Positions 1 through 63,373 of a stretch of 63,373 nucleotides of DNA are shown piece after piece (within the stretch, counting starts at the first letter, position 1; every line of letters begins with the position of its first letter). Below the pieces are notes generated by a model. The model worked only from the letters and a program-made list of their open reading frames with translations, did not search any database and was not told the DNA's origin. The DNA comes from Anaerolineae bacterium (GTDB lineage: Bacteria > Chloroflexota > Anaerolineae > Aggregatilineales > Phototrophicaceae). The stretch covers positions 1 to 63,373 of the forward strand of contig JABWBO010000011.1 of NCBI GenBank assembly GCA_013360465.1, in the 5' to 3' direction. Made by a program: the position numbers and the translations under genes.

Positions 1-8
1 CCGCACGC

Positions 9-30
9 AAACATGGCTTATCCATGTTTT
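9..30. terminator. weak stem-loop, possible terminator
   Basis: An 8-bp stem (9-16 with 22-29, loop CTTAT) is flanked by A and T runs. It lies downstream of the minus-strand KARI-like gene and could end its transcript, but the stem is AT-rich and the T-run is short. The rest of 1-103 shows nothing else. Confidence 0.3.
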
Positions 31-103
31 CCGCCCTCGTGGATGCCTTTTCTGGCACTCCTTTCACCCCATCCCTGATCCACCCCTGAGCAGTTACGGA
101 TTC

Positions 104-1096
104 TCAGTCAAATTCCGGGTGCAGCAGCTCCAGCGTCTGTTTCTCTAGCTCCCATAACTCCATCTCTCGGCGCTGGCGCAGCATATGACGGAGTCGCGGA
201 TAGTTGGCATGATATTCTTTTGACCACTCCTCAGCGAACTTGCGGTCGCGAATCTCGCGCAGGGTCGTCTCCATTAACCGCTCAATCTGCAGTGCATTTA
301 GCCGTTCGAGCCGGCTGAGCATGCCGTACTGCGCGGGAAGCGCCTGCTGTTCCAGGGCGCTGAGCAAGCCAAATTGTGAGGCGGTTCGCAGATAGTCGGC
401 GGTCTCGCCAGAAAGATATAGTTCGGTGAAGACGGCTTCTGGTGAATATCCCGATTCCATCAGGATTTGCGCCGCGCTGATGACGACGCGATGGAACAGC
501 GGCAGGACGGACTGCTGCAAAAACAGGTCAAGCTCGGTTTCCTGCTCGAACTGCACCTCGACAGCTCCGCCGCGCAGCGCGCCCATGCCTTTAGCGATTG
601 CCAGCACCAGTTCCCATGCTTGCCGGGACGAATCCTGGGCGACGGCGACGAAGCTGGCATAGCCGTCTCCGGTCAGAAAGCGTTCGCGGACGGCTGCTCC
701 GAAAGTGCGCGCTGAGACGAGACCGACATCCACGAAGGGCGGCGCTTCGATCAAGCCATAAGTCAGGTTATAGGCGCTGCTGAAGATGAGCGCCTGCCCG
801 CGCTGGAGCCAGGGGGACACTGATTCGATATAGATTTGGGGCATTTCCTCATCGCGCAGGAGCGGCATGATGATGTCTGCGCCCTGCACCGCATCCTGCA
901 TGGTGAACAGTTCGAAACCTTCGCGTTCCGCCTGCTCCATCTTTTCTTGACGCGGCTCGCTGACCAGGACCTGAATGCCGCTGTCGCGCAGGTTCAGGGC
1001 GACCGGTCTGCCCATGTTGCCGTAACCGATGATTGCTACACTCTTGCCCGACAGAGCGTTCAGATCGCCATCTTCATCGTGATATATTACTGTCAT
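104..1096 (-). CDS. ketol-acid reductoisomerase-like protein with altered active site
   Basis: The 330 residues align end to end with class I ketol-acid reductoisomerase (IlvC, valine/isoleucine synthesis): an N-terminal Rossmann fold with GYGNMG at 24-29, then the helical metal-binding domain with QETELDLF at 185-192. The length matches the short IlvC class. The catalytic set is not kept. The active-site His (FGHGLN in IlvC) is FSSAYN at 105-110. The Lys of APKGPGH is Arg130. Asp190 is present, but the next metal-binding Glu is Gln194. The Glu of FEVLHE is kept as Glu225 while the second one is Ser. I infer a paralogue that binds a dinucleotide but is unlikely to catalyse the normal isomeroreduction. 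No ilvB, ilvN or ilvD lies nearby. The start is an ATG with a weak ribosome site. A lipoprotein gene diverges 63 bp away. Confidence 0.75.
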   Translation of the reverse strand: MTVIYHDEDGDLNALSGKSVAIIGYGNMGRPVALNLRDSGIQVLVSEPRQEKMEQAEREGFELFTMQDAVQGADIIMPLLRDEEMPQIYIESVSPWLQRGQALIFSSAYNLTYGLIEAPPFVDVGLVSARTFGAAVRERFLTGDGYASFVAVAQDSSRQAWELVLAIAKGMGALRGGAVEVQFEQETELDLFLQQSVLPLFHRVVISAAQILMESGYSPEAVFTELYLSGETADYLRTASQFGLLSALEQQALPAQYGMLSRLERLNALQIERLMETTLREIRDRKFAEEWSKEYHANYPRLRHMLRQRREMELWELEKQTLELLHPEFD

Positions 1097-1159
1097 GTTG
1101 ATCTTTGCCTGTGTTGGTTGGGATGCGCGAGTGACTGCGCCATGCCAGGAGTCTGCGAT

Positions 1160-1606
1160 ATGTTCAAACGATACCTTGCGCTCCTTCTGATCGCAATCGT
1201 GCTAGCCGCCTGCGAGGCTGTGAACCCCCAGCCCACGGTGACTCCGATCCCGTTCGACCGTTTCGGCGTACAGGATGTTTTCACCACCTTCGCACGCGCC
1301 GGTTTGCCCATCGGCGGGCTGGAGCAGGATGTTACAATCTCGCGCGATGGACCCCGCGTGCTGAAAGACCGGTGGGTCTTCGAGATCCCCCGTGTCGCGC
1401 CAGCCGGGGGCCAGGTGATCATCTTCGCCGATTCTGGTCAGCGTGCAGAATGGGAGACCTATATCGCCCGTCTCCGCGACGATGCGGAGACCCGCCGTGA
1501 TGTCATCTACACCTATTTCCATCAGAATATCATGCTTCAGCTCAACACTGGACTGACCAATCAGGAAGCGGCGAGCTACCGGGATGCCTTGCTCAGCCTG
1601 GAGTGA
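1160..1606 (+). CDS. small lipoprotein, unknown function
   Basis: This 148-residue protein begins with a classic lipoprotein signal: positive start, hydrophobic stretch at 5-16 and lipobox LAAC with Cys18. It should be exported and lipid-anchored. The mature part follows a Pro/Thr-rich stretch and has no motif I recognise; it is mixed alpha/beta in appearance and mostly charged. I chose the ATG at 1160 because AGGAG lies 8 bases upstream; the reading frame stays open further upstream only because it runs antisense to the KARI-like gene. The gene converges on the acetyltransferase gene with 17 bp between stop codons. Function unknown. Confidence 0.7.
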   Translation: MFKRYLALLLIAIVLAACEAVNPQPTVTPIPFDRFGVQDVFTTFARAGLPIGGLEQDVTISRDGPRVLKDRWVFEIPRVAPAGGQVIIFADSGQRAEWETYIARLRDDAETRRDVIYTYFHQNIMLQLNTGLTNQEAASYRDALLSLE

Positions 1607-1623
1607 AGCCGTAATGGCACGTC

Positions 1624-2493
1624 TCACACCAGGTCGATCATCCAAACCGGCAGGTCAAAGCCGTTGAGCGCAAAGCCAAAGCGCCGGTAAAGCTGCTGCG
1701 AGCGTTTGTTTGAAGCCTGCGTATTGACGGTCATGGTGAAGATGCTGCGCCGGGCGAAGCGATGCAGCGCATCGGAGATGAGCGCGCTGGCGATGCCCAG
1801 TCCCTGCGCCTGCGGCATCACCGCCAGCCGTGCAAGGTGCGCACCATCGACATAGACGGTGTACAGCGAATAGCCGATGATTGCGCCGTCGCGCACGGCG
1901 GCAGTGGCTATCGACGAGACTTTCTCGGCAAGGCGGACGTCTGCTCTTTCCATCTGCCAGGGGGAAGGGAACGCCGCGTGATCGATGGCGGTCAGCGCGT
2001 CGATGTCTTCGGGATAGATCAACCTCAGGACCACGCCATCGGGCGGCGGAACGTCCAGCACCGGCTGTTTGGCGCGTGCCAGCGTGACGATCTCCTCGAC
2101 CGGATGAAAGCCAAGGTTGCGTAGATGGGAAAGCATCCAGTCGCGGCTGATGAGTAGGGCTACGGTACGGACGCCGCGCATCCGCAGGTGTTCGCTCATC
2201 GCCTGCCATAGGGTAGAGATAGCGCGCCCCGCATCGCCGAAATCGCTGACTACAACCAATCTCAGCCAGCAGGCGCTGTTCAGCGGTGCCGACGCCGCCA
2301 GCGCACCCACAAGCCGGTCTCCAACCCAGGCGAGCAGTGCCGGATGATCGGGGCTGTCCAGCCAGTCTTCCACTTCCTGCCAATCCAGATGGGTGTGGAC
2401 GCGGTAGCTTCTGAAGATCAAGTCACGGATGGCGTGTCGGTAACGACGCTCATAAGGTCTGACCATAGGCACCACGGCGCTGCGCAGAGTCAT
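1624..2493 (-). CDS. tandem GNAT-family N-acetyltransferase
   Basis: The protein (289 residues from the ATG at 2493) contains two GNAT folds. The C-terminal one is complete: residues 222-235 carry the acetyl-CoA loop with QAQGLGIA, followed by the NxxSxxLYRRFGF motif near 252-264, as in RimI-type enzymes. The N-terminal one (about 10-135) keeps the fold pattern and an LGF end, but its pyrophosphate loop is degenerate (DFGDAGRA), so it probably has only a structural role. Tandem GNATs of this kind (MshD is one example) use one active half. The gene starts 10 bp after the helicase-loader gene and is probably co-transcribed with the dnaB operon. An ATG at 2466 is a possible alternative start. 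The substrate cannot be told. Confidence 0.8.
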   Translation of the reverse strand: MTLRSAVVPMVRPYERRYRHAIRDLIFRSYRVHTHLDWQEVEDWLDSPDHPALLAWVGDRLVGALAASAPLNSACWLRLVVVSDFGDAGRAISTLWQAMSEHLRMRGVRTVALLISRDWMLSHLRNLGFHPVEEIVTLARAKQPVLDVPPPDGVVLRLIYPEDIDALTAIDHAAFPSPWQMERADVRLAEKVSSIATAAVRDGAIIGYSLYTVYVDGAHLARLAVMPQAQGLGIASALISDALHRFARRSIFTMTVNTQASNKRSQQLYRRFGFALNGFDLPVWMIDLV

Positions 2494-2503
2494 CGTGGTG
2501 TGT

Positions 2504-3892
2504 TTACCCCTTGCGATTGCTTCTGCGGCTGGGATAGTCGCGCACACGCAGGGAACGGATGTCACAGCGCTGATTATCTTTGATGCGTGTGGCGATCCGC
2601 TGATCGATCTGATCCCATTCATGGAGATGAATAGTGATGACCGTCGGACGCGCCGCGACGTAGCGGTAGTTGAGAAGCTGGAACAGCTTCTCGCGCGCCC
2701 AGGGCGTTGCATTCTGTGTGCCGAGGTCGTCAAGGACGAGCAGCCGGGTATCGCGTACAGCGCTGAAGATCGTATCGTATTGATTGCTGCCGGTAGAGCC
2801 AAACGACTGGCGCAGCTTGTCCAGCAGGTCGGGCACGGTGACGAAGACAACTTCGCCCTCTTTCTCCTTAACCGCGTTGCCTATTGCCGCCGCCAGGTGT
2901 GTTTTGCCCGATGCGCTGCCGCCTACCAGAACCAGCCACTTCTTCGGCTGTTCGGCATATTCTCGTGCTGCCGTCAGGGTTTCGTTCAGGCTGTACTGCT
3001 CGTCCGGCGTCGCATTGGTGCGGGTGTCGAAATTGTCAAAGCGCATTGATGCGTAGATCGTCAGGTCCGAGACAGGATCACGCCCGGAGTCCTGCGCGTT
3101 ACGATAGTCCTGCGCGGCGATGTTGACCTGGCGCACCAGGCTGACATCCACCATGCGGCTGCGCAGACGCGGCTCCATCTGATCCAGCCCGCTGTTGGTC
3201 GTAATCACTGTGGGAAGCGCCAGACTGTAGCGATAATTCATCAACTGATAGAGCTTTTCTCGCGCCCAGGGGCTGGGGTTTTCCGCGCCGAGATCATCGA
3301 GGACGAGCAGCGGCGCCGTGCGAAGGCGCTCGAAAAGCTCATCGTAGCCGACTTCTGAACTTGGACCATAGGTGCTGCGCAGATGGTCGAGCAGGTCGGG
3401 TGCGGTGACGAATATCACCGTGTCGCCGTGTTTGACGCGCTCGTGACCGATGGCGGCAGCCAGGTGTGTCTTGCCACAACCGACGCCGCCCACCAGAAGC
3501 AGCCATCCCTGTGGGTCCTGGGCGTAGTTGTACGCCCGGTTCCATGCCGAATCCAGCGAACTGTTCTGGGCTGCGGTCAAACCGGGCAGCGCCGTTTGGA
3601 AGGTGTCGAAAGTCAGCGTTTTGTACGTCGTCAGGTTGCTGAGTTCGCGCAGTCGTTCGATGCGGTCGTAATCGTCGGTCGGGCGGTAATTTGGGCAGCG
3701 CACCGGTTTGCCGAACTGCGGATGATCGACGGGGACATCCAGGCGCACGAAGCCCATCCCGCCGCACAGCGCGGGAGCGCTGCCGCAGAGCGAGCAAACT
3801 GCGTCTTCGCCGGTCTCACTTGACGATGAAGTCGGAAAGGTCCTCCCAGAGTCGCTGGTCTGTTTCGGCAACAGATCGCGGAGTGGTTTCAT
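2504..3892 (-). CDS. DnaC/DnaI-like helicase loader with two AAA+ domains
   Basis: Loaders of this family open or escort the DnaB ring onto DNA. This 462-residue protein holds two copies of the AAA+ core. After a zinc-binding-like N-terminus (CSLC near 33-36, a CP pair near 66), copy 1 has Walker A GGVGCGKTH at 135-143 and Walker B LLVLDDLG near 195-202. Copy 2 has GGSASGKTH at 324-332 and LLVLDDLG near 384-391. Both repeat the SPWAREKLYQLMNYRY-type block and a PTVIT sensor strand, so the gene arose by internal duplication. Usual DnaC/DnaI proteins have one domain and about 250-330 residues. The second copy lost the usual arginine-rich end seen as RLRSRM in copy 1 (it reads RIATRI). The ATG at 3892 has AGAAGG 8 bases upstream and overlaps the DnaD gene by 77 bp. 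Confidence 0.88.
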   Translation of the reverse strand: MKPLRDLLPKQTSDSGRTFPTSSSSETGEDAVCSLCGSAPALCGGMGFVRLDVPVDHPQFGKPVRCPNYRPTDDYDRIERLRELSNLTTYKTLTFDTFQTALPGLTAAQNSSLDSAWNRAYNYAQDPQGWLLLVGGVGCGKTHLAAAIGHERVKHGDTVIFVTAPDLLDHLRSTYGPSSEVGYDELFERLRTAPLLVLDDLGAENPSPWAREKLYQLMNYRYSLALPTVITTNSGLDQMEPRLRSRMVDVSLVRQVNIAAQDYRNAQDSGRDPVSDLTIYASMRFDNFDTRTNATPDEQYSLNETLTAAREYAEQPKKWLVLVGGSASGKTHLAAAIGNAVKEKEGEVVFVTVPDLLDKLRQSFGSTGSNQYDTIFSAVRDTRLLVLDDLGTQNATPWAREKLFQLLNYRYVAARPTVITIHLHEWDQIDQRIATRIKDNQRCDIRSLRVRDYPSRRSNRKG

Positions 3893-4514
3893 TCTGCCTT
3901 CCTTCTTTCTGCCAGCGGTTGAGAATGGCGCGGACATAGCGCCAGTTGCGCTTGTTGCTCGTCACCGCCAGGCGCATCGCTTCTTCAATCCAGCTGGCGG
4001 GATATTCCTTTTCCGCCGCCAACAGTTCGTCGCGTATCATCGGAGTGAGCGTCCCGATATTCTGCTCGTAGAGGCTGTAAAGGGTGGGGCGCGGCGGCAG
4101 AATCTCGACCGGGTGCGCGCCGGCGACCAACTGCCAGCGCCCCGTGCGGACCTGTCCGACGGCGGCGCGTCCGGCATCGTCGTTGACGAAGAGGATCAGT
4201 TCGTCGATGTCGTTCAACGGCACGGTAGCGCTGAGCAGCGTCCCACGCAGGCAGGCACGTTCCAGAGCGTCGCGGAGTACAGCTTCCGGGGACTCGCCCA
4301 AGCTGGCATAGAAGTCGGGGTGCGCCGCAAAATCGCGCAGCAGAAGGTAGCGCGCCGATCCTTCCCGCTGGCGAATCGCCCATAGGGTAAAGAGCGTCAC
4401 CTTCAGCTCGGCGAGATCGTCGATATGCGGAAGGAGATCGACGATAAATGACTCGTACAGCGGAAAAGAGGCGGCGTTTTTTGTCGAGAATCCTGGATAG
4501 GGTGCGGTCATCAT
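3816..4514 (-). CDS. DnaD-domain replication initiation protein
   Basis: The 232-residue protein has an N-terminal winged-helix-like half and, from about 148 to 210, a DnaD/DnaB_2 C-terminal domain: YSLYEQNIGTLTP, then WIEEAMRLAV and the NWRYVRAILNRW motif that binds DNA in Bacillus DnaD. In Firmicutes, DnaD and a DnaI-type loader bring the helicase to the origin or to stalled forks. Here the gene lies 17 bp behind dnaB and overlaps the tandem-AAA+ loader, so all three are very likely one primosome operon. Two ATG codons stand side by side at 4514 and 4511; GGAAAG precedes them. Confidence 0.85.
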   Translation of the reverse strand: MMTAPYPGFSTKNAASFPLYESFIVDLLPHIDDLAELKVTLFTLWAIRQREGSARYLLLRDFAAHPDFYASLGESPEAVLRDALERACLRGTLLSATVPLNDIDELILFVNDDAGRAAVGQVRTGRWQLVAGAHPVEILPPRPTLYSLYEQNIGTLTPMIRDELLAAEKEYPASWIEEAMRLAVTSNKRNWRYVRAILNRWQKEGRQNETTPRSVAETDQRLWEDLSDFIVK

Positions 4515-4531
4515 GCTTTCCGGCGCATCGC

Positions 4532-5902
4532 CTAGCTGCGCTGACTCATATCAATGGTCTGGGTGCGGTAGTCGGAGAAGCGCGTGAGCGAGTTCTCGAA
4601 ATACAGACTGATCGTCCCGGTTGGACCGTTGCGGTGCTTGGCGATGATGATGTCGGCTTTGTTGGGCGTCTCGCTGGCTTCGTTATAGACCGAATCGCGG
4701 TAGAGAAAGGCTACAATATCAGCGTCCTGTTCCAGGCTGCCGCTTTCGCGCAGATCGGAAAGCTGCGGACGCTTGTCCTGGCGCTGTTCGACAGCGCGGG
4801 AAAGCTGTGCCGCGGTGAACACGGGCACGTTCAGTTCGCGGGCGATTTCCTTGATGTTGCGACTGATGAAGCTGATCTCCTGAACACGGTTGTTCTCGTA
4901 GACACCGCCGCTGCTCATCAACTGGATATAGTCGAGGATCACCAGGTCCAGACCGTGTTCATGGGCGACACGGCGGCATTTGGTTCGCATCTGGATGGGC
5001 GTCAGCGCCGGGCTGTCGTCAATGAAGACCATCAGGCTGCCCAGCCGCCCCGTAGCATGGACGAACTTCGCCCATTCCTGAGGCGTGAATTGACCGGTGC
5101 GCATCTTCTGTGTGTTGATACCTGTCTCCATCGAAAGCAGGCGTTGGACGATCTGCTCGTGCCCCATCTCCATCGTGAAGATCAACACGCGCGCCCCGTA
5201 CAGGCTCGCCGAATTAAGCGCCATCGACAGCAGAAAGCTGGTTTTACCCATGCCGGGACGTCCGGCGAAGATCAGCAGATCGCTGCGCTGTAAGCCCCCC
5301 AGCATCTTATCGAGGTCGCGAAATCCAGTCGGCAGACCAAGGGGTTCATCGGGGTGCTGATAGAGATACTCCATGCGCCCGAAATAGCTGTTGATGGCTT
5401 CGGACATCGGGATGATCTCGCGGTTCGAGCTGCGCTCGGTCACCCGGAAGAGGCGGCTCTCCGCTTCTGTGATGACCTTCTCGGTGGTCATCTGTTCGTC
5501 GCGGGCGATGTCTTTAATCTCGTCCGCTGCCGCCAGCAGCCGCCGGCGAATTGCCGCGCGTTCGACCAGCCTGCCGTAGGATTCGGCATGATAAGCGCTG
5601 GGGGTGTTGTTGGCGAGCGAGAGCAGGTAGCTTGGTCCGCCAACTTCGTCCAGGACGTTGTGCGCCCGCAGTTCGTCGATCAGGGTGATGTAGTCGATGC
5701 GGTCGTTGCGGTCATTGATGCGGCGCAGCGCGTCCCAGATGTGGACGTGACGGACAAAATAGAAATCATCGCTGGTCAGAAATGACGCCAGCGCGAGAAA
5801 AATATCGCTGTTCACCAGCACAGCGCCGATGACTGCCTGTTCAGCCTCCTGGCTGAACGGAGCCAGCCCATCGCTGAGTGGCTGCTGCCGATTGTTTGTC
5901 AT
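4532..5902 (-). CDS. dnaB: replicative DNA helicase DnaB
   Basis: A full-length DnaB of 456 residues. The N-terminal helical domain (about 15-120) binds primase; the C-terminal RecA-like motor has Walker A GRPGMGKTS at 214-222, the catalytic Glu in TMEMGHEQ near 245, and Walker B VILDYIQLMS at 321-330, followed by the SRAVEQRQDKRPQLSDLRESG stretch that carries the DNA-binding loop and arginine finger of the family. There is no intein. It unwinds DNA ahead of the replication fork as a hexamer. It is the first gene of the minus-strand operon dnaB - dnaD-like - tandem loader - acetyltransferase, separated from the upstream nuclease gene by a terminator. Confidence 0.97.
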   Translation of the reverse strand: MTNNRQQPLSDGLAPFSQEAEQAVIGAVLVNSDIFLALASFLTSDDFYFVRHVHIWDALRRINDRNDRIDYITLIDELRAHNVLDEVGGPSYLLSLANNTPSAYHAESYGRLVERAAIRRRLLAAADEIKDIARDEQMTTEKVITEAESRLFRVTERSSNREIIPMSEAINSYFGRMEYLYQHPDEPLGLPTGFRDLDKMLGGLQRSDLLIFAGRPGMGKTSFLLSMALNSASLYGARVLIFTMEMGHEQIVQRLLSMETGINTQKMRTGQFTPQEWAKFVHATGRLGSLMVFIDDSPALTPIQMRTKCRRVAHEHGLDLVILDYIQLMSSGGVYENNRVQEISFISRNIKEIARELNVPVFTAAQLSRAVEQRQDKRPQLSDLRESGSLEQDADIVAFLYRDSVYNEASETPNKADIIIAKHRNGPTGTISLYFENSLTRFSDYRTQTIDMSQRS

Positions 5903-5923
5903 GCCCTGCTTGCCATCCGAAGA

Positions 5924-5956
5924 TAAAAAACGGCGTCACGCAAAGACAGACGCCGT
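5924..5956 (-). terminator. intrinsic terminator after the bifunctional nuclease gene
   Basis: On the minus strand, an 8-bp GC-rich stem (5930-5937 with 5949-5956) is followed by a run of six T residues. It lies between the nuclease gene and dnaB, which share a strand, so it should separate their transcription. The remaining gap to 6044 shows nothing else clear. Confidence 0.8.
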
Positions 5957-6044
5957 ACTCCAGCCTAATCGCCCACAGCGAAATGCTTCCGCGCGGGGCG
6001 CTGATCCTCGATTGTCCGCCGCCCGCGCCGCCGCGCGCTCGATC

Positions 6045-6593
6045 TTACTCTTCGTCGTCGTCCAGATCATCCAGGTCGAGCGAGTTGACGAAATCCTTGA
6101 ATGCGCTCAGCTTCTCTTCATCGACTTCTGGTTTCTGGTCGCCCATCATCTGTTCGACGTCATCGTCCGGCTGCACGGCGTGCCGTTCCATGACCATCTC
6201 GGAAACGTAGATGGGTACTTTCGCGCGCACCGCCAACGCAATCGCATCGCTGGGTCGGGCGTCAACGTCGATCTGCCTACCGTTTACGTCGATGACGATC
6301 CGTGCATAATAGACATCCTGCCGCAGGTCGCTGATGAAGATATGTACAACGTGCCCGTCAAGTTCCTGGATCATCGATTTCAACAGGTCGTGTGTGAGCG
6401 GACGCTGCGGAGTGACATCCTGCAATTCCATCGTGATTGCATCTGCCTCGCAGGGACCGATCCAGATCGGAAGGTATCGGTCGCCGTTGATGTCTTTGAG
6501 GATGACGACGCGATACTGGGACATCAGGCTGACGCGAATCGTATCAATAACAACCTCAATCATGGGTATTTTGCGCCCTTGCTCATCCGACAT
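6045..6593 (-). CDS. bifunctional nuclease family protein (DUF151)
   Basis: The first 130 residues match the bifunctional nuclease (BFN/DUF151) domain: an early EVVIDTIRVS strand, the DxxGDRYLPIWIGPCEADAI core near 35-55 and the RPSDAIALAVR motif near 113-123. Proteins of this family are described as acting on both DNA and RNA, and archaeal and plant members are known. A strongly acidic tail (DLDDLDDDEE) ends the chain, which may mediate protein contacts. I use the ATG at 6593; an ATG at 6563 that starts directly at the conserved strand is possible too. A promoter at 6618-6645 would give a very short leader. Probably transcribed alone because a terminator follows. Confidence 0.88.
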   Translation of the reverse strand: MSDEQGRKIPMIEVVIDTIRVSLMSQYRVVILKDINGDRYLPIWIGPCEADAITMELQDVTPQRPLTHDLLKSMIQELDGHVVHIFISDLRQDVYYARIVIDVNGRQIDVDARPSDAIALAVRAKVPIYVSEMVMERHAVQPDDDVEQMMGDQKPEVDEEKLSAFKDFVNSLDLDDLDDDEE

Positions 6594-6617
6594 CAACCGA
6601 TGACTGCCTCACTTGCG

Positions 6618-6645
6618 ATTATACAACGAAGCCGCCGCACGGCAA
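6618..6645 (-). promoter_or_regulatory. sigma-70 promoter for the bifunctional nuclease gene
   Basis: Read on the minus strand: TTGCCG (6640-6645), a 16-base spacer, and a perfect TATAAT (6618-6623). The start of transcription would fall near 6611, about 18 bases before the ATG at 6593. Confidence 0.65.
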
Positions 6646-6692
6646 CAGCAATTGTGGGTAGGCGGTGCGATAAATAAGGGAAGAACAGAAGG

Positions 6693-7388
6693 TTGAGGAC
6701 CATTCGAATCGTGCAGAAGCGCTGGAACCAGGAGCCGGGGGTGGGCGCAGCTTTGGCGTCCGGGTGTCTCATCGCACTGCTCATCCTGACCGCCTGCGCG
6801 CCATCGCCGACGGTTCAGTTCCGGTTCGGCGAAACCCTGCTGCGTGAGGATTTTTCCGACACTGCCGCCTGGGAACGCTATGTCAATGCCGAGCAGCGCG
6901 TCGCCTTCGAAATCGTGGACAACGTATTCCGAGCGCGTGCCTGGGACAGGGGAATCTCGTGGGCGCTGAACGAGACGGTTCACCAGGATGTGGTGATCGA
7001 GGTTGAGACCACGCAGCTGAGCGACTATCGCGACAATGCCTACGGCTTAATGTGCCGTGCTTCGCCGACCAACAACGGCAACGGCTACTACTTCTTGATC
7101 AGCGGCGATGGCTATGCCGCTATCCGGCGCGGCGCAGCGGACGAGATCACAGCGCTTGTCTCGTGGCGGAAGACTTCGGCAGTCAGGCAGGACAGGTCGA
7201 TCAATCGACTGCGCGTCGTCTGCCTGGGGAATTATCTGGCGCTGTACGTGAATGGGGAATTCGTCGCTGAAACCGCCGACAGCCGCTACCGCACTGGCTA
7301 CGCCGGCTTGAGCGCCGCCGTCACTGATGGTGAGGTCGAGGTATGGTTCGACGACCTCACCATCTGGGAAGCGCTTCCGGTAGACTAG
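6693..7388 (+). CDS. lipoprotein with LamG/DUF1080-like beta-sandwich
   Basis: The 231-residue protein has a signal peptide ending in LILTAC (Cys35 from the TTG start) and should be lipid-anchored outside the membrane. The mature part resembles the concanavalin-A-like jelly rolls of the LamG/DUF1080 type: an opening LLREDFSD strand, a YGLMCRAS strand, GNGYYFLISGDGYAAI, and a closing VWFDDLTIWE strand. The protein at 51940-52737 has the same order of blocks (YYLFLISSDGYYQV), so the two are paralogues. Such folds often bind sugars, but no ligand can be named. Start uncertain: TTG at 6693 or GTG at 6711. Its stop overlaps the stop of the convergent LysM gene by 4 bp. Confidence 0.75.
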   Translation: MRTIRIVQKRWNQEPGVGAALASGCLIALLILTACAPSPTVQFRFGETLLREDFSDTAAWERYVNAEQRVAFEIVDNVFRARAWDRGISWALNETVHQDVVIEVETTQLSDYRDNAYGLMCRASPTNNGNGYYFLISGDGYAAIRRGAADEITALVSWRKTSAVRQDRSINRLRVVCLGNYLALYVNGEFVAETADSRYRTGYAGLSAAVTDGEVEVWFDDLTIWEALPVD

Positions 7389-8233
7389 TTCTCTGGCGCA
7401 GGGATGATCAACTCCTGACCGATGCTCAGGGCGTCCGGATTTGCTATGTCGTTGGCGGCTACGATGGCGCGCACCGACACGCCGAAGCGGGCGGCGATAG
7501 AACCCAGCACGTCGCCGGACTGAACCACGTAGAGCTGGGCACCTTCTGGCAGGTCCACCTGGTTCTGTGACTCCGCTTCCGCCGCATCTTCGGTCTCTTC
7601 CGGCGTCAATCCGGGGATGCAAGCTGGAAGCTGAAGCTCCTGTCCGATCTGCAGGACAGGCGGATCACCTTCCAGGTCGGGATTTGCCAGGAGAAGATTG
7701 TTCACCGTGGTATCCTGTCTGACGGCAATGGCATACAGGCTGTCGCCAGCCTGCACCGTGTAAATGCAGCCATCAGAGCTGATCGGGTCTAGTTCTTCCT
7801 CTCCATCGCCTTCACCTTCACTCAGCGCCTCGCTGGTGGCTTCCGGGGAAAACGGCGCTTCAGGCGTGCGAGTCGGCAGCGTAGTGGCATCAGGCGTGAA
7901 CAAGCCGAGCGACATTCCGGGCGTGATGATCTGCAGGGTGATGGTCGGGACGCTCGGCAGCGTCGGCGGTATAGGCGTCGATGTCGCCGGCGGGAGGGTC
8001 ACCAGTGTCAGGACGGGCTCCCCGCTGCTGCTGGTCGGTTCAGACGGAGAGGTGGCGGGCGCAATGAGTGTGATCGGAGGGAGTTCAGCCGCGCCGCCGT
8101 TGTCCTGCGACGATGCATCGCCGGGCCGCGCCGTCGGCTCCACAGAATCGCCGGCAGGGCGGAAGCAGCCAGCTAACATCAGAAGCAAGGCAATCGCGAG
8201 TCCTCGCTGCAACCGTAGCCAAACTGTAGGCAA
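7385..8233 (-). CDS. lipoprotein with two LysM domains
   Basis: A 282-residue exported protein: signal peptide with lipobox LAGC (Cys22 or 23), a long Pro/Thr/Ser-rich linker to about 150, then two LysM repeats. The first starts CIYTVQAGDSLYAIA and ends IGQELQLPAC; the second starts LYVVQSGDVLGSIAARF and ends IGQELIIPAPEN. LysM repeats bind peptidoglycan or other N-acetylglucosamine glycans, so it probably links membrane and wall. The start is a TTG at 8233, supported by AGGAG 9 bases upstream; no ATG fits. Expressed alone and convergent with the LamG-like lipoprotein gene. Confidence 0.85.
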   Translation of the reverse strand: MPTVWLRLQRGLAIALLLMLAGCFRPAGDSVEPTARPGDASSQDNGGAAELPPITLIAPATSPSEPTSSSGEPVLTLVTLPPATSTPIPPTLPSVPTITLQIITPGMSLGLFTPDATTLPTRTPEAPFSPEATSEALSEGEGDGEEELDPISSDGCIYTVQAGDSLYAIAVRQDTTVNNLLLANPDLEGDPPVLQIGQELQLPACIPGLTPEETEDAAEAESQNQVDLPEGAQLYVVQSGDVLGSIAARFGVSVRAIVAANDIANPDALSIGQELIIPAPEN

Positions 8234-8319
8234 TGTAACACACTCCTAACCAGAAAGACCTGCCTGTCAGGATACACCTCTTGAAAAAGATGCGCAATGC
8301 ATAGACATGGGAGAATGGA

Positions 8320-8348
8320 TTCAATTTCCGTTTGGTCTGCGCTACAAT
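8320..8348 (+). promoter_or_regulatory. probable promoter of the response-regulator gene
   Basis: TTCAAT (8320-8325), 17-base spacer, TACAAT (8343-8348). The spacing is ideal, the -35 is weak. It lies 69 bases before the GTG start at 8417. Confidence 0.45.
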
Positions 8349-8416
8349 CTGGTTAGAGAGTCGCTGGTGCTCCCGTTCTTTCTATCTGCATCGCTGCATG
8401 ACGAGAGGTATTCCCG

Positions 8417-8806
8417 GTGTCTGCTGAGAAACGAAAAATCCTGGTAGTTGACGACGATCCCGAGCTGCTTCAGTTGGTTCGCATCCTTCTGGCGCGCGCC
8501 GGGTTCGAAACCCTTACCGCGCTGGATGTCCCCTCAGCCCGCACAGTGTTGAGCAGCGGTACGCTGCCGGATGTGATGGTGCTGGACATCATGCTTCCCG
8601 GCGTGAGCGGCATAGAGTTCCTGGAGGAAATCCGGGCGATTGCTGATTTTGACAGCCTGCCGATACTGATGCTTTCGGCGCTTGCCGATCAGCAGCAGAT
8701 TCGTGCGGCACTGGATCGCGGCGCAGATCGCTATCTGACCAAGCCTTATGTCGCCAGCAGCCTCGTCTCGATAGTGCAGGAAATACTCAGCACCAAGCGA
8801 AGGTGA
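8417..8806 (+). CDS. single-domain response regulator (CheY-like receiver)
   Basis: A 129-residue receiver domain with no output domain. The acidic pocket is Asp12-Asp14, the phosphate acceptor is Asp57 in MVLDIMLPG, Ser87 takes the switch Ser/Thr place and Lys109 lies in LTKPY. It probably relays phosphate or switches a partner by contact. The GTG start at 8417 has AGAGGT about 8 bases upstream. No kinase gene lies next to it; the nearest histidine kinase in the window is near 27.3-28.4 kb, which has its own regulator. Partner unknown. Confidence 0.9.
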   Translation: MSAEKRKILVVDDDPELLQLVRILLARAGFETLTALDVPSARTVLSSGTLPDVMVLDIMLPGVSGIEFLEEIRAIADFDSLPILMLSALADQQQIRAALDRGADRYLTKPYVASSLVSIVQEILSTKRR

Positions 8807-8830
8807 GATTCGTCAGAGCGCCAGACAGGA

Positions 8831-10294
8831 TCACGGCGGCGGATCAAGGCGAAAGATGATGACCTGTTCGAACTGTGCCTCAAAGGTCGTGACAAAACCT
8901 CTGGAAGCCAGCGCTTCCAGCCACGGCAGGACATCCTGTTCCGCAGGGACGATGAAATAGCGCGGACCTTGTTCGTCCAACTGTGCTGCGCCGTCGGCAA
9001 GGCTCTTCGGGGTAGGGTAGTAGACTCGGCGCTTGTTCGTCCATTCTCCCAGATAGAAGTCGAGTTCCCAGCCCAACCAGTGATCGTAGAGGATGGCAGC
9101 GACAGGCTTGCCATTCAGCGCCGCCGCCGCCGCCTCGACCCCGGGGTGTCGAGCGGCTTCACGGCTGCTGCCGCCTGGCGGCAGCCCCCCCAGGACAGCG
9201 AGTACTCCGACGCCGGCGACCAGCGCGGCTGATGTGCCGAGCCGGCGCGAACGCTGTGAGATCCTGGCGAGCGCCGCTGCCCCTCGCGACAGAACCAGAC
9301 AGGTTGGAAGGAGCAGGGAGAGGGCATAGCGCTCGTAGTCGTCGAAGGCGACGAGCCAGTGGGCTGCGACGTACAACAGCCCGTAGAGGATTCCCAGGCG
9401 GTCCAGCAGTCGGGTGCGAAGAGGCTGATTTCTCCCCTGCAGGATCGCCAGCGGCAGCAGCACCGCCAGCGCCGCCCCATGCAGCCTTAATCCATGTTCG
9501 CCCCATTGCAGCAGACGCGGGGCGATTTCGTCGGAGCGGATCAGCCGAAAGACGGCGTTGTGAGCAGATGCCAGCTCCAGGACGCTGGTGGGCTGCGCAC
9601 GCAGTATTTCCCAGAGGAGCAGTGCCAGCAGCCAGGCACCGAAGGGCAGCGCCAGACGCACACATTTGCGCAAGCTGAGCGTGCCCATGCCCCAGCCCAG
9701 CGCGATGATGAACGGGAACAGAAAGACCGCCTGGTATTTGGTGCAGAACGCCGCGCCCATCCAGAAGCCCGCCCACGCCCAGCGATCTCTGGCAGCCGCC
9801 AGCGCCGCCAGCGCCCCGGCGCAGAGCATCAGACCATCAGTGAACGCCGTCGCCCCGTAGCGGATCGCCAGCGGTGACGCCGCAAACAGCAGCCCCGCCC
9901 ACAGCCCACGCCCCGCCTGTCCGTACAGCCTGCTGCCGAGTGCCGTGACTGCGCTCACCGTGATCAGGCTGAAGAACAAGCCCGGCAGGCGGGCGGCGAA
10001 AACCCCCTGCTGCGGCGTGAAGTCGAGTACGCTGGACACCGGCTGCGCTGCGAAGGCACTCATCGAGAGGGCAGCAGCATAGAATGTCAGCGGCGGCTTG
10101 TCGAGATCACCGTGAAGCAGCCAATCGCCGCCCAACGCCGCCCGCCGCGCATGGGTGCTGAACAGCGCTTCGTCGGGATGTAATGGCACAGCGGTGATCA
10201 GATCGCCGGCGCGCAGTGCAAATGCCAGAAGCAGCACCCCGGCAAAGGCGAACCACGCATCCCTCAGCCTGCTGCTGGAACGGAGCCGGTCCAT
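8831..10294 (-). CDS. PMT/ArnT-like membrane glycosyltransferase
   Basis: A 487-residue multi-pass membrane protein of the GT-C superfamily (PMT_2-like, as in ArnT and protein mannosyltransferases). The first loop carries the family signature HPDEALFSTHAR near residues 38-49, with Asp-Glu as the likely catalytic acidic pair, then DKPPLTFY near 64-71. About ten hydrophobic helices follow and a soluble C-terminal part begins around 390. These enzymes move a sugar from a polyprenyl phosphate donor to lipid or protein on the outer face of the membrane. The gene follows the DUF1028 gene by 29 bp and is probably in one transcript with it. Acceptor unknown. Confidence 0.82.
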   Translation of the reverse strand: MDRLRSSSRLRDAWFAFAGVLLLAFALRAGDLITAVPLHPDEALFSTHARRAALGGDWLLHGDLDKPPLTFYAAALSMSAFAAQPVSSVLDFTPQQGVFAARLPGLFFSLITVSAVTALGSRLYGQAGRGLWAGLLFAASPLAIRYGATAFTDGLMLCAGALAALAAARDRWAWAGFWMGAAFCTKYQAVFLFPFIIALGWGMGTLSLRKCVRLALPFGAWLLALLLWEILRAQPTSVLELASAHNAVFRLIRSDEIAPRLLQWGEHGLRLHGAALAVLLPLAILQGRNQPLRTRLLDRLGILYGLLYVAAHWLVAFDDYERYALSLLLPTCLVLSRGAAALARISQRSRRLGTSAALVAGVGVLAVLGGLPPGGSSREAARHPGVEAAAAALNGKPVAAILYDHWLGWELDFYLGEWTNKRRVYYPTPKSLADGAAQLDEQGPRYFIVPAEQDVLPWLEALASRGFVTTFEAQFEQVIIFRLDPPP

Positions 10295-10323
10295 GTTTGC
10301 TGGTCAGCGGCTGGACACGGTAT

Positions 10324-11202
10324 TCACCGAATGGGGAAGCGCTTGCGTAGGTATTCGAGGGCGACCCGGTCGATCACCTGCGGATCGGCGGTACGCCAGC
10401 GTTCTTCCAGGTTTTCGTTGCCGACCAGCGCGTCAAAGCTTCTGATGGCGGCTTCGTCCCAGATGCCGTCGGGCTGCCGGGAAGTGTAGCCGAGCCTCTG
10501 GGAAAAGTCCTGGAGTTCGCGAGCGAGTTCTTCGGTGATGGGCAAACGGTCTTCGGGAAGCGGATGCCCGAAGAAGACGAAGTGAGCGCTCAACAGGTCG
10601 GCGAGACGTGCCGCCGGTTCCAGGTCGTCATCGACGCGCACATCGACGTATCGGTCGTTGTCGCCGCCATAGCCGGCATTCATCTTGACCACAATAAGCG
10701 CCGCTGCCTGCTTTCCACGTTTGTCGCCGCCGGCATCGTCGCCCGCAGTGAGCGCCGCCATCAGGCGCAGGGCGAGTTCGCCGCGTGTGCCTTGATAGGC
10801 GTCCACCATCGCGTCGATCACCCGTGCGCCGGCGAGGATATTGCCCTGACAGGCGAAACCATCGCCGATGCGATGCCCAGCCCAGTCGGCGCATTCCGCC
10901 CCGGTATGCGCCGCAGCAGCGCCATGACGATCCACAATCCCGACCTGTCGCCGTTCCCTTCCGGGATCGGCAGCCAGCAGCGCCGCCAGCGCCTCTGCCG
11001 CTGATCTGCCGCTTTCCATCAACGCCAAGCCGTCCGGTCCGTAGCTGATTTTCGCCCAGGACTGTGTGGCAACTGCCCCGACTTCCGCCTTTGCCCAGGG
11101 GACGCGGCAGCCCACGCCGAGGAATTTGCTAGCGACCGCCACACCCCAGGCGCGTTGGTCGAGATCGCAGGCGACAATCGAAAACGTGCTGGGGTGAATC
11201 AT
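10324..11202 (-). CDS. DUF1028 (Ntn-hydrolase-like) protein
   Basis: The protein (292 residues from the ATG at 11202) starts with STFSIVACDLDQRAWGVAVASKFLGVGCRVPWA, which matches the DUF1028 family, thought from its fold to be related to Ntn hydrolases. Residues up to about 200 are the DUF1028 core; the tail (RLGYTSRQPDGIWDEAAIRSFDALVGNENLEER) resembles the peptidoglycan-binding-like extension of some members. The ATG at 11202 has GAGG 6-7 bases upstream and fits the family start better than the ATG at 11214. Reaction not established for the family. It precedes the membrane glycosyltransferase gene on the same strand. Confidence 0.8.
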   Translation of the reverse strand: MIHPSTFSIVACDLDQRAWGVAVASKFLGVGCRVPWAKAEVGAVATQSWAKISYGPDGLALMESGRSAAEALAALLAADPGRERRQVGIVDRHGAAAAHTGAECADWAGHRIGDGFACQGNILAGARVIDAMVDAYQGTRGELALRLMAALTAGDDAGGDKRGKQAAALIVVKMNAGYGGDNDRYVDVRVDDDLEPAARLADLLSAHFVFFGHPLPEDRLPITEELARELQDFSQRLGYTSRQPDGIWDEAAIRSFDALVGNENLEERWRTADPQVIDRVALEYLRKRFPIR

Positions 11203-11320
11203 CGCGCGCCTCATGTATTGGCTGACTTAGTGCGTGGGATTGTACCACCGGGAGGGCTATAATGCAGACGCATGAACAGGGCTGGAAGCGCGCCAGAGAA
11301 GCGCGTCAGAAAGGAAAGAG

Positions 11321-12118
11321 ATGGCGCTGGAACTCTCACGGATTCGCGCGGTCGCCTGCGATATGGATGGAGTACTCTGGCTCGGCGATGAACCCCTGCC
11401 GGGACTGCATGCCTTCTTCAATCTGCTGCACAGGCGTGCGCTGCCTTATGTGCTGGCGACGAATAACAGCAGCAAGACCCCGGCGGATTATGTCGCCAAG
11501 CTCAGCCACATGGGCGTGAACGGCGTTTCCGACTCGAACATCATCACTTCTGGCACGGCGACCCTGCATGTTCTCGCCGAACGTTATCCGCCGGGGACGC
11601 ACATCAACATGGTTGGCGGGATAGGGCTGCGTCATCTGCTTGAAGAAGCGGGCTACATCCTGGTGAATCAGAATGCTCAGGCGGTGGTCGTCGGGCTGGA
11701 TGCCGGCTTGACTTACGAAAAGCTCAAATACGCGACATTCTGCATTCGAGACGGGGCGGCGTTTATCGCCACCAATGACGATAACTCAATTCCGACCCCG
11801 GACGGTTTTGCGCCCGGCGCGGGAAGCATCGTCGCGGCGCTGCGCGCCTCCTCTGAACGCGAACCGCTGGTCATCGGAAAACCGCATCTGCCGATGTTCC
11901 AGCAGGCGCTTCAGCTGATGGGCACAGCGCCGGAACAAACGCTGATGATCGGCGACCGTCTGGAGACAGACATTATCGGGGCAGCACAGGCGGGTATGAA
12001 GACGGCACTGCTGCTCACCGGCGTCACCGATGGCGACCGGCTGAAACGGGGTGATGCTGCGCCGGATGCCATCTTCGACGATCTGGCACAGCTTGTCGCT
12101 GCCTGGGAGGCGTCCTAG
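11321..12118 (+). CDS. HAD-superfamily phosphatase, NagD/PGP-like
   Basis: A 265-residue HAD hydrolase of the NagD/p-nitrophenylphosphatase group (class IIA cap). Motif I is ACDMDGVLW with Asp14 as nucleophile and Asp16 as acid; motif II is the TNNSSKTP block near 48-55; motif III/IV are IGKPHLPMF and MIGDRLETDIIGA. Members dephosphorylate small metabolites such as sugar phosphates, phosphoglycolate or nucleotides. AAGGAAAG lies just upstream of the ATG. Single gene, followed by the hairpin repeat at 12152-12214. Substrate unknown. Confidence 0.88.
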   Translation: MALELSRIRAVACDMDGVLWLGDEPLPGLHAFFNLLHRRALPYVLATNNSSKTPADYVAKLSHMGVNGVSDSNIITSGTATLHVLAERYPPGTHINMVGGIGLRHLLEEAGYILVNQNAQAVVVGLDAGLTYEKLKYATFCIRDGAAFIATNDDNSIPTPDGFAPGAGSIVAALRASSEREPLVIGKPHLPMFQQALQLMGTAPEQTLMIGDRLETDIIGAAQAGMKTALLLTGVTDGDRLKRGDAAPDAIFDDLAQLVAAWEAS

Positions 12119-12151
12119 TACACGAACCAGGTTAATCTGACGGGTTGATAG

Positions 12152-12214
12152 CGTAGGGGCGGACCAGCGTGTCCGCCTGGGAAGGGTGGGCGGGGACATT
12201 GCCCCGCCCCTACG
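12152..12214. repeat. REP-like element: two hairpins inside an 11-bp inverted repeat
   Basis: CGTAGGGGCGG (12152-12162) and its exact reverse complement (12204-12214) frame two further perfect stems: GGCGGAC/GTCCGCC (12158-12164, 12171-12177) and GGGCGGGG/CCCCGCCC (12188-12195, 12202-12209). The element lies between convergent genes. No T-run follows, so it is more like an intergenic palindromic repeat than a terminator. A related GGGCGGGG core occurs at 59213-59251. Confidence 0.75.
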
Positions 12215-12257
12215 GAAGACCCCGTCATTCTCATCTTGTTGAGGTACTAGCGGCGCG

Positions 12258-12947
12258 TCAATCCAGAAAGTGTTCGCCGGCGGCGTGGTGCGCGGCGCGG
12301 ATCGGTTCCGGCAGGCGGTAGCGCGTGGTGCAGCGCATCGTCAGGGCAAGCGCCGACTCCAGATCGATGCGGTGACCGGCAGAGATGTAGACGGGTTTGA
12401 CGTGAGCGCGGGTGCGCAGCACCGCCCCGATGATCTCGTCACGGTCCATCAGTGGGCTGTAGCTGCCGGCTTCGGACCCGACTGGCGCGTTCGTCCCTAA
12501 AAGATGGGTCTTGCCGCAGCCCACCGTCGGCCGGTCCAGCCAAAGTCCCATGTGGGAGGCGATGCCGATCCGGCGGGGATGGGCGCGTCCCATGCCGTCG
12601 AAGAGAAAGACGTCCGGCGTGTGCTGGAGCTTCTCGAATGCCTGCACCAGTACCGGACCTTCTCGAAAGCTGAGCAGCCCTGGGATGTAGGGAAAAGGCG
12701 TGGGCATGGCTGCCCGCGCGACCTCAAGGACTTCTAATCCTGGGAAGTTGAGGACGGCGACCGCCGCCCGCGAGATATCCTGTCCGGTCGCCGGGTCGGG
12801 CTTGACACTGACATCAACCCCCGCAACCAGCCGTACGCTGTCGAGCATGAGCGGGAGATCGGCGATCACCAGACACGCCAGTTGGTTTTGCAGGGCGATG
12901 GCTTCGCGCGGCGTCATGGACCAATCGTGCGGCATGTGAAGCTTCAT
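12258..12947 (-). CDS. nfi: endonuclease V
   Basis: The 229-residue protein carries all endonuclease V signatures: GVDVSVK (first metal Asp), PYIPGLLSFREGP (wedge and Glu), DGMGRAHPRRIGIASHMG (second Asp), then VGCGKTHLLG and YISAGHRIDLESAL (His and Asp). The enzyme nicks DNA near deaminated bases such as inosine and starts their repair. I start at the ATG at 12947, which has GAGGGTG a few bases upstream; the frame extends to 12992 without support. It lies directly downstream of rpoB on the same strand but behind rpoB's terminator. This is the place where rpoC would usually be found. Confidence 0.93.
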   Translation of the reverse strand: MKLHMPHDWSMTPREAIALQNQLACLVIADLPLMLDSVRLVAGVDVSVKPDPATGQDISRAAVAVLNFPGLEVLEVARAAMPTPFPYIPGLLSFREGPVLVQAFEKLQHTPDVFLFDGMGRAHPRRIGIASHMGLWLDRPTVGCGKTHLLGTNAPVGSEAGSYSPLMDRDEIIGAVLRTRAHVKPVYISAGHRIDLESALALTMRCTTRYRLPEPIRAAHHAAGEHFLD

Positions 12948-12974
12948 GACACCCTCATACGGTTGTATCAAGCA

Positions 12975-13006
12975 AAAGGGGACGGTCTGCATAAACCGTC
13001 CCCTTT
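12975..13006 (-). terminator. intrinsic terminator of rpoB
   Basis: An 11-bp perfect stem (12975-12985 with 12996-13006) around a 10-base loop; on the minus strand it ends in CCCCTTTTGC. It lies 33 bases after the rpoB stop codon. Confidence 0.75.
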
Positions 13007-13038
13007 ATGTGTTCTGGCAAAAACCCTCGGTTTACGGA

Positions 13039-16000
13039 CTAGTCTTCGCCTGTACCAAGACCGAGCAGTCCCGTCGGGACTTTCGGCTGACGCTGCTTCT
13101 CGTCTTCCTTGCCGAAGCGGATGACCTCGCCGGCGTCGGTGATGGCTTCGACCGCCAGACCAAGGCTCTGAAGTTCCTTGACCAGCACGCGGAACGAAGT
13201 TGGGATGCCGGGTTCTTCAATCGGTTCACCCTTGATGATCGCCTCGTAGGTCTTGACGCGCCCCTGCACATCGTCGGATTTGACCGTGAGCATTTCCTGA
13301 AGGGTATAAGCTGCGCCGTACGCCTCCAGCGCCCAGACTTCCATTTCGCCGAAGCGCTGACCGCCGAACTGCGCCTTGCCGCCCAAAGGCTGCTGGGTGA
13401 CAAGGCTGTAAGGACCGGTCGAACGCGCATGAACCTTGTCTTCGACCAGATGCGCCAGCTTGAGCATGTGAATGATGCCCACCGTCACCGGCTGATCGAA
13501 GCGGTCGCCGGTGCGCCCGTCATAGAGGACGTGCTTGCCGTAGACCGGCACTGAATGACCGGTTTCGAACATCACGCGGTCTGCGATGCTCAGCAGCTCG
13601 CGCCCGTTGGCGTCTTCCGGGATGACTGTTTCCGGCGCTGCCCACTCGATCCACAGCCGCAGAGACACATCATAGGCATTGCGGTCCCGGCGGGCGCGTT
13701 CTTCGACGGAAAGCCCGGTCGTGTCGAACATGATGCTGTCATCGGGGTCGTAGCCCTTGTCGCTCAGCCAGCCGCGCAGCACCGCCCGCCGCGCCGGGAC
13801 CGGGTCTTCAGCCTGAAGGATTTCCTCCAGGTCGTAGCCCTCTCTATCGCCTAGCCAGGCGTTGATGTATTCGCGGCGGACTTCGTTGTCGTCATCATAC
13901 TGCTCCAGGTCGCGATCGATCTCTTTCATCCACTCCCAGGCGCGATCACTGATCTCCGCCCAGGCGCGGTCGATCATCCAGGCGCGCCCCAGTTCGGACT
14001 GAATCTCCAACTCCTTCGCACCGTCGAATACCGGCGTGACGGCACGGAAACCCAGCCGTTCGGACGCCCAGCCCAGGTGGACTTCCATGACCTGACCCAG
14101 GTTCATGCGACCGGGTACGCCGGTCGGATTGAGGATGATCTCGACAGGACGTCCATCGCTGAGGAAAGGCATATCTTCGATGGCGACGATGCGTGAGATG
14201 ACGCCCTTGTTGCCGTGACGCCCCGCCATTTTGTCGCCGACCGTCAGCTTACGCTTCTGGGCGACGCTGACGCGCACCATTTTTTCTACGCCCGCCGGCA
14301 GGTCGGGATGTTCGTCGCGGGTGAAGGTCTTGACGTCGACAACCTTGCCTTTTTCGCCGTGCGGCAGGCGCAGGGACGAGTCTTTCACTTCGCGCGCTTT
14401 TTCACCGAAGATGGCACGCAGGAGCTTCTCTTCAGGGCTGAGTTCTTTTTCGCCCTTCGGCGTGATCTTGCCGACCAGGATGTCATTCGGTCCGACTTCC
14501 GCGCCGATGCGCACGATACCGAATTCGTCCAGGTCCTTCAGGGCGTCTTCGCCGACGTTGGGAATGTCGTAGGTGATCTCTTCAGGACCGAGCTTGGTGT
14601 CGCGGGCTTCTACCTCATGCTTCTCGATGTGGATCGAGGTGAATTTATCGCAGCGCAGCAGGTCTTCGCTGATCAGCAGCGCGTCTTCGTAGTTGCCGCC
14701 GTCCCAGCACAGGAAGGTCGCCAGAACGTCATGACCCAGGGCGATGCTGCCGTTGCGCGTCGAAGAACTATCCGCCAGCACATCGCTCTTGCGCACCATC
14801 TGCCCCTTCTGGACGACAGGACGCTGATCGACACAGGTGGACTGGTTGGAGCGGTTGTACTTGCGGAGACGGAAGACTCGCTCGTCGCCGTTTGGCGTGC
14901 GAACGACGATGCGATCGCTCTGAACGCTGATCACCTCGCCATCGACATCGGAGAGAAGGACCTGACCGCTGTCCTTCGCCGCCTGGCTTTCCATGCCGGT
15001 CGAAACGATCGGCACATCAGGCTGAAGCAGGGGGACCGCCTGGCGCTGCATGTTCGAACCCATCAGCGCGCGGTTAGCGTCGTCATGCTCCAGGAAGGGG
15101 ATGAGCGCGGCGCTGATGCCGACGATCTGGCGCGGGGCAATGTCGATGTAATCGAGCCGCTGAACCGGCGCGGCGAGAAATTTCTGATTGTGACGCGCCG
15201 AGACGCGTTCATTGACGAACTCGCGACGGGAACCGATCTGTGCATTCGCCTGAGCGATGACGTAGTTATCTTCGGAATCGGCGGACATGTAGATGATGTC
15301 GCTGCTGACGAAGGGCTGCACCGGAACCTGTTCGATGCCGCCGTCGCGCAGCTTCTTGGCGGCTTTTTCATCGACCACCGCGCCTTCGCTGACGATAGTC
15401 CTGCCGTCGGCATTTTCGATATCCTCGCGCACCGTGCGCCCGATCAATTCGGGATCGGCGGGCGACAGGAATTTGATGACTTTGTAGTACGGCGTTTCGA
15501 TGAACCCGTATTCGTTCACGCGGGCATAGCTCGCCAGACGACCGATCAGACCGATATTCGGACCTTCCGGCGTCTCGATAGGGCAGATGCGCCCATAGTG
15601 GCTGTGGTGTACGTCGCGCACATCGAAACCGGCGCGGTCGCGGCGCAGACCACCCGGACCCAGGGCGGAAAGCGTACGTTTGTGGGTCAGTTCCGCCAGC
15701 GGGTTCGTCTGTTCCATGAACTGGGACAGCTGCGAAGAACCGAAGAATTCGCGCATCGCGGCGACGATGGGGCGGATGTTCACCAGCGTGATCGGTGTCA
15801 CGTTGTCCGATTCGCGGATCGACATGCGTTCCTTGACGACGCGTTCCGTCCGGCGCAGACCGACACGCAGCTTGTTCTGGAGCAGTTCGCCAACCGTCTT
15901 GACGCGGCGGTTGCCCAGGTGGTCGATGTCGTCTTTGCCGATCTTGCCGTTGTTGATCAGGATCATACGTTCGATCAGACGTACTACATCGGCGCGCGTG

Positions 16001-16968
16001 ATGGTGCGCATCGACCGGGCAATCAAACCGTCCAGCCCCAACCGCTGGTTGAGCTTATAACGCCCAACCCTTTCGAGGTCGTAGCGGCGCTGATCGAAGA
16101 GCTGGCTGGTGAGGTATTCGCGCGCATTATCCAGCGTCGGAGGATCGCCGGGGCGCATCTTGCGATAGAACTCAATCAGCGCCTGCTCGGCAACCGATTT
16201 CTTGTCATCCCACTGCGGTTCCATTTTGATGGTATTGGCGACGTAGGGGCGATCTGGGTTGGTATCGATTTCCGCGTACAGCGCCAGCAGTTCTTCGGTG
16301 CTTCCGGTCTTGATAGGCGCGACGCTTTCCGGCATACCGTCCGAGATCGCCGCCATCGCGCGCAGCAGGACCGTCACCGGAATCGTGCGCTTGCGGTTGA
16401 ACTTGATGGTCAGATAATCGCTCTTGCGCGTCTCGAATTCCATCCACGCACCGCGATCCGGGATCAGCTTGGCGTTCGATTGCAGCCGACCGGTGGTGCG
16501 GTCTTCATCGGCGTCGAAATACACGCCGGGCGAGCGAATCAGCTGGCTGACGACGACGCGCTCTGTGCCGTTGATGATGAAGGTGCCTTTTTCGGTCATC
16601 AACGGGAAGTCGCCCAGGAAAATATCCGAGGTGACAACTTCATCGCCTGCCTCACGATTGACCAGCGCCACGCGGATGTACAGCGGAGCGGCATAGGACA
16701 TATCGCGTTCGAGGCAGACCTCTTCGCTGTATTTTGGCTCTTCGAACCAGTAGCGCAGACCGAATTCCTGCGCTTCAGGACCATTTCCTGGGAAATACAG
16801 CTTCAGGCTCCCGTTGTAGCTTTCGATGGGGCTGATCTCATCGAACAGTTCAGCGAGACCTTCTTCCAGAAACCACTGGAACGATTTCAACTGCACCTCG
16901 ATGAGCGAGGGCAGCGCCTGCACATCAGGGGTGCGGGCATAGTTCTTCACCTGGGTCAACCGCGCCAA
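13039..16968 (-). CDS. rpoB: DNA-directed RNA polymerase subunit beta
   Basis: A full-length beta subunit of 1309 residues, from the N-terminal protrusion ([37 protein letters not shown]) through the rifampicin region ([31 protein letters not shown]), the [17 protein letters not shown] fork loop, [13 protein letters not shown] with its catalytic-centre lysines, to the C-terminal clamp [13 protein letters not shown] and [24 protein letters not shown]. The start is a TTG with GAGGAG 9 bases upstream; no ATG fits. Compared with E. coli, the rifampicin pocket differs at D516 (Glu), N518 (Thr), S522 (Ala) and R529 (Thr). Neither rpoC nor rplJL is adjacent. A strong promoter lies at 17120-17149. 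Confidence 0.98.
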
Positions 16969-17325
16969 AGCGATACGCTCCTCACGCTAACCGTACAAAA
17001 ACAAAATCGGCTGCACGTGGTCTTTATTCACATGCACCGTAACGGGAGGACAAGAATGGTGACTGGATGAGGCGCATCCATGTATATGAGGTGGCTAAAG
17101 TACCGTAATGCAATCGCCCATTATAACAAAAAGAAGCACAAACTGTCAACAGCGTATTAACCACTGCGACAGAGCTGTGCAGCTAGTTGTATTGTGGACA
17201 CCGGCTCAGTTCACGTGATGATCACTATACCAGAGACTTCAAAGCCGGCGCAAGCACCGTCCTGCGTCGCTGCGTCGCGGTGGGAAGACGCCGCTGCTGC
17301 GAATCTGCTTTCCGGGCGATGAAGG
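16969..17325. other. gene-free region upstream of rpoB
   Basis: No gene is seen in these 357 bases. The left part (16969-17113) would be the rpoB leader, with a 7-of-8-bp stem at about 17011-17036 (TGCACGTG against CACATGCA). The rpoB promoter is at 17120-17149. The rest, up to the small membrane-protein gene, shows no clear signal. Confidence 0.5.
17120..17149 (-). promoter_or_regulatory. strong sigma-70 promoter of rpoB
   Basis: On the minus strand: perfect TTGACA (17144-17149), 18-base spacer, perfect TATAAT (17120-17125) with an extended -10 TG one base upstream. This is the best promoter in the window. Transcription would start near 17113, leaving a leader of about 145 bases before the TTG start of rpoB. 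Confidence 0.88.
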
Positions 17326-17703
17326 TTACGATGCTACGCTGATTTCGTTGCCATCCGCCAGGCGAAGGCGGCGGCGTGACAGCAGCATGAAACCGGCAAG
17401 GAGGGCGACGCCAGCGGCGATCTGCACGCGCGGGGGCAGGTATCGGACGCGCTGAATCACGCCGCCCTGGTGCGCGCCGAGCAGGTCAGTCTTCAGGCGC
17501 TGGGCGAACCGCCGGGAGGGTTGAACCCCAACCAGCGTGACGTGCAAGCCCTGAATGAGCCTGAGAAATCCTTCGATTTCACCCCGCGACAAGGCGTAGC
17601 GCGATACGATACGGTCGAGATCGCGATCATCCGACACAATGGCGTCGGTGACAGCGCTCAGCAAATCGTGCAGATGACTCTCGGACTTGGAACCAGGGGT
17701 CAT
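17326..17703 (-). CDS. small membrane protein behind ECF sigma factor
   Basis: A 125-residue protein that begins at the ATG at 17703, only 7 bp after the ECF sigma factor gene. The first 85 residues are predicted soluble and helical (SRYALSRGEIEGFLRLIQGLHVTLVGVQP); one hydrophobic helix (VQIAAGVALLAGFMLLS, about 96-112) and a short basic tail follow. There is no zinc anti-sigma HxxxCxxC motif. Its position is typical of an anti-sigma factor, and the layout (cytoplasmic helices, one membrane span) is compatible, but this is inferred from context alone. Confidence 0.65.
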   Translation of the reverse strand: MTPGSKSESHLHDLLSAVTDAIVSDDRDLDRIVSRYALSRGEIEGFLRLIQGLHVTLVGVQPSRRFAQRLKTDLLGAHQGGVIQRVRYLPPRVQIAAGVALLAGFMLLSRRRLRLADGNEISVAS

Positions 17704-17710
17704 AGACGTT

Positions 17711-18340
17711 CTAGCTTTCCTTGATCTCGTTCGATGCAGGGAACTCATCAGGCATGGTTGGTTCCATCGCTTCGCGCAGCGCCAGGAGCGTGCGATGGTA
17801 GAGCGATTTGACGGCTCCCTCTGTGCGATCCATGATTTCACCGATTTCGGCGTTCGACAGACGTTCGACGAACTTGAGGACGAGGAGCTGCTGGCGCTCT
17901 TCTGGTAGGGCGTGCATGGCGGCGCGCAGGGCATCCAGCTCTTCGTCTTCCTCGGCTTTCTTATCGGGCGCATCGGTGCGCAAGCTCGCAGCGATGTATT
18001 CATCCAGCGGGATGACCTTGCGACGCCCCCGGTCGCGATGCCAGTTGGCGACCAGGTTATGGGCGATACGGTACAGCCACGCCTGAAAGGGGACGCCTCG
18101 TTCGGTGTACTGCTCAATATGCGACATCGCCCGAAAGAAGACGCGCGCCGTCACATCCTCGGCGTCGTGATGGTTGCCAGTGCGGTAGTAGACGTAGTTG
18201 TAAATCTTGTTCAGATAGCGCTCGTACAGGACGCCGAACGCTTCTTTGTCGCCGCCGCGCGCCAGGACAACCAGCTCGGAATCCGAGAGGCGTTTGAGTC
18301 CCTTGTGGGAAGGCAGGAGCCGCTTGCGCAGGTTCATCAT
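17711..18340 (-). CDS. ECF-family RNA polymerase sigma factor
   Basis: A sigma factor of about 209 residues with only regions 2 and 4. Region 2 spans roughly 20-95 (SDSELVVLARGGDKEAFGVLYERYLNKIYNYVYYRTG, DAEDVTARVFFRAM, FQAWLYRIAHNLVANWHRDRGRR); region 4 spans about 135-185 (LPEERQQLLVLKFVERLSNAEIGEIMDRTEGAVKSLYHRTLLALREAM). ECF factors redirect RNA polymerase to stress or envelope genes. The following gene encodes a one-span membrane protein that may hold it inactive. ATG codons lie at 18340 and 18337; a TTG at 18346 is a further option. Divergent from glyQS. Confidence 0.9.
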   Translation of the reverse strand: MMNLRKRLLPSHKGLKRLSDSELVVLARGGDKEAFGVLYERYLNKIYNYVYYRTGNHHDAEDVTARVFFRAMSHIEQYTERGVPFQAWLYRIAHNLVANWHRDRGRRKVIPLDEYIAASLRTDAPDKKAEEDEELDALRAAMHALPEERQQLLVLKFVERLSNAEIGEIMDRTEGAVKSLYHRTLLALREAMEPTMPDEFPASNEIKES

Positions 18341-18399
18341 CGACAATCATAACCCTGTTGTGCGTCGGGAGTTGCGCTCAATCCGCCAGATCGACCGTG

Positions 18400-18450
18400 T
18401 ATAATAATGGCGTTTTTTGGCGCAGCGCAGCTCATGCCCCGCTGGGCATG
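18400..18450 (+). promoter_or_regulatory. -10 box and leader hairpin of glyQS
   Basis: TATAAT at 18400-18405 lacks a well-spaced -35 (TTGCGC at 18372-18377 is 22 bases away). In the transcript leader a perfect 7-bp stem (18433-18439 with 18444-18450, loop CGCT) lies 28 bases before the ATG. No T-box features were recognised. Confidence 0.4.
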
Positions 18451-18478
18451 GTATTCGGAGAACGTGCAGGGCATCGGA

Positions 18479-21499
<3,021 letters not shown>

Positions 21500-21503
21500 G
21501 GTC

Positions 21504-21617
21504 TGTCTGCAAACAGCTCACCTCACCCCGTTTCGCTGCGCTCAACCGCCCCTCCAATTGGAGAGGGGCAGGGGGTGAGGTTGGGGTGAGGTTGTGTGAA
21601 AATCGGGTTTGCAGACA
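21504..21617. mobile_element. MITE-like inverted-repeat element
   Basis: A 114-base unit with perfect 11-bp terminal inverted repeats (TGTCTGCAAAC at 21504-21514 and its complement at 21607-21617), inner repeats of the CCTCACCCC / GGGGTGAGG type, and a perfect 12-base palindrome at its centre (21552-21563). The heptamer TTCTAGG occurs on both sides (21494-21500, 21620-21626), two or three bases from the ends, as a possible target duplication. It codes for nothing. Inserted right at the glyQS stop codon. Confidence 0.65.
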
Positions 21618-21773
21618 CATTCTAGGTCACACGTCGAGGACCATGAAGTCCGAGGAAGGATTATCTTTGACGAGGGCGGCGTGCAGAAAAAGGCATGGAA
21701 GCACCTTGTATAATTCCCTGCGCGCCGCCATTTATGCCACATCGGGAGAGTATGACCCATTCTGACCCCACTA
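21618..21773. other. gene-free stretch before the dnaG promoter
   Basis: No gene is seen. A TATAAT at 21709-21714 has no good -35 partner. The stretch may carry remains of regulatory sequence for dnaG. Confidence 0.35.
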
Positions 21774-21802
21774 TTGTGTGACTGTGTGAACATCTTTATA
21801 AT
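21774..21802 (+). promoter_or_regulatory. sigma-70 promoter of dnaG-rpoD
   Basis: TTGTGT (21774-21779), 17-base spacer, perfect TATAAT (21797-21802). The GTGTGA hexamer occurs twice across the -35. Transcription would start near 21809, which leaves too little leader for the ATG at 21815 and favours the GTG at 21830 as dnaG start. Confidence 0.75.
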
Positions 21803-21829
21803 GTTCGGGCAGTCATGGGGGACCCGGAC

Positions 21830-23851
21830 GTGTCCACTGTAGATGAAATCAAGTCACGGCTGGATATCGTGCAGTATATTCAGCAGTACGTACCTCTCAA
21901 GAAGCAGGGGAGATACCTGAAAGCCCCATGCCCCTTCCACAGCGAGAAGACCCCGTCATTTGTGGTCAACGAGGATCGGCAGACCTGGCGCTGCTTCGGC
22001 GCGTGCGCTGAGGGGGGCGACATCTTTCGATTCGCCATGAAATATCATGGCTGGACGTTCAGCGAGGCGCTGGAAGAGCTTGCCCGGCGCGCCGGCGTCG
22101 AACTGCACAAACCTTCACCAGAGCAGCGCGCTCAGCAGGATGAACTGGACCGCCTGCGTGGGCTGCTCAAACATGCCGCCGAGTACTTCCAGGATCACCT
22201 GTTCGACCGCAGCCGCAAGGACTCGCTGGCGGTGATGGACTATGCGCGTCGCAAGCGCGGCTTGACCGATGAAACGCTGTCGCACTTCCAGATCGGCTAT
22301 GCGCCGGAAGGCTGGCGGCATCTTCTGGAGGCATTCACCGCGCTCGGCTATGCGCCTGAGGACCTGCTGGCGGTCGGGCTGGTCAAGCAGAACGAGAAGG
22401 GCGACCTCTACGACGTGTTCCGCAACCGCCTGATGATCCCGATCTGCGACGAACGCGGGCGGGTGGTCGGGTTTGGGGCGCGGGCGCTGGCTGCGGACGA
22501 TAATCCTAAGTATCTCAATTCGCCGCAGACGCCCGTCTTCGATAAGGGTCGCCTGCTGTTCGCGTTGGATTTCGCCAAGGAACCGATTCGTGCCGACGGA
22601 AGCGTCGTGATCGTCGAAGGCTACATGGACGCCATTTCCGCGCATCAGGCGGGTTACAACAATGTCGTGGCGCAGATGGGCACTTCGCTGACCGAGGCGC
22701 AGCTGCGCCTCGTTGTACCTCGTCTGGCGAAGCGCGTCATCATGGCGCTGGATTCCGATCCTGCCGGACAGAATGCGACACGTCGTTCGCTTGAAGTGGC
22801 TCGTGAAGTGCTTCAGGCAGACTACGCTGGACGGCTGTCGGTCGATATGCGCGTGCTGCAAATCCCCGGCGCTAAAGACCCGGATGATCTGATCCGCGAG
22901 ATGCCGGGGGAATGGGCGAATCTGGTTGCGGCGGCGCTGCCTGTAGCCGAATTCGTCATCGACCTGGAACTGGCGCAGCTCCCCTCTAGCCCGTCCGTCC
23001 AGGAGCGGGAGGCTGCCGCGCGGCGGTTGCTGCCGATCCTGATGGCGACCGAAGACAGCATCTATCAGAGCGCCAATGTGCAGCTGCTGGCACTTCGCCT
23101 GAAGATGGACGAGCGCCGGCTGCTCAACTGGGCGTCGGATATTGTCGCCATCGAGCAGCGTGCGCCTCGCCCCCAACCGCCGAAAGGCGCAGAAGCATCT
23201 GATCGCCAGCCGGAGCCGCCGGAACTGTTGGAACCGCCGATGGAGCCTGTTTCCGCGGCAAGCCCGGCGCTGCCCAACCTGCCGACGGAGGACTTTTGCC
23301 TGCGCGCCTTTTTCGTTCAGCCCAGCCTGCTCTATGATGTCAACCGCAAGCTGCGAGAGCTGGCGGCAGAAGACGACGCGCTGCTTCAGACGGTACTCAC
23401 GGAATTCGCGCCGGAAGACTTCACGCGCGACAATAACCGTGCGCTGATGGGGGCGTTCCTGGAGGCGATGGCGCAGAACGACTCGCCGCCCTTGGAGTAT
23501 CTCGGCGCGTCTCTGCCAGATTCGCTGATCGTCGAGGCGCAGCGCATCATGACCGGCGAGTGGGATCGACTGCGCCCGCTTCTGCGTTATGGGCTTTCCG
23601 CTGATTTGGAGGAATGGCTGGCGCGCTATGGGGAGGGCGACAGTTTGCAGGCGCTGCGTGCAGCGCTCATCGACCAGTCCCTTCGACTGCGAGCGATCCG
23701 CTTGCAGCGTGAACGGGAAGAGATCGGCTATATGAGACCGGAAGACGGGTTTGACGAAAATGCAATTTCGTCTTACATTGCACGTTCATTACGCGCCAAG
23801 CAGTTGATCGATGCTGAACTCAGCCGCCGGACGCGATTCGCGCGCTCGTGA
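21830..23851 (+). CDS. dnaG: DNA primase
   Basis: The primase lays down RNA primers for the replication fork together with DnaB. The N-terminal zinc-binding domain shows CPFHSEKTPSF near 34-44 and CFGAC near 56-60. The RNA polymerase core follows with the TOPRIM motifs IVEGYMDAISAHQAG near 262-276 and ALDSDPAGQNATRRS near 305-319. A Pro/Glu-rich linker near 445-480 leads to the helicase-binding C-terminal domain. The protein has 673 residues from the GTG at 21830, which is preceded by GGGGGA and begins at the conserved STVDEIKSRLDIV. The ATG at 21815 is less likely because of the promoter position. First gene of a dnaG-rpoD operon. Confidence 0.96.
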   Translation: MSTVDEIKSRLDIVQYIQQYVPLKKQGRYLKAPCPFHSEKTPSFVVNEDRQTWRCFGACAEGGDIFRFAMKYHGWTFSEALEELARRAGVELHKPSPEQRAQQDELDRLRGLLKHAAEYFQDHLFDRSRKDSLAVMDYARRKRGLTDETLSHFQIGYAPEGWRHLLEAFTALGYAPEDLLAVGLVKQNEKGDLYDVFRNRLMIPICDERGRVVGFGARALAADDNPKYLNSPQTPVFDKGRLLFALDFAKEPIRADGSVVIVEGYMDAISAHQAGYNNVVAQMGTSLTEAQLRLVVPRLAKRVIMALDSDPAGQNATRRSLEVAREVLQADYAGRLSVDMRVLQIPGAKDPDDLIREMPGEWANLVAAALPVAEFVIDLELAQLPSSPSVQEREAAARRLLPILMATEDSIYQSANVQLLALRLKMDERRLLNWASDIVAIEQRAPRPQPPKGAEASDRQPEPPELLEPPMEPVSAASPALPNLPTEDFCLRAFFVQPSLLYDVNRKLRELAAEDDALLQTVLTEFAPEDFTRDNNRALMGAFLEAMAQNDSPPLEYLGASLPDSLIVEAQRIMTGEWDRLRPLLRYGLSADLEEWLARYGEGDSLQALRAALIDQSLRLRAIRLQREREEIGYMRPEDGFDENAISSYIARSLRAKQLIDAELSRRTRFARS

Positions 23852-23881
23852 AGCATCCGCCCGTGTAACTGGGAAGTAACT

Positions 23882-25501
23882 ATGGCAAAGAAACAAACAC
23901 GACCAGCCAAGAAAGCAAACGACGAGTTCAAGCCGGATGCTGAGGAACCGATGGAAGACGCCGAGGGCGACTTCGACTTCGAGGATGATCTCGACGACAG
24001 CATGGACGACTCGCTGTATGAGTCGATAAGCCTTCAGGATGACGATAATATGGGGGCGATGCTTCTGGATGATGATCTGGAAGACATCGATGATGACCTG
24101 CTGCTTGACGACTCAGCGCGTATGGATGCTGCGGCGCTTTCTGACGACCCGGTGCGTATGTACCTGAAGGAAATCGGACAGGTGCCGCTGCTCAGCCCGG
24201 CGCGCGAGACCTGGCTGAGCGTGCAGATCGCCGCTGAGCGTCTGGTACACAGCTATTCTGGCGCTGCTGAGGCGAGAGAATCCACGCAGTCGGTTGTCCG
24301 TCAGGCGTATCAACTGGTTTTCGGCGCCTGGAACACCCTGAACAAGAAGCTCGGCGACCGCGCTGCTGCACCTGATCTGAAGGCGATTATCGACGAGACG
24401 CGGTTCATTCGCAGCGATGCCGATTCGCATGGTGCGTCGTACATCCGCGAATTCCTGCGCACCGGCGACTGGGGGCGCGATGACGCCTGGAATCAGGTCG
24501 CGCAGGCATTGTTCGATGTGGTTCACGGCTTGCTCTTGATTCCGATGAATCAGCAGGATCAGATTGTGGCGTACTGGAAGCAGCACACGACGCTTCCGAG
24601 CCAGGAGTTGTTTGCGAAGTGGCTTCAGGACGATGACTCGCTGGATGAGACATTCAGCGATCTAAGTGCCGACCTGGAGATCGGCTCCAAGAATGCTATC
24701 GAGTCGCTCACGCGCGCCAATCTGCGCCTCGTCGTCAGTGTCGCCAAGCGCTATATGGGGCGAGGGATCAACTTTCTTGATCTGATTCAGGAAGGCAACA
24801 TCGGACTGCTGCGCGCGGTGGCGAAGTTCGAGCATACCAAGGGCTTCAAATTCAGTACCTACGCGACCTGGTGGATTCGCCAGGCGATCAGCCGGGCGAT
24901 TGCCGATCAAGCGCGCACCATCCGCATTCCAGTACACATGGTAGAGACGATCAACCGGCTGATGCGCGTGCAGCGCACGCTGACCCAGGAATTGGGTGCG
25001 GAGCCGAGCGCCGAGCAGATCGCGCTGGAAATGGACTTCCTGACAGCGGACGAGACCAAGGCGATCAAGGCGATTCGCCAGGATGGGCTGCGGCTTGACC
25101 CCGGCTTGCAGCGCAAGCTGCGGCGGGCGGCGCAGAAGGTGCGCAAGATCATGCGATTGAGCCAGGAACCGATGAGCCTGGAAATGCCTATTGGGCAGGA
25201 AGACAACAGCTTGTTGGGCGACTTCATCGAAGATGACAAGATGCCCGGACCGGTAGATGTCGCCAGCCGCCAGCTTCTTAAGGAGCAGATTCGTTCAGCG
25301 CTGGGGGTGCTGAGCGAGCGCGAGCGCGAGGTGCTGGAAATGCGCTTTGGTCTGGTCGATGGTCAGGACCACACGCTGGAAGAAGTCGGTAAGCACTTCG
25401 GCGTTACGCGCGAGCGGATTCGCCAGATCGAGGCGAAGGCGCTGCGCAAACTGCGGCATCCGACGCGCAGCCGCCAGCTTCGCGACTACCTGGAGTTGTA
25501 A
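23882..25501 (+). CDS. rpoD: RNA polymerase sigma factor, RpoD/SigA family
   Basis: A 539-residue sigma-70 factor. The first 85 residues are strongly acidic and do not look like region 1.1. Region 1.2 ([23 protein letters not shown]) is followed by an insertion of about 130 residues, then region 2 from about 277 ([34 protein letters not shown]), region 3, and region 4 with [23 protein letters not shown] at the end. It directs RNA polymerase to promoters. It lies 30 bp behind dnaG, as in the classic macromolecular synthesis operon, though rpsU is absent. A second RpoD-family gene lies at 43401-44570 and has region 1.1. Which one is the main housekeeping factor cannot be decided here. Confidence 0.95.
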
Positions 25502-25532
25502 GAAAAAGGGCAGCCGTCGCTGCCCTTTTTCT
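25501..25532. terminator. bidirectional terminator between rpoD and the phosphoribosyltransferase gene
   Basis: A perfect 13-bp stem (25501-25513 with 25520-25532, loop CCGTCG) with an A-run on one side and a T-run on the other, so it works as an intrinsic terminator in both directions. It touches both stop codons. Confidence 0.92.
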
Positions 25533-26086
25533 CAGTCCACCCAAACCGGCAGATGACCCAGTGCGATGATGTTGCTCCATCTGGCGCGGTCGCCCTCGGT
25601 GAGGATTGCTGCCTCGGCGACAATCGTCGCGCCGGCTTTGTTCATCAGCAGATGCATTCCCTGAAGCGTGCTGCCGGTGGATATGACATCATCGATGAGC
25701 GCCACTTTTTTATCCTGCAGCGTATGGCGATCCTTTTCGTCGAGGAAGAGAAGCTGTGGTTCGCCCGTCGTGATGCTGAGCGTTTCTGAAGCCAGCGCGT
25801 CGCCCATGTAGGGTTTTAGCGTCTTGCGCAGCACCACATAGGGGATACCCAGCTCAACCGCCAGCACGTGAGCGATGGGGATCGACTTGGCTTCGGGCGT
25901 GACCAACAGATCTATGGGGCGGTCGCGCAGCTTTTCGGCGAGCGCCCTGGCTGCCGCCTGGACCAATTCGGTGTCACCCAGGATATTCAGGATAGCGATA
26001 CGAACGCCGGGTTTGATTTCGAACAGCCGAAGATTGCGCTGTACTCCGGCTATCTCGATGGGGTAGGTCTCGTAGGTTGAAGTCAT
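25532..26086 (-). CDS. purine-type phosphoribosyltransferase (Apt-like)
   Basis: A 184-residue type I phosphoribosyltransferase. The PRPP-binding loop is KVALIDDVISTGSTLQGM near 125-142, the family's signature of two acidic residues followed by TGST. A PEAKSIPIAHVLAVELGIPYVVLRK segment near 64-88 is typical of adenine/xanthine phosphoribosyltransferases and the PurR effector domain. It likely salvages a purine base to the nucleotide. The substrate (adenine, guanine or xanthine) cannot be told. Convergent with rpoD and sharing its terminator. Confidence 0.83.
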   Translation of the reverse strand: MTSTYETYPIEIAGVQRNLRLFEIKPGVRIAILNILGDTELVQAAARALAEKLRDRPIDLLVTPEAKSIPIAHVLAVELGIPYVVLRKTLKPYMGDALASETLSITTGEPQLLFLDEKDRHTLQDKKVALIDDVISTGSTLQGMHLLMNKAGATIVAEAAILTEGDRARWSNIIALGHLPVWVD

Positions 26087-26158
26087 AAGCGCGTTTGCTC
26101 CTGTCGATGGTTCGAGGCGACAAGCCGCGCTATTTTAGCACATGCTGCTGCAGGGCTG

Positions 26159-26599
26159 TCAGTTGCCGATCTCGTGGTAGCGTTTCACACGCCGAAAGAT
26201 TTCCATGAACGCGACAAGGATATCAGACGTGGTGACGATGCCGACCAGCGTTTCTCCCAGCATCACCGGAAGACTGCTGATGTGGTGGTCGAGCATCAGT
26301 CGAACCGCTTCGTCGGCGTCGGCATCCGGTTCGATAGAGACCGGCGCGGGGGTCATGATGGTGCGCACGCGCAGGTTGTTGATCAGTTCTTCATCCTGCC
26401 AGCGGTCGCGCAGGATGTGTGGCGAGTTCAGGGCAGTTCGCAGATCGCGGTCGCTGACGATGCCAACGACCTGACCATTGGAATTCATGACGGGCAGATG
26501 GCGGCACTGATGGTGATCCATTATCTCCAGCGCCTGTCTCAGGCTTCCATCCTGATGGATTGTCACCGGTTTTGCCGTCATTATGTCGGAAACGTTCAT
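26159..26599 (-). CDS. CBS-pair domain protein
   Basis: 146 residues consisting almost only of two CBS motifs (VSDIMTAKPVTIHQDGSLRQALEIM to about 55; VRTIMTPAPVSIEPDADADEAVRLM from about 80) with a short helical tail. Such Bateman modules bind adenosine nucleotides and sense energy state. Start at the ATG at 26599, which has GAGGTG just upstream. It lies about 100 bp behind a second CBS gene on the same strand; the GC-rich space between (26600-26696) shows no clear signal. Partner unknown. Confidence 0.88.
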   Translation of the reverse strand: MNVSDIMTAKPVTIHQDGSLRQALEIMDHHQCRHLPVMNSNGQVVGIVSDRDLRTALNSPHILRDRWQDEELINNLRVRTIMTPAPVSIEPDADADEAVRLMLDHHISSLPVMLGETLVGIVTTSDILVAFMEIFRRVKRYHEIGN

Positions 26600-26696
26600 C
26601 ACCACCTCGCTGCTTCGTGAGGGCGTCCCCCCCCTATGCGCACCCAGGGGGCGGGCGTACGACCCACCCCAGCGTATCAGCGCTTCGAAATAGAGA

Positions 26697-27152
26697 TCAG
26701 GAATTGGCTTGTGTCTCTGGCGTGAGCGCTTTCGAGCGCGATTCGACCAGCATGCGGAAGATGTCCGACTCGGTGATGATGCCGACGAGATGCTTCTGAT
26801 CATCGATAACTGGCAGCCCACTCACCTTCTTCTCCAGCATGATGCGTGCAGCATCGATGATGAAATCGTCGGCGCGTACGGTCGAGACTTTGCGAGTCAT
26901 GACCTTTTCGATGGTGAGCTGCGCCCACAGATAGTTCAGTTCCCAGATGCTCAGCGTCGTTGCGTCAGACGGACTGGCTTCGCGTACATCCCCAAGCGTG
27001 ACGATTCCGATAAGGGTGTCGTGTTCCACGACGGGAAGGCGGCGAATGCCATATTCTTTCATCATCTGATGCGCTGTGCTGATGGGTGTGTCCGGCGTGA
27101 CACTAATAACGGGTGCAGTCATCCACTCGCGCACAGTAATATTGTCAAGCAT
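26697..27152 (-). CDS. CBS-pair domain protein
   Basis: 151 residues with two CBS motifs: VREWMTAPVISVTPDTPISTAHQMM to about 55 and IEKVMTRKVSTVRADDFIIDAARIM from about 82, each followed by a LPVV or LPVI strand and a GIVT/GIIT turn. The 25-residue segment between the two motifs (SIWELNYLWAQLT) is a helix seen in free-standing CBS proteins. Probably a nucleotide-binding sensor; same strand and type as the next gene, from which it likely arose by duplication. Downstream of the GAF histidine kinase gene. Confidence 0.88.
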   Translation of the reverse strand: MLDNITVREWMTAPVISVTPDTPISTAHQMMKEYGIRRLPVVEHDTLIGIVTLGDVREASPSDATTLSIWELNYLWAQLTIEKVMTRKVSTVRADDFIIDAARIMLEKKVSGLPVIDDQKHLVGIITESDIFRMLVESRSKALTPETQANS

Positions 27153-27262
27153 CGTGCAGTGCCTCCAGCCTAGTCTAGTTGCCTACACAATAGACGAGAC
27201 CACGCAAACGATGGTACTGTCGTTTGCGTGACGAACGTCACGCGGTCCTGAAATGGATGATT

Positions 27263-28411
27263 TCAGACCGGGATCGCCAGTGCGATGCGCGTGCCTTTGC
27301 CCTTGCTGCTGCTGATTTCGACGCGCCAGCGGTTCAGTTCTGCTCGTTTCTTCATGTTGCGCAGCCCCAGCCCGCTCACATTCTCGATGCGCGCCACATC
27401 GAAACCGACGCCATCATCCTCGAACACAATGTGCATGACCTTGGGGGCACTGGTGATCTCGATCTTCAGCGTCCGCGCGTGAGCGTGGCGGACCACGTTG
27501 CTGATCACCTCGTTCGCCATCTGACAGATCGACTCGTAGGTCGTCTGTGGCAGCGTCGGCGAATTGCCGTCGTCGCGAATGGCAACTTCCAGGCTCGGCG
27601 GGATATGCAGACGATCCAGGACCTCATGCAGGCAGTCGGCGAGCGGCTGCGATTCGGAATCGCCTGAACGGAGTTCCTGGATGTAGCGGCGAATATCGGT
27701 GATTACACTGTCCAGATCATGCATGACCTGGGTCAGATCATCAGCCCGCATCTGTTCGCTGGTGCGGATGAGTTCGATGTACATGCCCACTGCATAGAGA
27801 GTCTGGATGACTCCGTCGTGCAGTTCCATGCCGATTCGCTCGCGCTCTTCCAGGCGGGACACGCGGCGTTCCCGGTCGCGCAGCTGCGCGCCGGAGATTG
27901 CCAGCGCTGCATAGCCGGCGATCACCTCGATCACCTGCTGATCTTCCTCTGAAAAAGGGTCTCCGTTGATCTTGTCAGAGAGGTAGAGCATCCCGTAGAG
28001 GTTTTCCCCGATGATGATCGGCACACCCAGGAAGCTGGTCATCGTCGGATGGAATTCCGGAAAGCCGATCGAGCGCGGATCATCCTGCATGCGCTCCAGC
28101 CGAATCGGACGCAGATCACGAATGATCGCTCCCAGCAGACCGCGCCCTTCGGGAAGGCGACCGATTTTCCCTACGGTCTCGCTGTCGATGCCGGAGAAGC
28201 GAAAATGGCGAAGCCCCCCAGCGCTGTTGGGGATTCCCAACGCAGCGTAGCGCGCGCCGACCAGCTCGCGGGCAGAATCAGCGATTCGCTCCAGAGTCTC
28301 GCCCACCGTGTCTGCTTCGGTTGCGTACATCGCATGAGAGGCGATGTTCGTGAGCCTTGGCAGGATGAATGACATGGCATACTCAGAACTTGTGTCACTT
28401 TTCATCAGCAT
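27263..28411 (-). CDS. GAF-domain sensor histidine kinase, NarL-type (HisKA_3)
   Basis: 382 residues, no membrane span, so a soluble sensor. A GAF domain (about 35-175) comes first. The HisKA_3 dimerisation box is EERERIGMELHDGVIQTLYAVGM with phosphorylated His198. The ATPase part has the N box NEVISNVVRHAHA, G1 DDGVGFD and G2 GLGLRNM near the end. These kinases pair with LuxR-type regulators, and such a gene starts 63 bp away in the opposite direction (28475-29164), so the two are a divergent two-component system. The GAF ligand is unknown. Start uncertain: ATG at 28411, 28405 or further in. Confidence 0.9.
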   Translation of the reverse strand: MLMKSDTSSEYAMSFILPRLTNIASHAMYATEADTVGETLERIADSARELVGARYAALGIPNSAGGLRHFRFSGIDSETVGKIGRLPEGRGLLGAIIRDLRPIRLERMQDDPRSIGFPEFHPTMTSFLGVPIIIGENLYGMLYLSDKINGDPFSEEDQQVIEVIAGYAALAISGAQLRDRERRVSRLEERERIGMELHDGVIQTLYAVGMYIELIRTSEQMRADDLTQVMHDLDSVITDIRRYIQELRSGDSESQPLADCLHEVLDRLHIPPSLEVAIRDDGNSPTLPQTTYESICQMANEVISNVVRHAHARTLKIEITSAPKVMHIVFEDDGVGFDVARIENVSGLGLRNMKKRAELNRWRVEISSSKGKGTRIALAIPV

Positions 28412-28474
28412 AACATCTTGCTAGAGTGTAGAATACGTGTATTGTACCGAAATAACAAATAGCGAGCTATTGCG

Positions 28475-29164
28475 ATGACCAAGGTTGTCAGAATCCTCAT
28501 CGCTGATGATCATGCTGTCGTGCGCGCCGGTTTGCGCGCACTTCTTGAACGGCAGGGACACTTTCGCGTCGTCGCTGAAGCCTCTACGGGTGAAGAGGCG
28601 ATTGCCAAGGCGCAGGAACATCAGCCAGACGTTGCCGTGCTGGACATTCGCATGCCCGGCGTCTCCGGAATCGAAGCGTGCCGTCGGATCGTCGAATCAG
28701 TGGCGGGCTGTCGCGTCATCATGCTTACCTCGTATGCGGAAGACGAGCTGCTTTTCACCGCGATCCAAGCCGGGGCATCAGGATATCTGCTGAAACGCAT
28801 TGGCGATAACGAACTGGTGCAGGCGGTAGAGCGCGTCAGCCGCGGCGAGGGCATGCTTGATCCCGCCATGACCTCGACGGTCTTTGCCGAGATGCGCAAG
28901 GCGAATCAGGCGCAGCACGCCGCTGCCTTTGCCGAACTGACAGCGCAGGAACTGGCGGTGCTGGCGCTGGTGGCGCAAGGACTGACCAACCGCCAGATCG
29001 CGGTGAAGCTGTACCTTGGGGAAGGAACGGTTCGAAATTACGTCAGCAGCGTCCTGGCGAAAATTGGCGTGTCCAACCGGGCGGAAGCAGCCGCTTATGC
29101 CGTCAAGCACAATATCACGGAGCTGGTTCCGCCGACAGCGCTCACCAAGGATGAGGAAGGCTAG
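28475..29164 (+). CDS. NarL/LuxR-family response regulator
   Basis: 229 residues: receiver domain with Asp11-Asp12 and phosphate acceptor Asp57 in AVLDIRMPG, switch Thr in MLTSYAEDE and Lys in LLKRIGDNE; then a LuxR-type helix-turn-helix from about 155 (LTAQELAVLALVAQGLTNRQIAVKLYLGEGTVRNYVSSVLAKIGVSNRAEA). It binds DNA as a dimer when phosphorylated. The likely kinase is the divergent GAF histidine kinase. It ends at an intrinsic terminator, so it is probably a single-gene transcript. Confidence 0.93.
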   Translation: MTKVVRILIADDHAVVRAGLRALLERQGHFRVVAEASTGEEAIAKAQEHQPDVAVLDIRMPGVSGIEACRRIVESVAGCRVIMLTSYAEDELLFTAIQAGASGYLLKRIGDNELVQAVERVSRGEGMLDPAMTSTVFAEMRKANQAQHAAAFAELTAQELAVLALVAQGLTNRQIAVKLYLGEGTVRNYVSSVLAKIGVSNRAEAAAYAVKHNITELVPPTALTKDEEG

Positions 29165-29188
29165 GCGCGGCAAGACTGGAAAAGCTGA

Positions 29189-29213
29189 GGGGGCGGTATA
29201 CACCGCCCCTTTT
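29189..29213 (+). terminator. intrinsic terminator of the LuxR-type regulator gene
   Basis: 8-bp GC-rich stem (29190-29197 with 29202-29209, loop ATAC) followed by TTTT. It may also serve the convergent universal stress protein gene, but there the T-run is missing. Confidence 0.8.
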
Positions 29214-29226
29214 GATTCACAGAGGA

Positions 29227-29739
29227 TTATGTAGGAACTGTGGCGGTCTGGCGGGCGACTTTCATTTCCTGTGTGTTTAGCGACCGCTTGCGCGCGGGGA
29301 TGACGTAGACGGGGCAGACGCTCGACATCAATACTTTCTCGGTGACGCTGCCGAACAGCCAGCGGCTCAAGCCGGAACGCCCATGCGTACACATGACGAT
29401 GGCGTTCACCTGGAACTTCTTCGCGGCTTCAACGATGGCTGTCGCCGGGTCGCCGGTTTCGATCTTGGTGATGACTTCGAACTGGTACTTTTCGGTGAGC
29501 TGTTTGGCGACATGCGCCAGGTATTCTTCAGCGCGGACCTTCGCCGCTTCAAACATCTTCTCGTAGTCCATCAACGGGGCGGTGGGCATCGGGTAAAAGT
29601 CATAGACGGGCAGTTCTGGGTTCTCCAGAATGGTGATCAGCGTGACCGTTCCACCCGCTTCAATCAAATCGGGCACATACTCCAGAGCATTGTACGCCAG
29701 TTCTGACCCGTCGAGCGGGATGAGCAGGTGTTTCAGCAT
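29227..29739 (-). CDS. universal stress protein (UspA family)
   Basis: A 170-residue single Usp domain. HLLIPLDGSELAYNALEYV opens the fold, and the ATP-binding signature THGRSGLSRWLFGSV near 125-139 (GxxG then GS after nine residues) is intact, so it belongs to the ATP-binding class. These proteins support survival under starvation or stress. The ATG at 29739 has AAGGAG 6 bases upstream; the frame upstream is not supported. A 20-residue tail follows the domain. Convergent with the LuxR-type regulator. Confidence 0.9.
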   Translation of the reverse strand: MLKHLLIPLDGSELAYNALEYVPDLIEAGGTVTLITILENPELPVYDFYPMPTAPLMDYEKMFEAAKVRAEEYLAHVAKQLTEKYQFEVITKIETGDPATAIVEAAKKFQVNAIVMCTHGRSGLSRWLFGSVTEKVLMSSVCPVYVIPARKRSLNTQEMKVARQTATVPT

Positions 29740-29916
29740 GGCTGGCTCCTTCAATAATTCTTTCATCAAGCCTCTATACCCATGCTGTCACAGGGGCGAT
29801 TTTCTACGTAGTGTCGTTTATCGCTATCTCGTGACGATGTTTGACACTATTGGACATGCTTTTACGGAGGTAGGCTAACCAGTAGGGTCAGGCAGCATGG
29901 AAACTCGAGGAAGTGT

Positions 29917-31233
29917 ATGCCCACGCGCGCCACGTTGAACAAGGTCACGGCAGAAGAAGCGGCTGCCGTCATAAAGTCCGGTCATCGGGTGTTCCTGACC
30001 GGCAACTGCTCCACTCCTATCCGGTTTCTTGAGGCGGTCGTCGCTCGTTACGAGGAGCTGGAGAATGTCGAGTTCGTACAAGTCCTCAGCATCGGCATGC
30101 CGGAATACATCACGCCGGAGATGTCCGAACATATCCGGGTAAACAACCTCTTCATCAGCGATAACATGCGGCGCGCGGTCAATTCCGGCACCGCAGACTT
30201 CACACCCGTTTTCCTGAGCGAAATACCGCGCCTGTTCATCGAGAAACATATCAAGCTTGATGTTGCTGTCATCCATGTCAGTCCGCCAGACGAGCATGGC
30301 TACTGTTCTTACGGCGTTGAAGTTGGCGTGACCAAGAGCGCCGCTGAGTCGGCACGCATCGTCATCGCTCAGATCAACCCCCGCATGCCCCGGACGTTGG
30401 GCGACAGCTTTATCCACATCCGGGATATCGACTACGCCATCGAAGTGAATGATGATCTGCCGCAAGTACGCCCTGCGCCCGCTTCCGAAACTCAGACTCA
30501 GATCGCCAGCCACATCGCTCATCTGATCCCGGACGGCGCGACACTACAAACGGGTATTGGCGGCATCCCCGACGCGGTGCTGCGCCAGCTCGACAATCAT
30601 CAGGACCTTGGCATCCACACCGAGCTTTTTTCCGATGGCGTGATGGAGATGATCGAGAAGGGGGTGATCACCAACGCCGCCAAGACGATCCACACCGGCA
30701 AAGTTGTCGCCGGGTTCGTGCTGGGAAGCCACACGCTGTACGACTTCATCCACGATAACCCGGTGATCGAGCTGCACCCGACGGAATACGTCAATGATCC
30801 CTACGTCATCGCCAAGAACGACCGGATGATTTCCATCAATTCCGCCATTGAGGTCGATCTGACCGGGCAGGTTTGCGCCGACAGCATCGGCACCAGTTTC
30901 TATTCCGGTGTGGGCGGTCAGGTCGATTTCGTCCGAGGTGCCAGCCGCAGCCGAGGCGGAAAATCGATCATCGCGCTGCCCAGCACCACCCGCAACGATA
31001 CCATCTCGCGCATTGTGCCGATCCTGAAGCCTGGAGCGGGGGTTACGACCACCCGTAACGATGTTCGCTGCATCGCCACCGAGTACGGCGTCGCCGATCT
31101 GTTCGGAAAGACCATTGCGCAGCGTGTTGAAGCGCTGGTCGGCATCGCCCATCCTAAGTTCCGCGAAGAGCTGCTGGCTTACGCCCGCGAACATTATCAT
31201 GTTGGACGGCTCTACGCGCCGCTTGCCACATGA
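29917..31233 (+). CDS. acetyl-CoA hydrolase/CoA-transferase family protein
   Basis: 438 residues of the acetyl-CoA hydrolase/4-hydroxybutyrate CoA-transferase family. The N-terminal half carries HVSPPDEHGYCSYGVEVG near 120-137; the C-terminal half has QTGIGGIPDAVL at 211-222, the catalytic Glu236 in HTELFSDG, and the GVGGQVDFVRGASRSRGGKSIIALPST block that binds CoA. It moves CoA between acids such as acetate, butyrate or 4-hydroxybutyrate via a glutamyl-CoA intermediate. GAGGAAG lies just before the ATG. Single gene closed by a terminator. Exact substrate unknown. Confidence 0.9.
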   Translation: MPTRATLNKVTAEEAAAVIKSGHRVFLTGNCSTPIRFLEAVVARYEELENVEFVQVLSIGMPEYITPEMSEHIRVNNLFISDNMRRAVNSGTADFTPVFLSEIPRLFIEKHIKLDVAVIHVSPPDEHGYCSYGVEVGVTKSAAESARIVIAQINPRMPRTLGDSFIHIRDIDYAIEVNDDLPQVRPAPASETQTQIASHIAHLIPDGATLQTGIGGIPDAVLRQLDNHQDLGIHTELFSDGVMEMIEKGVITNAAKTIHTGKVVAGFVLGSHTLYDFIHDNPVIELHPTEYVNDPYVIAKNDRMISINSAIEVDLTGQVCADSIGTSFYSGVGGQVDFVRGASRSRGGKSIIALPSTTRNDTISRIVPILKPGAGVTTTRNDVRCIATEYGVADLFGKTIAQRVEALVGIAHPKFREELLAYAREHYHVGRLYAPLAT

Positions 31234-31255
31234 TTCACCGGTGAAGCGGGGGACT

Positions 31256-31293
31256 AAAAAGGGGGGAAGTTCGCGCGAACTTCCCCCCTTTTT
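31256..31293. terminator. bidirectional terminator, 38-base perfect palindrome
   Basis: A perfect inverted repeat runs from A-run to T-run (31256-31293) with a GC-rich stem, and serves the convergent CoA-transferase and Ig/LysM genes. Confidence 0.92.
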
Positions 31294-31312
31294 GTGCGTT
31301 TCTGGAGTTGAG

Positions 31313-34297
31313 TTACGCGGGCGGATTCGCCACTTGAACGCCGATCACGTCGGCATCCAGCACGGTGTCCGACACTGCCGCCAGCGTTTCGGCGCGAATG
31401 GTGAGCGCCGCGCCGGGCTGCAAACCGCTGAGTTCGATGACGATCTGCCAGACTCCCACGCCGTCGCTCTGCGGGGTGATGGTGCGAATTTCCTGTAGGA
31501 GCGTCGCGCCGTTCTCATCGAAGAGGCTGACCCGCACGCGGTTGCCGTTGGCGGCGTCGGCAGTGCCGGCGATCAGCAGCGGTTCCCCATTGAGGATCGG
31601 CGAGCCGATCAGCGGAGTCTGAATGGCGACGAAATTCGGCATCGCTTCAGGTTCGCCGAGGACGACGTTGAGGCTGGCGAAGGCGACGATGCTGCCGTCC
31701 TGTGCCGAAGTCGAGAAAGCGACAACCGTGCCGCGCGTCCCCGGCGCAGCGTCGAAGTTCAGCACCGCTTCCCAGGGTCCTTCGCCGCCAGTGCCGGCAT
31801 CCGGCACGTTAACGACGGTCGTGGTTTCGGCGACGATGCCACCGTCATCGCTGAGGAGCCGCACGACCACGTTACCCTCGAAGAGTCGCCCACCCTGACC
31901 GCGCACGATGAGCGGTGTACCCAGAGCGACGCTTGTGTAGGGCATAGGTTGAGAGAGGGTGACGTATGGCTGCTGATCTTCAGTCCCAAACAGGATATAG
32001 GCGGCGTCGGTCAGCGAGGGATCGAGACCTGATGGCGACGGGGCGTAGGCGAACACGATGCCATAGGTTCCGGAGATAGCGTTGATGTTCAGCGCCGCCT
32101 GCCAGAGCGAATCGCCGGCGTCATTGAGCGGCGTGAGTTCTGCCGGTTGTTCGTCGATGACCAGCCCCAGAGGATCGAGTACGCGGACGAGGATCTTGCC
32201 GGTATATCCGCCGGATACTGTGCCGATGACGAAGGACGAACCCGTCTCGTTGAAGCGGTCACCGTCGGTCGGCGTCGTGATAATCAGGCGCTGAACGCCG
32301 GCGCTGCCGCCGGGCGTAATCACCCCGGTTGGCTGGAAGATGACTTGAATCGTCGCGCTGCCCAGTATGACGCCGGACCCGGAGCGGACGAACGCCACGA
32401 TGATTCCTGGCGTTGGCTCGGTCACGACGATTCCGGCGAGGGTGGCTTGCCAGGTGCTGTTGTTATCAGCACGCGCCGATCCCTGGGCGAGCAGCCGACG
32501 CTGGCTGTCAAGCGCACGGATGGTCAGGTCGCGCCCGGCGAGATTCGTCCCGCCGCCGCGCACGATGACCGGATCATCCGTGCCGACCCCGCCGTTTGCT
32601 ACCGGGCTGTCGATGCGTACTGATAGAGCGCTCGGCAGTGGGGTTGGGGTAGCTGTTGGCGGTCGCAGGGTGGGCGTGAAAGTGACGACCGGCTGACGCG
32701 GGATGCGCAGCTGCTGACCCACGTAGAGCAGATCGGCATTGGCGATGCAGTTGGCGTATGCCAGTTCGGCAGCAGTGCTGCCCGTCCGCGAGGCGATGCG
32801 GTTGAGTGTATCGCCCGGTTGAACGATATAGATGAACCAGTCGATGCGCGCCATGCACTGCGCGCCATAGGTCACGTTGACCCGCGCCGAAATCTGCGGG
32901 TTGCTGCTGATGGCGATGATCCCGCCCCGCGCGCCCGGCACGACGTTGACCGCCAGCACCGCCTGCCAGCTGCCATTCGGGTTGATGGCGACGATCTGCT
33001 GCGATAGGACGCCGCCCAGGGCGTCGACGGTGCGTACCGTGAGGGGACCGGGGATATTCGCGGCGAAACCGCTCACCGGAATCGCCGCGCCGCCGACTGC
33101 GACCAGGCTGTCTGGCGTCGGGCTGTTGATGAGCAGGACCGGCGCGCCGGAACTCACCCAGGTGATGTTCACCGTGTTGGAGGTGGCGATGACGCCGCTG
33201 CCCAACTGTGCCAGCGCGCGGATGATCCCCGGTGTGCCGTTGGGGATGGCGGTGTTCAGCGTGATCGCCGCCGTCCATGCGCCGCCCGGTCCGGGGGAGA
33301 CGACGCCTTCACCGACGAACGTTGCTCCGCCGTTGATGTATGCCTGGGCACGTATCACAGAACCGACAGGGAGGTTGAGATATGTCCCGCTCGCGATCAC
33401 CTGTGCTGCCGTGCTGATATTCGCGCCGTTGACCGGGGAGGTGATCACGACGGTCGCCGTCGTACTCTTCTGCCAGGTGATGGTGACGATATTAGAGGTT
33501 GCCAGGATCGCGCCGTTGTAGATGTGGAAGGCGACGATCTGCGCCTGATCGCCGGTGTTGACGCTGGCAGGGTTGACATTGACCGGTACGTTGAAATTGC
33601 CGAAGGCATCAGGAACGATCCCCTGTTCCCCCAGGGTGACCGCACCCAACGTGCGGATGCGCACCATGACGGTAGCGCCTACCGGTATCGGGAAGGAAGC
33701 ATTGCCCGCCACCGTGACAGGCAGCTCCGGGTTGATGATCTGCCCGTTGGTTGGCGTAAGGATCGTCACAAATGTGCCGGGAATGGTTGCGGTCACCGTC
33801 GGTGTTGCTGTAGGCGGCGCAAGCGTCTCTGTAGCAGTCGGCGTGGCGGTGGGCGGCGGAAAAGTTGGCGTCTCGGTGGGCGGCGCAGTGGTCGGCGTTG
33901 GCGCAGGACCCGCCCCCCAGGTCACGCCGATCTGATCGACTGCGACCACGATGAGCGAAGCGTCAAGCAGCTCAGCCCGGATCGCGCCGTCCGAAAATTC
34001 TGGCGGTATGATGCTGAACGGCACATTTGCCGACCAACTGCCTGTACCCCCAACCGGCACAGTCAGTGATCCTACGGCGGTTGCACCGCTGAACAGCGTC
34101 ACCGTCACCTGTGCGCCGACCGGCGGCGTCCCTGTCAAGCCGGTGACACCGACCGGGGTCGTCAGGGCGATGGTGTCGCCGTTTATCGGGCTGGTGATGG
34201 TGATCGTTGAGGATTCCGCCAGCACCGCTCCGCTTGAGAGCGAGGAAGTAAGCAGGAATGCCATCAGGAGGATGAGGAATAGACTTCCTCTGCGCAT
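31313..34297 (-). CDS. secreted multi-Ig (Gmad2-like) protein with an embedded LysM domain
   Basis: 994 residues with a signal peptide (about 1-28, cleavage after VLA) and no further membrane span. About eight Ig-like repeats of the Gmad2 kind follow: each begins ITSPxNGxxI, has a GSWQAxLxxN strand, and ends GxIxATSNxVxITW. They lie at about 30-128, 175-280, 285-385, 388-480, 565-665, 680-780, 785-890 and 895-994. Pro/Thr-rich linkers lie near 130-170 and 550-570. One LysM domain (YIVQPGDTLNRIASRTGSTAAELAYAN to GQQLRIP, about 488-540) sits between repeats 4 and 5, and should tether the protein to the wall. AAGGAG precedes the ATG. Probably a surface or adhesion protein; function not known. 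Confidence 0.85.
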   Translation of the reverse strand: MRRGSLFLILLMAFLLTSSLSSGAVLAESSTITITSPINGDTIALTTPVGVTGLTGTPPVGAQVTVTLFSGATAVGSLTVPVGGTGSWSANVPFSIIPPEFSDGAIRAELLDASLIVVAVDQIGVTWGAGPAPTPTTAPPTETPTFPPPTATPTATETLAPPTATPTVTATIPGTFVTILTPTNGQIINPELPVTVAGNASFPIPVGATVMVRIRTLGAVTLGEQGIVPDAFGNFNVPVNVNPASVNTGDQAQIVAFHIYNGAILATSNIVTITWQKSTTATVVITSPVNGANISTAAQVIASGTYLNLPVGSVIRAQAYINGGATFVGEGVVSPGPGGAWTAAITLNTAIPNGTPGIIRALAQLGSGVIATSNTVNITWVSSGAPVLLINSPTPDSLVAVGGAAIPVSGFAANIPGPLTVRTVDALGGVLSQQIVAINPNGSWQAVLAVNVVPGARGGIIAISSNPQISARVNVTYGAQCMARIDWFIYIVQPGDTLNRIASRTGSTAAELAYANCIANADLLYVGQQLRIPRQPVVTFTPTLRPPTATPTPLPSALSVRIDSPVANGGVGTDDPVIVRGGGTNLAGRDLTIRALDSQRRLLAQGSARADNNSTWQATLAGIVVTEPTPGIIVAFVRSGSGVILGSATIQVIFQPTGVITPGGSAGVQRLIITTPTDGDRFNETGSSFVIGTVSGGYTGKILVRVLDPLGLVIDEQPAELTPLNDAGDSLWQAALNINAISGTYGIVFAYAPSPSGLDPSLTDAAYILFGTEDQQPYVTLSQPMPYTSVALGTPLIVRGQGGRLFEGNVVVRLLSDDGGIVAETTTVVNVPDAGTGGEGPWEAVLNFDAAPGTRGTVVAFSTSAQDGSIVAFASLNVVLGEPEAMPNFVAIQTPLIGSPILNGEPLLIAGTADAANGNRVRVSLFDENGATLLQEIRTITPQSDGVGVWQIVIELSGLQPGAALTIRAETLAAVSDTVLDADVIGVQVANPPA

Positions 34298-34435
34298 GAA
34301 TAACTCCTTCGCGACTTGAACTTCGCGGTTGGATCCGTTTCTATTCCTAATTATTCACGTTTTTCGTTATAAAGGGGTACAAGCGCTCTCTCTACTCCTG
34401 CCCTACGCCATCGTTAGAAATTCCATACACAAGAC

Positions 34436-34464
34436 GCGCCGCAGATCAGGACGATCTGCGGCGC
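34436..34464 (-). terminator. stable hairpin after isocitrate dehydrogenase gene
   Basis: A perfect 12-bp stem (34436-34447 with 34453-34464, loop AGGAC) lies 18 bases after the stop codon. No clear T-run follows, so termination would rest on the hairpin alone. Confidence 0.55.
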
Positions 34465-34481
34465 GCGGTACGGAGGGAGGG

Positions 34482-35945
34482 TTATTCGCCCTGTCCGACC
34501 GAATAAGCGGGTTCGCCGTCAAAGAGATACAGGTTTTCGATCTTGATGAAGTCAAAGCCGGCTGCCTGTACCCGATTCAGCAGATTGACGATCTGCATCG
34601 AGGTAATCGGCTTGCCCGGCTCAGTCGCGAAATAGCGGCAGCGCCAGTGATCAGAGCAGAAGGTCTCTGGCATACCATTGGGATAGACGCGCTGACCGCG
34701 ATTGTTGATCATGGTCAGCGCCAAACCATCGCCGTCACCCGCTGCCTTGATGGCGTCGCCCAGCCTGTTCGGGTCGCGATCATTGCTGTACAGAAAAACG
34801 TCCACCCCAACCAGCTCACGCTTCGCCGGCGGACGCGGAGTGTAGGTCGCCAGCTTGATGCCGCTTCCTCCTGCATAGCTGACGGGCTTCAGCGTCTCTG
34901 GCTGCTTGCCCATCCGGGCGATGACTGCATCGGCGAATTCCCGGGTGCCAACTTCCTGCTTGCTCACGCCGGTCTCGACACCGCGCCGGTACACATCGTA
35001 GGTGTGAATGCCGTCTTCGATAGTACGCAGCCAGGCATTATGGACGCGCTCGGCGACCTGCGACTGACCGATATGCACCAGCATCATCACGCCGCCGAGC
35101 AGCAAGCCGGACGGATTCGCCAGATTTTGTCCCGCGCGGCGCGGGGCAGAACCGTGAATCGCCTCAAACATCGCAGCGCCTTCGCCAATATTCGCCGAAC
35201 CCGCCAGACCGACCGAGCCGGCGATCTGCGCTGCCACGTCCGAGAGGATGTCGCCGTACAAATTGGGCAGGACGATGACATCGAAATCTTCCGGGGTGTC
35301 CGCCATCTTCGCCGAGCCGATGTCGACGATCCAGTGTTCGTTCTGGATGTCCGGGTATTCGGCAGCAACTTCATCGAAGACCTTATGGAACAAGCCGTCG
35401 GTCATCTTCATGATGTTGTCTTTGGTGAACGCCGTCACCTTCCTGCGGTTGTTGGCGCGGGCATATTCAAAGGCGTAACGGATGATCTTTTCCGAGCCGG
35501 GGCGGGAGATCAGTTTCAAGCACTGATAGACCTCGTCGGTCTGGCGGTGTTCGATGCCGGCATAGAGATCTTCTTCGTTCTCGCGGACGATAACGATGTC
35601 CATTTTGGGGTGCTTGGTCGCCACGAACGGGTAGTACGACACGCAGGGACGCACGTTCGCATACAGCCCCAGCGACTTGCGCGCCGTGACGTTGAGACTT
35701 TTGTAGCCGCCGCCCTGGGGCGTGGTGATCGGCGCTTTGAAGAACACGCGTGTCCGACGCAGCGAATCCCACGCTTCAGGAGCCATGCCCGAAGTATGCC
35801 CTGCCAGATAGGCTTTTTCGCCGATCTCGATGGTTTCGATGTCGATGTCCGCGCCCGCCGCCTGAATGATGCGCAGCGATGCGTCCATGATTTCCGGTCC
35901 AATGCCGTCGCCATGCGCGACTGTAATGGGGACTTTGTTCGCCAT
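34482..35945 (-). CDS. icd: isocitrate dehydrogenase, Thermus-type long form
   Basis: 487 residues. The first 335 are the beta-decarboxylating dehydrogenase fold: GDGIGPE at 12-18, KSLNVTARKSLGLYANVRPC for substrate binding, VRENEEDLYAGIEH, and the metal/cofactor motif NLYGDILSDVAAQIAGSVGLAGSANIG with HGSAPRRAGQNLANP. The extra C-terminal domain of about 145 residues (GVDVFLYSNDRDPNRLG, MINNRGQRVYPNG, DHWRCRYF, FIKIENLYLFDGEPAYSVGQGE) matches the one in the Thermus thermophilus enzyme. It oxidises isocitrate to 2-oxoglutarate in the TCA cycle. NADP is likely but not proven. The ATG at 35945 has AAGGAG 11 bases upstream. Confidence 0.93.
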   Translation of the reverse strand: MANKVPITVAHGDGIGPEIMDASLRIIQAAGADIDIETIEIGEKAYLAGHTSGMAPEAWDSLRRTRVFFKAPITTPQGGGYKSLNVTARKSLGLYANVRPCVSYYPFVATKHPKMDIVIVRENEEDLYAGIEHRQTDEVYQCLKLISRPGSEKIIRYAFEYARANNRRKVTAFTKDNIMKMTDGLFHKVFDEVAAEYPDIQNEHWIVDIGSAKMADTPEDFDVIVLPNLYGDILSDVAAQIAGSVGLAGSANIGEGAAMFEAIHGSAPRRAGQNLANPSGLLLGGVMMLVHIGQSQVAERVHNAWLRTIEDGIHTYDVYRRGVETGVSKQEVGTREFADAVIARMGKQPETLKPVSYAGGSGIKLATYTPRPPAKRELVGVDVFLYSNDRDPNRLGDAIKAAGDGDGLALTMINNRGQRVYPNGMPETFCSDHWRCRYFATEPGKPITSMQIVNLLNRVQAAGFDFIKIENLYLFDGEPAYSVGQGE

Positions 35946-35988
35946 AACGCGAAAGACTCCTTGAAAAGGGTACGGTGCTAGAAAATGC

Positions 35989-36031
35989 ATCCAGCCAAGT
36001 TAGAAAGGCTAGTATGCCAACTTGGCTGGAT
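35989..36031. terminator. 13-bp inverted repeat between the zinc-ribbon gene and icd
   Basis: ATCCAGCCAAGTT (35989-36001) and its exact complement (36019-36031) with a 17-base loop. On the minus strand it is followed by GCATTTTC, so it may terminate the zinc-ribbon gene. It also lies in the 5' region of icd and could be an operator. Confidence 0.55.
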
Positions 36032-36055
36032 ATTGTGCCACATTTTTAGCAACCG

Positions 36056-36373
36056 CTAATCGAAGATGTCGAACAGGTCTCCCAGCATCGACTTTCGCTT
36101 CGGTTTGTAGCGGGGATCACCGCCATAGCGGCGGTGTTCCAGATCGTCGTCATCGCCATAGCGATATCCCTGGTCGCGCTGATCGCGGGCTGGGGGCGGC
36201 TGCTGGCGCGGCGGCGGCGCATAGGTTTCGCCCGCCGCTGCCATGCGTTCGATGATCTTGTCTAGCTCCCCGCGATCCAACCAGACTCCCCGGCAGTTAG
36301 GGCAGTAGTCGATTTCGACCCCCTGTCGTTCCGACAGCTTGAGATCGACCGTTTGACAGACCGGGCATTTCAT
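36056..36373 (-). CDS. zinc-ribbon (zf-TFIIB) small protein
   Basis: 105 residues. The N-terminus has four cysteines, Cys3, Cys6, Cys24 and Cys27, in the CPVC...CPNCRGVWLDRGELDKI pattern of the zf-TFIIB family, and so should bind one zinc. The middle is low-complexity and rich in Pro, Gln, Arg and Asp; the end is KRKSMLGDLFDIFD. AAGGAG precedes the ATG. Small proteins of this type are common but their role is unknown. It lies 24 bp behind the P-type ATPase gene on the same strand and may be co-transcribed. Confidence 0.85.
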   Translation of the reverse strand: MKCPVCQTVDLKLSERQGVEIDYCPNCRGVWLDRGELDKIIERMAAAGETYAPPPRQQPPPARDQRDQGYRYGDDDDLEHRRYGGDPRYKPKRKSMLGDLFDIFD

Positions 36374-36397
36374 CTTTATGACTCCTTTGTTCAGACT

Positions 36398-39202
36398 CTA
36401 CTTCAGGATTCCGCGCCGGACCAGCAGTTTTTCCGCCTCGACCGCCCAGAAGACGACAGTACTGAGTACGAGACAGAGCGCAAGCTGGTCAAGCGTCAGC
36501 GGCGCGGTATTGAACAGCGTGTTGAAGAACGGTGTGTAGATAGCGACCATCTGCAGGGCGACCGTCACGATCACCGCGCCGATCAGCAGGCGGTTGCCGC
36601 GCAGACCGACCTTGAACAGCGACTCGCTGTGAGAACGCAGCGCCAGGGCATGTCCCATCTGCGCCAGAGTCAGGAAGATGAAGACCATCGTATTCCAGGC
36701 AGGCGCGCCGTTCGCCGCCATCACCCCACTGCTGAACGCCCAATAGCCGAGCGCCAGACCGGTGATGCCCAGGACCGCGCCGACGATCAGGATATGCCGT
36801 CCCAAGCCGCGACCGAACAGGCTTTCGTTGGGCGCATAAGGCGGGCGTTTCATGCCGCCTTTTTCCGACTTTTCGACGCCGAGCGCCAGCGCCGGGACGC
36901 CGTCGGTGATCAGGTTCATCCACAGGATTTGCAGGGTGGTGAGCGGGATGGTCATGCCGGCGATCAGCTGCGTGACCAGCAGGACGATCAGCTCGCCGGT
37001 GTTGCTGGCGAGGAGATACTTGATGAAGCGGCGCACGTTATCGTAGATGGTGCGCCCTTCTTCGACCGCGCTCACAATCGTGGCGAAGTTGTCATCGAGG
37101 ATGACCATGTCCGACGCTTCTTTGGATACTGCCGTCCCGGTGATGCCCATCGCTACGCCGATGTCGCTGCGCTTGAGCGCCGGCGCATCGTTCACGCCGT
37201 CGCCGGTCATCGCGGTGATGTGCCCGCGCCTTTGCAGTGCCTGGACGATGTTGAGCTTGTGTTCCGGCGACACGCGGGCGTAGACGGCGACGTTTTCTAC
37301 CGTGCTTTCCAGCTGCGCCACATCCATTTGCGAGAGATCAGTCCCGGTGAGGATGCGGTCGCCTTCTTTGGCGATTCCCAGTTCGCGGGCGATGGCGAAC
37401 GCCGTCAGCGGATGATCGCCGGTGATCATCACCGGTCGGATGCCGGCTTCCTTGGCGACGCGCACCGCATCTTTGACTTCGAGGCGCGGCGGGTCGATGA
37501 TGCCGACCATGCCGACGAAGACCAGCTCCTGCTCGATGTGCGCCTGGGTTACTTCGAACTGGGGATGTTCGAAGCGCCGGAACGCCAATCCCAGCACGCG
37601 CAAGCCATTGCTCGCCAGGCGGTTGTTGGCTTGTTCGATGCGCTGACGCCAGGTTTCGGTCATAGGCACAATTTGTCCTTCGTGCCAGACCGACGTGCTG
37701 ATGCCCAGCAGTCCATCGACTGCGCCCTTGGTGAAGCTGATCGCCGTGCCGGGATGGAGGTCGAGCAGAGCGATCAGATAGCGCTCGGCGTTGGTTGGCT
37801 CAACCTGCGCTGCGACTCGATGGACGGTGGTCATGCGCTTGCGATCCGAGTCGAACGGAACCTCGCCGGTACGCGGCAGGAAGGTCTCCAGGCGCGGCTT
37901 CTGCAAGCCATATCTGGCAGCGGCATCGACCAGCGCCGTCTCCGTCGGATCGCCAACTGTTTTGAACTCGTGTTCGTGTTCTCCACGCTCCAGGATGGCG
38001 TCGTTGCAGAGCGTGTCGCCTGCCAGGGTGATGGCGACGGCGGCGTCTGTGCTGCTCTTGCCGCTTGTATTCGCCTGCACCAGGGCGTTGTAGCCGATCT
38101 TCAACACGTCATCAATGCGCGATTCCTGTCCGGCGACATCGACGATGGTGACGGTCATCTTGTTCTGCGTCAGGGTTCCGGTCTTGTCAGAGCAGATGGT
38201 CGTGACTGAGCCGAGCGTCTCGACGGCGGGCAGTTTGCGGATGAGCGCGTGGCGCTTGAGCATGCGCTGCGCTCCCAGCGCCAGTGCGATGGTCACGACG
38301 GCGGGAAGTCCTTCAGGCACGACGGCGACGGCGATTGCCACGCCGTTGAGCAGGACATCTTGCAGGCTGTCGCCGACGATCACACCGACGATGATGGCGA
38401 TCACCATCACGCCGAGCGCTGCGCGGATCAGCACGCCGCCGAGTTCATCCATGCGCCGCTGGAGCGGAGTCTTCTCCCCCTCTACATTCTGAATGAGCTG
38501 GGCGATGCGCCCCAACTGCGTCTTCATGCCGGTTTCGACCACGACTGCCACGCCGCGCCCGTAGGTCACGGATGTCCCCATGTAGACCATGTTGTACCGG
38601 TCGCCGAGCGGCGCGTCGGTATCGGTAAGCACCGCAGTGTTCTTTTCGACCGGTTCCGATTCGCCGGTGAGCGAAGCCTCCTGCACGCGCAGGTTCGCCG
38701 TCTCCACCAGTCGCGCGTCTGCAGGGACGACGGAACCGGCTTCGAGCAGGACGATGTCGCCCGGCACAAGGCTGCGCGGGTCGATGTCTGCCACTGCGCC
38801 ATCACGTCGGACGCGCACCAGCGCCGCCGCCATGCGTTTGAGCGCCGCCATCGCCTTCTCCGCGCGATATTCCTGCACGACGCCCAGCACGGCGTTGAGG
38901 ATGACGATTGCCGAAATGGCGATCACGCTATCGGCTTTGCCGAGGAACGCCGAGATCACCGCTGCGAAGATCAGCAGCAGCACCAGAGGCCCGGTGATCT
39001 GCTCCCATAGAATCGCCAGGGGACTCGTCAGTTTCGCCTCGACCAGCTCATTAGCTCCATAGCGAACGACGCGCGCCTGGGCTTCGACGCTGCTCAGACC
39101 GACCTCAAGGTGGGAGGTCAGGTCCTGCAGAACGTCCTGCGCGTCGCTGGTATGCCAGGGGTGTACGGATTCGGATTTATCGTAGGTTTGAAGTGCCTGC
39201 AT
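36398..39202 (-). CDS. P2A-type cation (calcium-like) transporting ATPase
   Basis: 934 residues with the full P-type layout: TGES in the actuator domain at 179-182, PEGLP in helix M4 near 296-300, the phosphorylated Asp339 in [27 protein letters not shown] in the hinge, and a six-helix C-terminal part. The ion-site residues known from SERCA are there: VVPEGL in M4, SNTGE in M5 and NLITDG in M6, so both calcium sites look intact. It pumps Ca2+ or a similar divalent ion out of the cytoplasm. The ATG at 39202 is chosen; a TTG at 39238 would add 12 residues. Confidence 0.93.
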
Positions 39203-39624
39203 GTCGGTAGATTGTCCAGGATTTGGGAAGCGACCCAATAAAAAAACGGCGGCAGTGCTTGATGGGCGTTCGTCGGTTCATCTGACGTACACAAATATAG
39301 AATACGATGGTCTTTGTTGTTCACCCCCCGCATTTTGCGGGGGTTCCTCATGAGTCTTTTCTCATCTACTTCGCGACTCACCTGGACTGACGTGCAGGCT
39401 GCCCCCGTGCGCTTGAACGGCGTGATCGCGACCAGGATGATGCGGTTGGGCATGCCGAATCGCTGTCGTTTTTCAACCCTCCAACATTCGAAATAATTCA
39501 ATTTGACCCTTTATGACCCTTTATAAATCATAATAGACACCCATAACGCCAAATGCCCCTTGTGTCAAAGCGGATTACGGAGTATAGTCATCAGGTTGTA
39601 CAGCATCATCCGCGAGGGATGAGC
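39203..39624. other. gene-free region between the P-type ATPase and ABC exporter genes
   Basis: No gene is seen. A hairpin with a 7-bp GC stem (39325-39331 with 39337-39343, loop ATTTT) and an AT-rich stretch with two tandem copies of GACCCTTTAT (39505-39524) are present. TATAAA (39522-39527) and CATAAT (39529-39534) look like -10 boxes for the exporter genes but lack a well-spaced -35; TTGACC at 39503-39508 is too near or too far. Confidence 0.45.
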
Positions 39625-41451
39625 ATGCACGGAGGCAGGTACTTGGCTTCTCTAACGCTGCGTCGTGAAGACTGGCAGCCCCGGGTCTCAAAGAATCGAT
39701 TCAACGGGCTGCTGCATATGCTGACGGGCTATCGCCTCATGTACCTGGGTGCGACGATCACCCTGGGATTGGGCGCGTCGGCGAAAACCGGAACGTATCT
39801 GCTGCTCAGCTACTTGATCGACAACGTGCTGCTGCGCAATCAGGTGGGTGAGGGGCTGATACTGATCGCCGTCAGCTTCATCGGGCTGTCTCTTCTGGAA
39901 GGTGGATTTACGTTCATCAGCGGGACACTGGCGGCGCGCACAGCAGAGGGCACAGCGCGGCGGATCCGCAACTACCTGTTTGATCACCTGCAGCGTCTGA
40001 ACTTCACCTATCACGATCGCAACAAGACGGGTGAGCTGGTTCAGCGCGTGACCTCGGATGTGGACGCGGTGCGCCGCTTCTACGCCGAGCAGGCGATTGG
40101 GCTGGGGCGCATCCTGCTCCTGTTCGGCGTCAACTGGGTGGCTCTGCTGGCGATCAATATCAAGCTGGGACTGCTGGCGGTGATCATTGTGCCGTTCCTG
40201 GCAGTGCTGTCGGTTTTCTTCTTCGGGAAGGTGCAAAGGGAATATATGCGCTTTCAGGAGCAGGAGGGCAAGATGTCCACCACGCTGCAGGAGAACCTCT
40301 CCGGCGTGCGCGTGGTGAAGGCATTCGCCCGACAGCGCTACGAGACGGATAAGTTCGAAGGAGATAACTTTGAGCACTACCGCCGGGCAAACAAGCTCCT
40401 TCGGCTGCACTCGGTGTACTGGCCCCTGACGGACATCTTGGCGGGGTTTCAGATGCTCGCCGGTTATATGTTCGGCGCGACGATGGTGATCAACGGTGAA
40501 CTGAGCATCGGTTCGTACGTCGCGTTTGTCGGCATGATCACCTGGATCATCGAGCCGATGCGCGGGCTGGGGCGCATCATCGTACACGCCTCGGAGGGGC
40601 TGGTGTCTTACGAGCGCATCGCCGAGATTCTGCGGGAAGAGCGCGAGCCGCTCACCGAGGGGCTGCGGACGCTGGGCAAGCCGGTGCGCGGCGAGATCGC
40701 CTTCGAGAACGTCGGCTTTCGCTATGAAAGCGGCGGCGCGGTGCTGAGTGACATCACGTTCACGGTTAAGCCGGGGCAGACGGTGGCGCTGATCGGCTCG
40801 ACGGGGTCGGGCAAGACATCGCTGGTCAATTTGCTGGCGCGTTTCTACGAATATACCAGCGGACGACTGACGCTCGACGGTGTGGACATCAGGACGATCT
40901 CGCGAGAATTTCTGCGGGCGAATATCGGCATCGTCGAGCAGGAGCCGTTCCTGTTTTCGCGTACCCTTCGTGAGAATATCGCTTACGGTGTGGGACGAGA
41001 TGTGACCGATGAAGAAATCTTCGCGGCGGCACGGGCGGCGGACGTGCATCATGTGGCGCTTTCGTTCCCAGAAGGCTATGACACGGTGGTCGGCGAGAAG
41101 GGCGTGACGCTTTCGGGCGGGCAGAAGCAGCGAGTCGCCATCGCCCGCGCCCTTCTGAAGAATCCGCCGATCCTCATCCTGGATGACTCGACCTCATCGG
41201 TGGATACCGAGACCGAGGCGAACATTCGCGCAGCGCTGGAGCGGCTGATGAGGAATCGCACGACGTTCATCATCGCCCATCGCGTACAGAGCGTGATGGA
41301 CGCCGACCTCATCCTGGTGCTGGACAAGGGGCGGATCGTGCAGCGCGGTACGCACGACGATTTGATTCGGCAGCCGGGCTTCTACCAGCGCATCTATGAC
41401 TTGCAGGCGCGTATCGAAAGCGAACTGGAAAGGGAAATCGCAAGTGTCTGA
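39625..41451 (+). CDS. heterodimeric ABC exporter, half with degenerate catalytic site
   Basis: 608 residues: six membrane helices (about 30-310), then the nucleotide-binding domain with Walker A GSTGSGKTS near 391-399, signature LSGGQ near 496-500 and Walker B LILDDSTSSVD near 514-524. The catalytic Glu after Walker B is Asp here. In heterodimers such as TM287/288 one half carries this change and the other is normal; the next gene fits as the normal half. The ATG at 39625 has GAGGG 6 bases upstream; ATG codons at 39553 and 39619 are less well placed. It overlaps the next gene by 8 bp. Likely exports lipids, peptides or drugs. Confidence 0.92.
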   Translation: MHGGRYLASLTLRREDWQPRVSKNRFNGLLHMLTGYRLMYLGATITLGLGASAKTGTYLLLSYLIDNVLLRNQVGEGLILIAVSFIGLSLLEGGFTFISGTLAARTAEGTARRIRNYLFDHLQRLNFTYHDRNKTGELVQRVTSDVDAVRRFYAEQAIGLGRILLLFGVNWVALLAINIKLGLLAVIIVPFLAVLSVFFFGKVQREYMRFQEQEGKMSTTLQENLSGVRVVKAFARQRYETDKFEGDNFEHYRRANKLLRLHSVYWPLTDILAGFQMLAGYMFGATMVINGELSIGSYVAFVGMITWIIEPMRGLGRIIVHASEGLVSYERIAEILREEREPLTEGLRTLGKPVRGEIAFENVGFRYESGGAVLSDITFTVKPGQTVALIGSTGSGKTSLVNLLARFYEYTSGRLTLDGVDIRTISREFLRANIGIVEQEPFLFSRTLRENIAYGVGRDVTDEEIFAAARAADVHHVALSFPEGYDTVVGEKGVTLSGGQKQRVAIARALLKNPPILILDDSTSSVDTETEANIRAALERLMRNRTTFIIAHRVQSVMDADLILVLDKGRIVQRGTHDDLIRQPGFYQRIYDLQARIESELEREIASV

Positions 41452-43270
41452 TTACGGTTTCCAGGAAGAAGAATTCGAGTCGAAGTTTAACGGCGGGACT
41501 TTTCTTCGTATCCTGGAGCAGGTCAAGCCGCATTGGCGCTGGGTCGCCGGGTTTGTCGCCTCCGTCACCGTCGTCTCGATTCTCAACTCCGTATTCACGA
41601 TGCTGGGGATGCGGATTGTGGATGACGGCATCACGGCGGGCAGCCCGACTGCGCTCCAGACTATTGCCGTCTATTATGGCGCGCTGGTCTTTGTGCAGGC
41701 GGCGTTCGTCTTCATCTTCATCTTCCTGACGGGCATTCTGGGGCATCGGGTGCAGTACGAACTGCGCCAGAAGATGTTCAAGCACTTACAAACGCTGTCA
41801 CTGAGCTACTACAACCGCACCCCCGTCGGCTGGATCATGTCACGCATGACTTCCGACGCACAGCGCATCGCCGATCTGGTCACCTGGGGTATGCTCGATG
41901 TGACCTGGGCGATCATCAACATCGTGACAGCGTTCATCTTCATGTTGACTATCAACTGGCAGCTGGCGCTGATCGTCTTCACGGTCATCCCGGTGCTGGT
42001 GTGGGTGGCAATGTGGTTCGAGCGGCGCATCGTGGTGCAGTATCGCATCGCGCGTAAGGCGAATTCGAAAATCACCGGCGCGTATAACGAGAACATCACC
42101 GGTGTGCGCGTCGTGAAGGCGATGAACCGCGAAGCGCGCAACCTGGAAGAATTCGGCGGACTGACCGACGACATGTTCGGCGCTTCGTTCCGCGCGGCGC
42201 AGCTTTCGGCGCTCTTCCTGCCCTCGGTTCAGTTGATCAGCGCTGTAGCTCTGGGCGCGATCGTGCTGTACGGCGGTGGGCAGGTCGAAATTGGCGGCAT
42301 GACCGTCGGCGGTTTGCAGGCGTTCATCTCCTACGTGACTTTCATGCTGTGGCCCGTGCAGGACCTCGCCCGCGTGTTTGCTTCGATGCAGCAGGCGATT
42401 GCTTCGGCAGAACGAGTGTTCTCGCTGGTAGACGCCAGCCCAGACGTTGTGGACAAGCCGGAGTCGTACGATCCGGGCAGCATTAGGGGCGATATCGTCT
42501 TCGACGATGTTACCTTCTGGTACGAGCCGAATACGCCGATCCTGAAGGGTTTCAACCTGACGATCAAGCAGGGCGAGACCGTCGCTTTGGTAGGTCCGAC
42601 GGGAGCGGGGAAATCGACTCTGGTCAACCTGGTCTGCCGCTTTTTCGAGCCGCAGCAGGGGCGCATCCTGATCGGTGGACACGATTACCGCGACTACACC
42701 CAGCAGTCGATTCAGTCGCGCATCGGCATGGTCTTGCAGACGCCGCATCTGTTTAGCGGCAGCATCCGTGAGAATATTCGCTACGGACGGCTGGCTGCGA
42801 CCGATGATGAGGTCGTCGCGGCAGCGACGCTCGCCGGAGCGCACGAGTTCATCATGGCGCTGGAAAAAGGCTATGACGGCGAGGTTGGCGAAGGCGGCAA
42901 CCGGCTCTCAGTCGGGCAGAAACAGCTGATCAGCCTGGCGCGGGCGGTGCTGGCGGAACCGGAGATCTTCGTCATGGACGAGGCGACCAGCTCCGTCGAT
43001 ACGCTGACCGAGGCGCTGATCCAGCGCGGCATGGAGACTATGACCAGCGCGCGGACAAGCTTCATCATCGCCCATCGTCTATCCACGATCCGCCGCGCCG
43101 ATCGCATCCTGGTGATCGAGGACGGCGGCGTCTCGGAAATGGGCACACATGCCGAGTTGATCCGGGCGCGCGGGCACTACTACCGCCTGTACACGCAGCA
43201 GTTCCGGCGCGAAATGGAAGAAGCCTTCGACAAGCGGGAGACCGGCGAGATGGAGAAGATTCCTGCCTGA
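41444..43270 (+). CDS. heterodimeric ABC exporter, catalytic half
   Basis: 608 residues, exactly as long as its partner. Six membrane helices are followed by Walker A GPTGAGKST near 384-392, Walker B FVMDEATSSVD with the normal catalytic Glu, and a changed signature LSVGQ instead of LSGGQ near 488-492. A changed signature in this half completes the degenerate site formed with the Asp of the partner; the other site (partner's LSGGQ with this half's Glu) is fully canonical. The GTG start at 41444 overlaps the previous stop and has AAGGGA upstream. Substrate unknown. Confidence 0.92.
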   Translation: MSDYGFQEEEFESKFNGGTFLRILEQVKPHWRWVAGFVASVTVVSILNSVFTMLGMRIVDDGITAGSPTALQTIAVYYGALVFVQAAFVFIFIFLTGILGHRVQYELRQKMFKHLQTLSLSYYNRTPVGWIMSRMTSDAQRIADLVTWGMLDVTWAIINIVTAFIFMLTINWQLALIVFTVIPVLVWVAMWFERRIVVQYRIARKANSKITGAYNENITGVRVVKAMNREARNLEEFGGLTDDMFGASFRAAQLSALFLPSVQLISAVALGAIVLYGGGQVEIGGMTVGGLQAFISYVTFMLWPVQDLARVFASMQQAIASAERVFSLVDASPDVVDKPESYDPGSIRGDIVFDDVTFWYEPNTPILKGFNLTIKQGETVALVGPTGAGKSTLVNLVCRFFEPQQGRILIGGHDYRDYTQQSIQSRIGMVLQTPHLFSGSIRENIRYGRLAATDDEVVAAATLAGAHEFIMALEKGYDGEVGEGGNRLSVGQKQLISLARAVLAEPEIFVMDEATSSVDTLTEALIQRGMETMTSARTSFIIAHRLSTIRRADRILVIEDGGVSEMGTHAELIRARGHYYRLYTQQFRREMEEAFDKRETGEMEKIPA

Positions 43271-43310
43271 GCGTCGTAAGTCAATGAGTGATCTGCCACG
43301 AAGATCATAG

Positions 43311-43370
43311 CGAGAGCCGGCAGAACAGCGCCGTACATCAATGAAAACCGGGCTGTTCGCCCGGCTCTCG
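43311..43370 (-). terminator. alternative hairpins, probable terminator of the sigma factor gene
   Basis: On the minus strand a 6-bp GC stem (43348-43353 with 43359-43364) is followed by TTTTC, an intrinsic terminator for the sigma gene at 43401. A second, longer inverted repeat (43311-43320 with 43361-43370) overlaps one arm, so the two structures exclude each other. Confidence 0.6.
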
Positions 43371-43400
43371 AAAAATGCTATTCAGTTGTTCGCCCGCGCA

Positions 43401-44570
43401 TCAGCCGAGGTAATCCCTCAGGTTGTGCGCCAACCGTGGATGACGCAGCCGCCGCAGCGCCTCTTTTTCAAGCTGACGGATGCGCTCCCGGCTCAGACCG
43501 AATTTGTTGGCGATTTCCTCCAGGGTGTGTGGTTCGCCGCCGCCCAAACCGAAGCGCAGACGCAGGATGTGGCTCTGCCGCGGGGTCAGCTCGTTGAGGA
43601 CTTCTTCGATGGTCTCCTGAAGCAGGTGCTGCGTGGCTGCTTCCACCGGGCTGGGCGAGTCCTGGTCTTCGATAAAATCGCCGAACTCGCTGTCGCCATC
43701 ATCGCCAACCGGGCGTTCCAGTGCGATGGCGTGTTGGCTGGCGTCCATCATCGAGCGGATCGAGTCGGCAGGCACGTCCATCTCAAAGGCGATCTCCTCA
43801 GGAGAGGGACGGCGTCCGAGCGACTGTTCGAGCGACTGGGCAGTGCGGTACATCTGCCGGATGCGCTCCGTCATGTGCAGTGGGATGCGGATGGTGCGGG
43901 TCTTCTGCGCTAGCGCGCGGGTGATCGCCTGACGAATCCACCATGTCGCATAGGTGCTGAAGCGGTTGCCGCGACGGTAATCGTATTTGTCCACCGCACG
44001 CATCAACCCGACATTGCCTTCCTGGATGAGATCGGGGAAGGGCAGCCCTTGTCCCATGTAGCGTTTGGCGATGCTGACGACCAAACGGGTGTTCGCGCGT
44101 CCCAGGTGCTCGCGTGCCGCCTGCCCGTCGCGAACGGTGCGATCCAGATGCGACAGCCAGGTTTCATTGCAGAGTTCACGGGGACCAAGGGTGTCGAGGA
44201 TATCACGGCAGTGTTTACCGTTTTCAATGCGCTTGGCGAGATCGATTTCATCTTGTGCCGAAAGCAGGGGTTCTTGCGCCATCTGCCGGAAATACAACCC
44301 GACGGGGTCGTCGGCGGATACGGCATTGATATCGCCGATGGTCGGTTCGGGCAGAATTTCTTCCGGCTCAAATTCCGCTTCCGCCTCTTCCGTCAGCATC
44401 ATGGCATCAACAGGGTCGCTGTCGTTCCGAAGTTCTATGCCGAGTTCATCAAGTTCGTACAGGATCGCTTCGATTGCAGTTGAGTCGTCTCCGTCTTCGT
44501 CCATCACCTCAAGAACATCTTCGAACGTGACATAGCCGCGCTGGTCAGCTCTCTGGAGAAGTTCTTGCAT
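43401..44570 (-). CDS. RNA polymerase sigma factor, RpoD family, with region 1.1
   Basis: About 389 residues. The N-terminus (MQELLQRADQRGYVTFEDVLEVM, then ILYELDELGIEL) matches sigma-70 region 1.1, which the dnaG-linked RpoD lacks. An acidic linker, region 1.2 (ADDPVGLYFRQMAQEPLLSAQDE), region 2 ([56 protein letters not shown]), region 3 and region 4 (SRERIRQLEKEALRRLRHPRLAHNLRDYL) follow. It is a primary or primary-like sigma factor. ATG at 44570; a GTG at 44573 is next to it, and AGGAGG lies 13-16 bases upstream. Divergent from a DnaB-like ATPase gene. Confidence 0.93.
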   Translation of the reverse strand: MQELLQRADQRGYVTFEDVLEVMDEDGDDSTAIEAILYELDELGIELRNDSDPVDAMMLTEEAEAEFEPEEILPEPTIGDINAVSADDPVGLYFRQMAQEPLLSAQDEIDLAKRIENGKHCRDILDTLGPRELCNETWLSHLDRTVRDGQAAREHLGRANTRLVVSIAKRYMGQGLPFPDLIQEGNVGLMRAVDKYDYRRGNRFSTYATWWIRQAITRALAQKTRTIRIPLHMTERIRQMYRTAQSLEQSLGRRPSPEEIAFEMDVPADSIRSMMDASQHAIALERPVGDDGDSEFGDFIEDQDSPSPVEAATQHLLQETIEEVLNELTPRQSHILRLRFGLGGGEPHTLEEIANKFGLSRERIRQLEKEALRRLRHPRLAHNLRDYLG

Positions 44571-44759
44571 CACGGCGTATTCTCTGCCTCCTATAGGGGT
44601 AGGAACGGCGAAATACTGCTTCGTTTGTACAAAGGGGTGTACAAACCCTACAAGACTGAAACTGTCAAAAACTGTCTCATTTTAACACACATCATCTATC
44701 TTTGTGAATTACATAGCGAAATTTTTGGCGAATAACCCCCAACGCCGAGCGCACTGACG

Positions 44760-44788
44760 TTGCGTTCTTTTCCGCAAAATATTATGAT
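44760..44788 (+). promoter_or_regulatory. sigma-70 promoter for the DnaB-like ATPase gene
   Basis: TTGCGT (44760-44765), 17-base spacer, TATGAT (44783-44788). It ends 47 bases before the ATG at 44835. The AT-rich remainder of the 44571-44834 gap should also hold the promoter of the divergent sigma gene, which I could not place. Confidence 0.6.
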
Positions 44789-44834
44789 GGAAACGAATAC
44801 CTCCTATCTAACTGCGAGCGCTTGGTCGGCATAG

Positions 44835-46031
44835 ATGAGTACACGACGATTCTCAGACGACATTCCCGATCCAGTAGAACCGGACGCCGCAGAAGGTGGC
44901 GCAGGGACCCGGCTCCCGTCTGTTCGCCGCAGCGAACCGACATCGGCGTCGACTCCGGCGCGGACGCAGAGTCCGGCGAACACTCGCACGGGCAGCGCTC
45001 ATCTGCCTCGGACGCTGACCCAGGTCCTCAATGAGGCAAACGAGCGGTTAGTTCAGGGCGATCTGGTCGATTATGTGCCTCTGCCGACTGGTTTTGATCC
45101 CCTGGATGGATTCATAGGCGGTGGGCTGCGCAAGACCGAACTGGTCCTCCTGGGGGGCGCGCAGGGCATCGGTAAGACCATCGCCACCCTGCAGATCGCT
45201 CGCAACATCGCGCTGCGCCCTGATCAATACGTCTTTTATCTGTCCTACGAACATACCGAAACACATCTGATGCACCGGCTGCTCTGCCTGGAAAGTGTCA
45301 GCCCGCCAGAGATTGACCTCAGCCGGGGGGTCAAACTACGCGACCTGTACCAAATCATCGTCACCTCGCGGGCGAAGGAGTTCATGGGTCGTGATGGCGG
45401 TGCTGGTTCACTCCAGGCGATTCTACGCGAAGATCCGCGCACGGCTCCCAGCCTGACGCGCATCCACCGCTACGCCGACCGTATGATTCTGGTGAAAGCC
45501 AGCCCGGCTGTGACGACACTGCGAGCGATCAAGGAGATGACGGCGCGGTTGTGCGACGCTACCGGCGGAAATGTTGTGCTATTCATCGACTACTTGCAAA
45601 AGATCGCCGTTCACCCCGAACGTCCTCGTGATGAGAACGACAAGGTGACGATCATCGTCGAGGGGCTGAAGGACATCGCCATGACCCTGGACATCCCGGT
45701 CTGGTCGATTGTGGCGGCAGATCGCGAGGGTCTCAAGAGCAAGCGTATTCACCTGTTCCACCTCAGGGGCAGCAGCGCGCTCGACTACGAATCCGACATC
45801 GCCATCATCATGAACAATAAGTATCAGATCCTCTCCAAGGATCATGTCGCTTTCAACCCCTACACGGCGAAGCAGTTTCGCGACTGGGTCGTCTTCACCA
45901 TTGAGAAGAACCGCGCCGGACGGGCGATGTATGACATGGAATTTCAGCTTCACGGGCAGCATTTTGCCTTCGACCCGCGCGGACAGAAGGTACAGCAGCA
46001 GCTGATCGACGACAAGATCATCGAGACGTGA
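44835..46031 (+). CDS. stand-alone DnaB-like RecA-fold ATPase
   Basis: 398 residues. A 60-residue low-complexity, basic start is followed by a RecA-like motor close to the C-terminal half of DnaB: LPTGFDPLDGFIGGGLRKTEL, Walker A GGAQGIGKT at 107-115, catalytic-Glu segment YLSYEHTETHLMHRLL near 135-150, and Walker B NVVLFIDYLQKI with Asp252. The N-terminal primase-binding domain of DnaB is missing, and the Arg-rich DNA loop is not obvious. A complete dnaB is present at 4532-5902, so this is a paralogue with another task (recombination, plasmid or phage-derived, or regulation). It starts with an ATG behind a good promoter and ends at a two-way terminator. Confidence 0.85.
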   Translation: MSTRRFSDDIPDPVEPDAAEGGAGTRLPSVRRSEPTSASTPARTQSPANTRTGSAHLPRTLTQVLNEANERLVQGDLVDYVPLPTGFDPLDGFIGGGLRKTELVLLGGAQGIGKTIATLQIARNIALRPDQYVFYLSYEHTETHLMHRLLCLESVSPPEIDLSRGVKLRDLYQIIVTSRAKEFMGRDGGAGSLQAILREDPRTAPSLTRIHRYADRMILVKASPAVTTLRAIKEMTARLCDATGGNVVLFIDYLQKIAVHPERPRDENDKVTIIVEGLKDIAMTLDIPVWSIVAADREGLKSKRIHLFHLRGSSALDYESDIAIIMNNKYQILSKDHVAFNPYTAKQFRDWVVFTIEKNRAGRAMYDMEFQLHGQHFAFDPRGQKVQQQLIDDKIIET

Positions 46032-46062
46032 CCCCCGGCGCTGCTAAACATCTGGTCTGCTG

Positions 46063-46098
46063 CACAAAAACGGGCGCCGCATGGCGCCCGTTTTTGTG
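46063..46098. terminator. bidirectional terminator between the DnaB-like gene and lipA
   Basis: A perfect 16-bp stem (46063-46078 with 46083-46098, loop GCAT) with A-run and T-run inside its outer parts; it can act on both converging transcripts. Confidence 0.92.
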
Positions 46099-46122
46099 GC
46101 TGTTTCTCGCTGACCTCAACCG

Positions 46123-47085
46123 CTACTGAGGGGGTTCTGACTGCATGTGGATGAAGTTCAACCGCGAGAGCTCGCGCACCTGCTGATCGGCGCGGTAACT
46201 GCTGCGGACTAGCGGACCGCTCTCCACCCATTTGAAGCCCAGTCCCGCGCCGATCTGCTTGAAGCGGTCGAACTCCTCCGGCAGGTAGAACCGCTCGACG
46301 GGCAGGTGCTTCTTGCTCGGCTGGAGATACTGCCCGATGGTCAAGATGTCCGCGCCGCAGCCCGCCAGATCGCGCATGACTTCGACCACCTCGTCAAAGG
46401 TCTCGCCCAAGCCGACCATGATCCCGCTTTTAGTCAGCACGAGCGGCTGCATCTGCTTGGCATTGGTCAGGGTCGCCATCGCCCATTCGTAATGGTCCTG
46501 CGGCTGCACCATGCGGAACAGGCGCGGTACGGTCTCGACATTGTGATTGAGGATTTCTGGCTGCGCATCCATGACGATCTTGAGGGCAGCGGCGCTGCCT
46601 TTGAAGTCCGGGATCAACACCTCAATGCTGCATCCGGGCTGAAGCTCCCGGATGCGCTTGATGACCATCGCGAAGATCGGCGCGCCGCCGTCGGCGCGCT
46701 CGTCGCGATTCACGCTGGTGATTACAACATGCCGCAGGTTCATCGCCTTGACGGCTTCGGCTACGCGATTCGGCTCTTCCCAGTCAAGCGGGCTGGGGCG
46801 TCCGGTCTTGATGTCGCAGAAGCGGCAGGACCGGGTGCAGGTATCGCCCATCATCAGGAATGTGGCGGTGCCGCGTCCCCAGCATTCGCCCAGGTTCGGA
46901 CACATCGCCTCCTCGCAGACCGTATTGAGGCTCTGCCGGCGCATCAACCCCTGAACGCGCTCGTACGTTTCGCCCGAAGGGGCGCGCACCTTGATCCAGG
47001 GTGGGCGGCGGCGCGGATGTTCAGGATCGGGTTTCCACTCGGCGGGGTCTACCGGAATCGCATCCGGATTGATCACGGAGGTCAT
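46123..47085 (-). CDS. lipA: lipoyl synthase
   Basis: 320 residues of the radical-SAM enzyme that inserts two sulfurs into octanoyl groups on lipoate-dependent enzymes. It has the auxiliary cluster motif [12 protein letters not shown] (CX4CX5C), the radical-SAM motif CTRSCRFC (CX3CX2C), the GDTCTRSC context and the closing RSSYRADQQ with the Ser that ligates the auxiliary cluster. The ATG at 47085 is chosen (GAGGAG 12 bases upstream); a GTG at 47136 would add 17 residues. No lipB or lplA lies nearby. The 114 bp upstream to 47199 hold no gene. Confidence 0.96.
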
Positions 47086-47199
47086 AGCGGGGGTGTACTC
47101 CTCGAAAACAGGAAGATACCGATGCTTTCTTCCCACGAACGGTGCAATTTCGCTGAATTGTACCGCACTATTTCACTGCGCCGTATCACAGGACTGGAT

Positions 47200-48159
47200 T
47201 CACCACGATCCGGGCGCGCCTTCTGTCAGGAGCCGCGTGTCGGCGACGCTGCCCTGGTCCGCCATCAGCCGGCGAAAGACCAGCCAAAGCCCGCGTGTTA
47301 ACAGATCGCGCAGCGCGAACAACGTTCCCACCTGCGCCAGGCGCAGCAGGAGCAGCGTCAGAAATGTCGGAGTGTAGGGCGACAGGAGATCGGGCAGGAT
47401 GACAAAATCAATGATCCAGGTCAGCAGGTAGGCGGCGGTTTGCAGCAAGAGGAATGTGGCTCCGGCGGCGGCGCGCGTGATGTGGAGGCTGCCGGTGACC
47501 ATTGGTACGATCAGCCCGACCAGGATGCCGATCACGCTGGAGAGCAGATCGTCGAGATAGAAGGCGAAACCGACCAGTGCCACCGTCACGAGGCTGAGGA
47601 GCAGCGTTGCCGATGGGCTGGTGACGCCGCTGCGGTAGCCGGCAGCGGTCATCAGGGTCATCAACAGGACGACTGCCAGGAAGAGCAGCCGCGAAATCCA
47701 AACGCGCTGGGCGGATGTGCTGCCGCCGGACGGCGTATCGTAATACAACCTGCCGGTACAGAGCGTCCAGGTGACGCCGAATGCGCCCAGGGGCGCGAGC
47801 GCCAGCAGGTCGAACATGCCGCCGGCGCGCGCTCTGCTGATCAGGCTGGCGATGCGAAGACACTGCCGCATCCCGACCAGGGTGCCGTGAAGCAGGATGT
47901 ACAGGAGGGTCCCGGTGATCGGCAGGATGAAGATGAGGAAGGTAAGGAGCTGCGGGACCGTGAAGATGCCGATGACCCCCAACACGACGAGGATGGTGGT
48001 AGAGAAGATGCGCTGAGTCCGTGTCCAGCCAAGCCAGAACGGCGATCCGCTTTCCTGGCGAAAATATTGTTGCGCGATTCTGCGAAACAGCGAGTGATAG
48101 ACGGGAGGATGCTGCAATGCTCGCCAGAGTCGCAGACTGAACGGCGCGCCCCAGATCAC
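47200..48159 (-). CDS. multi-pass membrane protein, unknown function
   Basis: 319 residues with about eight hydrophobic helices between residues 40 and 295 and a positive N-terminal part. No known motif is visible; the layout somewhat resembles permease subunits of the ABC-2 type, but no ATPase gene is adjacent. The GTG at 48159 forms a GTGA overlap with the stop of the upstream gene and has GGGG 9 bases before it, so I prefer it over the GTG at 48174. It is the last of three minus-strand genes with overlapping ends and is probably translated together with them. Function unknown. Confidence 0.7.
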   Translation of the reverse strand: MIWGAPFSLRLWRALQHPPVYHSLFRRIAQQYFRQESGSPFWLGWTRTQRIFSTTILVVLGVIGIFTVPQLLTFLIFILPITGTLLYILLHGTLVGMRQCLRIASLISRARAGGMFDLLALAPLGAFGVTWTLCTGRLYYDTPSGGSTSAQRVWISRLLFLAVVLLMTLMTAAGYRSGVTSPSATLLLSLVTVALVGFAFYLDDLLSSVIGILVGLIVPMVTGSLHITRAAAGATFLLLQTAAYLLTWIIDFVILPDLLSPYTPTFLTLLLLRLAQVGTLFALRDLLTRGLWLVFRRLMADQGSVADTRLLTEGAPGSW

Positions 48160-49346
48160 GGCTTGCTGCCCCACAGGTAGACATCGGGTGAGCCGTAGGC
48201 GGCGTAAATGCCTTCGCTCAAGATGGCGTATCTGCCGGACTCGACCGACAGACCGATCAGGAATGCGCCGCGCCCATCATCGACGATATCGTCGGCGAAG
48301 GCGAGGGCGTCGCCCTCTGGAGACCAGACAAGGTGCGGTGGATTTGGGGTGTGCGTGGTGGTCGAAAAGCCGCAGTAGGCAGTTAATTCGTCTGTTCTTG
48401 CATCGAGCAGGTGAACGACTGCTTGCACTTCGGCAGGTGAATCGCCGGCGGCTGAATCAGGAGTCACCCAGAAGGCGAGGCGGCGGCTGTCCGGTGACCA
48501 GGCGAGGTCGTTGACCGCTATGCCGTTGATCCGCGTCACGCCGTAGGCGATCTGAAGCTGCGTTGCCTGATGCAGCGCCAGGGTCTCAAGGTCGAGCAGA
48601 AAGAGTTCGCTGGCATAGACTCCTTCCGAGATCGGTATGGGTTGAACGAAGGCGAGCATCCGACGATCAGGCGACCAGGCGAAGTTGTTGTAGTAGGGGA
48701 TGTCTTCCCCCAGCTCCAGAATGTCCTCGGAATCGCTGCGCAGATCGACCAATGAGCGGTTGAAGCGCTCGCCGTCGAAATCGACCCTCAATCCCCACGC
48801 GCCGCCGGGTTGGACGGAGATCAGGTTGTCGGCATCGAACGACTCTTGTTCGCCGTTGCGCAGTATGAAGGCGCTGACCCCCGGCGTCCAGGCGAAAAGC
48901 GTGTATTCATCCCACCACTGTACATCGATGGCGTTGGTCGCCACGAAGACGCGGTTGGCACCATCGAGTCGCATGATGTTGTGCGCGTTGGTGGCGTCGT
49001 TGAAATACGACAACTCTGTGCCGTCTGGCGAGAGTCGGCAGTTTCTGCCACAAGGCGCTGTCTCTGGGATGGGAAAGCGCCGCCCAGAAGCGACATCGAA
49101 ATGCCAGGTGGCGCGCCAGTCGAAGGCGGTTAGGATGATGCCGGACGCCGAAAAGCCGCGCTCCCCGCCCTCCTGCAACCCCATCACGGGGCACTGCTGT
49201 CGCACCAGGGGGGGGACCAGCGCAGGCAGGGCGAAACCGCTTCTCGCCGGTATCATGATCAGCAGCACAAGCGCAGTCCAGCGAAATGGGTAGAGCGCAG
49301 TCCGCCGCCATGGCGACAGTCGTACAACACTGCCTGGCTTAACCAT
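48156..49346 (-). CDS. membrane-anchored or secreted TolB/WD40-like beta-propeller protein
   Basis: 396 residues. A hydrophobic segment (about 20-40, TALYPFRWTALVLLIMIPA) may be a signal or anchor. The rest contains propeller-like repeats: CRLSPDGTELSYFND, NFAWSPDRRMLAFVQP, DLAWSPDSRRLAFWVTP and LVWSPEGDALAFADD, the WSPDGxxLAF motif of TolB/PD40 blades. Such propellers bind peptides, glycans or partner proteins. Four cysteines (CPVM, APCGRNC, AYCGF) may form disulfides outside the cell. It overlaps the genes on either side by 8 and 4 bp. Function unknown. Confidence 0.75.
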   Translation of the reverse strand: MVKPGSVVRLSPWRRTALYPFRWTALVLLIMIPARSGFALPALVPPLVRQQCPVMGLQEGGERGFSASGIILTAFDWRATWHFDVASGRRFPIPETAPCGRNCRLSPDGTELSYFNDATNAHNIMRLDGANRVFVATNAIDVQWWDEYTLFAWTPGVSAFILRNGEQESFDADNLISVQPGGAWGLRVDFDGERFNRSLVDLRSDSEDILELGEDIPYYNNFAWSPDRRMLAFVQPIPISEGVYASELFLLDLETLALHQATQLQIAYGVTRINGIAVNDLAWSPDSRRLAFWVTPDSAAGDSPAEVQAVVHLLDARTDELTAYCGFSTTTHTPNPPHLVWSPEGDALAFADDIVDDGRGAFLIGLSVESGRYAILSEGIYAAYGSPDVYLWGSKP

Positions 49347-50151
49347 AGATTCGCTTCAGTCGCTGTTCTTCGGCAGTAAGAATCGGAACCGGGTATGAGA
49401 GCTGCCATAAGTGTATCGCGCTGACTCGCTCGCCCTCACCGCCATCCGCGACCAGCAGATGGTCGCCGGTGATCACGCAGTCCATTGGGCGCATCAGGCT
49501 GACGCCGGGAAGAGGCTGCATTTGTGCGATCAGGCTGTCATCCAGCGCTGCGCTGCGTGCTGCAAAATGCGCGGCATAGATCACACGCGTGTCATAGTCG
49601 AACGGCTCACCCATCTCGTCGACGCCCGGCGGGACGACAAGATGGGCGATGCGCAGCCGCCGGCAGACAAAATAGACCCCTGGTATGGCTGTACGCATCT
49701 CCGCCAGGACGTAACTTTCGGCTAATCCCAGGACCATCGGTGGCGGCATGACCAGCGCCGGGTGCTGGCTCAGATGGATGCGATCCTGTATCGAGAACGG
49801 GCGCACCAGATCGTCGATACGTTCCAGCACACGCATGCCCCGATGACGCGGACCAGCGAAGTTGAGCCACATCGTCTGCCAGCCCGACGACGAACGCACC
49901 GCCACATCTGGCAGTGCCAGGGGGGTAACGGAAGCGCCCTGCCGCCCTGCATTGTCTTCACTTTCGTCGATAGACTCCAGAAACTCGCCAGACGGCGACA
50001 GGCAGTGCTGAGCGATCCAGCCGTCGGAGCCATAGATTTCCTCAGCGTAGATGGATAAATCGGGGGTGACGCCCAATAGGGAGCAGTCGCCTGGATGCCT
50101 CAGAGTCACCGAACGAAGATAGTCGAGGGTCGGAAGGGAAAAATCGGTCAT
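49339..50151 (-). CDS. hypothetical protein, possible beta-propeller
   Basis: 270 residues from the ATG at 50151 (the frame goes on to 50181). No signal peptide or membrane span. The chain is rich in beta-like stretches (SIYAEEIYGSDGWIAQHCLSPSG, VYFVCRRLRIAHLVVPPG, DCVITGDHLLVADGGEGERVSAIHLWQL), which suggests a propeller or beta-sandwich, but I recognise no family. First gene of the overlapping three-gene set with the propeller and the membrane protein; divergent from the response-regulator operon. Confidence 0.65.
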   Translation of the reverse strand: MTDFSLPTLDYLRSVTLRHPGDCSLLGVTPDLSIYAEEIYGSDGWIAQHCLSPSGEFLESIDESEDNAGRQGASVTPLALPDVAVRSSSGWQTMWLNFAGPRHRGMRVLERIDDLVRPFSIQDRIHLSQHPALVMPPPMVLGLAESYVLAEMRTAIPGVYFVCRRLRIAHLVVPPGVDEMGEPFDYDTRVIYAAHFAARSAALDDSLIAQMQPLPGVSLMRPMDCVITGDHLLVADGGEGERVSAIHLWQLSYPVPILTAEEQRLKRIYG

Positions 50152-50200
50152 GCGTTGTCTCTGCGTACCTAAGCCGTTCACTGCGGCGCAGCAGTCTGCG

Positions 50201-50218
50201 TGTTATACTCAAGAGTAT
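50201..50218 (+). promoter_or_regulatory. extended -10 promoter with overlapping palindrome
   Basis: TGTTATACT (50201-50209) is an extended -10. The perfect palindrome ATACTC-AA-GAGTAT (50205-50218) overlaps it, which suggests an operator. No good -35 is seen. It lies 41 bases before the ATG of the response-regulator gene. Confidence 0.45.
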
Positions 50219-50249
50219 CATTTTTTGTGTCTTCATAGAGGTTTGATTG

Positions 50250-50906
50250 ATGTCCAATCGTAATTCCTACCAGAACAGCGCAGCCGCTGACTGGGCTGAG
50301 GGACCGGCTCCCGGTGTCGATGACGACCCGGCGGACGATCAACTGGAGCGGGTGGCTGCGCTCCACGACCGGTCACTGCCCAGTGTCCCGCCAAAGTCGG
50401 AAACCGGCGTGATGGAAATCGTCATGCGGTCGGGGGATGCGGCAGAAGATGATAATGCCCAGGATGCACTACGCACCACCGCCGAGACGCGCGCGGTGAA
50501 CGAGCTGCAACCGGAACCGCGCGCTCCCATCGTCCTCATCGTCGAAGATGCCTTCGAGCTGGCGGAAATCCTGCAAATCACGCTGCGCCGGCTTAAGCTT
50601 GTGACTGCGCATGAGAGCTTTGGCGCGAGCGCGCTGGAACGCTACAAGGAGCTGAAGCCAGACATGGTTCTGCTGGACATCAGCCTGCCGGATATGGCGG
50701 GCTGGCAGGTCCTCGAACACATCAAAGGCGAGAGCCGCGCCTCTGGTATCGCGATGCCCATCGTCATCGTCATCACAGCGATGGGTGATCCTGCGAATCG
50801 TCTGATCGGTAAGCTGCAGGGCGTATATCGCTACCTCATCAAACCCTTCACGCCGCGCGAAGTCGAACAGATCGTCCGAGAGGCGTTGAACACACGCTCC
50901 GTATGA
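50250..50906 (+). CDS. response regulator with disordered N-terminal extension
   Basis: 218 residues. The first 90 are low-complexity, rich in Asp, Glu, Ala and Pro, with no fold visible. A receiver domain follows from about 93: VLIVEDAFELAEIL with the acidic pair, phosphate-acceptor Asp in MVLLDISLPDMAGWQVL, Thr in VITAMGD and Lys in YLIKPFTPRE. No output domain follows. AGAGG lies 9 bases before the ATG. The stop overlaps the start of the TPR gene (ATGA), so the two are coupled. Kinase partner unknown. Confidence 0.87.
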   Translation: MSNRNSYQNSAAADWAEGPAPGVDDDPADDQLERVAALHDRSLPSVPPKSETGVMEIVMRSGDAAEDDNAQDALRTTAETRAVNELQPEPRAPIVLIVEDAFELAEILQITLRRLKLVTAHESFGASALERYKELKPDMVLLDISLPDMAGWQVLEHIKGESRASGIAMPIVIVITAMGDPANRLIGKLQGVYRYLIKPFTPREVEQIVREALNTRSV

Positions 50907-51943
50907 TGTTTTCTTCCAGGCGTTTCTTTCTTCCGCTGGCGCTGGCTGCCGCTGCTCTGGTGATAGGGGGTGTGCTGCGGCTGCCGTTTTCAGTTGTAAC
51001 CTCTGAACCCCCGGACGCAGGCGGCGCGGCGATCTCTTCGCAGCAGCGCCCGCTGCAAGCACTCTACCAGGTTGAGGAACGGGCGCTGAAGGATGGCTGG
51101 TCATCCGCCTTGGCGGAAACCGCCGGGAGCATCTGGTGGGCATTGGGCGATCCGTCAGAGGCGGTTGCCTACTGGCAGATGGCTGGCGATTCCGAGGCGA
51201 TACGCCGTCGGCTTGCCGAAGCGTATCTTGAACTGGGAGAGTGGGGGCTTGCCAGCGACCTCCTGCGCAGCCTTGAAACCGGGGCGGATGACTCGACCCG
51301 TGCCTGGGTCGCCACGCAGCTTGGTTTGATGCATGCGGCGTCGGACCCACAGTCGGCGAGGAAGTGGCTGGAACAGGCAGCTTCTGCTGAATCTGGTTAT
51401 GCCAGCAGCCTGGCCGCGCTGATCAATACACTTTCGGTGACTTCGAACCCGGTCCGCATAGGCATGGCGCTGGCGCGCCTGGAGCTGTGGCAGCACGCGG
51501 AACACGCCTTCATGGAAGCGCCGTATGACCCGGTTGCGCTGGCGTTCCTGGCGCTTTCCAGGGAACAGCTTGGCAAGGATGGCTCGGTCTATCTTTCGGC
51601 AGCGCTGCGCCTGGGAGAAAACGATTCCCAGGTGCGCTATCTGGAAGGGTTGATCTATCGCCTGCGCGGCGATTACGAAGCGAGCCTCGCTGCTTTCATC
51701 CAGGCGACAGCGCTGCATCCCGATGATCCGGCGTTGGTCGCGGAACTGGGGACAGCTTATCAGCACGTCGGCGATCTGGTCTCGGCGGAGCGATGGCTAC
51801 AGTTCGCCCTGGACCTTTCCGAAGGCGATTCGGCGTACGGTGCCCGCATCGAAAGCTTACGCACGGAAGAGGCGACACTGCGCGACGCCATTGCGACGAT
51901 GATCGACAGCGTGCCGATCCCTGAAAGCGAGACCATCCCATGA
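50903..51943 (+). CDS. TPR-repeat protein with N-terminal membrane anchor
   Basis: 346 residues. A hydrophobic segment near 8-28 (FFLPLALAAAALVIGGVL) is a signal anchor. Several TPR-like helical pairs follow, clearest at about 105-125 (RRRLAEAYLELGEWGLASDLL), 235-280 (VRYLEGLIYRLRGDYEASLAAFIQATALHPDDPALVAELGTAYQHVGDLVSAERWLQFAL). TPRs mediate protein contacts, here probably outside the membrane. Starts in an ATGA overlap with the response-regulator gene and ends in an ATGA overlap with the next gene. Confidence 0.82.
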   Translation: MMFSSRRFFLPLALAAAALVIGGVLRLPFSVVTSEPPDAGGAAISSQQRPLQALYQVEERALKDGWSSALAETAGSIWWALGDPSEAVAYWQMAGDSEAIRRRLAEAYLELGEWGLASDLLRSLETGADDSTRAWVATQLGLMHAASDPQSARKWLEQAASAESGYASSLAALINTLSVTSNPVRIGMALARLELWQHAEHAFMEAPYDPVALAFLALSREQLGKDGSVYLSAALRLGENDSQVRYLEGLIYRLRGDYEASLAAFIQATALHPDDPALVAELGTAYQHVGDLVSAERWLQFALDLSEGDSAYGARIESLRTEEATLRDAIATMIDSVPIPESETIP

Positions 51944-52737
51944 GACGAATCTTGCTGTTGATCGTCCCTGCCGCGCTGCTGCTGCTGCTCATGCTGTTGA
52001 ACAGCACCACAGCCGACTGGCGTCATCCGATTTTCGAAGCCGCTCCCGGTGAAGCACTCTACGTGGCGACTTTCTCCGGCGGTCCCGAAGACGATTTCAA
52101 TCGGGACTGGGATCAGTTTGGCGGGCGGCTGTCCAGCGTTATCGCCGATGGCGCGCTGGTCATTCGTCTGGACGATCTCGAAGCCGGGACGTTTTCCTCG
52201 GCAGCGCCGATCTTTCGTGATTTCGATGTCACCGTACAGGCGAAAGCCAGTGCGGGACCGGAAGACAATGGCTTCGGCATCGTCTTCCGATTGCAGGATC
52301 GCGACAACGGCAGCCCTGCCGACGACAGCTATTACCTCTTCCTGATCAGCAGCGACGGTTACTATCAGGTTTCGCGGGTGGTGCAAGGAGTCAGCGCGGA
52401 GATCAGTACATGGATTGACTCGCCGGTCATTCAAACCGGGATCGGCGCAGAAAACACCCTGCGGGTACACGCTCAGGGGACTGAATTCTCGTTCTTCATC
52501 AACGGCGAACAGATGCCGCTGTGTCTTTCCAACAACCCGGATGGGGTGAGTACCTATTTTGCCGGTGAGTGCGTCGATGGCAGCATGGTCGAAGTGCTGC
52601 GCGACGATGGAATCGCCTATGGGCGAATCGGCGTCGGCGCGCGCAGTTTCATGACTGACAGCGGCGTGGTGGTCGCCTTTGACAATTTAGTCGTCCTTTC
52701 CCCCGGCGCTGACGGGCAGCCGGGGCAGGGGACATAG
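51940..52737 (+). CDS. membrane-anchored LamG/DUF1080-like beta-sandwich protein
   Basis: 265 residues with an N-terminal anchor (ILLLIVPAALLLLLMLL, 4-20). The outer part resembles the concanavalin-A-like folds: ATFSGGPEDDFNRDWDQF, DVTVQAKASAGPEDNGFGIVFR, SYYLFLISSDGYYQV, FSFFINGEQ and the closing VVVAFDNLVVLSP strand. The lipoprotein at 6693-7388 is a paralogue. Translation is coupled to the TPR gene (ATGA). With the response regulator and TPR protein it forms a possible three-part surface or sensing module; ligand unknown. Confidence 0.78.
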   Translation: MRRILLLIVPAALLLLLMLLNSTTADWRHPIFEAAPGEALYVATFSGGPEDDFNRDWDQFGGRLSSVIADGALVIRLDDLEAGTFSSAAPIFRDFDVTVQAKASAGPEDNGFGIVFRLQDRDNGSPADDSYYLFLISSDGYYQVSRVVQGVSAEISTWIDSPVIQTGIGAENTLRVHAQGTEFSFFINGEQMPLCLSNNPDGVSTYFAGECVDGSMVEVLRDDGIAYGRIGVGARSFMTDSGVVVAFDNLVVLSPGADGQPGQGT

Positions 52738-52756
52738 GCGTCGGCGGCATCGCATC

Positions 52757-54046
52757 GTGAAAATTCATCTGCGTATGACCGGCTGCCGTCTGAATCAGGC
52801 GGAGATCGAGACGATGATCCGTCAGTTTCACCGTCTGGGGCACAAGGTCGTAGATGATCCTGCCGAGGCGGACGAGATCGTCGTGAACACCTGCGCCGTC
52901 ACGCTAGATGCGAATCGCGCCAGCCGTCGACTGGTTCGACAGTTAGGGCGCGCCAACGAAGCAGCGCCCATCACAGTGACCGGCTGCTACGCGCAGATCG
53001 CGCCGGACGAAATCGCGATCCTCCCCGGCGTGAAACGAATCATCCCCAACGGCGAAAAAGAGGCTCTGGTCCAGCAGGTGACGGGACAGGCGGCTGACGA
53101 GACGTTCGACCTGGAGCCGCTGGAACGCGATCTGCCGGGACGGTACGGGCGCACACGGGCGTTTGTGAAGGTCCAGGATGGGTGCGACAATGCCTGCACC
53201 TTCTGTATCACAACCGTAGCGCGCGGAGTCGGACGCAGCCGCCCGGTCGAAGTGGTCGTGCGTGAGGTGCGGATGCTCGTCGAGATGGGCTATTCTGAAG
53301 TCGTGCTGACCGGCGTTCACCTCGGCAGCTACGGACATGATTTCGGCGATCCTGATGGACTGGCGCGTCTGGTCCGGGGGATTCTGAGCGAGACTTCGCT
53401 GCCCCGCCTGCGTCTATCGTCACTGGAACCCTGGGATCTGCGCGAAGACTTCTTCGCACTGTGGCAGGATTCGCGATTGTGCCGCCATCTGCATCTGCCC
53501 CTGCAAAGCGGCTGTGATGCGACGCTGCGGCGGATGGCGCGGCGGACGACGCAGCAGGCGTTTTTCAGCCTTGTCGCGGCGGCGCGGCGGCAGATCGACT
53601 CCCTCGCCATCACAACCGACATCATCGTCGGCTTTCCCGGCGAGACGGACGCAGAATTCGCCGAGAGCGCACGGTTTGTGGAGTCGATGCGCTTCGCCGG
53701 ACTCCACGTCTTTCGCTACAGTTGTCGACCCGGCACGCCTGCTGCGCGTATGCGAGGGCAGATTGACGAGCCGACACGTAAGTCTCGCAGCGAGCAAATG
53801 CACGCGCTGGCGGAACGTTCGGCGCGCGAATATGCGGCATCGGTCATCGGACGGGCGCACAATGTACTCTGGGAACAGGTGGCGGGCGTCACCCAAGACG
53901 GTTTCATGAATGTCGGATATACTGACTCGTATGTGCGTGTGCAGTGTACACATCCGCGCGCGCTGACCGGGCTGATCACGCCGGCGCAGGCGCTTGCATA
54001 TGATCCTCAACGCGGCGCGCTCGATGTTCGACCGCTGCTGATGTAA
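52757..54046 (+). CDS. mtaB: tRNA t6A37 methylthiotransferase MtaB
   Basis: 429 residues of the methylthiotransferase family. The N-terminal domain has its three cluster cysteines (Cys10, Cys46, Cys77), the radical-SAM motif CDNACTFC follows at 143-150, and a short TRAM-like end closes the chain. The TGCRLNQAE start and the VKVQDGCDNACTFC context fit MtaB better than MiaB or RimO. MtaB adds a methylthio group to t6A at position 37 of tRNAs that read ANN codons. The start is a GTG at 52757, 19 bp after the LamG-like gene; yqeY follows by 30 bp. Confidence 0.92.
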   Translation: MKIHLRMTGCRLNQAEIETMIRQFHRLGHKVVDDPAEADEIVVNTCAVTLDANRASRRLVRQLGRANEAAPITVTGCYAQIAPDEIAILPGVKRIIPNGEKEALVQQVTGQAADETFDLEPLERDLPGRYGRTRAFVKVQDGCDNACTFCITTVARGVGRSRPVEVVVREVRMLVEMGYSEVVLTGVHLGSYGHDFGDPDGLARLVRGILSETSLPRLRLSSLEPWDLREDFFALWQDSRLCRHLHLPLQSGCDATLRRMARRTTQQAFFSLVAAARRQIDSLAITTDIIVGFPGETDAEFAESARFVESMRFAGLHVFRYSCRPGTPAARMRGQIDEPTRKSRSEQMHALAERSAREYAASVIGRAHNVLWEQVAGVTQDGFMNVGYTDSYVRVQCTHPRALTGLITPAQALAYDPQRGALDVRPLLM

Positions 54047-54076
54047 CACGCTGGAGGAGCCGAAAGGACGGGCTTT

Positions 54077-54529
54077 ATGGACGATCCTCGCGTCAAGATG
54101 CAGGAAGCGCTGAAACAGGCGATGTTGAAAAAGGATGCGCTTACGCGCGATGTGCTGCGCATGACCCTGAGCGCGATGAAACAGGTCGAGGTAGATGAGC
54201 GCCGTGACCTCACCCCCGACGACGCGCTGCAAGTCCTTCAGCGGGAAGTCAAGAAGCGTCGTGAGAGCATTCAGGAAGCGCGTAACGTGGGGCGAGAGGA
54301 TATCGCCACCCAGGAAGAGCGCGAGCTTACCGTCATCGACGGCTTCCTGCCCAGCCAGCTTTCGCGCGAGCAGATCGAAGCTCTGGCGCGCGAGGCGATC
54401 CAGCAGAGCGGCGCAGTCTCGGCAAAAGAGATGGGTAAAGTCATGAGCGTGTTGATGCCGAAGGTGAAAGGGGTGGCAGACGGGAAGTTGGTGAACGAAG
54501 TCGTTCGCGAACTCCTGAGCAATGCTTAG
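54077..54529 (+). CDS. yqeY: GatB/YqeY domain protein
   Basis: 150 residues matching the YqeY family: LKQAMLKKDALTRDVLRMTLSAMKQVEVD at the start, VLQREVKKRRESI in the middle and the tail domain GKVMSVLMPKVKGVADGKLVNEVVRELL shared with GatB, where it touches tRNA. The free-standing protein is thought to act on tRNA or translation, but its role is not settled. GGAGGAGCC-type bases lie upstream of the ATG. The gene overlaps the next one by 8 bp and is part of the long plus-strand operon. Confidence 0.9.
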   Translation: MDDPRVKMQEALKQAMLKKDALTRDVLRMTLSAMKQVEVDERRDLTPDDALQVLQREVKKRRESIQEARNVGREDIATQEERELTVIDGFLPSQLSREQIEALAREAIQQSGAVSAKEMGKVMSVLMPKVKGVADGKLVNEVVRELLSNA

Positions 54530-56948
54530 CCGGTTTTCGGACTTCATTGACAGCCTCGCGCCTTCGACGACGCTTCGGCGCGAAACACCCCTGCACCGGG
54601 TCACGCTGGCGCTGGTGGGTTTCTGTTTTGTCGTCGGAGCGACTTTGTGTGTCGCCTTTGACGCGGTCTTCCCGACAGGACAGGCGCTGTCCTCCTTGGG
54701 ACTGGGCAGCGTCGTGGAAGAAGATGTGCGCGCCCCCTTCAGCATCGAATATGTGAGCGAGGTGTTGACGGAACAGCGGCGCAGCGCTGCCGCCAATGCC
54801 GTCACGCCGATCTACGATCCGCCCGACCCGACGATTGCGCGCCAGCAGGCGACCCTCCTTCAGCAGATTCTCGATTTCATCGACAACATCCGACGCGATC
54901 CCTACGGCAGCGCGGAGCAGAAGCAGTCGGACCTGCTGGCGATCACGGCGCTTCGCCTGGACCCGGTGATGGTGACGGACATCCTGCTGCTCGATGACGA
55001 AACCTGGCGGGCGACCGGAAGTGAGGCGATCAACGTCCTGGAACGGGTGATGCGCGAACCGATTCGAGAACTCGACCTGGCGACGGTGCTGGAGCAGCTG
55101 CCGTCGCAGGTTGCGCTGCGCTTTGACCAACGTACGGCATCCGTCGTCGTGGCACTGGTCAAGGATGTGTTGCGCCCCAACCGTTTCGTCAACCTTCAGG
55201 CAACGGAGACCGCCCGGCAGGCAGCGGTAGACAGCATTCAGCCGGAAACCCGCAGTTTCGAACGGGGTCAGGTAGTCGTGCGCGCCGGCACTCGGCTGGA
55301 TGCCGTCGATGATGAGGCGCTCCGACGTTTAGGTTTGTTCGATAGCGAAGATCGCCGCGTTCAGCTTGTCCTTCGGGCGTTCATTGGCAGCCTGCTGGCG
55401 ATGGTCCTGATCGGACTGTACCTGGCGCGCTTCCCGGACGGAGCCTATCTGCGCGCGCGCTTCGTCGCGCTGCTGTGCTTCGTCTTTCTCGTCGGGCTGT
55501 TCAGCGCCCGGCTGTTTTTAGGCGTGCAGCCCCCCTACTACATCTACCCAGCAGCCGGCTTGGCGCTGCTGCTGGTGGTGATTTCCAAGCCGGAGATCGC
55601 CATGATCGCTACGGTGGCGCAGGGCATCCTGATCGGACTCATGGCGGAAAACTCGCTGGAAGTCGCAACACTCGTTATTTCCGGCGGCATGGTCGGATCG
55701 CTCATCCTGCGCCGCACCGAGCGGTTGAACAGTTATTTCGTCATCAGCATTTTCATCGCCGTAACCAATGTCGTGGTCGTGACGCTGTTCAATCTGGAAC
55801 TGCTGAGCAGCAGTGTCGCGCCGACTCTGGGTCTGCTGCTGCTGTACGCCCTGGTCAACGGCGTCCTTTCAGCGATGGTGGCGCTGGTCGGCATGTATGT
55901 CCTGACCTTCGTCCTGAACCTGCCGACCAGTTTCAAACTCGTCGAGCTGAGCCAGCCCAACCATCCGCTGTTGCAGCGCGTCCTCCGTGAAGCCCCCGGC
56001 ACTTATCAGCACTCGCTGCAGGTCGCCAACCTGTGCGAACAAGCCGCCAACGCCATCGGCGCCAGCGCCGATTTGACGCGGGTTGCGGCGCTGTATCATG
56101 ACATTGGCAAGATGCTGAACCCGGCGTTCTTTGTGGAGAACCAGGTCGACAACCTGAACCCTCATGATGCGCTCAACGATCCCTATCGCAGCGCCAGCAT
56201 CATCATCAGCCATGTCATCGAGGGGGAGAAGCTGGCGAGACAGTACCGCCTGCCGGTGCGCATCCGCGATTTCATCCTGGAACATCACGGGACGACGAAA
56301 GTCGGCTACTTCTACAACCGCGCTGTCGAGCAGGCGGGCGACACCGAAGCGGTCGATATCGATCAGTTCACGTATCCGGGACCCAAGCCACAGAGTCGAG
56401 AGACCGCCATCATGATGCTGGCGGACAACTGCGAAAGCACTGTGCGGGCGCGAAAGCCGACCAACAAGCAGGAAATTGCAGAGATCGTCAGCGGCATCTT
56501 CGACCAGCGTATGCGCGAAGGACAGCTCGATGAAGCTAATCTGACCCTGCGCGACCTGGATACGGCACGCACCATCTTCGTCGAAATGCTGCAGGCGGTG
56601 TTCCATCCACGCATCAATTACCCGATCGCCCCGACGGCGAAACGCGCCTCGCTCGAACGCGTGCCGATCGGCGATGCTCAGCTCGAAGCTGCTCCGCGCC
56701 CTCGTTCCGGTCCGAGCAGCCGGGCTGCGGAGCAGGACGTGCCGGAAGCCGCAGCTGTTGAGCCTACACCCCCGCTGCCGAAGCTGACTGCCGAGATGAA
56801 GGCGATCACCATCCCCGATGATGACGAAGATGCTCCCCTTCAGGTTGTGCCGCCGCTGCGGAGGACGCAAAAGGTGAGCGTGGTCGAAGTCGGTGACGAC
56901 GATACTCGGAGCGACTCATCAGACATCAACAAAGGAGACAAGCCGTGA
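54522..56948 (+). CDS. pgpH: PgpH/YqfF-like 7TM HD-domain phosphodiesterase
   Basis: 808 residues: an N-terminal span, an extracytoplasmic 7TMR-HDED domain (about 60-280), seven membrane helices (about 285-470), then a cytoplasmic HD domain with HDIGKML near 526-532 and further metal-binding His in SASIIISHVIEGEKLA and DFILEHHGT. Proteins of this design (Listeria PgpH, Bacillus YqfF) break down cyclic di-AMP. A disordered acidic tail of about 110 residues is extra. YbeY follows with a GTGA overlap, the same order as in many Firmicutes and Cyanobacteria. Confidence 0.92.
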   Translation: MLSRFSDFIDSLAPSTTLRRETPLHRVTLALVGFCFVVGATLCVAFDAVFPTGQALSSLGLGSVVEEDVRAPFSIEYVSEVLTEQRRSAAANAVTPIYDPPDPTIARQQATLLQQILDFIDNIRRDPYGSAEQKQSDLLAITALRLDPVMVTDILLLDDETWRATGSEAINVLERVMREPIRELDLATVLEQLPSQVALRFDQRTASVVVALVKDVLRPNRFVNLQATETARQAAVDSIQPETRSFERGQVVVRAGTRLDAVDDEALRRLGLFDSEDRRVQLVLRAFIGSLLAMVLIGLYLARFPDGAYLRARFVALLCFVFLVGLFSARLFLGVQPPYYIYPAAGLALLLVVISKPEIAMIATVAQGILIGLMAENSLEVATLVISGGMVGSLILRRTERLNSYFVISIFIAVTNVVVVTLFNLELLSSSVAPTLGLLLLYALVNGVLSAMVALVGMYVLTFVLNLPTSFKLVELSQPNHPLLQRVLREAPGTYQHSLQVANLCEQAANAIGASADLTRVAALYHDIGKMLNPAFFVENQVDNLNPHDALNDPYRSASIIISHVIEGEKLARQYRLPVRIRDFILEHHGTTKVGYFYNRAVEQAGDTEAVDIDQFTYPGPKPQSRETAIMMLADNCESTVRARKPTNKQEIAEIVSGIFDQRMREGQLDEANLTLRDLDTARTIFVEMLQAVFHPRINYPIAPTAKRASLERVPIGDAQLEAAPRPRSGPSSRAAEQDVPEAAAVEPTPPLPKLTAEMKAITIPDDDEDAPLQVVPPLRRTQKVSVVEVGDDDTRSDSSDINKGDKP

Positions 56949-57418
56949 CCTTTGTCATCGAGGTTCAAAATGATGCCGGGTATCCGGTGGACGCCGCCGC
57001 GTTAGTCCTGGCTGCCGAAACAGTGCTGCAAGCGCACGAAATCGAACCAGACAGCGTCATGACCATCGTACTGAGCGACGATGAGGCGGTGGCAGCGCTC
57101 AACCGTCAGTTTCGCGGAATCGACTCGGCGACGGACGTGCTTTCGTTTCCGATGGGCGGCAGCCCCGTTCCTGGCGAGCCGCCATACCTGGGCGATCTCG
57201 TAATCGCCTATCCGTACTCGGCGGCACAGGCGGCACGGGAAGAGTTTTCTCCTGCGCACGGACTGCTCCTGCTGGTCGTTCATGGGACGCTGCACCTGCT
57301 GGGCTACGATCACGACTCGCCGGAGAGCCGCACCGAAATGTGGGCGGCACAGGAAGCGGCGCTGAACGTCCTGGGCGTGCCTCTCTCAATTGCCCCCCGG
57401 CTGGAAGAGGATCATTAG
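56945..57418 (+). CDS. ybeY: endoribonuclease/rRNA maturation factor YbeY
   Basis: 157 residues with the zinc motif HGTLHLLGYDHD: His113, His117 and His123, as in YbeY, which takes part in 16S rRNA 3'-end maturation and ribosome quality control. The N-terminal IVLSDDEAVAALNRQFRGIDSATDVLSFPM block is also typical. The GTG start lies in a 4-bp overlap with the pgpH stop, so translation is coupled. The next gene, dgkA, follows by 10 bp, an order known from many bacteria (pgpH-ybeY-dgkA). Confidence 0.95.
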   Translation: MTFVIEVQNDAGYPVDAAALVLAAETVLQAHEIEPDSVMTIVLSDDEAVAALNRQFRGIDSATDVLSFPMGGSPVPGEPPYLGDLVIAYPYSAAQAAREEFSPAHGLLLLVVHGTLHLLGYDHDSPESRTEMWAAQEAALNVLGVPLSIAPRLEEDH

Positions 57419-57428
57419 GCGGTCCGCC

Positions 57429-57872
57429 ATGACCAAGAAGCACCAGGTGTTTGATGCGCTTACCGGAACTGCGCGCATCAACCCGGAAGGATACAGCTAC
57501 CACACCAGTCGTGGACGCCTCTCCAGCCTGAGCTACGCTCTCGCCGGGTGGCTGTACATGCTGCGCTGGCAGAAGAACACGCGCATTCAGGCGGCGGCGA
57601 GTCTGGCGGTCGTGGTGCTGGCTCTGTGGCTGGACGTTGGTTGGACGGAACTGGCGATCCTCATTTTGACGATCAGTATCGTGTGGATGGCGGAGTTCAT
57701 GAACGCGGCGGTGGAGGCGGCGGTCAACCTCACGACTACGGAGTATCATCCAATGGCGAAAGTGGGCAAAGATGTCGCCTCAGCGGCAGTGCTGTTGAGC
57801 GCCGTTGCCTCCGTGCTGATCGGGCTGTTGATCCTGGGTCCGCCGCTGCTGGAACGTTTCGGATTGCTCTAA
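57429..57872 (+). CDS. dgkA: diacylglycerol/undecaprenol kinase (DgkA family)
   Basis: 147 residues with three membrane helices (about 52-68, 72-92, 120-140). It shows the family motifs EFMNAAVEAAVNLTT near 90-104 (the Glu-Asn pair binds Mg-ATP and lipid) and KVGKDVASAAVLLSAV near 112-127. In Gram-positive type bacteria such kinases phosphorylate undecaprenol or diacylglycerol to recycle lipid. The ATG at 57429 is chosen because the frame upstream lies within ybeY. An N-terminal extension of 30 residues is polar. Confidence 0.92.
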   Translation: MTKKHQVFDALTGTARINPEGYSYHTSRGRLSSLSYALAGWLYMLRWQKNTRIQAAASLAVVVLALWLDVGWTELAILILTISIVWMAEFMNAAVEAAVNLTTTEYHPMAKVGKDVASAAVLLSAVASVLIGLLILGPPLLERFGLL

Positions 57873-57895
57873 GGCGACAGGCAAGATGTTGAGAC

Positions 57896-59200
57896 ATGAA
57901 CGACGATAACGAACTGACTCTGCCCCCAGAGATACCAGAAGACGATGCTGCGGCATCGACCGGCGACTCATCGGAGCCGGAGGCTCCGCCTGAAGTACTG
58001 AGCGGCTCATCCTCAGAAGCAGCAGCCCGTACCGATGCCCTGCGAACCGCTTTGCCGCCGGAGCGAACCAGCCATGGACGGGCGCGGGCGCGCCAGGCGC
58101 AGCGCAGGCGTCAGCACCAGATGGCATCCGCCATCGCAACCAGGGCGCAGCTGACGCGGAAGCTGCGCCCTCTGGGTCAGTTCCGACTGCCCAGCATTCG
58201 CCTCTCCATCAACCGTGCCGTTGTGGGCGTGATTGGGGCCGCACTGTTCACGGCGCTGCTGGTGTTTGTTCTGGGGCGGCTGCGTAATGAGACCGAACAA
58301 ACCCATGCCAACGCGCTGTGGATCGGGCCCGAATGGACGTATGAAGCGCATACCGACGCCGATATTCAGGCGTTCGCGCAACAGCTGAGGGCGCGCGAGA
58401 TCGGCTTGATTTATGCCTGGGTGAGCTGGCTTCAGCCGAACGAAACCTGGAGCGGTGAAGCGGAGTTCGGCGACGTTCAGACCTTCGTGATGCAGTTCCG
58501 GGCTGCCTACCCGGATGCGCGACTCTATGGATGGGTCAGCCTGCCGGTGGAAGACGACGAAGAAGGTTCACGGCTCAGCCGACCCGCGATTCAGGAGCAG
58601 GTCGCGGCGTTCAGTCAGCGTATCGTCTCCGAGTTTGGGTTTGATGGCGTGTTTGTCAACGTCGATCCCGTGTCCGGAGTGCGCGATGGCGACCAGGATT
58701 TCCTGTCGCTGCTGCGAGCGGTGCGCGCAGCGGTGGGTTTGGACACGCCGGTCAGCGCGGCACTCCCGCCCGATTGGAGTCCATCCAATGCCGCAATTGC
58801 GCTGCCGCCTCTGATTGCGCCGAATACCGAGTGGCAGACCGCCTACAAGCAGAGCGTCGCGTTGTTGGTCGATCAGATGGCTGTTATGACCTACCAGAGC
58901 GGCTATGCCTCTGCCGACGAATACAGCGCGTGGGTCGCCTATCAGGTGAAGGCGTATGCGTCCGCCGTTGCCGAACTCAGCACGCCGGTGGAGATCCTTA
59001 TCGGCGTGCCCACATACCCGGCAGCCTCCCCTGGACATGATCCGGCGGTGGAAAACATTGCGTCGGCGGTTCAGGGGATTCGAGCAGGGCTGGATCAGGC
59101 AGGCACGGCGGCGCGCTACATCACCGGCGTCGCTATCTACGCCGGTTGGGAGACCGATGAAGAAGAGTGGTCCGCTTATCAGCGCGCCTGGGTGGATTGA
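57896..59200 (+). CDS. membrane-anchored TIM-barrel-like (GH18-like) protein of unknown function
   Basis: 434 residues: an acidic start (1-55), a basic stretch with many Arg and Gln (57-95), one membrane helix (about 103-124, AVVGVIGAALFTALLVFVLG), then an outer domain of about 300 residues. That domain resembles glycoside hydrolase family 18 barrels: ANALWIGPEWTYEAHTDADIQAFAQQL, ARLYGWVSLPVE, and FGFDGVFVNVDPVSGVRDGDQDFLSLLRAVR near 243-270, which sits where GH18 has DxxDxDxE. The catalytic Glu is replaced, so activity is doubtful. MTYQSGYASADEY and ILIGVPTYPA suit later strands. Last gene of the long operon. Function unknown. Confidence 0.75.
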   Translation: MNDDNELTLPPEIPEDDAAASTGDSSEPEAPPEVLSGSSSEAAARTDALRTALPPERTSHGRARARQAQRRRQHQMASAIATRAQLTRKLRPLGQFRLPSIRLSINRAVVGVIGAALFTALLVFVLGRLRNETEQTHANALWIGPEWTYEAHTDADIQAFAQQLRAREIGLIYAWVSWLQPNETWSGEAEFGDVQTFVMQFRAAYPDARLYGWVSLPVEDDEEGSRLSRPAIQEQVAAFSQRIVSEFGFDGVFVNVDPVSGVRDGDQDFLSLLRAVRAAVGLDTPVSAALPPDWSPSNAAIALPPLIAPNTEWQTAYKQSVALLVDQMAVMTYQSGYASADEYSAWVAYQVKAYASAVAELSTPVEILIGVPTYPAASPGHDPAVENIASAVQGIRAGLDQAGTAARYITGVAIYAGWETDEEEWSAYQRAWVD

Positions 59201-59212
59201 GCCGGCACAGTG

Positions 59213-59251
59213 TCCGTCAGGGCGGGGATGCGCCATCCCCGCCCTGACGGA
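59213..59251. repeat. 18-bp-stem palindrome between convergent genes
   Basis: A perfect 17-bp stem (59214-59230 with 59234-59250), extended by one more pair, and only a 3-base loop. It has no T-run, so it is rather a REP-like element or transcript end structure. Its GGGCGGGGA core is shared with the element at 12152-12214. Confidence 0.75.
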
Positions 59252-59257
59252 TGGATA

Positions 59258-60625
59258 TCACTTGCGCAGGTCTTCGTAGAAGCAGATGGCGGTGTCGATG
59301 CCCTTGTGGAACATCTCGACGCTGAATCGTTCGTTGGGTCCATGCGCGCCATCCGTGTTCAGCCCGAAGCCGAGCATGACCGAATCGATCCCCAACTCAC
59401 GCTTAAAATCGGCAACGACCGGAATACTACCGCCTTCACGGGCATAGTTCGGCGCTGCGCCCCAACCGCGCTCGTAGGCGCTGACAGCCGCCTGGACGTA
59501 GGACGAATGAATATCGATGATGGCAGGGTCTCCCATGTTCAGGAGGCTGACGACGACGTTGACGGTGGGCGGGGCGATGCTGTAGACGTAATCGCGCACC
59601 AGTTCGTAGATGCGATACGGATTTTGGTTGGCGACCAGACGACAGCTCACCTTTGCCATCGCTTTTGCCGGCAGCACCGTCTTGGAGCCTTCGCCGGTCC
59701 AGCCGCTCAGCAGACCATTGATTTCCATCGTCGGGCGCGCACCGATTCTTTCGCGCAGCGTGTAGCCAGCCTCTCCCCAGGCAGCAGGAACATCGGTCTC
59801 TGCCTTCAGAGTCGCTTCGGCGATATCCTGTTTCGCCAGTTCCGCACGCTCCTCATCGCTTAACGGCAGCACAGCATCGTAGAAGCCGGGGACGGCGATG
59901 CTGTTATCGGGGTTGTGCAGTTTGGCGATGATCTGCGCCAGCGCCAGCGCCGGGTTATGCACCATGCCGCCGTAACCGCCGCTGTGCAGGTCTTTGGACG
60001 GACCCGTCACGTCAATCTGCATATAGGTCAGCCCGCGCAGCGCGTAGGTCAGCGTTGGCTGATGGATGTCACGCATGCCGGTGTCGGAAATCACGCAGAC
60101 ATCGGACCTGAGCAGATCCTTATTCGCTTTGAGGAAGGGCAGCAGATTCTTCGAGCCGATCTCTTCTTCGCCTTCGAACAGGAACTTGAGGTTGACCGGC
60201 GCTGCGCCCCGTGTCGCCAGGAACGACTCCAGCGCCTTGATGTGGACGAACAACTGCCCTTTGTCGTCTGAAGACCCGCGCGCGTAGATGAAACCGTCAA
60301 TCTCGGTCGGCTCGAAAGGTTCAGTCGCCCATCCGTCGTTCTTGCTGGCGGGCTGAACGTCGTAATGACCGTAGACCAGCACAGTCGGTGCGGCGGGACC
60401 TGCCTTGAGCCAGTCGCCATAGACGACCGGATGTCCAGCGGTGGGCATAACTGCGACATGTTCCGCGCCGATGCGCGTCATTTCGCCGGCGATCCACTCG
60501 GCGGCGCGGCGCACTTCGCCGGCGTGCGCGGAATCGGTGCTGATGCTGGGAATACGGATCAGATCAAAGAGCTGGCGGCGGAAGGTGTCGCGCTGCTCGT
60601 GGGCGTAATTACGGGGATCGGTCAT
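59258..60625 (-). CDS. M20-family dipeptidase/acylase
   Basis: 455 residues of the M20 metallopeptidase family. Metal and catalytic motifs are YGHYDVQPA (His and catalytic Asp), RGSSDDKGQ (bridging Asp), EGEEEIGS (catalytic Glu-Glu) and the HSGGYGG dimerisation part; the final metal His lies in HGPNERFS. The length and ARGSSDDKG spelling suit the CNDP/PepV-like dipeptidases of about 450 residues. It cuts dipeptides or acylated amino acids in the cytoplasm. It lies 44 bp behind the LLM oxidoreductase gene on the same strand. Confidence 0.92.
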   Translation of the reverse strand: MTDPRNYAHEQRDTFRRQLFDLIRIPSISTDSAHAGEVRRAAEWIAGEMTRIGAEHVAVMPTAGHPVVYGDWLKAGPAAPTVLVYGHYDVQPASKNDGWATEPFEPTEIDGFIYARGSSDDKGQLFVHIKALESFLATRGAAPVNLKFLFEGEEEIGSKNLLPFLKANKDLLRSDVCVISDTGMRDIHQPTLTYALRGLTYMQIDVTGPSKDLHSGGYGGMVHNPALALAQIIAKLHNPDNSIAVPGFYDAVLPLSDEERAELAKQDIAEATLKAETDVPAAWGEAGYTLRERIGARPTMEINGLLSGWTGEGSKTVLPAKAMAKVSCRLVANQNPYRIYELVRDYVYSIAPPTVNVVVSLLNMGDPAIIDIHSSYVQAAVSAYERGWGAAPNYAREGGSIPVVADFKRELGIDSVMLGFGLNTDGAHGPNERFSVEMFHKGIDTAICFYEDLRK

Positions 60626-60669
60626 GAGTCTATCTCGTTTCCTTTAACGATGGTCGCTGATACTGCGTG

Positions 60670-61692
60670 CTACTGACAGAACACCTTGGCTGCGTTGTCC
60701 CAGATTGGCTTGTTTTCGATCTCTTCTGGTTTGAAGGGGATATAGTAGCCGACCCTGTCAAGCAGACCCTCATAACGCGCTTTGACAGCCTGCCCCAATT
60801 CATCGATCGGGGCGATGACGGCAATCTCGTGCAGGATGTCATCGTTGATCAGCTCGCCCATTTCGAACCAGCGACCTTCACGAGAAAGCTGATTCAGCCG
60901 CTCATGCAGTTCGCCCCAACCGTGCATGTCCATCACTGCGCGGTAGGACGGCGTGCTGGCGTAGAAGGCGATCTGCGAACGCACCATCCCGGCGTTGTCG
61001 CGGATCTCCTGCTGGTTTTTGCCGGTGACGATGAAAATGGCGCAGGTCAGGGCGCAGTCTCCGCGATGGCGGTTCGCCTTTTCCGCGCCGATCAGTACGT
61101 TGGGGATGATCAGCTCGCGCAGATAGCGGGTCGTGTGGAAGGGATGCACATGAAAACCCTGGCACATCTCGCCGGCGAGCCGGCAGAGATGCTCATTTAC
61201 GCCGGCGATGTAGATGGGAATCTCGGAATAGGGCATCGCCGTTGGGGCGAAGAACGGCGTGAGCAGCGTGAACTTGTAGTATTCGCCCAGGTAGCGGAGC
61301 GGCGCGCCGGTCTGGAAGCTGCGCCAGATCGCTCGCATGGACTCGATGTATTCTCGAAGACGAGGTGCAGGCGCGCCCCAGCTGGTACTGAAGCGTTTTT
61401 CGATGTGCGGCTTGACCTGGGTTCCCAACCCCAGGATGAAGCGCCCTGTGGATTGCTCGGCGAGGTCCCAGGCGATCTGCGCCGTCACCATGGGGCTGCG
61501 CGGGAAGGCGACGGCGATGGCAGTGCCAAGATCGATGCGGTGCGTCGCACCGGCGGCGTGAGTGAGCGGCAGGAAAGGATTATGCGCGGTTTCTGACGTC
61601 CACAGTCCATGAAAACCGTAAGATTCGACGGTGCGCGCCAGCTCGCCGGCAGTGTTGAGGTTGTCGGGGAAGATCGTAACATCAAATTTCAT
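60670..61692 (-). CDS. LLM-class (F420-type) flavin oxidoreductase
   Basis: 340 residues of the luciferase-like monooxygenase family. ESYGFHGLWTSETAHNPFLPL near 24-44, IDLGTAIAVAFPRSPMVTAQIAWDL and GRFILGLGTQVKPHIEKRF fit the F420-dependent branch (TIGR03617-like). It may use F420 or FMN; no F420 synthesis gene is in the window. Substrate unknown. The ATG at 61692 has only a weak ribosome site. The M20 peptidase gene follows on the same strand. Confidence 0.85.
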   Translation of the reverse strand: MKFDVTIFPDNLNTAGELARTVESYGFHGLWTSETAHNPFLPLTHAAGATHRIDLGTAIAVAFPRSPMVTAQIAWDLAEQSTGRFILGLGTQVKPHIEKRFSTSWGAPAPRLREYIESMRAIWRSFQTGAPLRYLGEYYKFTLLTPFFAPTAMPYSEIPIYIAGVNEHLCRLAGEMCQGFHVHPFHTTRYLRELIIPNVLIGAEKANRHRGDCALTCAIFIVTGKNQQEIRDNAGMVRSQIAFYASTPSYRAVMDMHGWGELHERLNQLSREGRWFEMGELINDDILHEIAVIAPIDELGQAVKARYEGLLDRVGYYIPFKPEEIENKPIWDNAAKVFCQ

Positions 61693-61844
61693 AGGTGTTT
61701 TCTTTCAGGAAATCAATAAGCGTTACGTGAAAACTGCCGGAATTATATCAGACGCAATCGCATCCGCGACGTATCCCCGGTACTATTGAGTGAAATGTGT
61801 GTACTGGCAGCGATACACAGGGGTATCGAGAGAGCGCTAATCGG

Positions 61845-63119
61845 ATGGTACGTCAGGACAGCCTGCGCAAGATCGATCATGAACACCTGCTGACCCTTTA
61901 CGACATCACCGAGATGATCAATTCCAGCCTCGATTTCGAGCAGGTCTTGCACAACGTCATGGATGCGGTGATGCAGGTGATGCGCGCACAGCGGGGGTTC
62001 CTTATGGTCGTGGACGAGGCTTCCGGGGTGCTGGAAGTGAAGGTTGCTCGCAGCCCGGAGGGGGAGAATCTCGCGCCCTACGAAGCCTACAGCACGACGG
62101 TTGTCAACCAGGTGCTGGCGAGCCGTCAGCCGCTGTTGACCAATAATGCGCAGGTTGATCCCCAGTTCAGCATGGCTAACAGCGTTATGCTGAATAAGTT
62201 GAGGGCAATTCTGTGTGCCCCGATGCTGCTCATGGATCGCCTGATCGGCGTGATCTATGTGGATTCCAGTATCAGGGCGAGGGTTTTCGGCGATTCAGAC
62301 GTACACCTGATCAATGCGGTTGCCGGTCAGGCGGCAATCGCCATTGAGAATGCGCGTCTCTACCTGATGGCGGTGGAGAAAGGGCGGCTGGAGCGCGAAC
62401 TTCAGATGGCGCGCGAGATGCAGATGTCGTTACTCCCGCGAACGATGCCCCGGCTTCCCGGCTATGAGATCGCCGCGTCGTGGCAGTCGGCGCGAGAGAT
62501 GGCGGGCGATTTCTATGATGGATTCCTGATCGACAGCGAGACGATGGGCGTGGTCATCGCCGACGTATCCGATAAAGGAGCTGCGGCAGCGCTCTGCATG
62601 GCATCGACCCGGAGCATGATCCGTATGGACGCCTTTGGCGGCTCGACGCCCAGCGCGGTGCTGCGGCGAACGAACGATTTACTGGTGCAGGACATTCCCA
62701 GCGGCATGTTTGTTACGGCGTACTACAGTGCCTTCAAGATCGATGGAACCGCAGTTCACGTCAACGCCGGGCATAATCCGCCGCTGGTATACCGCCGCCG
62801 CACCGGAGCCATCGAAGCAATGCCGCGGGGAGGGCGGGCGCTGGGGTGGTTCGTCGATAACCCTGTTCATGAAACGCGGATGCAGTTGGAACCGGGTGAT
62901 GTCATCGTGTATTACACCGACGGCATCATTGAAGCAGAGGGGGATGCAGACCATCACTTTGGCGAGGCGCGGCTGGCGGAGACGATCCTGCGCAGTATCG
63001 AGGGCAGTGCTGAGGAGATCATCCGAGCAGTCGGGGCAGCGCTCGACGAACACTGCTATGGCGACGAACTTCAGGATGATCGGACGATCTGTGTCGTGCG
63101 CTACGATCCGCTGCGCTGA
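61845..63119 (+). CDS. GAF-domain PP2C (SpoIIE/RsbU-like) phosphatase
   Basis: 424 residues, soluble: a GAF domain (about 25-180, LYDITEMINSSLDFEQVLHNVMDAVMQ, GVIYVDS), a coiled linker (EKGRLERELQMAREMQMSLLP), then the SpoIIE-type PP2C domain with metal residues in AGDFYDGF, IADVSDKGAAAAL, YYTDGIIEAE and DDRTICVVRYD. These enzymes dephosphorylate anti-anti-sigma factors and so control stress sigma factors. No STAS or RsbW gene lies near. I choose the ATG at 61845; a GTG at 61797 would add 16 residues. Confidence 0.9.
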   Translation: MVRQDSLRKIDHEHLLTLYDITEMINSSLDFEQVLHNVMDAVMQVMRAQRGFLMVVDEASGVLEVKVARSPEGENLAPYEAYSTTVVNQVLASRQPLLTNNAQVDPQFSMANSVMLNKLRAILCAPMLLMDRLIGVIYVDSSIRARVFGDSDVHLINAVAGQAAIAIENARLYLMAVEKGRLERELQMAREMQMSLLPRTMPRLPGYEIAASWQSAREMAGDFYDGFLIDSETMGVVIADVSDKGAAAALCMASTRSMIRMDAFGGSTPSAVLRRTNDLLVQDIPSGMFVTAYYSAFKIDGTAVHVNAGHNPPLVYRRRTGAIEAMPRGGRALGWFVDNPVHETRMQLEPGDVIVYYTDGIIEAEGDADHHFGEARLAETILRSIEGSAEEIIRAVGAALDEHCYGDELQDDRTICVVRYDPLR

Positions 63120-63160
63120 ATTGAAGGGGATGGGCGCAGAAAACTGCTTCGATCTGACCC

Positions 63161-63188
63161 TTTACAGGCGATATGCGTCTGATATACT
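63161..63188 (+). promoter_or_regulatory. sigma-70 promoter near the right end, first
   Basis: TTTACA at 63161-63166 and TATACT at 63183-63188 with 16 bases between them; downstream of the phosphatase gene. Confidence 0.55.
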
Positions 63189-63283
63189 CCCGTCTCGCTG
63201 TCAGGGAAGGGATGACGCGCCGCAGAAAAAGCGTGAATTTCCCAAAAGTCATAAATGACTTTGTGCAGATGTGAACGAGAGCC

Positions 63284-63312
63284 TTGACAGGGCGTAAGGG
63301 GTAGAGTAATCT
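63284..63312 (+). promoter_or_regulatory. sigma-70 promoter near the right end, second
   Basis: Perfect TTGACA at 63284-63289, 17-base spacer, TAATCT at 63307-63312. It should drive a gene that begins after the window. Confidence 0.6.
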
Positions 63313-63373
63313 AACCGTACGCAAACAAACGCGGCGAGAAAGCGGACCGCGACGCACATTAACAACAGAAGCG

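Follow-up and report, generated by a model that had tools for sequence, protein, structure and literature searches.

Sso-KARI, recorded as 'Putative ketol-acid reductoisomerase 2' of Saccharolobus solfataricus, is said, after work by Chen and colleagues in 2019, to be an active, NADH/NADPH-bispecific ketol-acid reductoisomerase (KARI) that acts on acetolactate. D-apionate oxidoisomerase, ApnO, performs NAD-linked migration chemistry in sugar-acid catabolism and is likened to the protein described here by its chemistry. A mutant study of E. coli KARI by Tyagi in 2005 reportedly dealt with separable activities. Isomerisation and reduction by KARI can be separated, as a further paper has it (PMC4353338).

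In the canonical class I enzyme Sac-KARI, Mg2+ I is held by D191 and E195 and Mg2+ II by D191, E227 and E231, as reported for it (PMC5940873), and for MtKARI site A is given as Glu195 and Asp191 and site B as Asp191 and Glu231, with Glu227 farther away (PMC8615647). BurG, a cyclopropanol synthase, is a KARI-fold paralogue found in genomes that carry ilvC too; it uses NAD+, binds two Mg2+, has its own orthologue clade and is encoded in a biosynthetic cluster (gonydiol), and its E232Q variant loses cyclopropanol formation and retains NADH-driven hydroxypyruvate reduction (PMC9359912). The titles of the Sso-KARI structures (PDB 6jcv, 6jcz, 6jd1 and 6jd2) list Mg2+, NADPH or NADH, and the inhibitor CPD, and of the titles listed in our literature search none deals with its kinetics. 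An E195S mutant of the S. pneumoniae KARI is also among PDB titles, with no paper on it found in that search, and PMC13400903, PMC10465181 and PMC8471054 proved not to be decisive.

Here we compare with these systems a KARI-like protein encoded near the first base of a 63,373-nucleotide stretch of Anaerolineae DNA, which is called the window throughout (Table 1). A preliminary description had presented it as a class I IlvC homologue with a dismantled active site.

Fold and active-site residues

The reading frame is intact, and the plus strand over the same interval is full of stops. Pfam KARI_N (E 2.7e-46, 157.6 bits against a cut-off of 20.6) and KARI_C (E 2.1e-19, 70.7 bits against 29.1) together span the whole protein, both above their gathering cut-offs. 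Among the 25 of 55 families listed, the protein falls below the curated cut-offs of all four NCBIfam IlvC models, with 204.8 bits against 226.15 for TIGR00465 and 236.8 against 336, 173.3 against 406 and 67.3 against 713 bits for the others. Searched as a single sequence against solved structures, it matches Sso-KARI 6jcv best, at 203 bits. An AF2 model built on a 29-row alignment (mean pLDDT 94.3, pTM 0.89) ranks KARIs first in Foldseek and VIA-align, with VIA Z scores of 38.5 to 8ep7 (rmsd 2.1, 326 aligned), 38.4 to BurG 7pct (rmsd 1.9, 329 aligned) and 37.1 to Sso-KARI 6jd2 (rmsd 2.1, 325 aligned, with 34% identity in the structural alignment). The protein as modelled has the full class I KARI fold, and it is likened to BurG by fold, presumed cofactor and paralogy.

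In the nucleotide-binding loop, G24, G26, G29 and R30 are invariant in all 14 rows from the genus. The class I fold and the retained nucleotide motif of the preliminary description are thus borne out by the Pfam domains, the model and the conserved GxGxxG. After the second Rossmann strand the 14 genus rows have SEP, HEP, ADP or CDP, and this acidic residue suggests, as far as sequence can tell, that the cofactor may be NADH rather than NADPH.

Active-site positions (108, 131, 191, 195, 227, 231, 251 and 252) are numbered here after the normal IlvC of the same genome, with separate numbers for the window protein where stated. Canonical rows have H108, K131, D191, E195, E227, E231 and S252, where the window protein has S, R, D, Q, E, E and A. 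Alignment with the genome's own IlvC confirms three replacements proposed earlier, H108 to S107, K131 to R130 and E195 to Q194, and likewise the retention of D191 and E227 as D190 and E225; it adds a further change, S252 to A252, that was absent from the earlier list. The fourth proposed loss fared differently. The second Glu of the pair had been read as Ser, and a Ser does stand at E+4, but the window protein has E-LYLSG-E against the canonical E-CLH-E, and the two-residue insertion shifts the alignment so that the conserved Glu (E231) follows two residues later. We therefore reject the count of four lost residues: the proviso that residues might only be shifted applies to this one, and the other three are truly replaced.

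Both Glu of the putative site II are present, but with two extra residues between them, and the AF2 model has a helix break at Ser229-Gly230. Counted from E227 through E231, seven residues make up the segment in 94 of 96 non-canonical rows (31/31 in the clade of the window protein and 63/65 elsewhere) and in 0 of 25 canonical rows, all of which have five; a Glu follows the insertion in 95 of the 96. Set against canonical class I IlvC (the genome's own, on contig C220, and Sac-KARI, 5yeq), the window protein has the same fold, length, Rossmann loop, D190 and E225 and differs in the replacement of H108, K131, E195 and S252, in the insertion before the second Glu, in its scores below the curated cut-offs and in having no ilv gene on its visible side. 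It is like canonical IlvC in fold and lacks several of the defining features tested.

Table 1. Features of the KARI-like gene, its product and the adjoining genes, in window coordinates
Feature	Position	Strand	Remarks
KARI-like CDS	104..1096	minus	330 aa; ATG 1096-1094, stop 106-104
Nucleotide-binding loop region, residues 18-29	1010..1045	minus	KSVAIIGYGNMG; GxGxxG at 24-29
Ser107 (His108 in canonical IlvC)	776..778	minus	S in 30/31 clade and 51/65 other non-canonical rows
Arg130 (Lys131 in canonical IlvC)	707..709	minus	R in 22/31 clade and 63/65 other non-canonical rows
Asp190, bridging Mg2+ ligand position	527..529	minus	Kept; D in 30/31 clade rows
Gln194 (Glu195, Mg2+ site I ligand position)	515..517	minus	Clade-specific loss
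Glu225 (Glu227, Mg2+ site II position)	422..424	minus	Kept; clade rows E 20, D 7, S 3, G 1
Ser229-Gly230-Glu231	404..412	minus	Two-residue insertion ahead of second conserved Glu
Gln251-Ala252	341..346	minus	Canonical Val251-Ser252; His251-Ser252 in most other non-canonical rows
Putative lipoprotein gene (named by eye)	1160..1606	plus	Divergent; between KARI-like and GNAT genes
GNAT acetyltransferase	1624..2493	minus	Upstream, co-directional; families tested on L050 orthologue
DnaC/IstB-like AAA protein	2504..3937	minus	Two tandem ATPase stretches; Pfam on L050 orthologue
DnaD-like replication protein	3816..4514	minus	Pfam DnaB_2 in L050 orthologue
DnaB replicative helicase	4532..5902	minus	Pfam on L050 orthologue

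Loss of Glu195 within a wider non-canonical set

Scanning a single genome for each species gave 573 confirmed matches, of which the best 80 were used, a choice that leans towards the query. These best 80 include Anaerolineae, Loki-, Heimdall-, Thor-, Hel- and Sigynarchaeota, Acidobacteria, Planctomycetes, Armatimonadetes, spirochaetes (e.g. Treponema socranskii), Halanaerobium congolense and a Haladaptatus plasmid, and six of the 80 have canonical residues (L159, L160, L161, L162, L165 and L169). Residues were counted over 121 aligned rows, namely 31 of the window clade, 65 other non-canonical and 25 canonical, leaving out L166, L131 and L104 (truncated or partial), L109, L149 and L154 (duplicates), L086 (same as a canonical row) and proteins identical to others; Sso-KARI, added for a 122-row analysis, stands outside the 121. 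Trees were made in the quick mode of IQ-TREE and midpoint rooted, and their long branches include L067, L156, L157, L164 and Sso-KARI.

The check by a tree with homologues, proposed in the preliminary description, puts the window protein in a clade of 31 rows (SH-aLRT 99) whose record titles or group codes all mark them as Chloroflexota of Anaerolineae type, apart from the canonical IlvC rows, which form a clade with support of 99 in the 121-row tree. With the midpoint root, the nearest clade consists of five longer proteins (L068, L069, L070, L075 and L126; SH-aLRT 92) and the non-canonical set may be a grade; Sso-KARI lies within no supported set.

Three marks set the non-canonical, Sso-KARI-type proteins apart, Ser108, Arg131 and the seven-residue E..SxE segment, and all are present in the window protein. 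Among the rows of the tree, SRDEEES is the most frequent signature (41/121). At position 108 the exceptions to Ser are one A in the clade and H (11), T (2) and A (1) in the other non-canonical rows, and at position 131 the remaining clade rows have K (5) or Q (4). On the 122-row tree that includes Sso-KARI, H108 changed four times, K131 three times and the segment length once. Sso-KARI has in common with the window protein Ser for His108, Arg for Lys131, the SG insertion, D191, E227 and E231; unlike it, Sso-KARI retains E195, H251 and S252 (signature SRDEEEHS, with 251 inserted before 252). Because Sso-KARI carries them, Ser107 and Arg130 point to a site variant that still binds KARI ligands and not to decay.

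The metal site tells clade and relatives apart at one position. Where all 65 other non-canonical and all 25 canonical rows have E195, the clade has Q (26) or H (5), so that this Glu is absent from 31/31 tree rows of a single Anaerolineae clade against 0/90 others, a loss that takes one change on the 121-row tree. Since E195 is a ligand of Mg2+ I in Sac-KARI and of site A in MtKARI, the change to Gln strikes site I. The other ligand positions are widely kept: D191 is replaced by A in one clade row and is D in 62/65 other non-canonical rows, E227 is E in 63/65 of the latter, and position 231 is E in 30 clade rows (R in one) and in 65/65 others. His251 is found in 61/65 other non-canonical rows against 5/31 clade rows, in none of the 25 rows of the subclade that holds the window protein and in five of the remaining six; the window protein has Gln and Gln for the E195 and H251 of other non-canonical rows. 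Position 252 in the clade is S (22), P (3), A (3), T (2) or G (1), and S in 59/65 others. Of the earlier picture of a dismantled site, the loss of E195 is borne out in all 31 tree rows of the clade. Ser107, Arg130 and the insertion are common to many conserved KARI-like proteins, Sso-KARI among them, and 'dismantled' is too strong a word.

These counts bear on whether the protein could be a working isomeroreductase or oxidoisomerase of Sso-KARI type whose metal site tolerates Gln and which acts on another substrate. The features in common with a protein whose structure titles name Mg2+, NADPH or NADH, and CPD speak for this, as do the sugar-acid-type genes found near some non-canonical members (below); E195, kept in every other non-canonical row and lost in every row here, and H251, absent from 26/31 clade rows, speak against it, and we consider it unlikely.

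Some clade members have lost more of the site. A subclade of four (L106, L107, L108 and L111) has E227 changed to G or S together with R131 to Q and retains D191, E231 and H251, and in L067 D191 has become A and E231 R. Outside the tree, a partial, degraded-looking relative (L195; G233:C211:3-797, minus strand), from a genome that is 74% complete, has by eye GYDAVG for GYGNMG, Thr at D191, Glu at 195, Asp at E227 and Lys at E231. As this relative breaks the E195 rule and lacks a normal Rossmann loop and metal site, it counts against an enzyme that is conserved in all members, and it moved some of the odds from a reductase towards a non-catalytic reading. In the 14 genus rows, by comparison, S107, D190, Q194, E225, S229, G230 and E231 are invariant.

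The five longer proteins share Ser108, Arg131 and the insertion with the window protein and differ from it in retaining E195 and H251 and in a C-terminal SCP2 domain, found by Pfam in L068 (6667-8190) and L070 (2157-3638) at 34.0 and 40.8 bits, respectively; L069, L075 and L126 are of the same length class. The genes ahead of the KARI-like genes of L075 and L126 belong to one cluster, and Pfam identifies that of L126 as a sulfatase; in the L071 lineage a separate SCP2-like gene (22.4 bits against a cut-off of 21.3) adjoins the KARI-like gene. Our literature search found no paper on a KARI-SCP2 fusion, its sole match being off-topic by title. Elsewhere, genome G208 (L085, 8624-10706) has two tandem KARI-like genes in which Asp191 is replaced by Asn and Lys131 by Ala or Thr; their long branch lies next to canonical IlvC.

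Gene context, distribution and selection

The putative lipoprotein gene has no Pfam match; it adjoins the KARI-like gene in 14/14 genus rows and in G287 (L188) and was not detected at that place in the remaining rows examined. The best NCBIfam match of the GNAT protein, taken on its L050 orthologue, is rimI at 65.6 bits, below the cut-off of 86.4. The DnaC/IstB-like protein, of helicase-loader type, adjoins the DnaD-like gene and dnaB. In a context sample of 49 rows (51 less two repeats, L171 and L181), 33 have a co-directional GNAT gene at most 700 bp upstream, and the same 33 have the DnaC-like gene upstream. Among the 16 without that arrangement, L057 and L175 lie at contig ends and L188 has its GNAT gene 4.7 kb off. 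L066 comes from another family of the order; there the GNAT and KARI-like genes are still paired, and DnaC lies 6 kb away. A HEAT-repeat gene (Pfam-tested in one row) is downstream in 11/49.

The earlier statement that no branched-chain gene adjoins holds for the visible side, where we found no ilv gene; downstream, the contig ends at base 1. Whereas BurG is encoded in a biosynthetic cluster, the visible, upstream neighbours of the window gene are replication-type genes. The KARI-like gene has a settled place among housekeeping genes, and this context names no substrate. One could imagine the KARI-fold protein as a stable member of the replication-initiation cluster (dnaB, dnaD-like, dnaC-like and GNAT genes) of one Anaerolineae family that acts there as an NAD(H)-binding regulator or small-molecule sensor, making the loading of the helicase or the acetylation of proteins depend on the state of redox or of branched keto acids, and is no metabolic enzyme; we hold this to be improbable.

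Around non-canonical members outside the clade, 115 co-directional neighbours match 136 Pfam families, the commonest in 6/115 (Epimerase 6, Ras 6, Sulfatase 5, and GntP permease, short-chain dehydrogenase and xylose-isomerase-like 4 each), and no single substrate is indicated by these 115 neighbours. Genes for a GntP permease, a GntR/FCD regulator, an SMP-30 lactonase and a PF07005/PF17042 kinase lie near some of these members, which suggests that part of the non-canonical set works on sugar acids or other small acids and is no evidence on the window gene. In Halanaerobium congolense (L138, 994-5861), a PrpR/sigma-54 regulator is near and a PF07005/PF17042 kinase-type gene lies two genes downstream of the KARI-like gene, whose locus is possibly a catabolic cluster. 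In six Lokiarchaeota loci (L112, L115, L120, L121, L128 and L146), the non-canonical KARI gene directly follows a gene of one cluster (c6), presumably the six Ras-family GTPase matches. This cluster and that of L075 and L126 rest on crude longest-ORF gene calls.

The preliminary description had asked whether a normal ilvC lies elsewhere in the genome, and there is one (G000:C220:16406-17338). Besides the window gene, a KARI_C search of the assembly finds one further place, C220:16955-17380 (208 bits). The ORF there has 336 aa and all canonical residues and is preceded by an ORF that by eye resembles the small subunit of acetolactate synthase. With such a gene in place, and with E195, H108 and K131 replaced and scores below the NCBIfam cut-offs, it is very improbable that the window protein, for all its full fold and domain match, is a second IlvC still working as an acetolactate KARI.

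Counting its own, 14 of 15 genomes of the genus have the window protein, the other 13 at 60-97% identity, and 13 of the 14 carriers also have a match to KARI at 33-36% identity. In its stead G009 has a frame of 507 aa, in which KARI_C matches two stretches at 100.7 and 32.6 bits (L191, G009:C1:913302-913961) and which by our own reading may be class II KARI-like. The fifteenth, G002 (78% complete), gave no match to the window protein or to another KARI. By our reading of the hits, a clade-level match (best E-value <= 1.4e-78) occurs in 90/98 genomes of the family, counting the partial matches of G224 and G233; the eight without one are G002, G190, G219, G229, G234, G239, G243 and G246. At least 192 bits to KARI_C, as expected of class I IlvC, are reached by a further match in 84 of the 90. 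As for the others, G009, G218 and G222 lack a class I ilvC match and carry frames of 504-542 aa in which KARI_C matches twice, a layout known from long class II KARIs; G232 has two KARI_C pieces at contig ends, G245 has a contig-edge piece of 49.9 bits, and G288 (68% complete) gave no KARI_C match besides the clade-level one. In a sample of the phylum at E 1e-85, 2/301 genomes match, both of the family of the window genome.

A 97% identical protein is encoded in a contig interior in G006, with a dN/dS of 0.038 for the pair, and two further close pairs give 0.053 and 0.058. The gene is under strong purifying selection in this lineage and is not decaying. Its place at a contig end and the degraded look of the G233 relative might have suggested a decaying duplicate or an assembly artefact; the G006 copy, the dN/dS and the presence in 90/98 genomes refute this for the lineage of the window protein, and as a general account we give it almost no credence. 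A pseudogene in this lineage is likewise rejected on dN/dS and spread. Internal stops were flagged in many genomes of group g6; in G203, the one checked, the protein ends at 326 aa and the 327-codon match reaches its stop codon.

Proposed function and implications

We propose, with a probability of roughly 0.4, that the window protein is a KARI-fold, NAD(H)-dependent oxidoreductase that arose from a non-canonical KARI lineage and works without two-metal alkyl migration. With the site I carboxylate gone, at most the site II Mg2+ would be held, by D190, E225 and E231, from which we infer that the two-metal alkyl migration of acetolactate is lost; hydride transfer between NAD(H) and a substrate resembling a 2-oxo or 2-hydroxy acid may have been retained. 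BurG E232Q, in which another Glu is altered, sets a precedent: an active-site Glu of a KARI-type enzyme can be lost and reduction kept. The E195 loss in 31/31 against 0/90 rows, the invariant residues, the dN/dS, the 90/98 genomes, the model and the BurG precedent count for this proposal. Counting against it are the further losses in L106, L107, L108, L111, L067 and the G233 relative, the absence of His at both 108 and 251, Ala in place of S252 in the window protein, and a replication-gene context that names no substrate. Few acid-base groups remain in the protein beyond R130, D190 and the Glu pair, and we know of no activity for any member of the clade.

The main rival, second to the oxidoreductase and rather doubtful in our view, is a non-catalytic pseudoenzyme that binds NAD(H) in most members and either senses or partners the true IlvC or a protein encoded nearby. 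Such a role would fit a retained fold and Rossmann loop from which a metal ligand and both candidate histidines, together with Ser252 in the window protein, have gone; it would also fit the further losses in five clade rows, the G233 fragment with its broken loop, and the class I IlvC-scoring gene that accompanies the clade-level match in 84/90 family genomes. It is opposed by D191 and E231, each kept in 30/31 tree rows, and by the restriction of Gln or His at position 195 to the tree rows of the clade. A new reaction or a binding role, the alternatives offered in the preliminary description, is still the best kind of reading, given the E195 loss, the dN/dS, the separate ilvC and the 90/98 genomes.

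The chemical centre of this protein was rewritten, strong selection has since preserved it, and most likely its job differs from that of IlvC. What distinguishes the clade is the loss of E195, as the Ser, the Arg and the insertion are common to a wide family that includes the solved archaeal Sso-KARI. There is a broad KARI-like set with a different set of residues, in which a single lineage has, one time, lost a metal ligand. As a natural experiment, this can help to tell the KARI residues needed for migration from those needed for hydride transfer. None of eight non-canonical members scanned had an NCBIfam name other than IlvC, and all eight, unlike the window protein, pass the TIGR00465 cut-off. 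Because curated models name these members only as IlvC, valine and isoleucine pathways may have been wrongly called in Asgard archaea, Chloroflexota and others.
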